A stretch of DNA of 64,000 nt from Rhizophagus irregularis (Eukaryota > Glomeromycota > Glomeromycetes > Glomerales > Glomeraceae). Positions 1 through 64,000 of the stretch are shown in pieces; position 1 is the stretch's first letter, and every line of letters starts with the position of its first letter. The notes under the pieces were generated by a model. The model made no database searches. It was given only the letters and a program-made list of their open reading frames with translations, and was not told the DNA's origin. The stretch is from positions 3,720,001 to 3,784,000 of the forward strand of contig NC_089448.1 in assembly GCF_026210795.1 (NCBI RefSeq), read 5' to 3'. A program made the translations under genes and the position numbers.

Positions 1-993
1 CGATGAAGAAAATTCATACTCTCAAAGAAGAGGAGAGAGAAAAATTATAAAAAGTGAATTCAAACACGAAGGTAAACTCGCGTCTTGTAAAGCATTTTTA
101 CGTGATAATGTTTTAACTTTTGCGATTAATTATAAAAAGAATTACGAGAAATTGGTTCTTCAGCGATTTGGTCACTATCAAGCTGGAAACATGGTAATGG
201 TGTAGATAAATTGCGTGATGATAATTTTTTGACATATTGGCAGTAAGTTTAAATTTTTATCTTTTGATTATTTAATATTTTGATTAAAACAGGATAATAT
301 ATTTAGATCGGACGGTACTTTACCCCACCTTGTCAATATCCAATTTCCACAGAAAGTCAATGTTGTGGTATGAATTAGGAAATATTTATCACCATTGGGA
401 AATTACATAATATTTAATACTTCTTGTAATATATAGCAAATATCACTTTGGCTTAATTACAAAAGTGATGAAAGTTATACACCAAACAAAATAACAATTA
501 GGGCTGGAACTCATAATGGAGATCTTCAGGTAAAATAACCTTGTCTGAATTTACATCATTAAAATTTTATTGGAAAATATTTTATTAGGATTTAAGGACT
601 GTTGAACTTGACGAGCCGCTTAGATGGGTCGATATACAGCTCAGTGGAGACGAAATATTGAGGTATCAAAAAAAAAATTTTTTAAATTGGTTATTCATAC
701 GTTTCAAATAATTGTTATTTAATTACGTAGTAAAACAAGTCGTCCAGTGGGTGCACACCTTTTTCAAATAGCAATTAAAGCAAATCATCAAAACGGGAAA
801 GATACACATATACGGCAGATTAAGGTGTTTGCTCCAAAACTGTATGTGTTTGTTTACCTTTTCTATTTCGGCTATACTTGATCAAAATCTCACTTTATCA
901 ATTATCATTAGTCCGCTCTTCTATGAAGACTATTCTGATGATGATATCCCGTTTAAAACAGTCGAATTTGCAATGCATGAAACTATACGATGA
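1..993 (+). CDS. APC10: APC10/DOC1, anaphase-promoting complex subunit 10 (5' end outside window)
   Basis: Substrate-recognition subunit of the APC/C ubiquitin ligase, which drives exit from mitosis. Seven exons fit GT-AG introns in consistent phase: 1-71, 140-242, 307-367, 437-529, 589-662, 731-841 and 912-993, giving 198 codons including the stop. The DOC-domain sequence is plain: [15 protein letters not shown], then [47 protein letters not shown]. The protein ends in MHETIR, matching the C-terminal Ile-Arg tail by which APC10 docks on the APC3/Cdc27 TPR subunit (family knowledge). The start codon lies left of the window. No frame breaks are seen. Confidence 0.95.
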
Positions 994-1408
994 AAATTTT
1001 ATAGACAATAGAGTAAATTTAATATTTAATCTTTTTATACTACTCTTAATATATATACCTTATAATAATAGTTACACTGGATGTACCACATTTGTACACA
1101 TTGAATAAATAAACCAATTCTAATTCAAATTATATAAACTTAGGCTATTAATTAGTTTATTTATTTTTGGTTCAAGGCACTTTAATGAAGTCTAAAATTG
1201 ATTTTATTAGAGATGTCGTCATTATTAAATGAACCATATATTAAACAAGTCTTCTGTTGACCAGGCATCAAAGTCTGATGTTCTTGGACAGATACGGGAC
1301 TGACATTTTTCTGATCGTTTCGTAATAAATAAAGTAGGAATGATAATTATTTTAGAAATTAACAAATAGAAAATGTTAGATTTTTTTCATTTTACGTCAT
1401 TATTCTCC
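994..1408. other. Convergent intergenic region between APC10 and the zinc transporter gene
   Basis: Holds the 3' flanks of two convergent genes. It is AT-rich, with AATAAA-like signals near 1106-1112. No further gene is seen. Confidence 0.6.
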
Positions 1409-3288
1409 TTATTTTACAATTTGAATGGTTAATTCTCCACTTCCATCAAATAATGGACTTAATCGAGAATAAACATTCGCTAAAACAGCCTGTTCATTAG
1501 CATCAGGATTAACCTGTACACATATTGTACCAACTAATTGTCCGTACGAATTTTCCCAAAAATGTGTTGCTGTCAACGATAATATTGTTGGATCAAGTTG
1601 GATCTAATTTTAAGAATTAATCAATAATTAGACTTTTTTCACTTATATCATTCGAAATTCCTTATAAATACCTCTCGTAAACGATCTTCTAAACTAATTA
1701 GTATTACATCCGGTGTTGTCTGTAACAAAATTTTACCTAACGCAGTTGAAACGGGTATTGCAAGATAAAACATTAATATCGATTCCAATATCGATACCAA
1801 TTTATCTAGCCATCCCAAAGAATGACTATAAACGTTGATAAGAGTTTGAGAGATCGAGTTAATAAAATTTTAACATAATTCTCATATATATAATTTCCTC
1901 ACTTTTGTTCCGTAATGACTCCAACTAAGATAACACTAGAACCACACAATAAAGTTGATAACGTAAATAAATTTGTAAGCACTATTGTGAATCCATCATT
2001 AAATTGCCAATAATTTAACGGACGTGTTCCTATGACTGATGATGCCGACCGTAATACTGTGAACGAAAATGGTATCGTGAATCAAAGTAAACTTATATAT
2101 ATGATATAAAATTATAAGTACACTACATGCAGAAAATCTTATATGGTTACGATAGTAGATAGCCGAAATTAATGTTGCTCCTAAAGCCAACAAAACCCAA
2201 CCCATTGGAAAATCTGGACTAAATATGATATATTGATTAGAATAAGATACACAAATAAAGTTAATAAGGAATAAAGAGTTACCTGTGACCTTCAACATGT
2301 TCCTCGCTGGTTTCTAACATGAAATGTTCCAATCCTTCTTTCAACATATATAAAGCAACAAACAAGAGATATAACGCGTTTATAAATCCAAATAATATTT
2401 CGTACCGCTGAACTCTTAAAACATAAACAAAAAGTTAAAGGTTTGAATTATAATATAACATATTTTAAGATAGAAGAGTGATTACCCAAAAGGGTTTCGT
2501 ATAGTAGATTCTCTTAACGGTCGATATGTCGCTATAACAGACGAAATGAAAGTTGTAAACACGCCCAAAGCATCGAATATTACAAGATAAGCAAACCCAG
2601 TAAGTGCTAATAATAAAATATAAATTAATAATCAGCCTATATTTGTCAATTGAAATGAAAAATATACAAAAAGTTACCTAATCCGCAACCCCATTGACCT
2701 TTTAGCCACAAAAAAATTCCCATAAATAGATGTATTGTTCCCCAAGCAAATAAAGTCTTTTGTGAAGAAGGCAATGACGAAAAAATATATGATAAATTCG
2801 GTAAATGTCTAATATTATCATTATGATAATATGATCCATCCTCGTAATAGTTTTCGTGTATGATATGCCCATTTTTTTCTTCCTCGATATCATGAAAATG
2901 GTTTTCGTGAAGATCACGATGGTCATGATTGTTTTCGTCACTATATTCGTAAAAATTAGAGCTTTCACCAAGGTCAGCACTATCATCAACTAAGTCTGGT
3001 ATAGCTTGAAAAGATAAACTTGACAAAGTTCGTCGCTTTATTTCGTATGAATGATTCTATCTTATTATAGTTAAATATATAAATAGAATTTTTTTATAAA
3101 CATATATTGTTCTGTAAGTTGGTGGTGAAGCAGCAGTGTGATAGGGAATACATATTATTATACCTTACTTCAGGTGAAGGAGAAGCAGATCGTCTAATAC
3201 ATGACGAAACAGGTTCCACTAATCGTGGAGATTCTGGTCGAAATGTTTGAGATGTTTCAGTATGATCATTTAATCGTGGATGTTCCAT
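1409..3288 (-). CDS. ZRG17: ZRG17-like cation diffusion facilitator (zinc transporter)
   Basis: CDF-family membrane protein; the fungal ZRG17 type works with MSC2-type partners to bring zinc into the ER/secretory pathway (family knowledge). Eight exons on the minus strand: 3169-3288, 2678-3056, 2486-2606, 2283-2414, 2127-2218, 1903-2056, 1672-1825 and 1409-1603, about 448 aa. The cytosolic N-terminus is Ser/Pro-rich, then a His/Asp/Glu-rich stretch (DENNHDHRDLHENHFHD) suited to zinc binding. Membrane segments include TGFAYLVIFDALGVF and FPMGWVLLALGATLISAIYY. A C-terminal CDF domain follows, with HFWENSYGQLVG. The usual HxxxD zinc motif of TM2 reads LxxxD here, as expected for a non-canonical subunit of a heteromeric transporter. 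Start chosen at 3288; an in-frame ATG at 3345 is possible. Confidence 0.85.
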
Positions 3289-3429
3289 TTCGTATTGAGT
3301 TGAAATACGCAAAATACGCCAGGAAATTTTTTTGTTGTAATGCATTTCACGCTTTCACGTGCACAAATATTTATTAGAGTTAGTATTGTTGCATGTTCAT
3401 CAGAACTATATCCACTGAAATTATTTCGA
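3289..3429. promoter_or_regulatory. Short divergent promoter region
   Basis: Only about 140 bp separates the ATG of the zinc transporter (minus) from that of the kinase (plus), so the two probably share a bidirectional promoter. No specific factor site was identified. Confidence 0.4.
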
Positions 3430-4973
3430 ATGTCTTCCAACAAAAAAAAATCTAAATGTAAAAATTGTGCAAAATATGATACTAACAACACATGGTGGTG
3501 TAAGCCTTGTAATGCTGAACGTTTTCGAGAAGACTTTTCAAAATGGACAAGTGGAAATGAGTTTGTTGATAAATTCATACAAAATGCACAATTAAGTGCT
3601 CGAAATAGAGAAGAAGTAATAGAATGGATACCATATGAAAAATTTCAAAATGTTGAATATATTGCTCAGGGAGGATTTAGTAAAATTTTTAAAGCAGATT
3701 GGCCTAAAGGAAGAATTATTTGTTCTGGTATTAAAACTACAAAATGGTGGAGAGAGGATAGAACTATTCAGGTCGCTTTGAAAAGTATAAACGATTCCAG
3801 AAATATTATAAAAGAATTTTTGGAAGAGGTAGATATTTCCTTATTGTATTTTTGTAACTATTGTTAACTTTATACATATATATAACTTACGTTTACGGCT
3901 TTTATGATTTTTACGCGAAGTTACAAAATCATCTTAAATATCTCCATTACTTCTCGGATGAAACCTCTCAACATAAAGCTAGTAGGCTTTTAATCCATGG
4001 AATAACTCGAGAACCTTCAACAAATAATTTTACGTTGGTAACAGATTATATGGTCAGAGGTTCTCTTCGTACTCGCTTACAAAACCCCGATCTACCACAA
4101 TTTGAATGGTCTTCTGTCTTATTAAGTTTACGTGATTTATCGATATGTCTCTCATTAATGCATGAAGCTGGATTAATTCATAGAGATATACATTCCGGTA
4201 ACATATTGTGTGGATTTGTTGACCTTCCTTATCTAGCAGATTTTGGATTATCACGTAATCTAAGCTATGGAAATGAGGAAAAAATATTTGGTATATTACC
4301 TTATGTTGCACCCGAAGTATTAAATAAACAACCTTATACACAAGCTGCAGATATTTATAGTTTTGGAATGATACTATGGGAATATTTATCGCACGCTCCT
4401 CCATTTAGTGACAGAGCTCATGACTTAAAATTATGCTTAGATATTCAAAATGGATTGAGGCCAAAAATTTTATCTGGTACACCAACGATTTATGCAAATT
4501 TAATGAAACAATGTTGGGATGCAAATCCTGAAAAAAGGCCGACAGCTCAACAAGTCAGAGAAATTATTTTTGAGTGGCATACGGCTTATGTTCTTTATAG
4601 ATCTGACAAACCTCTTACAAAAGAACAAGAGGAATTTGGAAAAATTTTTGCTGCCGCTGAAGAGTATAGACTTAACATTGGACATGGAGGTGCTGGGAAG
4701 GGTCAAATTGTAGGATTTGCCAAACATCCTGAAGCTTGGACAGTAAGCAGATTGTTAGATTTTTCTTTCCTTGAAAAAAATCCACAAAAACCAGAATTAG
4801 AAATTGTAGATGAAGAAAAGGAGATATTAGACAAAACAGGTAAAAAAACGAGTACCGTTATATTATATTACTTTACGACGAACCAGGCTAATGTGTTCAA
4901 GATTTTCTTAAAATTAGGTTATTTAATTACATATAGAAGCACTCAACTACTTGAAATTCCTGATGAAGATTAA
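3430..4973 (+). CDS. TKL-like protein kinase with Cys-rich N-terminal tag
   Basis: Two exons (3430-3828 and 3921-4973), one 92-nt intron in phase 0. The N-terminus has two CxxC pairs (CKNC and WWCKPC) followed by FSKWTSGNEFVDKFIQ, an arrangement I associate with the expanded kinase families of Rhizophagus. The kinase domain has the Gly-rich loop (IAQGGFSKIFKADW), the ATP lysine in VALKSI, the catalytic loop HRDIHSGNIL, DFG in LADFGLS and the VAPEV activation-segment end, so it should be active. Subdomains such as DIYSFGMILWE and RPTAQQV fit the TKL group. A tail of about 130 aa after the kinase has no recognised domain. The substrate cannot be named. Confidence 0.85.
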
Positions 4974-5609
4974 TTTAATAACGATTTTCCATTGTTAGTA
5001 GTAAAATTTAATTTATAGAAGTGATTGAATTCTTTGGATTGAATAAACAAAAATTAATTTGTGATTCATTCATTAATTGTACAAATTAAGAATTGGTTGG
5101 TCATGTTCTTACTAATTATGTTCTAAACTTGGATACGAATCAGATATATTTTATAGCCTTTAAATAAATTATTTACGACTATAAACATTATAAATTTTTT
5201 AAATTTTATGTATGATTCACAATGATTACAATGATTAAATTTATTGTTTTTGATGTCGAAAGTTTCATTTTTGTAGTTGATTTGAATTTGAATTTGGAAA
5301 TTTGTTTGATGAATATTTGTTAAGTGATTTTTTATCTTACAACTAATTAAAATCTCTTTTAACTATAAATCTTTAGAGACTCCGAACCCTAATGGAATCA
5401 CAAATAATGATGAATGATTTATCCCAAGACAGTAAAAAAAAAAAAACAAATAACGAGAACTAGAAAATGTACATTTAATATGGTTTATGGTTGTTATGAA
5501 AATAAAAACCTAACTATCTAATTAACGTTCTTTCATTTCACTCTCCCATTTATATCCTCACGGGTATAACCCTTGGTTCAATCAAAGAAATAATTTTTTT
5601 TTCTTGTTC
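4974..5609. other. Convergent intergenic region
   Basis: AT-rich 3' flanks of the kinase and the F-box gene. Nothing beyond homopolymer runs is seen. Confidence 0.5.
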
Positions 5610-7035
5610 TTAATTCTCATCAGCCCAAGAAGTATTACCATCAGTAACCCTCCTCCAAATAACTTTTAATTCTCTTCTCGTTAAACCAAATTCTTCGTTA
5701 CACTTTAGTAAAAAACATTTATCAACACCTAAACAACCGACTAAATCCAATAATTTAAGACCTTCACAAGCTTCAATAACGGCTTTCACACCCTCTTCGC
5801 TTACACCACGACAATAACTTACTCTTAATTCTCTTAATTTTAAACAATATTGTGAAATTGAGTACATTGATCTATCACTTACTTTTTCACAATTTGTTAA
5901 ATCAAGTGTACGTAATCTATCACCACATATTGTCGCAATTTTGTTAATTGATGCATCAGATAATGAAGTATTCCATGCAAGTGAAAGATTTTGTATTCTA
6001 CTACAATTTGGTATAATAGATGATAAACATGTGTCAGACCTACTTCCACCTGCAAGATTCAATGTACGTACATTATTAAAAAATGGTGATAATAATTTAG
6101 TTAAATAATTATTAGTGATGCCTTTAACAAAACTTAAATTAAGTGTATGAAGATTTTCTATATGAATTAATGGTAATAAGCGAAGGAGATGAGATGAAAG
6201 AGATGAATTATTACGATCATGTTCTGTTAAATATGTTAAATCCAATGTACGAATATAAGTTGCATAAGGATGATATACGGTTGATTGTTGTTGAAAATTT
6301 GATGATGAAGGAGAATTTTCTATGATTTTAATGAATTTATCCAGTGAACGCATATGAGTAAATTTTGGGGAATTCCAAAGAACATTTGTTCCTATGGCAT
6401 TCCATTGATGATTAACCAGAATGCAAGAGAAAAGTGATGGTTGATATAAAGTACGTAATATTTCAAAAATATGATATATTATTTCAGGAGGACATCGAGC
6501 ACATGGAGGTATAGAACTATTAACAATTTTCATAGGTGAATGAGAAATATTTTTTCTAATATAATTTGAATCATCATCATCTATAAAATTATGATCATTC
6601 GTAATTATAGTTATAGTAGCAACGTTATTACTACTTATTTCTTTATAAGTTGGAGTAGGAGAACGTGAAGTTGGTAAAGGTGTAAGATAAGGTATCTCAA
6701 TTGGATTAGGTGAGGGAGGACGTGAAGATGGAGGTGAAGATAAAGGTGTTTGTAATTGAGATGGTGCTTCTAATGATGATGTCAGATGTGATGACTTTGG
6801 TGTAAGTAGCGGTGAACTAGGTGGTGATTGAAATAACTATCGAAAAAAAAGAACAATAATAATTGTATCTCACGTGAAAATTCGAAATCTGTTGATAGTG
6901 TTTATTAGCCACAAAAATAATCTTTTATTTTACCTCAATATCGTCTTTTGCAGTTGTGCCCGTTTGTCGTCGTTTAGAACCTTTCTTCCTCTCCATTCTA
7001 TCCTCTGGAATCAATCTCTTTTCTCCGTTTGCCAT
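5610..7035 (-). CDS. F-box / leucine-rich-repeat protein
   Basis: Two exons (6934-7035 and 5610-6836) give about 442 aa. After a short basic N-terminus comes a long Ser/Pro/Thr-rich low-complexity stretch with many SP/TP sites. Then an F-box-like segment (CPPEIIYHIFEILRTL, with LVNHQWNAIGTNVLW) and at least five cysteine-containing LRRs of the Grr1/Amn1/FBXL type, for example NCEKVSDRSMYSISQYC and LRELRVSYCRGVSEEGV. The family acts as substrate receptors of SCF ubiquitin ligases (family knowledge); the substrate is unknown. Start at 7035 is the first ATG of exon 1. Confidence 0.8.
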
Positions 7036-9504
7036 TTGTTGTTCCAGCTTTGAAAATTTATTTATTAATAGTCTCGTTCTTTGGGATGGAAAAAAAAAAA
7101 TAGAAAAATAAAGATCTACAATAATAGTAAAAGAAATAACACTATAAAAAAAATAGTTTTTGAGTTTGAAACTAAGTTCTAAATCTTTGAATCTAACTAA
7201 TTAGTCACTAAAAATTTGGTTTAACGACGACCTAAAGGCAACAACTAAATAAAAAAAAAAAAAGTTTTTAGAAGAAATGAATTATTTCAACGTTAATACT
7301 ATGTTAATAGATTACAATATATCAAAGTTGCCGTGTCCCACCCGAAAGTATCTAACCCTTTTGACAAAGGGGAACCACCGAAGGACCCGCAACAGAAAAT
7401 AATGAAATTATGAAAATGAAAAAAAAATTAAGAATGAAAAAAAGAAAGAAATGAAAAAAGAAAGAAATGAAAAAAAAGAAAAGCTATATAAGATATTTAA
7501 TAAAGGTGTACTCGAAATAATATAATAGAAAAGGAATTGAACAATTAAATTGTAAACTTCAAAACAAAACAAAATCAAAAAAGATTGGGTAAACGAAAAG
7601 AAGCACAATGATAAACACCGACAAAAAAAGAACAAAGTTTGGATACTATCAAGTATATAGGAAACACAACAGTGGTTAGGATTTACTTTGGGTGCTGCTT
7701 AGTGGTGTTCATATCAGTTTTTTATGCAACCATCAAATTACACGATGAGACGCCAAGGAGGTTGCATTTTTTGGCTACACGAAATGAACTGATTTTTCTC
7801 TCTCTCTGTAATTTTTGGACCCGATTTTAGCAATTAAAGATGACGTACGTGGTGGAATGTTCATTAAAATTCCAAAGTCATTAGACCAAAACCCAAAAAA
7901 AGGAATCCAAAAGGGCACATATGATTGAGATCGTGTTACCAATTACAGAATAATGGCTGAGACAGTTGAAGCATACAGGTGTAGACGTGTAGTATGAAAT
8001 CAGAAAAATCGTTCGAGACACAGAATCAATTAAGAATAAATGTACTAGTTTACGCTTCAACCCGTATTTTTCTTTAAAGCTAATTTTATTTTTATTGTAA
8101 AATGACTGGTTTGAAATCAAGTTAATTTGTGATAAGAAATATGATTTGTTAAACCTTCGTCATATACGGATATACCTTTTATCTCACGTGTTAGATCAAA
8201 ACTTATTGGTTACATTTTTTTATTATTCCGACGCTTTGCATTAGGATAATTTAACGCGTAATTAACATTAGAACTCAATCACGGGCAATCCGAAAATCTT
8301 TAATATAGACAATGTAGGTATTAAATATATATTTTTTTACCTGCATATTTTTGCTAATTTGTCATTAATGCTGTCTTCACTTTAAACATCAAAACTTAAA
8401 CTATAATTAGTGTCAATTTTATTTTAAAACTTTGGTAATAATAAAATTAGTAATCATAATTAAATTTAGTTATTTTACCTATTTTTTACATTGTCTCAAA
8501 TATCGACCAATCATTGGAAAGGAATAAACTTCACGTCAACTTCCCATTACAATTCCTTAATTGGTCTTAAAATCAAAAATCAAAAATGCGATAAACGAAA
8601 ATGGCACTAATATGTGTAATAATTAATTAATTAATTAATTATTGAAAAGTTTAGCCAATATAATCACATTACTATTAGTGATTTTACGGGGAAAATTTTT
8701 TCTTATTTCTTTCTCCATAATTTGTATCCATTATTTGTTCCACATGTTATACGACCCTCGCGGCGAATCTTTCTCCCATGTTATAAGACTCTCGCGGCGA
8801 ATCCTTTGTTTTTTTTTCTCTCATGTTCTTCTTTTATGTTCTTCTTCTTTCATATTCCTTCTTCCTTCTATGTTTCTTCAATATTTTGTAGTCTTAATAA
8901 CTAGTTTATATTTTAAATAATTCAATTCAAATGCAAATTTTTTACTATTGGTGTTCTTAAATGTTCTTGTTTCCCCAATAAAAAAGCATAACATATTTTC
9001 ATAAAACGTTAAGTTGCATATAAAGCTAATAAATATTTTTTTTCTATATTTTAGTCCATATCTTTTAAGGGAATTTTGCTTCTTTGCAATTTTTTAAAAA
9101 TACAATAGCGCTTTAATCTTTTTTTTTCTTAATTCTGGTAATTATCAGGTTATGAGTTTTTAAAATAAGTTAGCTTAAGATAAATTTTTGATCTTTTGAG
9201 ATAATGCCAAAGTTGAATCATTGCATTTGTTTGCAGCGCGGGGAAATCTGGTTAATTGCAATATTAAATATTATACTCATTTTCTTAATTAGGAAACGCG
9301 TGTAATATTTTTCAATATTACATAATATTTTTAGTTTATGATTGAAAGATTTACACTTCACACAAGTTCACGCAACATGCCAAGTACTTGTTTTTTTAAT
9401 GACAAACAACCTTTAAACTCCCACTCTTTTTTTTTTTGTTAACCTATTTTTACCTATAAATAATTTTTTTTACCCCTCGCTTATCAGTAAACAAACTCCA
9501 CGAA
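7036..9504. other. 2.5 kb intergenic region without a supported gene
   Basis: Separates the divergent F-box and RhoGAP genes. It contains A-rich and T-rich tracts, a (TTAA)n run near 8624-8640 and a CpG-containing direct repeat at 8742-8803. Open frames here are low-complexity Phe/Ser/Lys strings with no recognisable domain. Confidence 0.55.
8742..8803. repeat. Tandem direct repeat with CTCGCGGCGAATC core
   Basis: Two adjacent copies of CATGTTATAnGACnCTCGCG followed by GCGAATC, about 28-30 nt apart. The CG content stands out against the AT-rich surroundings. It lies about 700 bp upstream of the RhoGAP start, so it could be a regulatory element, but this is inference. Confidence 0.5.
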
Positions 9505-11672
9505 ATGTGGTGGTTTTATAATAGTTCTCCTGAACCTCAAGCCTCAAGGACGTCAGCCGATGAAGAAGCATTAGCCGATTATATATACTCTAAAGTTATT
9601 TATCAAGCTGGTATAATTAAACTTTTTACTTTCATAAATACTATATGTGTATATGTATATATATATGTGTATGTGTATATATATATACATATATATATCT
9701 CCTCTCTTTACTAAAATTATTTTATTTTCTTCTTTCTTTCTCTCTCTTTTTTATTATTATTATTATTATTTTCTATTTCGCATGAAGGCGTTGATTTTGA
9801 AAGTAAACCCATGGTTATAATTTGTGCAAGCAATCTTCCAGATCCCATAGAAGTCGATTATGATAGAATTTTATCGTAAGTAAAATAATTCTATAAAAAT
9901 TTCATAATTCTTGTGAATTATTTGTGAATTAATTAAATTTTAAAATTTTTAAATTTATACAGACGAATTTTACTTAAGTTAGACCTTTTTGTTGAGAGCG
10001 ATTATACAGTTGTTCTCTTTGCGGGCGGAGCAAAACATAACCCTGGTTGGTCTTGGATGCTTAGAGCATATAAAAGTCTCAGTAGAAAGTATATATTAAG
10101 TTTACTGTTTTTATGATTTTTATTATTTTTATTTAATCATTAAATAATTTACTAATTTTTAATAGATATAAGAAGAATCTTAAGTCTTTGTACATAGTTC
10201 AAGCGACAACATGGGCACGTATATCTTTTGATTTCATGAATGCAATAATCAGGTAATTATTATTAATATTTTATTAATTTGATCTTTTATACATATAACG
10301 AGTTAATCAAAATTTTCTTTTAATTTAGTCCAAAATTTGCAAAAAAAATAAGATACATTCATTCCTTATCAGAATTGGCTAATTTTGTTCCGCTTACACA
10401 AATTGACATACCACCAGCCGTATACGAGTAAGTTTTTCTTACTGAAACAAAAAACAATAAAAAAAATCTTAACTGATATAATTATTATTTAGACATAATT
10501 TGAAATATGAAGACAAAATAACGCTACCATCTTCAGTTAATTACAAAGAGAATAAGCGTTTGATGTTTGGGGTTCCTCTTGAAGTTTTGATGGGGACAGA
10601 AGGCGAGAATGGGTTACCAAGAGTAGTCAGAGATTGTGTTACGTACTTAAGGGCAGAGGGTAAATTAGAAATAATTAATTAAATCTTAAATTGACTAAAA
10701 TTGGCACTAAAATTTAATTTATCTGACAGGTTTGCAAGTTGAAGGAGTATTTCGTAGGTCACCTAGTTCAACGTTATTACGTCAAGCAAAAGAAGCATAT
10801 GATCGAGGTAATACTTAAGCTGACTTTCTATTACGTAGTCAAATTTTCAAATATACTAATATTTTATCCCTACAGGAAACCCAATTAATTTATCGGATTA
10901 TGGTGTACACACGGCAGCTGTTCTTCTTAAGATGTTTTTTAACGACCTACCAGTATCTATTTTTCCTATGCAAACATATGATGTATTAAAACAAATACGA
11001 GGAAAACAACATTATTTGGGACGCATTGAATTTATACGAAGTAGCATTTTTCCATTATTATCACCGGCTTCGATCATTCTTCTTCAATATGTTTGTTCGC
11101 TTCTTAACGAAATTTCAAAATATAAAGATATTAATTTAATGACTGCATATAATCTTGCAGTGATGTTTGCACCTAATTTAGTTCATAGTGGTAACCCAAT
11201 GCTTGATGTTAGCATGTGTATTTTAAGTAGAAATAATGAAAATTCTGGTGGTGGTGTCGGAATACTCATGAAACTTGCAATAGAACAATTTGATCTGATG
11301 TTTGAAGGTTATGAACCAAGAGATTGTGTTAGAGATGTATCAGTAGAAAACGGAACAATATCGATGTCATCTTCAATGAGCGGATCCATTGAATCTTCAG
11401 ATACACCTATTAGCCCATCAAGTCCATCAAGTCCCCCTAAATATCCATCACTCCGTAAAGTACGTAGTCTTGCTGCTGTTTCAAATTTAATTATAAACGG
11501 CAGTGGATTAGACCCTTTTCGTGTTGGAGCGGGTGTAGAAATTAGTGGTGTTAAGGTACAAGGAATGGTAAGTAGAAGTCAGCCAGTTACTCCATATAGC
11601 GATATTCCAGGGTCCCCCGCATCAATGTCTTCAATAGAAGAATTACGCAGGGCGATGCCTTGGGCATCTTAA
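9505..11672 (+). CDS. CRAL-TRIO/SEC14 + RhoGAP protein
   Basis: Eight exons in consistent phase (9505-9610, 9788-9875, 9963-10088, 10166-10252, 10329-10427, 10493-10659, 10730-10807, 10876-11672) give 515 aa. The N-terminal half is a SEC14-like/BCH lipid-binding domain (VVLFAGGAKHNPGWSW, SLYIVQATTWARISFDFMNA, YIHSLSELANFVPL). The second half is a RhoGAP domain starting at FGVPLEVLM; its arginine finger lies in VEGVFRRSPSS, and NLAVMFAPNLV is a RhoGAP core motif. The layout matches fungal Ecm25 and animal ARHGAP1/8. It should switch off a Rho/Cdc42 GTPase at membranes. The C-terminus is Ser/Pro-rich. Intron 1 carries a TATATG microsatellite. Confidence 0.9.
9640..9780. repeat. Microsatellites in intron 1 of the RhoGAP gene
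   Basis: TATATG/TATA repeats (about 9646-9698) followed by CT-rich and (TTA)n tracts (about 9724-9772). Confidence 0.8.
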
Positions 11673-11937
11673 ACAAAAAAAAAAATTATATATATATTTA
11701 AATTCATTAATTATTTAATTATTTGTATTATTAGTAGCAAATCGCATTTTCATGATAATTTAACATTCATAATTTTATTAGCCAAAAAAAATAAATAAAT
11801 AAGTTGCATATCACATTTAGAAATATCTAAATATTTTCTTTGTTATAATAATGATTATTTTTTATTAATTGAAAATTATCTAAAACCCTTTAAAATTTCT
11901 GATATATTATTACTGCATAAATATATATTCTTTTAAG

Positions 11938-12118
11938 AGTGAATTTATCCTAAGTCATAACGGTATTTATAACCTTTTCTTAAGGTATTAAGTAAATTTG
12001 TTGAGCAGGCAAAATTACTTATAAGTTATGACTCTGAAGGATGATCTGCATGACGTCATTTTTATATATTAAATAAATCGACCCGGGTGAGAAAAGCTGG
12101 CGAGAAATAAATTTTTTC
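11938..12118. repeat. Dispersed repeat, copy 1
   Basis: Shares long blocks with 12520-12800: GGTATTTATAACC, CTTAAGGTATTAAGTAAATT, GCATGACGTCATTTTTATAT and the end GAAATAAATTTTT. Probably a non-autonomous element; see copy 2. Confidence 0.7.
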
Positions 12119-12151
12119 TTCTTTTAAATTAAATATGACGTATATTAATCA

Positions 12152-12261
12152 AAGAGCATTGCTAATTGGCACCTTATCAGAATTAGGTAGAATTAAAAAT
12201 GTCATAAAACTCTTCCCGGTGCAGTGAGAATCACCGGTGAGATAGATTTAGCAATGCCCTT
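12152..12261. mobile_element. 110-bp MITE
   Basis: Terminal inverted repeats AAGAGCATTGCTAA (12152-12165) and TTAGCAATGCCCTT (12248-12261) match at 13 of 14 positions. A CACCGGTGA palindrome lies inside. There is no coding capacity. Target duplication not clear. Confidence 0.65.
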
Positions 12262-12519
12262 AATTAAATTGCTTTATAGTTTGATAATATTAGCATAATA
12301 TTTAATTACTGTAAAGTACTAACAATGGTATCCTCTTATATAAAATATCTTTTTTTATATATAATATATATATATAATAATTGTAAAAATCAATTTGTAA
12401 CTTCCATATAAAGTAAATATTTAGGTATTATAAGAAATACCTGAAGTATTATTATTAGTACTTTACATTAGATTTATACTATTTATAAAATTAAAATAAT
12501 ATAATAAATCTTATTTTAG

Positions 12520-12800
12520 GGTGAATTTATTGGGTTTCTCACCTCCCCAAGTCATAAATTGTCAAAAATTTCAAAGATGGTATTTATAACCTTTCTTAAG
12601 GTATTAAGTAAATTTGTAAAGCAGGCAAATCACCTATAAGTCGTAATTTTGAATGCTATACGAAGCTTATAAAGTTTTTTTTTAAAAAAAAAAAACTTAC
12701 GTTTTCCTTTTTTGAAAATGACCGGCATGACGTCATTTTTATATATTAAATTCAGGGAAGTGAGAAATCACCAGGGTGGAAATAAATTTTTCATAATTTT
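12520..12800. repeat. Dispersed repeat, copy 2, with imperfect terminal inverted repeats
   Basis: Same blocks as 11938-12118. The left end has AATTTATT then TTTCTCACCTCCC; the right end read in reverse has AATTTATT then TTTCTCACTTCCC, so it looks like an inverted-repeat element. It includes an A/T foldback near 12672-12702 that copy 1 lacks. Confidence 0.65.
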
Positions 12801-13150
12801 AAATATCAATTAAACTAAACTTTGTCTAATTATTTTATGATTTTTTCAAACTAGCCAAATTAAATCAAAAACCCAACTTATTTATAGTAAAAATATTATT
12901 GTATACTATATATTCAAAAAGGTTATTAACTCTGCTCTAGTTCTAGAATATCCTTTATACAGTATTAATTATTCCGATTCCGTATAGAAATATTTATAAT
13001 TCTGGTTCGCACTATGACCTAACTCTGGCCAGATTCGAATTTCTTCAAATCAGATAATTCGGTCATTTTGATTTTGAAAAATTATAAATGTCCTAATCAT
13101 GTGGGACTTTCGTTAGAACTTTTGAACATCTTTTAAACAAATTTTGGAAA

Positions 13151-16100
13151 ATGAACATTCCATTTTCTAAACAAGGTAAGATAGATAAAACTTCTAACTT
13201 TATTCGTTTAATAATTTAATAAAAATTTTCTTTTTGAGCAGAAGTTCCCCCAGAGGAAACCGATTTGTTTACCGGCTTAGATATAAAGAATAACCGGCAG
13301 ACACCTACACAACACCAGCGGGTTTCGTCCGTTCCGAATTCTCCAGAACAGACGAATCATAGGTGGCAAAATTCTAACCAGCGCATGGGTTAGTTATTTA
13401 ATAAAAAAAATAACTGAATAATGAAACTTTGGGAAAATATATTTGGGTCTTATTTGAAAAGTTCAACGAGCTTAAGTTGTTGCAAAACGATTAGTCAAAT
13501 TTTTTTGAATGACTTCAAAGCAATTGGATCAAATTATTCGAGGTGTATTCTTGATTATTAGAAACTGTTTTCATAAGTTAAATTTGATTGAAAGTTGCTT
13601 TGGAGATGTTTAAGAAATCTTCCATCAAGTGGGTCAAAAACAAAATTAAAATACACAATTTGTACTGATGATCGTTGTGTTTTTCTATATCATACATACA
13701 GTAAATTCGATTGCATCTTTTTCAATGTCTGGTAATCTCTCTGAAATTTCTTTAAAATCCAATGATGTTTCTCCAGCGATTTCAACTGCTACTACGATGC
13801 AGAATTCGGCATTTAGGTTTATTTCCGATTCTGGTGAGCATAAACAAAATTAATTTTTGTCTATATGATTTTTTTTTTGTAAAAATCGAACTTGCGATAT
13901 GATTTGCAATAGAATCCCCATCATTCCTAAATATCCTTAATGAAAAGCAAGCAAGAAATCGCCACAAGCAACTGAAAAAATTCCGAATTTCCCGTTCAAT
14001 AATTCCACTCCACGTGAAAAATCACAATCAAGTTTAAATAATTTCGTTTTCAATCACGAAGGTTTGTATAAATTTAAAACCAAAAAAGTAAATTTATGTT
14101 CAAATATAAAGTATTTTCTGAACATATAGATACATTGGCCTTCGCTGTACCAAATAATGGACAAAAAAGACCAGCACTTAAATCACAAGCTCAAAATCTT
14201 TCGTTTTCTCAGCGGCCAATTTCGATTTCTTTGAATTCTATAAAATCCCGTTCCAAGGCCAATAAAGTATCCCTTGAAGAACTTGCTATTGATACAGAAT
14301 CAAATTCAAATATACAAGGTGGAATGGCAACTACTTCCATATTGAATTCTCCACCTCCTTTGACAAAGAATAATAAAAGTAAAACGGAATCAGAATTATC
14401 CAGGTTGGAAAAAGAATTGCAACAAATTATCGATATACAATCAAACGTTTTTCAGAGAAGGAATTCGATTTATGAACAATTGGCTGAGGTAAGGATAATA
14501 ATATGGAATATATGTGATGTTTCACCAAATCTAATTATTTTAAATTACAGAACTTTGGTAAAGTGAAATCACTTGAAATAGACCAATCAAATGCTTTATC
14601 TAGTGAGGATTATGCTAGAGCAGATAAATTGACACATGAAATACAAGAAATTCATCATAAAATTAATAACTTTTGCGGTGTATTACCTGGATTGGATCAG
14701 ACATTGAATGAATTGAGAGAAAAACAAGCTGGCTATTTAAAAAGTAAATCAGAAACTTGTAGAATTTTAGAAAAAGAGTTAAAGACAAAAAAGGTGAATA
14801 ATTTCGAATCATTATTCGTTATTTTAAATAAATCATTAATTTTGTTTGTTTCTTTCATAGAACGAACATATTGAGACTTGGAAAACATACAGTGCTGATA
14901 TGGATAGTTTACGAACTATGGAGACTGAACAAATAAATACCACAAGAGAAGAAATTGGAAAAGCGAGAAGGTTTAACATAATACCTAAAAAAAATTCCTT
15001 ACGCTAAAACTATTATCTAATATAATAATTTTATGTTATGCAGTGATATTGTTTTTAATAAGGAAATTTTGAGTAATAATGAGGCTGAATTAAACGAAAA
15101 AATTGAGGACCGTTGTCGAGAGGAAAAATCTGAACGCGAAACCCTTTCTAAAAAACGAGAAAACATACGTGTATGCTACTACAAACATTTTAATAATATA
15201 TTCGTTCTTTGAATAAAATGGTAATTAAAAAAACTGTTCTTTTCAGGGAGAAATAGAGGAGTTATTGTTACGTGTCGAAAGGTTACGTGCCGAAGAAGAT
15301 AATTACAGCAAACAGATTAACGAGATAGATATCAAAATAGAAAATATTATAAATGAATATAATCCTGAAAAAGAAGGATTATTAAGGGAAAAAAATGAAC
15401 TAGACAACAAAGAACGAGACATTGAGAATAAATCGGTTAGTGCTTTGCTTTTTAAGTATAACTATGAGAAATTAAATAAAACTTGGATAAAATAATAATT
15501 TTTTTTATATAAAAAAGAGGCATGTGGAAGAAATGGAAAATCAATTGCATAGTAGACTCGACTATTACAAAAAACAACATGAATTATCACAGGAAGAATT
15601 AGCTTCATTAGAAAAGCGTATCGAAGAGATGGGGTCTATATCGAAAATTAATCGAGAGGAAGCCAATGAAGTTGAAAAATTAATAGATCATTTAAGGAAT
15701 CGTGCTCAAAGAGACTTAGATTGTGAAAAGGAAATCTCAGAGTATGTAAATAAAGCGATGACCTTTAATATCATTATATTAAATTATGTCAAATTATTTT
15801 AATTGATACTTTTATAGGAACCATGTGCGAATGGAGGAATGCGATGTTGAGGTTAAAAAGTTAACTTCTAAAGTAATGCATGACAAACAAACATACTCGA
15901 ACGTTCAGCAGGACATATCAACTATAGATACGCAAATACCTGCATTGGAAGAGCAAAAAAAGCTAGCCGTTGCTGGTAATTAACTATATTCTTACACCTT
16001 GATAAATTCTTACAAAATCTATTTATTAAATTTTTGACTGCTTTAAAATTTAGGACGAGATTTTGGATTAGCAAGTCGCCTAGCTAACCGCATAAAGGAT

Positions 16101-16922
16101 CTTAAGTCAACACGTGACGAGCGCACTAAATTTTTGGAAACTAAGTGTGCAAGCTTAGAACGCGACCAGGAAGATTTAAAAATGGCAAGAAAAAAATTGG
16201 AAGAATACAATTCAAAATTTATTGAAGTTGAAAAAAATATTGGTATTAATTGGGATGAGTTCATTTTGTTATTTTTCTTTTAGATATATTTTATAATTAA
16301 TCATGATTTATACTCATATGATAGGATCAGAATTGTATGAAGAGTTGAATGAATCACTCTTACAACTTAGATCAAGATACGACGTGTATGCACTGATTTA
16401 TATTAAATTTCAACTTGATGTGTTATAATAACATCAATTTTTTAATTTAGAGCCAATCAACGGAACTTTCATACTTTGATGAGTTTATTACAGAATGAAA
16501 TAAAAGGGTTAGAAAATCGTATCGATCAAATTAAAGTAAGATATGGGCTTTTGAATTCAAACGTTCAATCTAATATATTAAACAACCTTCAAGTAGTTGC
16601 GAAAAATGAAGGTGAATACTACTTTTTTTTGTTTATTTTTCGTATATTTAATATTAATCATATAAATGATCTTTCATTTGTATGTAAGTAGATTCTTATG
16701 AATCAACAAACTCATTTATTAATAATTCAACGCGGCTTAAAGAATTGGAAGCACAATTACAGGAGGCCGTAGAACGCGAAGATTATCTTCTTGCAGGTTG
16801 AATTCAAATTATAACTCCAAGTCCTTTACAATAAAAATTTATTAACATTTTTTCCTCTATTTATAGAACAATTACAAACCGAGATTAGTAGTATTCAAAG
16901 TCCAGAAGTGTCGGATAAATGA
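13151..16922 (+). CDS. Long coiled-coil protein with three UVR-like motifs
   Basis: Many short exons with GT-AG introns joined in phase; exon 1 is 13151-13175 (MNIPFSKQ). The first about 200 residues are Ser/Asn/Pro-rich and disordered. The rest is almost continuous coiled coil rich in Glu/Lys/Arg. Three segments resemble the UVR motif: ALSSEDYARADKLTHEIQEI, AVAGRDFGLASRLANRIKDL and AVEREDYLLAEQLQTEIS. UVR motifs mediate contacts in UvrB/UvrC and occur in some eukaryotic coiled-coil proteins (family knowledge). No enzyme domain is seen and I cannot name the family, so function is open. The start at 13151 and the small N-terminal exons are less certain than the coiled-coil exons (14124-16922). 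Confidence 0.7.
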
Positions 16923-17033
16923 AAGGATATAAGGAGTATACACTATATTAAGTGCAAGATTATATATTTATTATATATCAGATATAGATTTTATATCACT
17001 TTATTTTCTTTTATAAAATCAATTATAAATTTA

Positions 17034-17668
17034 TTATTCTTGTTCATATTTATTTCTTATATTTACTACGTATTGATAAAAATCCATATCCATGAAATCG
17101 ACTGTACGAAAAATACGTGCTTCCAGTAAAGGAAATCTTGTTCTTTGAATGTCTGCAGTAATCATTTCTTTGATTTTTTGTGGAAGTTGATAAAATTTCG
17201 AATCATAAATATTCTATTTTAATTTTTAATAAGTGAAATACTTTTTAAAAAATCTTTATAAATGTAATAAGGATTAAAAAAAATTATACTTACATCGTTA
17301 ATCAATAGTCCAAGAAATTCAACAGTCTTACCTTCAATATATGGTTCATCTTCAACAAGCTTTGTATCGACAATTAAAAAACATTTTCTTATTCTAACAT
17401 TATCATGCGGTTGTCCTTCGTGTTGTTTTCCTTTATCTGTTGTGTATTTGACATTTTGTTCTATCACAGCTAAATTCTTACTCATATTATGATAAATTAA
17501 TCTAAAACATAAAATAATGTGTAAATCGCGTAAAAACGCGTTTCTTTAACTAACTTATTTTATAACAAAAACTTACTTGCCAACGACGCGGAAATAATCT
17601 CCGATCCACTTTTCTGGATTATCTTCAAATTCATCTAACAAAATTATTTTACCAGGAGGATAATTCAT
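17034..17668 (-). CDS. TEN1: TEN1, CST telomere-capping complex subunit
   Basis: Three exons (17577-17668, 17294-17501, 17034-17213) give 159 aa. It is a small OB-fold protein: N-terminal PPGKIILLDEF, the strand DYFRVVGKLIYH and the hallmark IVDTKLVEDEPYIEGKTVEF followed by LGLL, then a C-terminal helix region. This pattern matches Ten1, which with Ctc1/Stn1 binds telomeric single-stranded DNA and helps lagging-strand fill-in (family knowledge). The length is close to other fungal Ten1 proteins. It is convergent with the coiled-coil gene, with only about 110 bp between stops. The call rests on motif order, as Ten1 sequences diverge quickly. Confidence 0.75.
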
Positions 17669-18642
17669 TAACGTTATTAAAGTGTAAAATTTCTTTTACA
17701 AAGTAATCGAAACGATAATTTCTTCGATATATACACGAGGTACTGTATAATGTATATAACATCAATTCGTGTAACTAAATATTGGGCTTTAAATTTCATA
17801 TCATACAAATTTTATAATGTTTATATATGGTTAGCATAGAAATTAGATTAATTTAAAATTAACTTCCAGAAGTTAAAGATCTAAGTCTATTTTAGTAATA
17901 ACTTTTAATTCCAATAAGTGATTTCTTTTACAATATAAGAAAAGTTTATACTAAAAGACTCATTTGTATAACCAATATTTTATTACTTATTTCTTAATAA
18001 TTTTTTTAAGGTAACTTGAATTAGAATAATCATTCTAAACATTCTAATCATCTAAATCCATTCTAATCATTTTACAATCATAACGCAAATCATAATTTGG
18101 GCTTTTTCTTTCGGAAACTTTAATGAAGAAATGGTTTCTTTTTCATGTGATAAAACCAAAAGATTTATTGTATATGCGTATTTTATCGAACAATAGATTC
18201 ATATGCTAAATTTAATTTATTATTATAAATGTAATTTAATGTATAGTTAATTGCGCAATCACCAAAACTGAAAGATAAGAAGAGAAATATTTTGTGCATT
18301 ACGCTCCAAATAAAGGAATATTGGTACCTGAATAAATTACACGTGCAACACCTTAGGATTATGTTTAAAAAATTAGTGCTTTACCACAATATTCCACATT
18401 GTCGCATTGCCACTTTTAAATAGTGACCGCCCTTTTCTTGTTTCTACAATTAGTGTACAATATGCAGATCAACCAACCATTCTGTTGAGTTACTCTTCCC
18501 TATCGAACAAACTATCAAAACCCGGCATATTATTAAAAAATTGTTGATCTACTCTAAAATTTCTGCATATCAATTTTTTTCTTGTCGTGCTTCTTCCATT
18601 TAAATTTTCTCTTGATTTTATAATTATTTTAGGAAGAAGGCT
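17669..18642. promoter_or_regulatory. Divergent intergenic region between TEN1 and PKC1
   Basis: AT-rich region of about 970 bp that must hold both promoters. A short pyrimidine-rich stretch lies before the PKC1 start. No defined site recognised. Confidence 0.4.
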
Positions 18643-23110
<4,468 letters not shown>

Positions 23111-23615
23111 AATTATAAATAAGGAAGTTAATATGAAGCAATTTTTTTATCTTTGATTATATCCAATATTATTATTTTATTCTAACAATTTGATATTATT
23201 TATATTGTATTTTTTTTTATTTTTGAATGGTATTTTTATTTTTTTGAATATAAGATACAAAAAGTGAATTTATAGTTATGTATATGTACAGCTGTATTGT
23301 ATATTATCAACCATTTGAATTATTAATTTATAATTAAATGATATACGAAATTTAATTATTATAAATGGACTACTTTACCAATTATGTATTATTAACATAA
23401 TAGTGCACGATTTAATGAAATATCATATCAAATTAAAATCAATTTCAAAGAAAAAACTTGGTGAAATATTTCGATGACACTAATGTAGTTAATATATTCT
23501 TCCGAATGAGATAATACCTAAGCCCTTTATTAATTCCCTAATCAACTTAATATGATTTTAAAAGAAAGAACTTACAATATAGCAAAATTAAATATGGAAA
23601 GTGCATATATTTACT
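23111..23615. other. Convergent intergenic region
   Basis: AT-rich 3' flanks of PKC1 and the Mpv17-like gene. No further feature seen. Confidence 0.5.
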
Positions 23616-24348
23616 TTATATAGTGCTAACTTCGGGAACTTTACTGTTTAATAAACTAAGATAAGCATTCCATAAAACACCAACAGAGCTAACAAAAGGA
23701 ACTCTATATTTTAAAGGTAAAAATCTAAAATTTACAAATTGAACTATTGGCCATATAGTATAGTTCATTTTTAATGCGGAAATATAAGTCTTAAAAAAAA
23801 AAAAATTGAAATGATTACCACAAAAAAAGAAAAAAAAATAATAACAAAAATTTTCTTTTTCTTACCTCATCAAATTTCTCTTTGATCCCTTCAAAATTTC
23901 TTCCTTCCAATACACTAATACCACCAAAAAATAAACATAACCCAAAAGGAGCAAAAAGAAATTGATCCAATAAAACTCTTTTGAAAATCATTTGATTTTG
24001 TTTTATTAAATTGTTTTTATTAAATAATACATTTTGTTTAATAAGAGGAGGTTGTTGTGCTTTAACATCTGTATTAAAAGGATATTTCTTATCAAGAAAT
24101 GTGAACCACTTATTAACTAGTGGAGCAATCGAAAATCCATATATTGTAAATCTTCCTAAACGAGAAAAATCAAACTGTTGTGAAGAAAGATTTGAAGAAT
24201 CGTTTTTAGATCGAAGCAATGATATCGATTGAGCTAATGAATCTGACGTTATTGCTAAACCTGCATTTGTAAATGCTAATGTTATTGAAGGATGATTTTG
24301 ATAATTTGTTGAATAAAATCGATTTGCTAATACAAAAATATTTGCCAT
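23616..24348 (-). CDS. Mpv17/PMP22-family membrane protein
   Basis: Two exons (23866-24348 and 23616-23789, phase 0) give 218 aa. The family signature is in exon 2: ALKMNYTIWPIVQFVNFRFL, the arginine in PLKYRVP and SVGVLWNAYLSLL. Exon 1 holds the N-terminal YQNHPSITLAFTNAGLAITS and GRFTIYGFSIAPLVNKWF. Members sit in the inner mitochondrial (Mpv17/Sym1) or peroxisomal (PMP22/PXMP2) membrane and are thought to form small pores (family knowledge). The N-terminus could act as a mitochondrial leader, but location cannot be decided. Confidence 0.88.
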
Positions 24349-25720
24349 TTCTTAAAGAATGAAGAGTGAAGAGAGAGATTATATATAAAAAAGAAATTGA
24401 AAACAAAAAATGAAAATGAACCATGTTATATATTTTTGAGATATTATTTGCGTATTATGAAATCACCTCTCGTTAATATAAATTTATTAATTAATAATCA
24501 CGTCACTATTTAATTAATTTACACAAAAAGATCGACTAATGTCTGATAAGTGATAACTTGAATAGTATTAGTTTAAACTTAAAAAAAAAATAATTTTATC
24601 ATGTAGATCCAATCTTATTTGCAACGAAAATAAAAAAATCACCCAATCCGATTAGGTGAATGGATGAAGGTAAAATTCTCTATTGGTTTGAGAATACACG
24701 TGCAAGACCTCACATACACTTTAAATTATTATTTTACCTATCTTATTCTATTGATGTGATGAAATTATAATTGAATCCGTAAAATAATGTGATGAATTGG
24801 ACAATCAATGAGCGCTTTTTATAGCGAATTTTGATATAACAAATTTCACAATACAACGAATCTTCGTACCGATATTAAAAAATTCTCGTTATTCCCGAAT
24901 ATCACGTTTAACAAAGCAATTCCTATAACTCGCATATACAAAATAACCCTTTTTAAACCGAATTTTTTAAACCGAATTTTTTTTAGTATAAAGAAGATAA
25001 ATTTTAACATAAAGGGGAAGCGGGCAGATTTGGCCGGAATTACGGCGTTAAGAAATTACGAATGTGACAAAACATTTTACCAAGATCACGTGACTCCGCC
25101 CGCCTCCATAAAGGGAAATTTAATCTATTTTATCAAAAGATGGATGATTTATTGATTTATGTCTCGCAGTCATGATCATGACGTTTTGTATAGTGAGAAA
25201 ATTTGGTACAATGCGGTAAAATATAGGAAAATCTCGAATAATTCGTTAATATAGCATTAACGAATTTTCTCATAACGAAGGGTTGATCGGCCAATTGATG
25301 TAATTGAGGAATTGAAAGAAATGATTGAATAATTGATAAGTTGGATATATGATATCAATCACTTTATTAATTTGATATCAAACAATACACGTGATTGCAA
25401 ATAATAACAAAGCGCTATACTACTTTAAATAAAATGAAAGGAAAATTAGTTGTAATAATGTCGAGCACTACTACTTAAGTTAATAACCTTCGTACATGAT
25501 AGGAATAGCAGGATGGTAAAATGGATGTTTTTCATTCTATCCCATGATCAGTAAATATTATAAGAAAAGTTTTTTATTTTATTTTTAATATTATAAGAAA
25601 GTAAAAAGTAAAAAGAAGGAAAATTAAAAACTACAAGTCACGTGGTGTGAAAAATAATACTGGGAAGTTTTTTCATGATGATCAATCCGTTATACTTTTT
25701 TTACTTTTTTTTTATCGCAT
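24349..25720. other. Intergenic region containing a decayed pogo-type relic
   Basis: Apart from the relic at about 24800-25290 and a tandem AAACCGAATTTTTT repeat near 24954-24983, only AT-rich DNA is seen. No gene supported. Confidence 0.5.
24800..25290 (-). mobile_element. Decayed relic of a pogo/Tigger-type element end
   Basis: Read in reverse, the right part (GGCCGATCAACCCTTCGTTAT, then AACGAATTATTC) matches the left subterminal region of the complete pogo element at 43765 (GGCCGATCAGGCCTTCGTTAT, AACGAATTATTC). The left part has further ATAACGAA-type motifs. No transposase is left. Confidence 0.55.
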
Positions 25721-28700
25721 ATGGAAGAAAGCTCCCAAGAATCTGGTATTTCCCAAACCAATAATGAAAATACTCACAATAGTTCTCAAGCTATCGAAAA
25801 TTCGACTCGATTTGAAACCATTAGTATAAAATCTTCAAAGTCAAATACTAATGTTTCAACTTCCTCGGAAACCCAAATTAATATAAGTGATACTACACCT
25901 TTAAGAACTACAAAATTACAGGAAGTTGCTGAATATGTTGAATTGGAGTTTAATAATGGTGGTAATAATATACGATGTTATACTGAGGAAGAGGAAGTAC
26001 CGGAATTACCAAATGATTTAGTCGTAGGAGACGATAATAGTTCTAGCTCAAAGAAACGTGGTTTATCAAGTGATCAAGCTTTAGAGCAAGTATTTATTTT
26101 CAAATAATTATTTTTTTTTATTCCAATTTACTCAGATAATATATTTCTTCTAGAAAACTTGTTGAAGTTGCAAGTGAAATACTCGAGGGACATCAAAATC
26201 ATTTTCCGATTTCAACATGTAAATGATCTATAATAAATGAGACTTAAGTAAATATTATTTATTCAAAAAAATGAACCACAAATAAATTCCTTTTTTTTCA
26301 TTTACAATAGGTATAAAAGAATATTTAATTAGTCCTGATTCAGTTCTTACAATTTTATCATCCAATCTTTTGATAGCTTTTTACATATTTGGAACGTTAA
26401 AAAGCGAATTATATCAAATACATCTTACTACAATTTTAATTGAAGCTATTTTAATATTAGTGATATTTATACTTAATGGATTTATTTATACTAGGGAGAA
26501 AAAATTGGGTATGAATGAGATCAATAAACGTGCCCAAAATATATTAGACCAATTAAAACAGAGCAGAATGGACACTATTCAGGTACTTAATGTAATTTAT
26601 TTATTTTGTTTTCTATGGATTTAATTTTTATATTTATTTTATTTAGGATATAAAAATTCCAATTGTTCCTTCACTTACGGTAGCAAAAGTTATCCGTGAT
26701 GGTATTGTTCGAATTTTTCCTACAACCTTATTAGTAGAAGGAGATGTTGTTGAAATGTTATATGGTGATGTAGCACCATGTAAGATGAAGTTAATACAAC
26801 AAGAATCTTCAAACAATAATATTTTGGAATCTGGTCAATTGTTTAAACCATCATTTTTTAGTGATATGACATCAAAAGAAGTGTATGAACAACATATTCA
26901 AAATAAGGGAAGGTATCAATTTGTCCTTTTGGAAACTCCTTGGGCTAATAGCTTGAAATCTGCATTGAATCAAGAAAGACCTGATACTGTTATTTATAAA
27001 CAAGCAAAAGTTTTACAGAACATATTTCTTTATCGAATACTTTTTATCATACTTGCACTAGCTATTATAATCAATCTTTTAAGATATAAAATTTCAGGAA
27101 ATGAAAATTCAGATCAGTTATTTGAAATATTGGTCGTGTTGCCTATTTATGCTATACTTCCCATAATACCACTAGCTTTTCCTTTGCTTTGGCTGATTGT
27201 TCGTAGTTTTGCAAATGCTACACTACTGGTGTTATTTGAAACTTTACAGATTTCAAAAACTGAATACGAAGATGATGAAGAAGTAGATGAATTTGATGCT
27301 GAAGCGCCTCCACCCACAAAAAATGTGCACCTTGATACTGGTATTTAAGATTGAAAACAAGTTTGTATTTTTATATTTAAATTTTAACTATTAGTCTATT
27401 GTAGGTGCTTTGTGGAATAAATTCAGATACTTACTTACAAAATTGGATGGATCTTCGTTAGCAAGATCAACTAATTTGTTTGAGTCACTTGGAAGCACTA
27501 CAGTTATTTGTTCAATTGACCGAGAAGGGACAATTTCATCTGTAAAAATCAAACTTTAAGGATTCTTTCCCTCTTGTATGGATATGTTTAATTTTCTTAC
27601 TGTTTGAATATTTTGAATTTTGTAGCCATTTGCTTCAGTTGAACAAATAATTTTTCCTAATGAAAGCGAAGATATTGCGGTTCTTGATATTGCTGAAGAT
27701 CCAAGTACTTCATTTGGAGTTCAATTTGAAGATCAAGATTGGGATCAGCATTTGTCGTATGTTTATTATTGGTTATTATCAAAAATCATTTTTTAACAAT
27801 TATTATAATTAATTTATAATTTAATATTTAATTTTAGTCGATTAAAACCTTTGGGACTTAATCTCTTGTTAAACACTAATTGTGGTGTATTAAAAGGAAA
27901 AAAACGTGCGGAACAGCATCGTAAATCTTCAAGTCTTCATATTCGTGCTAAGACAAAACCTGCTCGACAATGTAAGTCTTTAATTAGAAAAAAAAAATTT
28001 AATTTTATTATTCATATCTAAATATTGAATACTCTTTCTAGCATGTTTATGTCGTTTGGGTAAAGAAATAGGTTTTACAGATGATGCTTTAAAAGCATTT
28101 GCAAAGAGAAAAGAAATTTTTACTGTAACTCCATGTCATCCTTCTTTAAAACAACGAATAAGGAATGATCAATGGGAAATGCCTATTATGAATTCTTCTA
28201 TTTACGAAGAAGTTGAACAAGGTATACACTTATACAACAAATTAATATTTTGTCAAAAAAAAAAAAGCTATTGATTTATTATTATTTCTATAGGCAGTTT
28301 TCAATTACTTTCTGATGGTAATATAGAAATTATACTTGATAACTGCTCTGATTACTGGAATGGTCAGGGATTACATGTTATGAGCGAAGTGGTAAGAAAT
28401 AGTTCTCAAATTATATTAATCTTTTTTTTACATATTATTGAAGTTTTATTTGTTTTACAGATTATGAATAAGATTTATGATTTCTATGAGAATTCCATTA
28501 TAAATGATATGCAATGTATCGCATATGCATATCGACCTATAAATGTTGAAAATGAAAACAAAATTCCGTTTTTGTTGGATTCGCCTAATGATTCAAGTGA
28601 AATTTGTATTATTTTACCAAGTTCTCCTGAGTCAGATCAAATAAGTATATCTGAAGATGATGATCTCTCCTTATCACAAAAAGTTAGACTTGAACGATTG

Positions 28701-30844
28701 AAGGCCGGCCAATTGGAAGCGAATCTGCATGATTTTTCTTTTGATGGGAGTACACCTACTAATCAAGAGAAAGAAAGATTTTATCAGGAAGTTATTCAAG
28801 GACAAATTTTTCTAGCTATGGCGACATTTTGTCACCAGCCTAAATTGGTATAGTAAAAATATGTATTTTTATTGTCAGATTAAACAATTGAAAAAATTTA
28901 TGTATTATTTTAAAATACAAATCATTAATTAATTAATTTAAATATTTTAGGATGTCTGTAATTTTATTGAAGATTTGAATTCTGCTGGCATACGCTTTGT
29001 ATATTTTTCACCAACAGATGAAAGAGAAAGCAAAGGTTTGATGTTAATATTTTAAAGATAATGTTTTGTTCCATCCAATAATATAAAATACATATATTTT
29101 AGCTTATGCTGAACGGCTTGGACTTGAAACGGATTGGAATAGCTGTATACTTTTATCATCACCAGGTGATGAAAATTCATTCGGTGATGGTTATTTAGAA
29201 TCACATGATATTAAAGCACGTCTTCCCCGTGGTATAGATAAAATAAGAGATCATCTACGAGAAGTAGATGACATTCCATTACATGTATCTTTATTCGCAG
29301 AATGTACTCCTGAAGCAACACGTGAGATGATTAAAATATTTCAAGAATATGGAGAAGTTGTTTGTTGTATCGGAAGTGCATTAAATGCTTCAAATACTCA
29401 TACATTTGCTGTTGTATGTCTTTTTTTCCAGAAATTAAATTTGGAATTTGTTTTGAAATCTAAAAAGATCAAATTTTTTTTTTTCTAGGCAGATGTAAGT
29501 GTTGCAATGGAGCCAACACATACTAGAGCACAAACCAAAAATGGAGTATGCCATTATAATGGTAATAATGGTAAAGGACAATCCCCAATGGCCCTTGGTG
29601 CTGCTTTTACTACTTTACCTTGTGGTTTATTCATGCATTATGACACTAGTTTATATGCATTAACTGATGTTATAAGAGAAGCTAGAAGATTAATCAATTG
29701 TTTAAGAATGGTATATAATATATTTTATCTTAAATTTACTTTATATTATTTCAAGCATTGACTGTTTATTTTATTTTTACTTTAGGGAGTTGCATTTATA
29801 TTAGGATGTTATTTATCTATATCATTACTTTTGTTATTTTCATATATCTTGTTCCTTCCACCTGCTTTTACAGGATATCAAATATTATGGGTTACTTGGA
29901 TAATTTCTCCTATATTAGCATTTTCTTTTTTATTTAACCCTCATGAACCTGATACTATGACAACTATGACAGGTTAGTTAATTTTTATTATTGATGTAAA
30001 CCATTTAAAAAAATACTAGTATATAATATAAATTATTTAAAAAATTTTAGTTAAAAATATAGAGCATCTCAAAGACTTTAAAAGATTTGTACTATATTGG
30101 TTTTTGAGATTTATTTTACCTATATTAACATGTCTCTTAGTATTTTTAGGGTATGTATATAATATATGTATATTTAACTTTTTTTTTTAATAATATTTAT
30201 TAATATTATTATATAATTTATAAATAGATGTTTGTATTATTTGGATGATAACAGAGATTCAAATTTAATATTTGGATTTCATGAAAAAAATACATGGTTA
30301 AGATGGACAAATAAACAACAATGGATTGTAATATACTCACAAAATTGCACATTATTTATATTTGTATGGTATATGAGTAAGTAAATTTATTATTTGTATA
30401 TTTATTTAATTTCTAAAAATTTTAAAAAATTATTATTATTATAGTTATATTATCATCCACTTTTATTCATCGCACATTATCTTTGAAAAGATTTATTCCA
30501 TTTAAAAATCGAGTTTGGATATTTGCTATAATTATAAGGTAATTTGTAATAATATATATATATATATTTTTATATTCTTAATAAATATTAATTTAATACT
30601 TTACCAATTTACTATTAGTTTATTACTTCAAATAATATTTACTACAATATCATTAGTATTAGGACCACTTTCATTACTTAAAAATCTTCCATATTATATT
30701 TATCTTATTGGATTTTTATCACCTATATTATTTATACCTATACAAGAATTAGTAAAAATGCATGATAAAAAAGAATATAATAGATTTCAAAAAAGATCTA
30801 AATTGGAATTTAATACAAAATTAGGTATGCATTCTCCTGTATAA
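25721..30844 (+). CDS. TMEM94-like degenerate P-type ATPase
   Basis: Large multi-exon gene (about 16-18 exons). The N-terminus is Ser/Asn-rich and acidic, followed by two membrane segments, a cytosolic region, two more membrane helices (IFLYRILFIILALAIIINLL), a long cytosolic P/N-like region and a cluster of C-terminal helices. The phosphorylation motif is degenerate: ICSIDREGTISSPFAS in place of DKTGT, as in TMEM94. ECTPEATREMIKIFQEYGEV and CCIGSALNASNTHTF occupy the place of the P-type TPxxK and GDGxND motifs, followed by ADVSVAMEP. Human TMEM94 is an ER protein proposed to move magnesium (family knowledge). Whether this fungal copy pumps ions cannot be judged, because the catalytic motifs are incomplete. 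One intron appears to use a GC donor (near 26088). Confidence 0.82.
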
Positions 30845-31044
30845 TAAAAAATAATATAAAATAAATAATAAACATTTTTATTTTGAATTTATTTTATTTT
30901 TTTTGAGTTTTATTAACTTGCTCTTTAGATTAAATAATTTGGTTTAAATCATTCCTTTAAAATTTATATTTATTTTTTTTTAAAAAAAAAAATTATTTGT
31001 GTTATTATTCATTTTACTTTATATAAATTTTATTAATTTGAACA

Positions 31045-32575
31045 TTATCCCTTAAACAGTAAGCAATTGCAGGCAAATTTGTTTGCAATTTTACCAAATT
31101 TTAGCTCTCATCTAATTTATAAAAAATAAAGCAATTTTAATAAAATTTTTTTTCAAAATAGTTTAAATTATATATTATGCAGCAATTATTATCATTTATT
31201 AATTATATATTATAAAATCAAAAATTACCTATTAGTCAAAAGTTGTATTTTAAAATAATCACAAAATTTTAAAAAACTTTGCACTTTAATTTTGATGATT
31301 TCATTGATAATTAATTGTAGCTATATAAAAGCTTAATAGAACTATATATATGCAGAATTTGGTATAAGAAACAACTTTTATTAATATGATTTTTAATATT
31401 TAAAAGTAGGATTTTAACTTTATATAGAACTTTAATGAAAATTTTATTATCCCTTAAACTGTTTTGCGGGCAAATTTGCCCGCAATTTCTAAATTAGAAT
31501 AAATGACACTATAAAAAATTCTTTAATTTTGGCCAGATCGTCACATAATTTTGCAGCCAAATTGATCTACATTCTGGCCATAAATTGTATGAGTTAGATA
31601 TACAGTTGATCATTAAAATTGGATTAAAAATTAACCCGCAAAAATAGTATCAGAATTTTTATATTATAAAATTTAAACTTTTCTTACCATATTTTTTCTC
31701 TATTTGAATATTTATTATAACTTTTTATTTTTATTATAAAAATTTTGCATTATAATAAACAAAATAGAGATAAAAAAAAATCAATTATTATGAATATATA
31801 ATTAAAATGCATAATAAAATTTTCATTAAGGTTCTATATAAAGTCAAAATCCTACTTTTAAATATCAAAAATCATATTAACAAAAGTCGTTTCTCATACC
31901 AAATTCTACATATTCTATTAAGCTTTTATATAGCTACAATTAATTATCAATGAAATCGTCAAAGTTAAGTGCAAAGTTTTTTAAAATTTTGTGATTATCT
32001 TAAAATACAACTTTTGACCAATGGGTAATTTTTGATTTTCTAATATATAATTAATAAATGATAATAATTGCTGCACAATATATAATTTAAACTATCTTGG
32101 AAAAAAATTTTATTAAAATTGCTTTATTTTTCATAAAATTAGATGAGAGCTGAAATTTGGTAAAATTGCGGGCAAATTTGCTCGCAATTGCTTACAGTTT
32201 AAGGAATACATTTTAATTATAATTATACTTATAAAAATTAATTTTTTTTATCTCTATTTTGTTTATTATAATGCAAATTTTTATAATAAAAATAAAAAAA
32301 TTATAATAAATCTTCAAATAAAGAAAAAATATGGTAAGAAAAGTTTAGATTTTATCATATAAAAATTTTAATACTATTTTTACAGATTAATTTCTCATCC
32401 AATTTTAATAATCAACCATATATCTAACTTATACAATTTATGACCAGAATGTAGATCAATTTGGCTGTAAAATTATATGATAATCTGGCCAAAATTAAAG
32501 AATTTTTTATAGTGTTATTTAGAAATTACAGGCAAATTTGCCTGCAATACTGTTTAAAGGATAAAGTATAATGAT
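31045..32575. mobile_element. Non-autonomous inverted-repeat element carrying an inverted copy of itself
   Basis: The order of blocks is A (31045-31444), B (31445-31790), A' (about 31795-32213) and B' (about 32216-32575), where A' and B' are reverse complements of A and B. The outer ends are TATCCCTTAAACAG and, in reverse, TATCCTTTAAACAG; the inner copy has TATCCCTTAAACTG and, in reverse, CCTTAAACTGTAAGC. All four ends carry GGCAAATTTG or a close variant. This reads as one about 750-bp element (A+B') with a second copy inserted in its middle in the opposite direction. No coding capacity. Confidence 0.75.
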
Positions 32576-32699
32576 CAAATTTTCTTACATTTTTAATAAT
32601 GTTTCTTTTTAATTGTAATTATAATTTACATTTTTTTTGAAAATTTGGGTAAAATTGTATAATTAAATAAAATTTACTAATAAGTTAAATCACCTAAAG

Positions 32700-33085
32700 T
32701 TAAAATTAGTCTTATATAAGTAATCAAACTTCTATAATTACACTTTTCATAATTGCATCCACTATGTATATTTTCTCTAAATGCACCTTTTAGTTTAATC
32801 CCAAGCTTATATGGGCACTTTGCAGTAGAAAGAGATGAAACTACTAAAAAAATAAAAAATGAATTAATATAAAATCTGAACAATTTATAGCATTTAAAAT
32901 ATTTTTGACATATAAAAGAAAATTTGAATTTTTTTAGTAGTTTCGTCCCTTTCTACTGCAAAGTACCCATATAATCTCTAATTATTTTACCTTTATAAAT
33001 GCACATCCTCTTTAAATGCATTATTTTGAAAATTATACATATGGTCTTAAAGGGTATGCAATTATAGAAGTCTAATTATATAATT
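32700..33085. mobile_element. Foldback / inverted-repeat element with ~150-bp arms
   Basis: The left arm (about 32700-32850) reversed matches the right arm (about 32935-33085): TTTTTTTAGTAGTTTC, CTTTCTACTGCAAAGT, CCCATATAA, AATGCA and GCAATTAT blocks in the same order. The spacer is about 85 bp. No open reading frame of note. Confidence 0.7.
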
Positions 33086-33229
33086 TTATATTACTGAAAT
33101 TTTATAATTTTATATAAATATATAAAAATTTTATTTTTTAAACAACTAACTATATATTTACTAGAAAAATATTATTTTTTATTTTAAATATAATAATATT
33201 ATTTTACAGAAACTTCAAGTTTTCAAGCA

Positions 33230-33560
33230 ATATTATTTTAATATTATTTTGATAATAATTCAATATCAATTTAATATCAATTTAATATCGATATGATATC
33301 AAAATAAAATATTATTATTTTAATATCAAAATGATATTAAAATGATAATAGAAATGACATTGAAACAACATATTTAAGTTTAACTTAAAGATGTCATTTC
33401 AATGTTATTTTAATTCTTGATTTAATATTAATATAATATTGAAATAATAATACTTCATTTTGATATCGCATCAATATTAAATTGATATTAAATTAATATT
33501 GAAATGATATTAAAATAATATCAAAACTAATACCATTAAGATAAACTTAATGATATCAAT
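33230..33560. repeat. Degenerate AATATCAAT / ATTGATATT satellite-like stretch
   Basis: Repeated short units such as TTTAATATCAA and ATTAATATTGAAATGATATT on both strands, giving many local palindromes. Confidence 0.6.
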
Positions 33561-34345
33561 TCTATATTGATTAAAAATGTTAAGTTTTTGTAAAGTAATT
33601 ATTAGTAATAATACTTAAACAATTTTCAAAAATAAAAACTAAGATATATATTTAATTTAATACAAGTTATTTTTTTTATTAATTTTAGTAAACCAATTTA
33701 CTTTTAATAATATTTTGATATTTATTTTATACAGTATATAATTTTATAAAAACATCTTTTGTTTTAATTTTTTTTCAGTAATGTTAAAAAATAAAATGCA
33801 ATATAATAAATTTATTTAATTTTTTCAATTTTCTTAATTTCTTTATTTCTTTAATTTATTTGTTTAAATTTTATTATAAATAGTATTAGAATTTTATTTA
33901 ATTAAAAGACAAATTAATAAGTAAATTAATATTAAATTATAAGAAATATTTGGATTATATTCTAAAAATATTATTCTATAGTGATATAATTCAAAATAGT
34001 TTAATTTTACCAATAAGAAATTAATTATATTTTTTATTATATTGTAAATCCTATATTATTTTTAATAAAAATCCAATTCCTTTAATTAAACATTTATTTT
34101 ATTTTCACTACTTAGCTAATCTGTTAAAACATTAAAATTTTAATCATTAATAGACTAGTGGCATACAATTAATAATTTCAAATTATTGTAAAAAAAAAAT
34201 ATAATAATATAAAAATAAATAATAATTTCTAAGCGCGGTAAAGTCAGTGTTGATAATCATGTGAAAATTAGCCAATAAAATGAATAAATATGGATTCTTA
34301 CCTTATGCTTTATTAATTTCGTTAAGTATTTTATACATACAAAAA

Positions 34346-34959
34346 ATGACTTTTTTAGATAATGACTTGGTATTAAGTTTTTTTCAACTTTTTCATTTAC
34401 ATTTGTCGTCAATTTATCATTAACTACAGATTGGTATTTTGACTTTAGTTTCTTACGCAACTCGTTAAACTCTTTGAAAAAACAAAACCAACTTCAAAAA
34501 AAAAGGTATACCTTACTATGAAAAGATGTAAGTTTGTTCATAAATAAATTAATAAATTGTAATTATTTTTCGAAACTCATGTTTTCTTATTTTTAGATAC
34601 ATGGGAATCACTTAAAACGAAAAAGGAAAGAAAAGAAACAGAAAAAAGTAATGCATCAGATAAACAAGAGGAATTACAAAAAGAAGTTGATGATAAGGAA
34701 TATTCTTGTTTAGTTAGAGCTGTGTATGGAAATTTTAAAATTAGTACTCTGGTAAGAATTTTAATTATCTCTAGCATAAACTCAACGTGTAATTAATTAA
34801 ACATTTTATCTTTAGGTTTCACCATCCGATACAGATAAATTTATTACAGGATATAGTAATATACTCAAAGTACATATGGATTCAATGAAAAAGAAAGAAA
34901 GAAAGAAGGAAAAATTAAAGGCAAAGAAAATACAAAAAGTCAAAGCTACAATAGCCTAA
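34346..34959 (+). CDS. SRP14: SRP14, signal recognition particle 14 kDa subunit
   Basis: Four exons (34346-34369, 34449-34527, 34597-34751, 34816-34959), all in phase, give 133 aa. Motifs run as in SRP14: MTFLDNDLFLTQLVKLFEK, KKVYLTMKRY, then after a variable charged loop CLVRAVYGNFKISTLVS, DKFITGYSNILKVHMDSMKK and a Lys-rich tail. SRP14 binds the Alu domain of SRP RNA (with SRP9 or as a homodimer in fungi) and retards elongation during targeting to the ER (family knowledge). The eight-codon first exon is accepted because it gives the expected N-terminus. Confidence 0.92.
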
Positions 34960-35038
34960 CACATTTTTGGAACAATATTTAATTCCTGAGATTAAACTTA
35001 CGAATAATAATATGTTTATTACAAAATTCATATGTACT

Positions 35039-37915
35039 TTACGCTTTTTGATTGATACGATGTCTCCTAGCTTCATCCAATTTTTTGGTATAATCCCATA
35101 ATTCCTTAGTTAATTTCAACGAACCAAAACTCAGACCAACAAATCTATTTCCAATAAAAAGGCTATTATTAGAGATTAACTTATAGATGTATATGACTTC
35201 TAAGCATACCTTGATAGGTTTAGTAGTAGCATTAAGTCTTGTTGGGTCATCAAAGGTGTTCCATTCCTTGAAGCATTCTGTCTTTGAGCAACATAATCTG
35301 CCTGAATATACTGAAAAAAATTATTCATGTTAAAACAAATTTTTTTTAAAACAAAAGTAATTGAAGCGCTGATCTTATATCATATATACATCTGAAATAT
35401 CTTCAGGTATATTAAAATCAATATATCTAAGAATACTAATATAGTTCCTGAATTGGTTCAGCATATCTTCCGACACATCTAAAATTGTTGTGTTCTCTGA
35501 CTTTTGAATAAGAGGAATGTTACAATCATACTATGCAACGAAAAAATAATCGTAAATATAATATATTAAGTAAAAAGTTGTAATAAATTCAATGTTTAAT
35601 GTTAAATACTTACACTTAGAAATGTTTTTGCATTGGATAATATAATTATTCCAATATCCGTATTGAATTCATAATTGTTAAAAGGAAACATGTAGTTAAG
35701 TTTCTGGTGGTCCATTATGTCGTTCAAAGCTTTCAAATTACGGACCCCTAGCATGAAATATATAAGATTAAATTTATATACAAAATTCATTTATGATTTT
35801 TGAAAAACATACCAATGTCACCTAATTTTCCTTCTTTTAATACTGTCTCATCAACTAAAAACCATGTACCCTGACTGACTTGTAAAACACCAGAATCTAG
35901 ATCATTATTACTATGCGGGAAATAAAATATTTCATTAAGAGTAGATAAAGTAAGTGGAAGATCATGGTATTTAGGTAAAAGTGAAGCGAGAATAGAAGCT
36001 ACGCGTTTTGCAAATGAATTATTGTGCTCGAGACATAAATGATGGCTCTGCGTATTCTCATTTACTATATTATTGCAAGGTAAATTGCTGATATTTAATA
36101 CGAATTTTCCAAGCGTCAGACCATTTTGCCGAAGATGTCTAAATTAAAAATAGCTTTATTAGAAAGTTGGTTAAAAAAAAGATCATCCCAACTGGCTTTC
36201 TTACATTCGTGATAAAAGTTGTAGCAAAACGAATTCTGCCACTAAATCATCCCCACCAAATGCTGAAGCAATATAATGAATTAAGGCGCTTCTAATATGC
36301 ATAGCGTCGTTTGGTGACACTTTCGTAACAAAATTTGATATATGAGTACTTATAACAATTAATATAAAAAAAAAACATCATAAAGAATTGGAAATAAAAT
36401 ACCAAGTAAGTTTGTAGTAGAAGATATTAGTGGATTTCCTGTTGGATGAAGCTTTCTATAAAATATTACATGAACACTTGGAATACAGTATGATGCGGTA
36501 TTTTCACAAGACACATTAAATTCTTTGCATTGCAATTCATTTGTATTTTTTGCTTCTTTCCTATAAAGAATTGGGATATTAATAATATAAGTATCGTGTA
36601 ACGTTATGTGATTGAGAAATTGAAAAAAATGTTGATAATAGAACAAGCATTGTTTGTTTGTACCTTGGATGATTAAGTACTCCAATAAATTCAACAACAT
36701 CCGTAACTTTCAACGAATCATCTTTTTCATAAATCTATTATAGTTATAAATAAAGATCAAAATAAACGATAACATTAAAAATATATATATATATTCGCCT
36801 TACTTTAACAATAGCTGCCATATGACTTTCTTTCGGAAATGGATATTTTGACGCGACTTCCTTCAAATCAATATTGACTTTTTCATTATTCAAATTAATA
36901 TTCGCAGTTGATATTACTATGTCTTAAAAAAAAATTTTTTATTATGTTGAAGTAATCAAAATTTTAAAAGTACTTTGATATAAACCTTCAATATCTGTTT
37001 CAGAGCTTGATTGAAACCGATTTTGTTGCCTATAAACGTATTTCGAAAGTCAAAGAAATATATTTACATTATAAAATAATTATAAATTATTAAGGATATT
37101 TGCTTGGCCCATGATGTTTCTCCGGGTACGGAGGTACAATAAAATAATTGTCTCTCGCTAAATTTGTTATTTATACATTCTAGCATATCGTTCAAATTCT
37201 CATCCTATAACAAATTTCAAATATTATTTAGGGTAATACGTAATTTTTTATTATCTATTAAAGTTAAAAATCAATAAAATGATCAAGAATTTTTTATATT
37301 ACCTTAAAGATAATCTCATCTGAATATTTATGAAATTTCCTTTGCTATTAAAAATTATGAAATATTAATTAATAACTTAGAATTTCCTGAATAAAGAATT
37401 AAATTATATAAGTATCAACCTTTACACCATCACGATTAATTATTTCATAAGAACTAACGAACACCTCATGCCCAAATCCAGTATTCTGAATCATAGAGCG
37501 AAACCGTATAAGAGTATTCTGCGGAATATCATATACATTTGAAACATCATTCAACGAAGGTATCTTTTTTTGAAATAAAGATTTGTTTAAATAATTAATT
37601 ATTTAGAGGCAACATAGTGACGAAAAAATAATAATATATATATTTTTTGAACCTGGTTGACACTTTCTTCAGACGCGAAAATAGTTTTAAAGTATGCAGG
37701 AATATCAACCGGCTCGTCAGCCTGATCAACAGCCATCTGGTTTCCGGAATTTGATTCAAGTTCTTATTATATCATATAACCTATTTAGATACGCGCTTTA
37801 CAAGTTAAACTACATATGGTTTCTTTATATAAATAAAATTTTTATTACCAAACAGATATTTAGCGATGTCGAGAGGCTTCTCAATGCATTCAAATCTTGA
37901 AAACGTGGAAGCCAT
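35039..37915 (-). CDS. MCM-binding protein (MCMBP/ETG1 homologue)
   Basis: Multi-exon gene (about ten or more exons), start at 37915 (MASTFSRFECIEKPLDIAKY). Recognisable segments: LIRFRSMIQNTGFGHEVF, LFYCTSVPGETSWAK, VTDVVEFVGVLNHPR, CIPSVHVIFYRKLHPTGNPL, GTWFLVDETVLKEGKLGDIG, LSNAKTFL, and the C-terminus DLMLLLNLSRFVGLSF followed by ELWDYTKKLDEARRHR. The order and spacing match MCMBP, which unloads MCM2-7 from chromatin and supports replication and sister-chromatid cohesion (family knowledge). No break was seen in the segments read; not every splice site was resolved. Confidence 0.85.
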
Positions 37916-39624
37916 TTCTAATCATTAAAAGCGCGAACCAAAGATATACTCCTCTTATTAAAAACTAAATGATTTTATATAGACGCGAGCTAATTTCACG
38001 TGAAACGGATGTGGTTGTTAAACAAACCTGAAATCATGTATGATTTCCATTACCGGAACTCTTTTATCCTAAATAAGCGGCAAATGAGTTTATTATAACT
38101 TATCTAAGTATATTCATATTTTTTTTTTTTTATTTATAGTATGGCTGGGCCGGGTTTTATTAAGTATATTCATATTAAAAATATCAGAGATATTTACATA
38201 ATAGTAATTTATTTATATCTTTTGGTGGTTAGAACTTAAAACATTTAACTTTTGCCCTTTGGAAACTTTTAGTATTTATAAAAATTTTAAACCTGGTTAA
38301 TAGATATTCTATGATAAAGAAATTGGTTAATTATTATAGAATGATAACAAGGAATTTATTGAAAGCCCTATTAGATTTTGGATTATTTATAGAAGCAGAT
38401 AAAGTCTATATAACTTATTTGTTTTGAAGCTTATATTTCTTTATATGCTTGGTCTTTGGATTCTATAATATATATATAAAAGTTGTTTTTTATTTGGCAT
38501 GCTTTTTCAGTCACATGACTTTAAAGGTTATACCAGAATACAATTTTATTAATTTTTATATATTAATCTGTTGGAATTAGCATTCCTAATAATGTAATGG
38601 CCTAAGGTATCTACACTTCCTATTAATTTGACCAATCAATAGGATGCATGTTCAATCTACATAGCTAATGGATTATTAGAATATTACTGCATGTGCAGCC
38701 ATTAACTGCATTAAAGATTCTATACTTATAAGAAGAACTGAAAAGATGCCTATTGATGGTGAGATGATAGATAAGATCATTGGTAAACTGGTATGATAAG
38801 TTCTAGAAATGGTCACTGACTCAAGTTGAACTATTACTCTAATCAGAGTGTTTAGAATGTGATAAAAGACTATTACCAAATAGTTCATAAGGTCTTATAG
38901 CATTTTAATACTCAAATTACTCAAATTGGTCTTTAGAGGTTATAATGGTATAGGTGCCCAGTAAAAAGTTCTTGTATCAAATATAGGCCAATTATGAAAT
39001 AAGCCCATTTGGTATAAAATTTGGTCATATTTATTTAATTTTATCCCATTTATGGTCCAATTTTTCATACCAAATGGGTTCATGTATAAATTCAATACAA
39101 ACCTAATATGAATTCAATACAGGACTTTTTACTGGGATGGAAATACTAACTATCATAAGGTGGTCTACCAATTTTACAGAGCTATGAATATATTGTGATT
39201 AACTCTAATTTTGTGATAATGTGAAGATTATGATAGCATTTGGCAGACTAATACATTATTCTCAGAAATAGGAGAAGTTAAAGGGTAGATTTGAGATTCC
39301 TGAAACATTTTCAGAGGACTTTAGTTAGAGATCAGTCTTTCAATTTTTTTTTAAATTTAAATAAATAAAAATAAAAAATCAAATTTTATATAATTATAAA
39401 TTTTTGATTTTTTTAGCCTTTTTCTTATAATAAAAAAGTGTCTTCTTAATTATTAAATTAATTAGAGATAATGTTCTTATAAATATTAAGGGATACTACC
39501 TGTCTACTTTAAATAGAAAGCTAAGTAGAATATTAAAGCAAAAAGTAAATAGTTGATAGAAAACTAAATCAAATAATATTACTAAGTATTGAAATAAAAT
39601 TTACAATACAGTCGCAATCTATGA
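37916..39624. other. 1.7 kb intergenic region up to the Gypsy element
   Basis: Contains a MITE at 38957-39136. The stretch about 38680-38940 has a broken frame (KDSILIRRTEKMPIDGEMID) that may be a transposon relic, but no family is recognised. Confidence 0.45.
38957..39136. mobile_element. 180-bp MITE with CCCAGTAAAAAGT ends
   Basis: Perfect 13-bp terminal inverted repeats, CCCAGTAAAAAGT at 38957-38969 and ACTTTTTACTGGG at 39124-39136. A second, inner pair (CCCATTTGGTAT / ATACCAAATGGG) lies inside. Target duplication not evident. Confidence 0.75.
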
Positions 39625-40193
39625 TGTTATCCTGTCAATGATTAAAGCCGACTGAAAAACTTTAACGCTTTAACAGGTTAACTGGAGTTTAACTTAATAG
39701 GAGAGTCTTAAGTTGATCACAAATAATCACGTGAAATAATGTTGAATGTTCAGTTAAAGAAAATAGGTTTTTATTAAAATAATATAAGATTTTGAATACG
39801 ACAAAAATATAGATAATCTCTTGGTTACAAAATTAACTATTTTGAATTATACTACTGGGAATAATACTCTTTTCGTATAACTCAAAAACTACAATACAAT
39901 TCTTAACTAACTAACTGACCTCTCCTTCTACTTAGCAAAATCCTATCACTATTTATAATAAAGTAAAAATCAAGAATATTTGATAAAATAAATAAATCAA
40001 ATATAATAAATAAATAAAATAAATAAAATAAAATAAATAAATCGAATATATCAAATTTATCAGATTTATCAGATTTATCAAATAAATCAAGAAAATCAAG
40101 AAAATCAAGAAAATTGAAAAAATCAAGGGATCTATGAAATGATCTACAAAATTGATCTACATAAAATTACTGCGCCACATTTCTATTTTAACA
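39625..40193 (-). repeat. 3' LTR of the Gypsy element
   Basis: Starts TGTTATCCTG and ends TTTTAACA on the plus strand; 569 bp. Nearly the same as 52316-52934, differing mainly in the length of the TAAATAAAATAAA microsatellite and scattered transitions. Confidence 0.95.
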
Positions 40194-40206
40194 CTTTCCC
40201 CCCTTA
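40194..40206 (-). other. Polypurine tract
   Basis: Read on the minus strand, TAAGGGGGGAAAG directly abuts the 3' LTR. This is the expected plus-strand primer site for reverse transcription. Confidence 0.85.
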
Positions 40207-40228
40207 AAGAACAAACTCCTGTGAGTCT

Positions 40229-40615
40229 TTAAATTTCCAATACCAATTGCTTAATTTCATTTTGTCTTAAAGATCTTATTAAATTAACAGTAGTATTAAC
40301 AGTACAATAAATTTGAATAGAATTTGTCTCAAAAATATAATAAACACGAACGGAAATCCAGTAATAATATTCTGAGACTATTTGCCTAACTTGCTTCTTT
40401 GTTAGTTCCTTTTGTTCAATAAGCTGTCCTAAGAAATATGCGAAAACTAAAACTGGAATTCTTTGTTTTAGTCATTGAGCTCTTAACAAACATCGGTATG
40501 TCACATGAATTTTTGTTTTATCATCCATTTCATCTGAATAAGGTTCATCTTGTAATTCGTGAAAACTATTTCCTTCAGTTAATAAGTCTTGTAACACAAT
40601 TTCGTAAGGCGTCAT
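40229..40615 (-). pseudogene. Extra sense-strand ORF between integrase and 3' LTR
   Basis: About 128 codons from an ATG at 40615 to TAA at 40229, in the coding direction of the element. One TGA interrupts it at the place of an expected Arg (LLRAQ, stop, LKQRIP). The protein looks helical: LVFAYFLGQLIEQKELTKKQ, then YYYWISVRVYYIFE and LIRSLRQNEIKQL. It resembles in length, position and residue pattern the intact ORF at 58549-58962 beside the second Gypsy fragment. Function unknown; it sits where an env or accessory gene would be. No signal peptide is seen. Confidence 0.6.
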
Positions 40616-41053
40616 GATGAGAAAAAGTGAATTATAACAAAATAAAATGCGTCTTTAAATAAGAATTTTATTGTCGCACTTAATTAATTAATATTATTAA
40701 TGATTGACTACTAATTTCAGTAGATCGTGACATTATTGTTTCACTAATTTAGTTTGATTGATCTTACCCTTAAATTAGTTAATCGTGTATTACTATTTTG
40801 AAACATTTCTTCTTGTTCTAAAAATAACTTTTTCTTCTCCTTAATTATTTCCACGTATAATTATTATCAGCTGTTACTGAATTTTTCGCGTTATTTTTGT
40901 TATTTCAACTAGAATGTATTTTTTTGCATCGTGTCTTTTTTTTATTTAAGAACCTAATTTTTCCTTTCCCCTTTTTTTCGCTTCTTCGCAAAATCTTTTG
41001 CTTATATTACTTTTGTCAAAACTTATATAATTCCCTGAACACCTTATATTAAA

Positions 41054-41739
41054 ATGCCGTGCCGTCATTCAAAAACTTCCTCCAAAAAATTACAAGCTCA
41101 ATTTAAGGCTCTAAAGGCTGCTCATAAATCACAAGTTCATCAATTTAAGGGTGAGTATTGCACGCAAGGTTCTTAAAATGTTTCTTAAACGGGGATAGCC
41201 TACAGACGGGGTTTTGATCTTATATCCAGTTCTTGAATGGTTGATTTCTCTTTTTGGCTTGCAGACGGGATACTTGTACCTCTAGGATATTTAGTCTTGA
41301 ATGGATTCCCACTGTAGAACTTTTTTGGGCTATCGATTTATTCACTTAGTCTTTGACTAACTTGGTGTTTCTACTTTCCTATTTAATAACACAAAATCAA
41401 GTTCAATCCTTACAAAAAGAAGTTACAACTCTGACGGAGTTTGAAATTTTACAATCTGAGCAAATTCGCCAACAAGAAGAAGAAACGCAATTCCATAATG
41501 AACTGTGGGCTATCGTCCAAAAAGAATGTTGGGAAGCCCAGAAGAAGGTTATACAGCAAGATAAAGAAATCGTCGAACTAAAGAAAAAATTAGGTCAACT
41601 AAAAAAAGACTATGAAATAGCTACTCTTACTTGGCACGCTCCTGTTAGTCATTTTTTTCAAATACCAGAGCGTTTAATGGAATATAAGTCTGATGAAGAT
41701 TTGACTGATTCCTCCTTTTCTACTACTTCCTATGACTAG
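41054..41739 (+). CDS. Antisense spliced coiled-coil gene inside the Gypsy element
   Basis: Runs opposite to pol, between integrase and the 3' LTR. Two exons (41054-41150 and 41402-41739) with a GTGAGT donor and an in-phase join give 144 aa without a stop. Exon 1 is basic (MPCRHSKTSSKKLQAQFKAL). Exon 2 is a long coiled coil (CWEAQKKVIQQDKEIVELKK) with an acidic Ser/Asp end. A decayed homologue with the same intron lies at 57402-58035, again antisense to a Gypsy integrase. Its retention in two diverged elements suggests it belongs to the element, perhaps as a regulator or particle protein (inference). No named family is recognised. Confidence 0.65.
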
Positions 41740-42862
41740 ATATTTGTTGCCGATGGTCTTGAATATGTTGATGATAATAATAATAATGAACAATTATAAT
41801 TTTCTATTTTAATAAAATTATTTTTAAACTTTGTATAATTTTTTAAATTATAATTATTGGTTCTAATCTTCGCTCATGATATTTCTTAAGTCTATTCCCA
41901 TGAATTACATGTTTAACTAATTTTCCGTCTAAATTTCTAAGTTTATAAACATTATCATTAAGTACTTCATGAATAAAATAAGGTCCTATCCACTTATTTT
42001 CTAATTTTGCTGAGAAATTATTTTTAAGCCACGTTTGTTATACTAAGACTTGATCTCCTATTTTTAATTTTTCTGAAATTCCTTGTTGATCATACACTTT
42101 TTTTGCTTTGCTTGTTCTCTTTCAATTCTTAACGAAACATCATTTCGGTCTTCTTCTAATTCAACTATTAATTGATAAATTCGTCCCTGCATTGGGTCCT
42201 TTTCATTTTGAGATATTTGTGATGGGATTTTTAAATCAATTGGTAAAGTTGCTTCTTGTCCATAAGTTAAATAGAATGGTGTTTTTTCCGTAGTGTTATG
42301 TTTTTTTGTTCAATATGCCAAAAGTACTGCATTGATTAATTGATCCTATTCCTTATTATTATCTTGAACTAATTTTGCAATACATTCACCAATTGTTCGA
42401 TTAAATCTTTCAACTATTCCATTCGTTTGAAGCCTATAAGCTAAGATAAGATGATGTTTAGTTTGATAATTTTTACATAATTCATCAATTAGTTCATTCA
42501 TAAATGATGTTCCTCTATCCGATAGTATTTCTTGTGGAACTCCATGTCTACAAATAATTTCTTCATAAATAAATTAGCTACTGTTTCTGCTTTAATATTG
42601 GATATCGCTCTTGCTTCTGGCCATTTTGTAAAATAATCCATAGCAATAATAAGATATCTATTTCCACTACTGGCAATTGGTAATGGTCCTTTAATGTCAA
42701 TTCCTATTCTGTGAAATGGTCCCTTAACTGGTATTGGTATCAGTTCTTCTCGCCAATTGGTAGGTCCTCTTCTTTGACAAATATCGCAAGTTCTTATATA
42801 TTCTTTTACATCTTCTCCTAATTGTGGCCAATAATATCAATCTTTGATTTTTCCAATTATAG

Positions 42863-43713
42863 CTAGAGCTCCGAATGGGTCAGGTCAGGTTAGGTTAATT
42901 GATAAACCTGACCTGAAATTTTTTTTCAGGTCAGGTCAGGTCAGGTTATATCAGGTTGTCTGTTTGACCTGACCTGACCTGAAACCTGAAAAATTTCAGG
43001 ACTATTTTTATTAAGTATTGAAAAAAAACGGTACAAAACTTTTTTTTTTTAATATAACATTATGAAAAAAATGTTTTCGCAACGTTATTATTGAAATATC
43101 AAAAAAAAAATGTTACGAAACATTTTTTTAATATAATATTATGAAAAAACGTTTTCGCAACGTTTTTTCTCGAAATATTGCGATTCAACATTTTTATATT
43201 AAAATCATAAAAAAGTGAATCCCAATACTGCAATTCACTTTTTTTATATAGAATTAATATAAAAAAAGTGAGTTGCGGTATTGCGATTCACTTTTTTATA
43301 TTGATTTTGTATAAAAAAAGTGAGTTGCGGTATTGCGATTCACTTTTTTATATTGATTTCATATAATAAAAGTGAGTTGCGGTATTGCGATTCACTTTTT
43401 TATATAGATTCTATATAAAAAAAGTGAGTTGCGGTATTGCGATTCACTTTTTTATATTGATTTCATATAATAAAAGTGAGTTGCGGTATTGCGATTCACT
43501 TTTTTATATAGATTCTATATAAAAAAGTGAATCGCAATACTGCAACTCACTTTTATTATATAGTAGAATCAATAGTTTCAGGTCAACAGGTCAATCAGGT
43601 CAGGTCAATCTTTATACCTAACCTGAATTTTTTTTAAAAATCTCATACCTGACCTGAATTTCAGGTCAGGTCAGGTCAGGTTACCTGAATTTGGCTGACC
43701 TGTTCAGAGCTCT
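42863..43713. mobile_element. hAT-type MITE inserted in the integrase gene (GGTCAGG family)
   Basis: Flanked by an exact 8-bp duplication AATTATAG (42855-42862 and 43714-43721), typical for hAT elements. The ends are CTAGAGCTCCGAATGGGTCA and, in reverse, AGAGCTCTGAACAGGTCA. The subterminal parts are rich in GGTCAGGT/ACCTGACC repeats. The centre has tandem palindromic units (43203-43555). Removing it restores the integrase frame. No coding capacity. A fragment of the same family lies at 56140-56292. Confidence 0.88.
43203..43555. repeat. Tandem palindromic 40-60-bp units
   Basis: About six copies of AAAAGTGAGTTGCGGTATTG followed by CGATTCACTTTT, joined by TATA-rich spacers. Each unit is itself an imperfect inverted repeat (AAAGTGA...TCACTTT). 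Confidence 0.85.
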
Positions 43714-44229
43714 AATTATAGCGTCTATCCCTAAACGAGCACCGTTCATATCTGTATGAAAGTACAGTCTCCTCTCGATATAACGAACCCTGCGTTCTGG
43801 CCGATCAGGCCTTCGTTATAAGCAACTTCGTTAACACTATAACGAATTATTCAGTGTAACATAGCGAATTCTTCGTTGTAATGTATAACTATATGTTACA
43901 CTGATAGTTTTACAAATTTTGAAAATGCCGATATGCCGTAATTTTAACCTGTCAAATAATTACAGTTTCGGTCATATGATTTATACCGATTTACCACTGA
44001 TCGTTGTAGATAATCTTTTTTTTTTAAAAAAAATGTAAAAAAAAAAAATCGGTAAAACCGAATACAAATTCGGTTTAAAAAACTGAAAAAAAAATAGGTT
44101 TATTAATAAGATTTTTATTTAAATTATTTTAATCGATTTTTCAGTTTTTTCTTAAAAAAAATGGGATTTGTTTATTTATTGTAGGAAATGGACTTCTAGA
44201 TTTTAGGGAAAAATGAAAAATGGTAAAGT

Positions 44230-44840
44230 TCTAAAGAGGAGTTTGGGTAAAGAAACGTTCTAACGTTTCTTTTTTCTTTATTTTTGTAGGGAACGACTTG
44301 GGAACGGTCTTGAAGGACCTCGGGTAAGTTGAATGGAGGAAGTTTGGGGAATTAACTTAAAAGAAACGTTCTAACGTTTCTTTCTTAATTTATTTTTGCA
44401 GGAAACACCAGGAAAACCTCGGGTAAGTCGAATGGAGGGAGTTTTGGGAATTAATTTAAAAGAAACATTTTAACGTTTCTTTTTTTTCTTTATTTTTGTA
44501 GGAAAAGACTTGGGAACGGTTTTGGAGGACCTCGGGTAAGTTGAATGGAGGGAATTTTTGTGATTTGACTTAAAGAAACGTTCTAACGTTTCTTTTTTTT
44601 TCTTTATTTTAGTAGGAAACGACTTGGGAACGTCTTGGAGATCTCAGGTAAGTTGAAAGGAGGGAGTTTTTATAAAATAAATTTAAAAGAAACATTCTAA
44701 CGTTTCTTTTTTCTTTATTTTTGTAGGAAATGACTTGGGAACGGTTTTGGAGACCTCGGGTAAGTTGAATGGAGGGAGTTTTTGTAGATTGACTTAAAGA
44801 AATGTTCTAACGTTTCTTTTTTCTTTATTTTTATAGGGAA
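44230..44840 (+). repeat. Six-copy ~110-bp tandem repeat with splice-site-like borders
   Basis: Each unit has the palindrome GAAACGTTCTAACGTTTC, then TTTATTTTTGTAG, a 21-34-nt stretch such as GACTTGGGAACGGT, then GGTAAGTTGAATGGAGGGAG. The palindromes start near 44254, 44361, 44460, 44572, 44688 and 44798. The ...TTTGTAG / GTAAGT borders look like repeated acceptor-miniexon-donor units on the strand opposite the transposase. The mini-exons do not keep one frame, so coding is doubtful. Confidence 0.75.
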
Positions 44841-45192
44841 TAGCCTTAGAAAAGCTATGGTTGATGCAGTGTTATTAATAAAGAATCAGTCAATGATGTT
44901 TTCATTAGCAAATGATTTATTAAAGCGGAAATAAATATTTATTTCAAATGATTTTGCTGTAGCCGTTAATGAATACTTGAGTGGTATCAAAACTAGAACC
45001 GCATAATGCCATTTTGCTTGATCGGAAAATACTCTATATTTTTTGAAGAATTATTTTTTAAAATTTTATTAGCTTGTTGAATAATTACGTCTAAATATAA
45101 AATTAATTACGTCAATACAATTTAATACGTCATAATGCAAATTAATTACGTCAGTATAGAATCGATATAATTATAAATTTTTATTAATAGAA

Positions 45193-46885
45193 TTATTCGA
45201 TTACATTAACAAAATTATCAAGATTGATTTGCTTTGTAGAACAAAAGCGTTCTCTCAAAGCTTCTTTTTTTAATTTTTTTATAAACTTAATATCCTCATT
45301 ATTTGAACCATAATTTTTTTCCTGACGTTGTAAATATAAGATCACTTTATCGTAACATTCAATAACTTCGTTATGAGTTATTGTTGGTAAAGGTTCCTCC
45401 TCAATTTCTTCTTTTTCTTGATTGTTAGGTTGAACTGCTTTTAAAATTTCATCATCAGAAATCATTTCCATTGTTACCTCAGAATCGTCATAAAGAACAA
45501 ATTCTTCAGCTGTGAAAGAATTTTTGAAATCAAGTTTATTTATTAAGACTTGAACTTCTTCCAACTCCCTTAGGCGTTCAAGTTCAAGTTGTATATCAAC
45601 ATTGTTCTCGTAAGCTTCACGGTTGACACTTTCATCATCACTTGGCTCACCATATTCAGGTATAATACCTGCTTTTAGCCAACAATTTTTGATTGTATCA
45701 TTCGTAACATTATCCCACGCACGTGCAATATATTTGATACATTTTTTAATGTCAATTTCACCAAGTTCAGTGCCATGTTCATTGAAATTATCAAAAGCTT
45801 TAACCCGATTACGCAAATACAACTTTCTATATTGTGCCTAAAATAATTAAATTTGAAACAATTACAGTGAACAAATACATTAAATTTGAAACAATTACAG
45901 TGAACAAATAAAGTTTACTTCTTACTTTAAAACTATTGATGATTCCTTGATCGCAGGGTTGAAGGTGAGATGTGGTATTTGGAGGAAGGTATTCAATAAC
46001 AATATTTGTGAGAGTTGTATTTTCAGATAAAGCATGTGTTGGAGCATTGTCAACAAGTAGAAGTATGTGCCTATTTTGTGCTCTCATATAAGAATCTAAT
46101 TTTTTAAGATAATCATTCCAGATAGATACTTGCATCCAACTTTTTTTATTCCAATAATAATTGACCGGAAGGGAATTTTTGTTAATATTTTTAAGCACTC
46201 TGGGATTTTCATATTTATGTATAAATAGGAGGCGCAATTTTTCAGTTCCGGTTGAATTGCAGGTAAATAAAATAGTTACACGATCCTTAGATTGCTTAGT
46301 TCCGGTTACAGAACTATTAGATATTGTACGATTCGGTTTCATTTTCCAGAAGAGACCCGTCTCATCACAATTAAAAATATCTTTTGGATCATAATCTCTT
46401 AATGTTTGACGAAGTTTTTCTCTCATTGAATCAAGATCTTGAATTGGTGCACTACCCCCTTCTCCATGAATATTATACTGCTTAAGATTATGTCTCTTTT
46501 TAAAATTATCAAGCCACCCATTTGATGCTTTGAATTTTTCTTCATTACACAATAAGGCAAAATCTAATGCCTTTGTTGTTAGAATACTTTCAGTAAGAAT
46601 AAGTCCAGCTTGAAGTGCTTTATCTATCCAGACAGTAAGTGCTTCTTCAATAATAGGAAACTGAATTTTTTTTTCGCGTTTTAAATTGGCTTGATATGAA
46701 TCATTATCTATTGCAAGCCATCAGTCTTTCTCTTTCAAAATATCACTCACCATTCCTTCACTAACATCATATTCTTTTGCTAAATCCTTTTGTTTTAAAA
46801 AAGGAGTGGATATTTTTTTTAAGCAAATCTCCTTCTTTTGAGCTGACGTGAGTGATTTACATTTTCTAGGAGTTTCTTTTGGCAT
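45193..46885 (-). pseudogene. pogo/Tigger-type transposase (one in-frame stop)
   Basis: Two exons (45926-46885 and 45193-45837, phase 0) make about 534 codons. N-terminal CENP-B-like helix-turn-helix (SLTSAQKKEICLKK, LAKEYDVSEGMVSDILKEKD), a second DNA-binding helix region (SNGWLDNFKKRHNLKQY) and a DDE core with aspartates in IFNCDETGLFWKM, LLLVDNAPTHA and LQPCDQGIINSFK. The C-terminus is acidic. One TGA follows KEKD where Arg or Lys is expected; otherwise both exons are open. It would cut and paste the element at TA sites. A relatively recent copy, since all else is intact. Confidence 0.9.
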
Positions 46886-47292
46886 ATTATTAATATCAAA
46901 GGAGGAATAAATGAAAGTAATGATAAGTATAGTGTAAAAATCCATTTTTATATAAATAATTACCATATTTAATAAAATAGCAAGGGGTAAATTATCTTAA
47001 TAGAAAATTACAAAAAATTTACCAGTATTACTAAAGAATGTTCAATTAAAAACCGCAAAAATTCTTCGTTATAATGAAAAAAAAATTCGTTGTAAAAAAA
47101 TCCGTTATACCAAATGGCATATTTATATAAGTAATTCACACACTTTACTTCGTACTATGTTATACAGTAAATAAATAGTAAACTTCGTTATACCAAAGTT
47201 TTTTTTATATTTAAAATTGGTACTACATTGAATGATCCGTTATATCATATTATTCGTTATATCGAAGTTCGTTGTAGAGAGAGGAGACTGTA

Positions 47293-49325
47293 GTATAAAA
47301 TTGGTTCTACTTGTTCACATAGAATTACTTTTCTTATACCATCCTTTGTTTTCCTAAATAAAATATTATTTTGATAAATATATTGGGTTGAGTTTTTTCG
47401 AATTTGGGTTTTCCATTTATCCGTTATACCATCCATAAAAGTGAGAGTTGTTAAAAATAAGATTAATTCGTTATATAGTTGTTCATCCATGATCGTTATG
47501 TGAGGTTGAAGGATTGGTGTGATTATTAGTTGAGGTTGAGTCAAGACGAGAGAATGCATCAGCATTCGCATGTTTAGTCCCTTTCTGATATATAATGTCA
47601 TATTTATATTCTGATAAAGCAATCTTCCATCTTTCTAATCTTTTATTATTATTTTCTGTTATTGAATTTAATAACCACTTGAGTGCTGCATGGTCGGTGG
47701 TGATAGTGAATTTACTTCCATAAAGATAATGTCAAAAATATTTAACTGCCCATACAATCGTAAGACATTCCAGTTTTATGATGGCATAATTCTTTTCCGC
47801 TGGTATTAAAGTTTGACTAGCATAGGTGATTACGTGCTCTTGATCATCATTTTTCTGTGCAAGTACTACGCCTAATCCTATAGTTGAAGCATCAGTATAT
47901 AAAAAGAAAGGTTTAAAAAATCTGGGTATTGTACGATCAGTGCTGTTGTTAATTTATCTCTTAAATTCTCAAATGCCTTCTGTTGTAAATTCGTCCATTC
48001 GTAGGGTGCATCTTTTTTTAACAACTTGTACATTGGATCAGCAACTTTAGCAAAATCTTTGATAAAGCGTCAATAATAAGAGAATAATCCTAGGATTCCA
48101 CGTAATTCTCTAATATTTTGAGGCTCTGGATAATTAACCATTTTATTGACTTTTTCTGGATCAGGTTTAACACCTTCTTTCCCCACAACATGTCCTAAAA
48201 ATTGAAGTTCCGCTGCTGTAAAATGACATTTTTCTGCTTTTAATCTTAGATTCGCCTTACGAATTCTATTTAGAACTTCTTCCAAATGTTGAATATAATC
48301 TTTAAAAGTTTTTGAATATATAATGACATCGTCAAGATAAACTAAAATGAACTTTTCCTTTATCCCATGTAAAACTTTGTCCATAGTTTGCTGAAATGTC
48401 ACAGGTGCGTTACAAAGTCCAAAAGGCATGACTTTGAATTCGTATGTTCCAAATTTTGTGATAAAGGCTGTTTTTTCCTGATCTTCTGTCCTTACTTTTA
48501 TTTGCCAATACCCTGATGCTAAATCTAAAGTGGTGAACCATTGTGCATCTTGTAGAGAATCTAATAATTCATCAATTCTTGGAAGCGGGTAATTATCCTT
48601 TTTTGTAATATCGTTAAGAGGTTTATAATTAACGCAAAACCTAAGTTTTCCATTCTTCTTTTTCACTATCACTACTGGAAATAACCAGGGACTAGTTGAA
48701 GGTTCCATTAGCCCTTGTTCTAACATGTCATTAATTTCACTCTCAATAAATTTATTTTCCTTTGGTGCTGTCCTATAAGCTCGCTTTTTGATAGGTGGCA
48801 CTTCTTCAGTGATAATAATATGTTCCCCTTCTGTAGTTTGTTTTAACTCTTGTAATGATTTAGTGAATAAGTCTTTATTTTTATCTAGTAATTGATGGAG
48901 TAATTGATATTGACTTTTCTCTAATTTTCCAATTGGTACAACTTTTTCTGGTTCTAGTTGAATATTAGATACATTTGGACTTTCTGATCCTTGCATCACG
49001 TGATAAATGTTCCAATCTTCTTGAACTATTTGACAATTATTACAAACTTCTTGATCTCCTGAGGTCTTACATAGGCATTTTCCTGGCCCTTTACTATTAA
49101 TTACGCCAGTACTATTGTGACTTATTTGTTGCTTAATATATTCCAAATACCCTGAGTGATATTCTCGATTATTGATTTGAAAAGTACTTTTAGTTATTTC
49201 TGCCTTATAAAATGGAACGGCTATGGTGTTTCTAACTCATCTTTTAATTCTAATTCGTCTACTGGATCAATGACTGTATATTTTGTTGGGTCCAATTTTT
49301 GTGAACATGTGACAGGAATTTGTTG
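47293..49325 (-). pseudogene. Gypsy reverse transcriptase / RNase H (pol middle part), broken
   Basis: The RT core is open from 49146 to 48070: YPLPRIDELLDSLQ, TLDLASGYWQIKV, FGLCNAPVTFQQTMDKVL and the catalytic YLDDVIIYS. RNase H follows (LSFYTDASTIGLGVVLAQKN, IKLECLTIVWAVKYF, TTDHAALKWLLNS, ADALSRL). A Cys cluster (CLCKTSGDQEVCNNC) lies between protease and RT. Stops: TGA in SYY-stop-RFIKDF and KYF-stop-HYLYG, both where Arg is usual, and TAA after YEGI. A frame change near 49225 separates protease and RT, another lies near 47520-47600. Confidence 0.9.
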
Positions 49326-50250
49326 TTAGATTCCTTCATATTTAATGGTGATGGTATTCTGTCCATAATCAATATTTGCATTAACCTTCTTCAACCATTC
49401 GTTACCAAGCAGAACATTATATTCGGCTGAGTTTGTGACTATCATATTGACATAGACTTTAATATCCCTCATTTGCACTGGGACTTGCTGAACCATTCTT
49501 AGTGGTGATGATTTTTGTCCTGTTACATCAATGATTTTAATATTTGTAGGTAATTTAATTCCTTTATTGACTTTATCTAGGAATCTTTTAGAAATAATAC
49601 AACCTACAGCTCCTGAATCTATTAAAACATTAACAGGTTGTCCATATACAATCGCTTCTCCATATAAGGCTTCTTCAGCTCTTTCTTTTTGATTAAGATA
49701 TGCTGATTCTTCTCTAATCAATTGGTTAAGAATATCAGCACAATAATTAACTAGTGTTGGGGTTAATTCATTATGTTTTGCCATAAATTGGAATTGTTCG
49801 AAAGAAGTAATTGTCCAAGCTCCTTGTTTTTCAGGTTCAGTTCGCTGTAACTCTTGATAATCAGGTACTTTCGTTAAATAAACATCACAATTAAAAGCTG
49901 GATCGTTAAATAGAAATAAACATTCATCTTTTTTAATATCTAGTGCTGTTTCTTCTTTTGTTTCTCTAAGCACAGCTTGAAGAAAAGATTCACGATTTTC
50001 TACTTTTCCTCCTGCTACTTGCCATAAATTATACATTATTTTATTTTTCTGTAGTCATTTCGACAAACAAATTCCAAAGTTATTATATAAAATATTGAGA
50101 ACATATGTAGGTCTTTTTAATAGTTGGGTTGGCTTTTCAATTGGCCTGATTTCTTCTAATGGTTCCTTCCAATTCACTCTTTTTGCACTATTTTCATTAG
50201 AGGGTTTTCTAAAATTCGCACTCTCTCCCTCTAGAGAAGCGTTTAGTAGT
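49326..50250 (-). pseudogene. Nudix hydrolase domain fused to retropepsin in Gypsy pol
   Basis: Pol frame entered from gag by -1 frameshifting. The first domain is Nudix-like: strand PTYVLNILYNNFGICLSK, then LWQVAGGKVE and the Nudix box GGKVENRESF...LRETKEETAL (49938-50012), which keeps the G-x5-E-x7-RE-x-x-EE spacing with Ala for the last Gly. It continues through FLFNDPAFNCDVYLTKV. The second domain is an aspartic protease (VNVLIDSGAVGCIISKRFL, active-site DSG, and NVLLGNEWL). A TGA (LSK-stop-LQKN) near 50057 interrupts the Nudix domain where Arg is likely; the track from 50036 to 49326 is open. Nudix enzymes cleave nucleoside diphosphate-X compounds such as oxidised dNTPs; a role in cleaning the dNTP pool for reverse transcription is inference. 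Confidence 0.85.
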
Positions 50251-52269
50251 TTAAACGACCGTTACTTTGAAAACCGTTATTGGTTCCATTATTACCATTA
50301 TTATTATTTGATGGTGGTGACCTGCAGTTCCTAGAGACATGTCCTTTTCTTCCACAATTGTAACAATCAACATTCCTTAAATCTCTTCCATTATTGTTGC
50401 AATTATTATTATTTTGTTGATTATTTCTTTGACGACAGTTTTTCGTGATATGTCCAGTTCTTCCACAGACATAGCATCCTGAATTATTTCTGTTTTGATT
50501 ATTATTATTGTTGTTATTTGGAGTAGAGTTGGTTGGTTTAGTTTCTGTACGCATTTGGCTTAATGCTGCAGTAATTCCTTCGCTGATTTTTTATTCAACC
50601 ATCTTTTCTACACTTTCTGGTTGTGAATAACTCATTGAATAGGCAGGTTGATACATGACTAGGTTAGTTCGAGCAGGAATCATTCCTCCATTCATATTTT
50701 GTAAATAACCTGGCATCATCAAATAAACTGATAAGTCCATTCCCATTGAAAAAGCAGTTTCTAATGCCTGTGCTTTTTCCATTGCTTCTTCTACTGTTTG
50801 AGGCATAGCGGATTGTACAGGTACAACAAATTCAGGTCTTAAACCTTCGATAAATTCATGAATTTTATCCAATTCCATTCGTCTATCTGTAAGATCCACT
50901 CTTTTCCATAATTCTGTAATTGCTGCGATATATTCTTCAATTGTTTCACCTTGCTTTTGTTTCCTATTTTGCAGTTGATGTTTCTACTGACTAATTCTAA
51001 AAGGATTACAGAAATGATCCTTAAATAAGTGCATAAATGATTGTTGAGGGTTATTATCATCCTCCCAAAAAGTAATATTTTGACAATTGTACTAAGTTAA
51101 TGCTGTCCCTTTAAGATAGGATGCTACTAAAACAATCGCTCATTTTTCGCTGACTCTATTAGCTATACAAGCTCTACTAAAAGCTTCAATCCATTCGACA
51201 GAATCCTGATTTCCTCCTTTAAAAACTGGAAAATCAACCAGTCTAGATTCTTTAGGTTCAACTCCTTTTGCATAAAATTTTTGTGCCTGCTGAAAAAACT
51301 GTAACATAATTTTATTTTGTTCATTTTCAGTAATAGGAGTTTGTTGTTCTTCTGGTTCTTCATCACCTTGTAAATTATTACTAGAAAAGTCAAGAAGGTT
51401 ATTCTGTCGAGAAGTTTTCAAGGTTGATATTCTAATACTAGAAGAACTAAATGAATCCTGGAACGGCTTTGTAGTTACAAATGATTTAGAATTGAATGAT
51501 AATCCAGTATCAGAATACGTTTATAAGTTGAAAATGGTTTCGTACTCCATTTATTTGAACTACCGCTAATTGTAGCTTTTTGCTTATCTTTCTCATTTTT
51601 TCTAGAATTGTAAATGTGATCATTTGTTGTATCAGCTATACCTAATTGATTAAAACTACTATTTCCATCATTTTTGAGTACTGTATCATGTGATATTATA
51701 CTTTCTGCTTCTTCTTTTTCTTCATTTCGTTGGTTTTGCCACGCTTTGTCTTGTATACTTGTTGTAGATTCAGTTCCTCCAAATTGTTGTTCACTACCTG
51801 AACTTTCATCATTTTTATCTGTCTTATTTTGGTTTCCTGACATCTTGCTTGTATTACTGGCTGTATCTGATAATTGTTCTGAATAATATGCTTTCCAATT
51901 ATTGAAGCGGTCTGTGACTTCCCAATAGAATTGTATCGTTTCAACTAATGTATCAAATGCTGGTATTACTATATACCTAATAGTTTGTACTAACTCCTGA
52001 ATTAATCTGTAAACTTCTTGGCTATCTCATTTTCGCTGTAATTTCCTAAAGATTCGTATAGTATTTTGTGTAAAAACACTATCTGGATATCTGGATGAAA
52101 TAACGAATTGCCAAAATTCTCTAAATCTAGGATTCTCCAATAATCCTAAATTCTGATCTTCTGGATAGCAATTTGCACACGATAAATCTTCAATTAAATC
52201 CTGTTTTCCTTGGTTATGATCTTCTATATGTTGAAAAATCTGTTGTAAATACTGAAATTCCTTATTCAT
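50243..52269 (-). pseudogene. Gypsy gag, broken
   Basis: Starts at ATG 52269 (MNKEFQYLQQIFQHIEDHNQ) and ends at TAA 50243. An N-terminal region of about 270 residues, a Ser/Asn-rich linker, the capsid-type region (RLVDFPVFKGGNQDSVEWIE, LVASYLKG, ELWKRVDLTDRRMELDKIHE) and two CCHC zinc knuckles (CYVCGRTGHITKNC and CYNCGRKGHVSRNC) in an Asn-rich tail. Breaks: TGA at about 52024 and 51137, TAG at about 51091 and 50990, TAA at about 50600, and a frame change near 51520. Gag would build the virus-like particle of the element. Confidence 0.88.
50249..50255 (-). promoter_or_regulatory. -1 ribosomal frameshift heptamer between gag and pol
   Basis: On the minus strand the gag codons are CGT TTA AAC TAC TAA, giving the canonical slippery heptamer T TTA AAC one codon before the gag stop. 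Slipping back one base enters exactly the open Nudix-protease frame (CTA CTA AAC GCT). About ten bases downstream TTCTCT and GGAGAG can pair as a small hairpin. Confidence 0.8.
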
Positions 52270-52296
52270 TCACAATTACTATTTTTCTTTAGTTTC

Positions 52297-52312
52297 CACT
52301 CAACTCGCACCA
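52297..52312 (-). other. tRNA primer binding site
   Basis: On the minus strand, TGGTGCGAGTTGAGTG starts 3 nt after the 5' LTR and begins with TGG, complementary to a tRNA CCA end. The complement ends TCGCACCA, like the acceptor end of tRNA-Phe, but the tRNA is not certain. Confidence 0.7.
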
Positions 52313-52315
52313 AAT

Positions 52316-52934
52316 TGTTATCCTGTTAATAATTAAAGCTGACTGAAAAACTTTAATGCTTTAACAGGTTAACTGGAGTTTAACTTAATAGGAGAGTCTT
52401 AAGTTGATCACAAATAATTACGTGAAATAACGTTAAATGTTCAGTTAAAGAAAATAGGTTTTTATTAAAATAATGTAAGATTTTGGATACGACGAAAATA
52501 TAGATAATCTCTTGGTTGCGAAATTAACTATCTTGAATTATACTACTGAGAATAATACTCTTTTTGTATAACTCGAAAACTACAATACAATTCTTAACTA
52601 ACTAACTGACCTCCCACTTGGTAAAATCCTATCACTATTTATAATAAAATAAAAATCAAGAATATTTGATAAAATAAATAAAACAAATATAATAAATAAA
52701 TAAAATAAAATAAAATAAATAAGATAAAATAAATATATCAAATAAATAAAATATAACAAATAAAATAAATAAAATTAATAAAATAAATAAATCAAATATA
52801 TCAAATTTATCAGATTTATCAGATTTATCAAATAAATTAAGAAAATCAAGAAAATCGAAAAAATCAAGGAATCTACAAAATGATTTACAAAATTGATCTA
52901 CATAAAATTACTGCGCCACATTTCTATTTTAACA
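52316..52934 (-). repeat. 5' LTR of the Gypsy element
   Basis: 619 bp, TGTTATCCTG ... TTTTAACA, near-identical to 39625-40193. The longer length comes from an expanded AAATAAATAAAAT microsatellite at about 52670-52800. Confidence 0.95.
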
Positions 52935-52996
52935 GTACGCTAGTTTATAACTGGCGGAAAAAATCCTAAATACCAATTAGTAGCCAGGTGATAATT
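52935..52996. repeat. Truncated copy of the palindromic MITE at 61201
   Basis: GCTAGTTTATAACTGG, GAAAAAATCCTAAATACCAA and TTAGTAGCCAGGTGATAA match 61231-61287 almost base for base. The left arm is missing; the Gypsy LTR abuts instead. Confidence 0.85.
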
Positions 52997-53049
52997 TATG
53001 TTTAAAGTTAAAATTAATATTTTTTAAATAAAATTAACCTATTTTTAAT

Positions 53050-55260
53050 TAAAGAATACTCCAGGAAAGATAAACTTCACTTTGGACGCATGGACTTCAC
53101 CAAATGCCATTGGATTTCTTGGCATAACGGGTCATTATATTGACGCTGATTGGAATATTAAAGATATTCTTGTCAATTTTGTAAATCTTTCAGGTTCTCA
53201 TTCAGGTAAAAATATGGCAAATATGTTCGTAACATGCCTTAAGGAAAAAAAAATATTAACTAAGGTTTATACTTTGTAAACAAATTAATTTTTAATTTTT
53301 TATATATTAATAAAAGTCAGTAAACATAATAAATCTATTTATCATTAAATTCTTGCAATTGTAGCAGATAACGTGGCCAATAATAATACTTTTTTAAAAT
53401 TACTTGAACAAACTTGTGTTGAAAATCATATTGCTTTTCATCATAAAGAAAATCACGTTAAGTGTATTGCACATATCTTGAACCTTACAGTTTAGGAGAT
53501 ATTAAAACACATTAGAGCTGGAGAAGCACAAAATGAGAATATAATTTTAGAAGAACTTTTAGAAAAAAATAACAAAACAAATGACATAATCCCTAAGGTA
53601 AATTAAATTATGATTAAAAATAATTTATATAAAAAATCTAACTAATATAAAATAATTATTAGTTGAGAAAATTTATAGTCAAAATTCAGGCTTTACCACA
53701 GCATCGAGACAGATTTTCACGCTAATGTGATCTTTATCCAACTGTTAAAGATTTAAATCTTATATTGGATGTCAAGACTCACTGGAATTCTACATATTTA
53801 ATGATAGAACATGCTCTTCAATTTCAAAAAGTAAGTAAAATTTTTAATCATTAATAAATACTAATAAAATTGTAATAAATTATTGAATTTTATTTAATTT
53901 TATAGCCTTTTGACGAAACAATTAGAATTGAACCCGAATTGAAAGGATTTTCAATTTTCTCAAATAAATGGCAAACATTAAAAGAATTATGTTGTGTATT
54001 TGCGGTAATGGTTTTTTATTAAATTTTATTGCAATTGGTTCTTTTTATTTATTTTTAATTTAAAATTTAGGTTTTTTATAAAGCAACTGAAGAAATGTCA
54101 AAGTCAAAATTTATTACACTTTCATCTTCCATTCCAATATATAATGTTTTACTTGATCATTTAGAAAATCTTCTTGAAAAAAATAATAAAGACCATTATT
54201 GCCCAATTCCAGAATTAAGATCTGCTATAAAAAAAGAATACAAAAAACTTCAAATATATTATTTTAAGATGGATGAATCAATTGTATACCCAATTGCAAC
54301 AAGTAAAAATTAAGTTTTAAATCTTATATTTATATTTTTAATGATAATTCAGATTATTACTTATTTATATGTATTTTATCATTTTTTAGTTCTGGATCCA
54401 AGAATAAAACTAAAATATTATAAACAACAAGAATGGGAAGAAGAGTATATTAATGAAGCAATAAAAATTATTAAGAAGCAGTATAATGAAAATTATCAAG
54501 ATGATTCATTTAATAATAATCTTAGAGCTCAGAAAACTGATTCAAATAATTTTTTTAGTCTTTTTGAAATAGGTGATGATAATGATTCTTCTAATGAAGT
54601 CATGAAGATGAATTAGAAGAGTATCTTCGTAAACCTGCAGTTAATTTTAAGACAGATTCACTACAATGGTGGAAAGTAAGTAAATTTTCTATAATTAATT
54701 TATTAGCATCTAATACTTTAAATTAATCTAAATGTAACTATATTATTATAGGTACACAAAGCTACCTATCCTAAGGTTGCTTGCCGAAACTTAGGGGTTT
54801 AGGCAAGATGGCGTTTTGCCGAAAAGCGAAATTCTGCCGAAACTATATTAAAGTTATATTAAAAAACTGGCGAAACTTTGGAGAAAGGCGAAACTGCCGA
54901 AACTTATTATAAATGTCGAAACTGCCGAAACTCTGCCAAAACTATAATAAATCTATAGTAAAATTTTAACGAAACTAATCATAGGATTTTGAAGAGGTTT
55001 AGACAAGCAACCTTAACCTATCCGCATCTGGCAAAGATGGCACAAGACTATTTAACGATCCCAGGTAAGTATTTATTTGAATTTTTTATTTAACTTTTTC
55101 TAAGTTATAACTTTTATAATTTTTAATAATAGGGACTAGTATACCAGTTGAACGAATATTTTCTGGTAGATCTGATTTAATAATAAAAAGACGCTCTAAC
55201 TTGAAACTAGAAACTATTCAGATGTACATGTGCTTAAAAAATTGGATAAAATATCTTTGA
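53050..55260 (+). pseudogene. hAT transposase, broken
   Basis: Exons can be followed through FTLDAWTSPNAIGFLGITGH, ADNVANNNTFLKLLE, HVKCIAHILNLTV, LDVKTHWNSTYLMIEHALQF, LDPRIKLKYYKQQEWEEEY and the C-terminal hAT dimerisation region IPGTSIPVERIFSGRSDLI with RSNLKLETIQMYMCLKNW. In-frame stops (TAG after LNLTV, TAA after DRFSR) and frame changes break it, and a MITE is inserted at 54772. The N-terminal BED finger is not present. It once moved hAT elements by cut and paste. Confidence 0.88.
54772..55015. mobile_element. 244-bp hAT-type MITE inside the hAT transposase
   Basis: Flanked by the exact 8-bp duplication ACCTATCC (54764-54771 and 55016-55023). The ends are TAAGGTTGCTTGCC and, in reverse, TAAGGTTGCTTGTC. 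The inside repeats GCGAAACT/GCCGAAACT. Removing it restores the frame of the transposase (KATYPHLAKMAQDY). Confidence 0.9.
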
Positions 55261-55493
55261 TAAATTAACAAATGGAGATAACTGAGCTGATCACTTTTTA
55301 AAATTTTATTAATTATTATAATTATAATCTTTCAGAAAATTTTCTATTCATATTTTTTCTTTTATAACATTAATTTAAATTAGTAATTTCTTTCTATTTT
55401 TTTAAATTTATTAATTATTATGTAATAGCCAATACAAGACAAATAAAATCAAACTGTGAATTTTAATTCTTAAATTTATTATAAATTTATATA

Positions 55494-56058
55494 CACTACC
55501 CTCCCAAAAGTATCTGGCCAAGCTCAACTTGATTTTCTCAAGATTGAATATATAAAGTATTATTTTTTTTTAAAAAAAACAATTCCCCTGGTTCTAACGA
55601 TTAAAATGAATGTATTTTTATTGTGTTATGATGCTTGTACCAGATTTAGAAATAAAACAAATAATAACACCTCAATTTTGCCAACGCCGATCTTTGCTTT
55701 TTTTTGTTACTGTGCCATTCGGTTACTTTTAAAATGTGAAAAACTCGTGAATTGAGTGAGCGTGAGAAAATTATTAGCCTTTGGAAAGGATGAGAACTTA
55801 TGAAGCTATCAGTCGTGTCCTAAAATTTCCAAAAAGTACCGTTACAGACATGATTGTTCGATACAAAAATTTTAATACTGGATTAACGGCTAAAAGAAGA
55901 GTGAGAAAGAATTCCATCCAAAACTTACATTAATTTAATTGAGAGCATGCCACGCCGAATTGAAGCATGCATTATAAACAATGGATGGTCAACTAAATAT
56001 TAATTATTATTAATAAAATATGATCTTTATTGGTTGACCGGATACTTTTGGGAGGGTA
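55494..56058 (+). mobile_element. Internally deleted Tc1/mariner-like element
   Basis: Inverted ends CACTACCCTCCCAAAAGTAT (left) and the same in reverse on the right, flanked by TA. Inside remain the N-terminal helix-turn-helix part of a Tc1 transposase (RELSEREKIISLWKG, YEAISRVLKFPKSTVTDMI) and directly after it the C-terminal end (IESMPRRIEACIINNG). The catalytic middle is missing, so it depends on a partner element. Confidence 0.85.
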
Positions 56059-56139
56059 GTGTATGTTATTTGATGTGTAAATTATAAAATCAATTAAAAA
56101 AATATAAATATATTATAATTTTTAACTTACAGATTGGCT

Positions 56140-56292
56140 GTAGTGTATCTGACCTGATCTAAAATATTAACCCATGGGTTGGGTCAGGTTAAAACTTTTT
56201 ATAATCAGGTTGACATTTGACCTGACCCAAAAAAATGAAATGGGTCAGGTCAGGTCAATTACCTGACCCAACCTGACCCATTCAGAGCTCTA
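56140..56292. mobile_element. Fragment of the GGTCAGG hAT-type MITE family
   Basis: GGGTCAGGT/ACCTGACCC repeats and the right end CCCATTCAGAGCTCTAA match the ends of the MITE at 42863-43713. The left end is not clear. Confidence 0.7.
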
Positions 56293-56295
56293 ACC

Positions 56296-57100
56296 TTTAC
56301 TATAAATATAAATAGAAACAAATATATAATTACAGCAATAGATTATTTAACGAAATGGCCAGAAGCACAATCTGTCAAAAAAGCTACTGCAGAACAAGCT
56401 GCACTTTTTATTTATGAAGATATAATTTGTTGACATAGATGTTCAACAAAAATATTATCAGACCAAGGAACTCATTTTAGAAATCAAATAATTGAAAAAT
56501 TGATAAAAAAATTTCAAATAAAACATTTATGTTCAACGTCCTACCATTCTCAAACAAATGGACTTATAGAAAGATTTAATCGTATTTTATCAAAATCTTT
56601 AGCAAAATTATTAACAGATCATATTGATAATTGGGATAATTATATTGCACCAATTTTATTTGCCTATTGTACTACAAAATATTCAACTACAAAATTGCAC
56701 CTTTCTTTTATTATATGGACGAAATGCTAAACTACTAACTGATTCATTAGAAAATAATAAAACTCCAACTTTAATAAATCATATAGAAAATTTAGTGGAC
56801 CAACTACCTCAAGAAATTGAAATAGCTAAGACAAATATTGAAATATCCTAACAAAAACAAAAGGAATGACATGATAGAAAATTATGTCATCAAATAAAAT
56901 TTTCTATTAGAAAAAAAGTCTTATATTATGATGCAGCAAAAGAAAAGCAATGGACTGGAAAATTAAATCCAAAATGGAAAGGACTATACTATATTCATTA
57001 AGTTAAAAAAAAAGGAGCGTACAAATTATGAACTATAGATAGAAAAGTCTTACGAACTCCTGTAAATAGAAGTTTATTAAAATTGTATCATGATCGATAA
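56296..57100 (+). pseudogene. Integrase fragment of a second Gypsy element
   Basis: Plus-strand DDE integrase piece: ITAIDYLTKWPEAQSVKKAT, ILSDQGTHFRNQIIEKLIKK, CSTSYHSQTNGLIERFNRIL and the C-terminal NPKWKGLYYIH, VNRSLLKLYHDR. It differs clearly from the element at 39625-52934. Several TGA/TAA codons stand where Arg or Gln is expected (IIC-stop-HRC), and a frame change lies near 56725. RT and gag are absent, so the 5' part has been lost. Confidence 0.85.
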
Positions 57101-57401
57101 AATTAAAAACTAATAATTGTAGTATAATTAGTTATGATTAAGATCTACAACTCATGGCAAAAAGTTAATTTTACTTAGTACAATTTACAAGTGTTACAGA
57201 TGATCAAAATGAATTTGCAACTCAATGCCCTAGAAAAATTTATTAAAAAGATGAAAAATTTTAAAAATTTTATTGCGAAAAACTTAATGAAAATTTGTTA
57301 TAAAATACATTAAAAAATTTTTAGAGAAAATCAAAAAGAGGAAAATTTTATTTAATCAAGTTCTTCAAAACTAGAACAAAAAATAGAAATGTTCGTCAAA
57401 A
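57101..57401. other. Spacer between second integrase and its antisense gene
   Basis: AT-rich; no gene seen. Confidence 0.4.
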
Positions 57402-58035
57402 TTATATTACATTGTTCAAAAAGCCAAGCACTTCCTTCGCCTCTTTATAAACTGCTTTAGCATGACCTTTACTACTTTTCAAGTTCATATTATATTCAAG
57501 CAAACTACATATTTCCTCTTCAAGACCTTCTATTGTTTGTTGCTGATCGATGATTAATTTTTGGGCCTCCCATAATTTTCATTGCTTTTCGGCTCAGATT
57601 TTATTATGAAACTTAGTAACAAGATTTTTGTGGATCCCAAGTTCTAGCAAACTTTCAAATTTTTTTTAAAGATCTTCATTTTCTTTCTTAACTTTTGTAA
57701 GGTTCTCTATTAAAAATAAAAATAGAGATTTATGGTCACTCCAAATTAGTTAAAAATTAAGTAGATAAGGTCAATAGCACAAAAGAATTTCACAGGTAGA
57801 GGCCTTTCAAGACTTAGATATCCTAAAAGTACAAGTACCCTGTTTACAAGCTGTGCAAAATCAACCTTTCAAGAACTGGATATAAAGTCGAAACCCTATT
57901 TACAGGCAATTATACCATTTAAGAAACATTTTAAAAACCTTGTGTACGATACCTACCTTTAAGTTGATAAACTTTTATCTTGTACACTTCTTTGAGTTTT
58001 TGAAATCTTGCTCAAGATTTCTGACATGAGATGTT
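57402..58035 (-). pseudogene. Decayed antisense coiled-coil gene of the second Gypsy element
   Basis: Homologue of the spliced gene at 41054-41739, again opposite to the integrase next to it. Exon 2 (57402 to about 57713) shares the LWEAQK core and a coiled coil (IIDQQQTIEGLEEEI). The intron (about 57714-57960) is alignable with the intron of the first copy, including ATATCCAGTTCTTGAA and ACTTGTACCTCTAGGATAT-like blocks. Exon 1 is degenerate (LEQDFKNSKKC, TAA-like breaks). Stops TAA and TGA (twice) sit in the coiled coil. The start codon is unclear. Confidence 0.65.
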
Positions 58036-58548
58036 AGAATAACAATAGGTCAGATAAATTGATAAATAGATAGATAGGTTGATGAAAAAAATTTTTGAAA
58101 AAATTTGAAGATTTTATGTGAAGATAAGAAAAAGAGAAAAGGAAAATTTAGATTTTATATAAGAAATAGGCATGACGCAAAAACATGTTAAGATCAGGCA
58201 CAACAAAAATATTATGAAAAATCACGATGCAAAAAATCACAAAAAAGTAGAAATTACATGAAAAATTTGGACATGTAAGATGTGTAAAATTTCTTATGGA
58301 AATATTTCTTTCTAGAGGAAAATGTAAAGATATTTTTAGAACAAGGAAAAATAATCTTAAATTAGAAAAATACGGTTAAATAATTTAAGCGCTAAAAATA
58401 ACTGATAGATGTGGTAAAATATGACAAGTAATACATAAATCTCATCTAAAATAAATAAAAATCTAATCAGTAAAATGATCTACAAAAATTTAAAATATAT
58501 ATATAGATGTAAATAAGTTGACAAAAGAGTTTAACCGTTTGAAGAAAA

Positions 58549-58962
58549 ATGGATTTTTCAGAAATATTAAAAGATATTCAACAAACTACTTCAGAAGAAA
58601 TTAATTTTTCACCACCACCCTATTTGGAAGAAGAAGATTTCCAAATTAAATTTTCTGCAACGTTAAAAAGTATAACAAAGTCAATCTGTTTAAAAAACAC
58701 ACAATTGGCAATGATTAACTCTTTTTATTTGGAACAACTTCTAGACCAACTATCAACTTCTAGTGAACAATTAAGATACAAGCATAAAATGTCATTACAT
58801 TATGCAACAATTATAAAAAAGACTTTTAATATTTTTGAGTTTTTTTCAGAACAAATCTTAAGAATGAAGAAACTAGATATCCAGACTATTAGAAAAATTA
58901 CCAGATCTCAGATAAGAAGACTTAGAAATAATTTATTGATTTTTGCAGAAGCTGCAAATTAA
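58549..58962 (+). CDS. Intact small helical ORF beside the second Gypsy element
   Basis: 137 aa without a break, starting MDFSEILKDIQQTTSEEINF. The N-terminus is acidic, followed by helices (SFYLEQLLDQLSTSSEQLRY, IIKKTFNIFEFFSEQILRMK) and a basic end (ITRSQIRRLRNN). It lies downstream of the integrase and antisense gene, and upstream of a purine run (AAAGGAGGAA at 58962-58971). The position equals that of 40229-40615 in the first element, and the two share a loose residue pattern (Y/F-L-x-QL-x-x-Q, YIFE/NIFE, IR/TRSxxxxIxxL). Function unknown. Its open frame beside a decayed integrase is notable. Confidence 0.55.
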   Translation: MDFSEILKDIQQTTSEEINFSPPPYLEEEDFQIKFSATLKSITKSICLKNTQLAMINSFYLEQLLDQLSTSSEQLRYKHKMSLHYATIIKKTFNIFEFFSEQILRMKKLDIQTIRKITRSQIRRLRNNLLIFAEAAN

Positions 58963-59860
58963 AGGAGGAATCTATTACCCTTAGTCGCCAAAAAATCATG
59001 TAGAAAATTAGAATCTATTATGCCCAAATGTGTCAAGTCGACCTAGCCACAGGCCACAGCCTATTTAGCTTATTATATTTATTATATTAATTATATTTAA
59101 TATAAATGATATAATTATTTTATTTATTATATTATTTAATTTATTTATTATATTTATTATATTAGTTATATTTCTTATATTAGTTATATTTATTATATTT
59201 ATTATATCTTTATATGTAGTAACTTTTATATAAATAACGTTGGTATTTTTCTTCGTTATAAGTTTAGTTCTTTAGTTATGATTAGTTCATATTAAGTTCT
59301 TATAATTATAAAGTTCTATAACCTTTTACACAATAAACGAACTTACTATTTTAAGCGTGTTTTATTTAATTGGATTTCAGTTATAGTTAAACGAACTTAA
59401 TCTTTCTGACTGCAAATCATAGTTAATCTATTCAACGTACTGAATCGGTTAACAGCATAAACTTTTGTAATATTACGTTTTTAGTGTAATATTTCAAAAT
59501 TTTACACTACCTCCAAAATATTACATTAAATTACGCCTAAACAAATTTTCTGATGAGGTGAACTGTGCAAATCGTCCATAATAATTTTGATGATTTTTTT
59601 GGTAATGATTAGCCAAATTTAAACCAACTTTCGTCCAACATTTGTCAATTTAAAATTTGAATGAAATGGAATATTCTAACCAGTATGATACTACTAGTCA
59701 AATTTGGATAAATAATAGTTTCAGTTAAAAATCACATAATTGACTATTAATACAAATTTGCAATTATGATTCAAAACATAGTCCATATCATGAAGAATTT
59801 AATAGCGATCTTAAAACACTAATAAGTTAGTAGCTTTCAATTAAGAATAAATATAAATAT
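58963..59860. other. Gene-free stretch, possibly containing an LTR remnant
   Basis: A purine run follows the ORF at 58962. A segment TGTGTCAAG (59029) to GGTTAACA (about 59453) has TG...CA ends and an AATAAA signal, so it may be a 3' LTR, but no second copy is in the window. A TATTATATTTATTATATT repeat lies at 59070-59210. Confidence 0.35.
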
Positions 59861-60410
59861 TTTTATGAATTAGCTATTATGATATTTCTATTACTTCATA
59901 TAACGCAAGTTGTGAGAAAATATTTTCTACACTTGATTGGGTATATGGTAAATAAGGCCAATGTTTAGAACTTTCAAAAGTTGAAGTTATAGCAAAAATT
60001 CATTTATTTTATGTATCTAATATTAACAATAAACTTACTTATATTAGTTAATGATATACAGAAAAAGAGTTATATGAAATGATTAATAATTCAATACTTT
60101 TACAATTTGAAAAAAAGGATAACAAAATTATTAATGAAACACAATAAAAAATGTAGCTGTTTCAGATATTCCTAACATAATTCAGGTTTTAATTATTAAA
60201 AAGATAATTGATCTAAAAGATGTGGTGAAAGGTTTAAAAAATAATAATACTGATAATAAAATTGATAGCAATGATAATAATATTAATAATGAAAGTTCAA
60301 ATAATAATACTAGTAACGATAATAGTAAAAATGATAATGATAATGACAATATTGATGAATTAACTTAACAACATTTACTAGATAATGATTTAGATAAATT
60401 TGAAATTTAA
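59860..60410 (+). pseudogene. hAT transposase C-terminal relic
   Basis: The dimerisation region can be read as NASCEKIFSTLDWVYGK, then ELSKVEVIAKIHLFYVSN, ELYEMINNSILLQFEKKDN, and an Asn/Asp-rich tail. Several stops (TAA, TAG, TGA) interrupt it. The pattern (CE-x-x-FSTLxWxYGK) is that of a hAT family different from the one at 53050. Confidence 0.7.
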
Positions 60411-60779
60411 GAACACTTTGACATTTCAAATAAAAAATAATATAATATGATTATAAAGTGCAATAAAATAAAAATATAAAATTGTTAATTTATTATTAAT
60501 GTTACGTCTATTACAAATATTTGCATATTTTGTTCATTTTGTGTAATTACTGTAATATATTATTTATAAAATCTAATTAATTTTGGTTAATTTAAATGCA
60601 TAATTTATTTTGAATATAAGTTTAGATTTCAAATATAAATTTAAGTTTTGGAAAAGATTTCAATTATAAAATGAAATTAGTTTTTTAAAAAAAAATCTAA
60701 AATGTTTTAGATTACAAAAAATAATTTCACTTGTATCACTATTCATGAATATTTTTTTATTCTGGTAGAAATAAATAAT

Positions 60780-61125
60780 GTTTTTGTGATAATTTATGTA
60801 TTCTTATAGTTGCATTAGTACCAATAATTATTTTATTTATGATTGGATGTAAAATTTGAAAATACTACAGAATAAAAAAAAGAAATAAAGCTGATAAAAT
60901 AAAAAATAAAATTAAAGCTGATGAAAATGATACCAAAAATTATAATTCAAATTCTATTACTTCATTATATTATTCTTCTCCTATTATAACACCATATAAT
61001 TTATCATATTATAATTTTCCAATATATTATTTTACTTCTAAAAATGATTTTAATTATACCCAAAATTATTTGAATAGTATTTATACAAATTACATATCTG
61101 GTTATATATTAGTTATTTACTAATC
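60780..61125 (+). pseudogene. Possible decayed small membrane-protein gene
   Basis: A frame reads a hydrophobic stretch (VALVPIIILFMIGCKI), one TGA, then a Lys-rich region (KYYRIKKRNKADKIKNKIK) and a Tyr/Ser/Asn-rich end. No start or family recognised. Confidence 0.25.
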
Positions 61126-61128
61126 TAA

Positions 61129-61179
61129 TAGTATATAAATGGATTATCATCTAAAGAATAATGATCCATTTATATACTA
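61129..61179. repeat. Perfect-stem hairpin
   Basis: TAGTATATAAATGGA at 61129 pairs with TCCATTTATATACTA ending at 61179, around a short loop; the stem is 15 bp or more. Confidence 0.8.
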
Positions 61180-61200
61180 AACTAAATCAATAAATAACTT

Positions 61201-61288
61201 TTTTATCATCCTAGATATACTAATTGGTTCGCCAGTTTATAACTGGCAGAAAAAATCCTAAATACCAATTAGTAGCCAGGTGATAAAA
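61201..61288. mobile_element. 88-bp palindromic MITE
   Basis: The ends TTTTATCA / TGATAAAA and TACTAATTGGT / ACCAATTAGTA pair, and an inner perfect palindrome CCAGTTTATAACTGG sits between them. A truncated copy is at 52935-52996. Confidence 0.75.
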
Positions 61289-61579
61289 TAGGTTATCATA
61301 AAAAAATAAGAAATAATGAAAAAAAAAAGAAATCAGTAAATCAGATTTTTTTATTTTTTTAATCAATAAAATTTAAAATAAAACAAAAAAAATTAAGAAA
61401 AATTCATATGTTAATATTTATTATAAATATACAATATAAATATTATAAATGTAACTTTATTTAATAAAAATTGTAATATACTGCAAATACATATAAAATA
61501 ATAATATAAAAATAAAGTAATTTTATTAAATTATCAAACTTTGAAAAAAATGTCACATGATCTATTACTGATTTTCTAT

Positions 61580-64000
61580 TTATGTTTTGCTTTCACTAGA
61601 TGAACCTTTAATATTATTACGACTTTTTAAACTTCTTCTTTTACTTAATAGAATAGATCCACCAGGACCATAACCTATGGCTTCTTTATATTTAAATTCA
61701 TTATCAGGATTATCTCCAAAATTAATTTCAATTGTACAAGGACTATTAGCACCAATTGTAGGAAACCAAATATGCTTTATATTGGTAAAAGCGCAACCCA
61801 AAAATTTTCCATTTTTAGTGAAGAAAACATCTCCACTATCAGAATAATACCCACAACCAATAGTGTCCTCAACTTTTGTCCAATCAGGTCCGTATTCAAT
61901 ACCAATACTATCATTATTAAATTTTTGACCATTTATAGAATGATAACCAACAGAATATAAATTTAAACCAGGTAATCTAAAATGAGGGTAAGGTTTAGTG
62001 GCTAAACCAATAGCAATATTAGTATTGTAAGGATCCATATATTTTATTACTGTTATTTCATAATAATGTAATTTTCTATGTGGTGTTTTTTGAGGTTGTA
62101 CAAACATCGTTTCAGAATATCTAATTTGTTCACCTTCTACAATAACTCCTTCACCTTTTTCAAAAATAGGTATAAAACAAGGATAATTGGTTTGTATACT
62201 AATATCCATATTATCTAAAAATTCAATAATTTCTCCTTCTCCTTGAATTGAAACTAATTGATCTGATTCATCATTAATCCATTGCCATGCTTTTACTCCT
62301 CCAATATTTTGTATCTCAGCAATATGTTCTGGAGGTGGTAATTCTTCTATAGGTGGATTATTTTTTGTAAAATTTTCAGCTTTTTCTTTAATATAAAAAA
62401 AATCAGTTAGTTTAAATTTATATAAATATTATAACAATAAGTAATAATAAAACATAATTAAATAAATAAATTATAACTTACGATCTATTAAATAAAAAAA
62501 TTAGTTAGTTTAAATTATATGTAAATATTATAACAATAAATAATAATAAAATTAAATAAATAACTTACCAACTAAAAAAAATTACAAAATAATTTTTAAA
62601 TAAAGAAATTAATTAGTTTAAATTATATGTAAATATTATAACAATAGTAAAATTTTCTTTACCTTTTTTATATAAATAATCAATGTTATTTTGTGCTTCA
62701 GTATGTCCATTTTTTACTGCTTTTTTATACCAATCAAGGGCTTTCTTTAAATTTATTTCTATCCCTTTACCATTTTGATAGCATATAGCTAAATTATACA
62801 TTGCATTTTTATGTTCATTTTCTGCTGCTTTTTGATACCAGTAAAAGGCTTTTTTTAAATTTTTTTCTGTTCCTTCACCTTTTTCATATAAACAACCAAT
62901 ATTATTTTGTGCTTCAATATGTCCATTTTCTACTGCTTTTTGATACCAGTAAAAGGCTTTTTTTAAATTTTTTTCTGTTCCTTCACCTTTTTCATATAAA
63001 CAACCAATATTATTTTGTGCTTCAATATGTCCATTTTCTGCTACTTTTTGATACCAGTAAAAGGCTTTTTCTAAATTCTTTTCTATTCCTTCACCATTTT
63101 TATAACATTCAGCTAAATTATACATTGCATTAATATTATTATTTTCTGCTGTTTTTTGATACCAATTAAAAGCTTTTTCTAAATTTTTTTCTATTCCTTT
63201 ACCATTTTTATAACATTCAGCTAAATTATACATTGCATTAATATTATTATTTTCTGCTGCTTTTTGATACCAATTAAAAGCTTTTTCTAAATTTTTTTCT
63301 GTTCCTTCACCATTTTTATAACATTCAGCTAAATTATACATTGCATTAATATTATTATTTTCTGCTATTTTTTGATACCAATTAAAAGCTTTTTCTAAAT
63401 TTTTTTCTGTTCCTTCACCATTTTTATAACATTCAGCTAAATTATACATTGCATTAATATTATTATTTTCTACTGCTTTTTGATACCAATTAAAAGCTTT
63501 TTCTAAATTTTTTTCTGTTCCTTCACCATTTTTATAACATTCAGCTAAATTATACATTGCATTAATATTATTGTTTTCTATTGCTTTTTGATACCAATTA
63601 AAGGCTTTTTGTAAATTTTTTTCTGTTCCTTCACCATTTTTATAACATTCAGCTAAATTATACATTGCATTAGTATTATTATTTTTTACTGCTTTTTGAT
63701 ACCAATTAAAAGCTTTTTCTAAATTTTTTTCTGTTCCTTCACCATTTTTATAACATTCAGCTAAATTATACATTGCATTAATATTATTGTTTTCTACTGC
63801 TTTTTGATACCAATTAAAAGCTTTTATTAAATTTTTTTCTATTCCTTCACCATTTTTATAACATTCAGCTAAATTATACATTGCATTAATATTATTATTT
63901 TCTACTGCTTTTTGATACCAATTAAAAGCTTCTTTTAAATTTTTTTCTATTCCTATTCCATTTGAATAATATGTTGCAACTTTAAATATTGCAAGTAAAT
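61580..64000 (-). CDS. Sel1-repeat + SPRY (B30.2) protein, 5' end outside window
   Basis: The upstream exon (62663 to beyond 64000) encodes about 12 Sel1 repeats of 36 aa, near-identical in protein and DNA (NAMYNLAECYKNGEG, KNLEKAFNWYQKA). It is joined through three introns and two 3-nt micro-exons (62569-62571, 62482-62484) to a last exon (61580-62385) with a SPRY domain: LHYYEITVIKYMDPYNTNIA, IGLATKPYPHFRLPG, IGCGYYSDSGDVFFTKNGK and WFPTIGANSPCTIEINFG, closest in pattern to fungal Ssh4/Ear1. Sel1 repeats form a helical scaffold; Ssh4-type SPRY proteins act as adaptors in membrane-protein sorting (family knowledge). All joins keep the frame with or without the micro-exons. It could also be two genes, but no stop or promoter separates them. 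Confidence 0.8.
62663..64000 (-). repeat. 108-bp tandem repeat array encoding Sel1 repeats
   Basis: About 12 head-to-tail units of 108 bp, most differing at only a few bases. Plus-strand hallmark: ACATTCAGCTAAATTATACA repeated at fixed distance. Units at 62700-63060 are more diverged and contain CAACCAATATTATTTTGTGC. Confidence 0.92.

Follow-up and report, generated by a model that had tools for sequence, protein, structure and literature searches.

A Nudix domain between Gag and protease in a Ty3/Gypsy-type retrotransposon family of Rhizophagus

The window analyzed here, a 64,000-nucleotide stretch of the Rhizophagus irregularis genome (contig NC_089448.1, positions 3,720,001 to 3,784,000), carries from 52934 to 47294 what is, judged by its sequence, a decayed, 3'-truncated copy of a Rhizophagus Ty3/Gypsy LTR retrotransposon family. 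All features of this copy lie on the minus strand. The 5' LTR (52316-52934; TGTTAAAATAG ... GGATAACA), whose end motifs were located and which is homologous to the 5' LTRs of sister copies L049 and L050, was the only LTR of this copy within the stretch compared. Three bases past it lies a probable primer-binding site (TGGTGCGAGTTGAG..., 52295-52312); its exact 9-mer TGGTGCGAG was present in 5 of 11 copies scanned, and a tRNA search of the 64-kb window found none, the site being matched to no tRNA. The N-terminal part of gag and the capsid region (50591-52269) contain several frame breaks and were recognized by their open reading frames (ORFs) and a weak Gag/Ty3_capsid match; the L049 counterpart of this region matched both Ty3_capsid (E 3.7e-11) and Retrotrans_gag (E 2e-8) in Pfam. 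The nucleocapsid (NC) end of gag (50243-50590) encodes two CCHC zinc knuckles (zf-CCHC, E 3.5e-9, in two stretches) and is followed by a Nudix domain (49713-50177), a retroviral aspartic protease (PR; 49330-49673), and a reverse transcriptase (RT) domain (48187-48666; RVT_1, E 1e-39) inside an ORF at 48070-49236. The RNase H region (47483-48069), identified by homology to L049, is broken by frame changes, its final piece being the ORF at 47483-47731; in the L049 pol frame, the RT_RNaseH match was E 1.7e-43. Last comes the start of a separate integrase frame (47294-47490; ATGGATGAACAAC at 47490), identified by homology to other copies, inside which the homology to sister copies stops at 47294. 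The full integrase frame of L049 matched rve (E 1.4e-13) and Integrase_H2C2 (E 7e-18). We infer membership in Ty3/Gypsy from the domain order, the Ty3_capsid domain, and the closeness to other Gypsy-type RTs: the order Gag zinc knuckle, PR, RT, RNase H, integrase was found with Pfam in the window copy and L049.

The start codon of integrase and the stop codon of the Nudix-PR-RT-RNase H frame overlap (ATGGATGA, window 47478-47490, minus strand), an arrangement that other copies share; a 12-mer at this overlap, ATGGATGAACAA, was present in 8 of the 11 copies scanned. Because integrase occupies its own overlapping frame, its translation may require a further recoding or reinitiation event. Just past the truncated 3' end of the retrotransposon lies a Tc5/pogo-like DNA transposon (45193-46996, minus strand), whose ORF at 45827-46720 matched HTH_Tnp_Tc5 (E 1.4e-17) and DDE_1 (E 1.4e-33), and tandem or palindromic repeats with many self-matches adjoin the element at 43175-43575 and 44249-44850.

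The initial annotation had read the start of pol as a Nudix domain fused in frame to a DSG aspartic protease, and profile searches bore this out. Within 49326-50250 (minus strand), the segment proposed for such a search, both domains gave significant Pfam matches: a single open frame of 242 amino acids (49326-50054) matched NUDIX (PF00293) over residues 6-88 at 36.5 bits (cut-off 21.1; E 5.7e-9) and RVP_2 over residues 120-239 at 58 bits (E 1.1e-15). The Nudix box (GGKVENRESFLQAVLRETKEET, 50012-49947) and the LIDSG motif (49625-49611) lie within about ten bases of the positions first given for them. Measured against GX5EX7REUXEEXGU, the box is intact save for two positions, where Thr replaces the first U and Ala the Gly. 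The first Nudix strands are encoded without a change of frame on the far side of an in-frame TGA (50055-50057); with this stop inside the domain, the window copy cannot make it whole. The Nudix-PR unit of another copy, L002, had a Nudix fold in structure prediction. Pfam scans of the window frames and of a set of relatives turned up no dUTPase family.

The Nudix-PR unit is multicopy. Searching the genome (146.7 Mb, 32 contigs) with the 242-residue unit returned 151 matches: 13 loci, the window included, aligned over at least 177 of the 242 residues at 87-100% identity; further matches were shorter fragments (53-92% identity), and the remainder, 23-39% identical, covered the protease part only (query residues from about 96 on). 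A six-frame search with PF00293 gave 18 matches, 13 of them copies of the window's element, and the matched Nudix stretch was stop-free in 9 of these 13 (partial in some). Viewed from the RT, the family had 14 matches at 68-100% identity, the next family following at 58% (among the matches listed, down to E 1e-60), and a Nudix match was in place for 11 of these 14 listed RT matches. The three Nudix-less loci are each a broken copy: C3:760447 has PR from unit residue 181 only, C31:153582 has only remote PR pieces, and C19:1394688 is an RT fragment. No family copy with an intact PR but without Nudix was seen among the 14 RT matches listed. The possibility raised at the outset, that sister copies lacking the domain would betray a misassembly or a single capture of a host gene, thus did not materialize, and both are ruled out by the 13 loci in this genome together with relatives in other species.

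Copy L049 (contig C1) has, between its LTRs, a stop-free pol frame of 925 amino acids spanning Nudix, PR, RT, and RNase H, an integrase frame of 479 amino acids, and a gag frame with one in-frame stop; Ty3_capsid, CCHC, RNase H, and integrase were all confirmed by Pfam. Its LTR pair (ends TGTTA...AACA) showed one mismatch in 634 aligned columns, a polypurine tract (AAGGGGGGGAAAG) lies 5' of the 3' LTR, and ATAC stands at both flanks as the target duplication. The near-identical LTRs, the tract, and the flanking ATAC point to a recent insertion. Elsewhere, on C3, residues 181-242 (761710-761895, minus) and residues 1-185 (828061-828615, plus) of one Nudix-PR unit lie 66 kb apart in opposite orientation, as would be left by an inversion with a breakpoint inside the element.

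The gag/pol overlap suggests how the domain might be expressed. Ten copies have a gag frame that closes with CGT TTA AAC TAC plus a TAA or TGA stop, with pol running on in the -1 frame. The heptamer T TTA AAC, at 50249-50255 in the window and just 5' of the gag stop, was intact in 10 of 11 copies scanned; in the eleventh, L058, the alignment is interrupted at that place and no heptamer match was found. A hairpin of eight pairs is predicted seven bases after the heptamer (50217-50241). In four copies tested, its energy was lower than that of base shuffles by 2.7-3.2 standard deviations; copy L055 folds differently there. In the hairpin alignment 95% of cells pair, and covariation did not exceed that of shuffles. 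The slip site in the overlap leads us to predict an NC-Nudix-PR-Pol transframe protein: ribosomes would slip at U UUA AAC just 5' of the gag stop, so that Nudix would be made at a low Gag-Pol ratio within this protein, which would carry it into the particle, and PR may then free an NC-Nudix protein, comparable to the release of NC-dUTPase in betaretroviruses. Transframe expression of the domain seems likely to us. The available text of PMC4531489 describes the betaretroviral dUTPase as a transframe NC-dUTPase encoded between NC and PR (MMTV, MPMV), and the likeness is that of a nucleotide hydrolase placed between NC and PR and reached by a -1 frameshift. The Rhizophagus family differs in having the unrelated Nudix fold, in being a fungal Ty3/Gypsy element, and in that its frameshift and product are predicted only; it would provide an NC-enzyme transframe fusion outside retroviruses.

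Relatives were found in other genomes. Two protein searches returned 12 and 24 matches, the named ones from R. irregularis, R. diaphanus, and R. clarus and the others metagenomic or unnamed; the R. diaphanus proteins contain the Nudix domain, and the Nudix-protease fusion, present at 13 loci here, recurs in proteins of R. irregularis and R. clarus and in metagenomes. A profile search gave 777 matches, and the 120 listed add Nudix pieces from Funneliformis geosporum (P0093, P0114). Local profiles were used to assign domain orders in 138 proteins: Nudix preceded PR in 35, PR preceded Nudix in 3 (P0096, P0105, P0115), and Nudix was followed by RT with no PR between in 2 (P0059, P0089); Nudix stood alone in 83, with a zinc knuckle in 5, and in two domains in 5, and PR stood alone in 5. 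P0059 reads protease end (25 residues, E 6e-5), Nudix, RT; its contig, 1,091 bases long, carries the label of an Ignavibacteriaceae MAG, but a misbinned retroelement is the likelier source. Two of the 83 proteins with Nudix alone have a further feature. At the start of P0107, 26 residues matched the end of RNase H in P0003, a metagenome relative (E 9e-6), which a Pfam scan of P0107 did not detect; P0117 begins with nine residues resembling an RNase H end, and its Pfam scan gave NUDIX only. As cases of a slot after RNase H, these two are leads, weaker than P0059, P0096, P0105, and P0115 are for theirs. Going by these sequences, related Nudix domains occupy the NC|PR and PR|RT slots and probably also one after RNase H, the orders other than NC|PR occurring in short metagenome ORFs of other Gypsy lineages. 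In three further proteins (P0071, P0084, P0097), which may be free-standing host genes, an element-type Nudix lies behind an N-terminal region of unknown type that resembled an F-box on inspection; the two proteins scanned with Pfam gave no F-box match, and the reading as an F-box fusion was dropped.

All three slots are familiar from dUTPase. According to the portions of the two papers at hand, dUTPase occupies NC|PR in betaretroviruses and RNase H|IN in non-primate lentiviruses (PMC4531489), and PR|RT in elements of bdelloid rotifers and basidiomycetes (PMC5408684). The latter LTR retrotransposons share with the Rhizophagus family an accessory nucleotide hydrolase in pol, and their PR|RT slot is also the one used by Nudix in P0059, P0096, P0105, and P0115; they differ from the window family in the enzyme and in the slot, which here is NC|PR.

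Whether the Nudix domain moved between lineages was judged from identities. Gypsy lineages without Nudix in the stretches compared occur in the same genome (the L022-L031 family, L129, L130, and L131); their PR and RT are homologous to those of the window family, with RT 51-58% identical, and the RT of the Nudix-less L024, L026, and L027 is 60-61% identical to that of P0003. Between an R. irregularis copy and R. clarus, identity was 61% for Nudix, 67% for PR, and 73% for the N-terminal part of RT. The P0059 Nudix, in contrast to its RT (31-35%), was 52-55% identical to those of four family members, and its RT was 50% identical to that of L129, an R. irregularis Gypsy lineage with no Nudix in the stretch compared. 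In the same way, P0115, P0096, and P0105 were 46-67% identical to family members in Nudix (P0115 over 54 residues) but 23-36% in PR. Nudix is thus the faster part within the family and yet the more alike across lineages, which argues for transfer of the module after the lineages had split. In the Nudix tree (110 rows, 119 columns), 62 of 107 inner branches were open, and the element-type rows formed one group of 91 (support 82, drawn open) that also contains a long viral row, L077; so poorly resolved a tree cannot show transfer and was not used for transfer counts.

On these grounds, the Nudix clade may have entered more than one Gypsy lineage at different slots, as an exchangeable accessory module. 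We regard as evenly poised the proposal that such a module of mycorrhizal-fungus retrotransposons entered different Ty3/Gypsy lineages at the dUTPase slots (NC|PR, PR|RT, RNase H|IN); the RNase H slot comes from two weak ORFs, which lowers our estimate. It is less probable, and in our view doubtful, that a single Gypsy ancestor gained Nudix in one event and that the other orders arose by rearrangement or metagenome misassembly. The short metagenome ORFs from which those orders come (P0059, P0089, P0096, P0105, P0115, P0107, P0117) and the poor resolution of the tree are what one might expect under a single acquisition, but it would require seven chimeric ORFs from separate database entries, and it sits badly with the identities given above: a P0059 Nudix closer to the family than its RT is, that RT being nearer to L129; Nudix well above PR in P0115, P0096, and P0105; and a Nudix that evolves faster than PR and RT within the family. 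Should the module reading hold, nucleotide hydrolysis beside RT would be a convergent retroelement function reached through a second, unrelated fold.

A host source gene did not emerge: in six-frame genome searches with P0059, P0107, and P0071, the Nudix part matched only element copies or relics. Against the element Nudix profile, two of the five other PF00293 loci (L043, L044) scored 13.9 bits, and the remaining three had no match at E 0.05. Viral contigs (60 loci) contain distant Nudix genes, 25-57% identical over short pieces; 16 of the 60 entered the comparison with this profile.

Conservation of the active site bears on whether the domain does anything. Of 76 aligned non-redundant sequences, 72 can be read at the three metal-binding glutamates, which 71, 72, and 70 of these retain; the rows were picked by the family profile at 60 bits, which favors conserved rows. 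Among 70 complete boxes, 55 fit GX5EX7RExxE(E/D) and 43 do so with Gly too, the box Gly being kept in 55 of 71 rows. Across 10 R. irregularis copies (four of the 14 omitted as partial), dN/dS was 0.365 for Nudix (bootstrap 0.236-0.586) and 0.103 for PR (0.055-0.178); for the box alone, the bounds were 0.102-1.561 and thus not below 1. With up to 14 copies, the ratios were 0.34 for Nudix, 0.30 for the linker, 0.17 for RT, 0.15 for RNase H, and 0.09 for PR, the linker, RT, and RNase H values being taken from this set because L051, one of the 10 copies, is without those regions. The Nudix ratio is raised by a low dS (0.107 versus 0.206). By these ratios, taken on copies that are mostly dead, Nudix is under constraint, though a weaker one than PR and RT.

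A Nudix dN/dS (0.34-0.37) near that of the linker and above those of PR and RT is what a passive cargo or spacer would show, that is, a captured host gene kept in frame with no catalytic role. We consider this very improbable: the catalytic glutamates hardly ever change, even among rows as divergent as about 40-50% identity, while the box Gly varies, the upper bound of the Nudix dN/dS stays below 1, and the domain persists from R. irregularis to R. clarus at 61% identity. The profile matches, the sister copies, the relatives found in other species, and the predicted fold all agree with the first annotation in placing Nudix between Gag and protease, here in a Ty3/Gypsy family of many copies, and we have very little doubt that it is a genuine, selected domain of the element.

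For its substrate, the sequence leans toward the MutT/(d)NTP group. With the family profile, the best-placed matches included PDB MutT (E 9.8e-9) and dATP pyrophosphohydrolase (E 1.2e-8), and the nearest sequence matches included MutT, dATP/dihydroneopterin triphosphate pyrophosphohydrolase, NUDT15, and NUDX1. On TIGR00586 (MutT, 8-oxo-dGTP diphosphatase), L002 scored 33.6 bits and P0009 of R. clarus 45.8 against a cut-off of 97.9, and none of the NCBIfam cut-offs was reached by the element Nudix sequences. The domain thus has the Nudix box and nearest matches in common with MutT-type (d)NTP pyrophosphohydrolases but lies far below their equivalog cut-offs and, unlike them, is embedded in a retroviral polyprotein. 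Fold comparison did not discriminate among MutT, Dcp2, NUDX1, and ADP-ribose hydrolases. The enzyme might hydrolyze unwanted nucleoside triphosphates near RT, as MutT and dUTPase do, with oxidized or otherwise non-canonical dNTPs, or rNTPs, as candidate targets, and their removal would reduce misincorporation into cDNA. We give even odds to NTP/dNTP sanitizing as its main role, and to the explanation as a whole (a Nudix-bearing Gypsy family, transframe expression, and nucleotide sanitizing) slightly better than even ones.

Poxviruses have decapping enzymes, and a Nudix that, like these or Dcp2, strips host or element RNA of its cap or 5' phosphates could favor packaging or curb host translation, for example. 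By Z (14.5), Dcp2 structures led the Nudix matches of the model, Dcp2 was among the weak sequence matches (E 0.025, or 0.0025 with the family profile), and fusion to the RNA-binding NC would suit an RNA substrate; yet the differences in Z are small, no Dcp2-specific feature is in hand, and the sequence scores favor MutT and other (d)NTP enzymes, so that we think action on RNA 5' ends improbable. Quite improbable, too, is the degradation of signalling dinucleotides or ADP-ribose-type molecules (Ap3A/Ap4A, NAD derivatives) against host stress or defense responses, since (d)NTP enzymes came first in the sequence profile ranking and docking is weak evidence; we know of no defense of this type in arbuscular mycorrhizal fungi. 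Sanitizing of the nucleotide pool remains the reading we prefer.

That no Gypsy lineage with a Nudix domain had been described, as the initial annotation supposed, proved nearly right. In the open-licence PMC literature (a body apart from subscription journals, preprints, and supplements), PMC12210691 (2025) was the sole close paper among the texts available. Its accessible part reports a fungal NUDIX subfamily K of 14 proteins, nine of which carry "diverse retrotransposon related domains"; these are, like the element Nudix, Glomeromycotan Nudix proteins with retrotransposon-related domains, and the earlier supposition has to be qualified to that extent. Subfamily K is placed there in Diversisporales, whereas the window family is found in Rhizophagus with pieces in Funneliformis, the two being compared by description, and that part of the paper describes no element, domain order, frameshift, or role for it. 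The available text of PMC11075540 has no occurrence of "nudix." Accessory hydrolases of dUTPase type are already known, dUTPase being, in the excerpts of PMC4531489 and PMC5408684, a nucleotide-pool enzyme in pol or pro of some retroviruses and LTR retrotransposons. What appears new is an accessory nucleotide hydrolase in a Ty3/Gypsy element whose fold is unrelated to that of dUTPase and, in other lineages, the presence of related Nudix domains in the PR|RT slot and probably in one after RNase H. A Nudix where some retroviruses keep dUTPase suggests that retroelements may have solved one problem twice, and an unrelated hydrolase in dUTPase slots makes it testable whether, in some hosts, nucleotide-pool quality limits reverse transcription.

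NUDIX genes are reported to be abundant in arbuscular mycorrhizal fungi (PMC12210691 and PMC7550596, from the portions available), and NUDIX is among the differentially abundant domains of these fungi (PMC7550596, likewise). Since 13 of the 18 six-frame PF00293 matches belong to this element, the reported NUDIX expansion may be partly transposon-borne. Fungal NUDIX subfamilies C and F each include 19 proteins with deoxynucleoside kinase domains (PMC12210691, Table 2, as available), another link between Nudix proteins and the nucleotide pool in these fungi.
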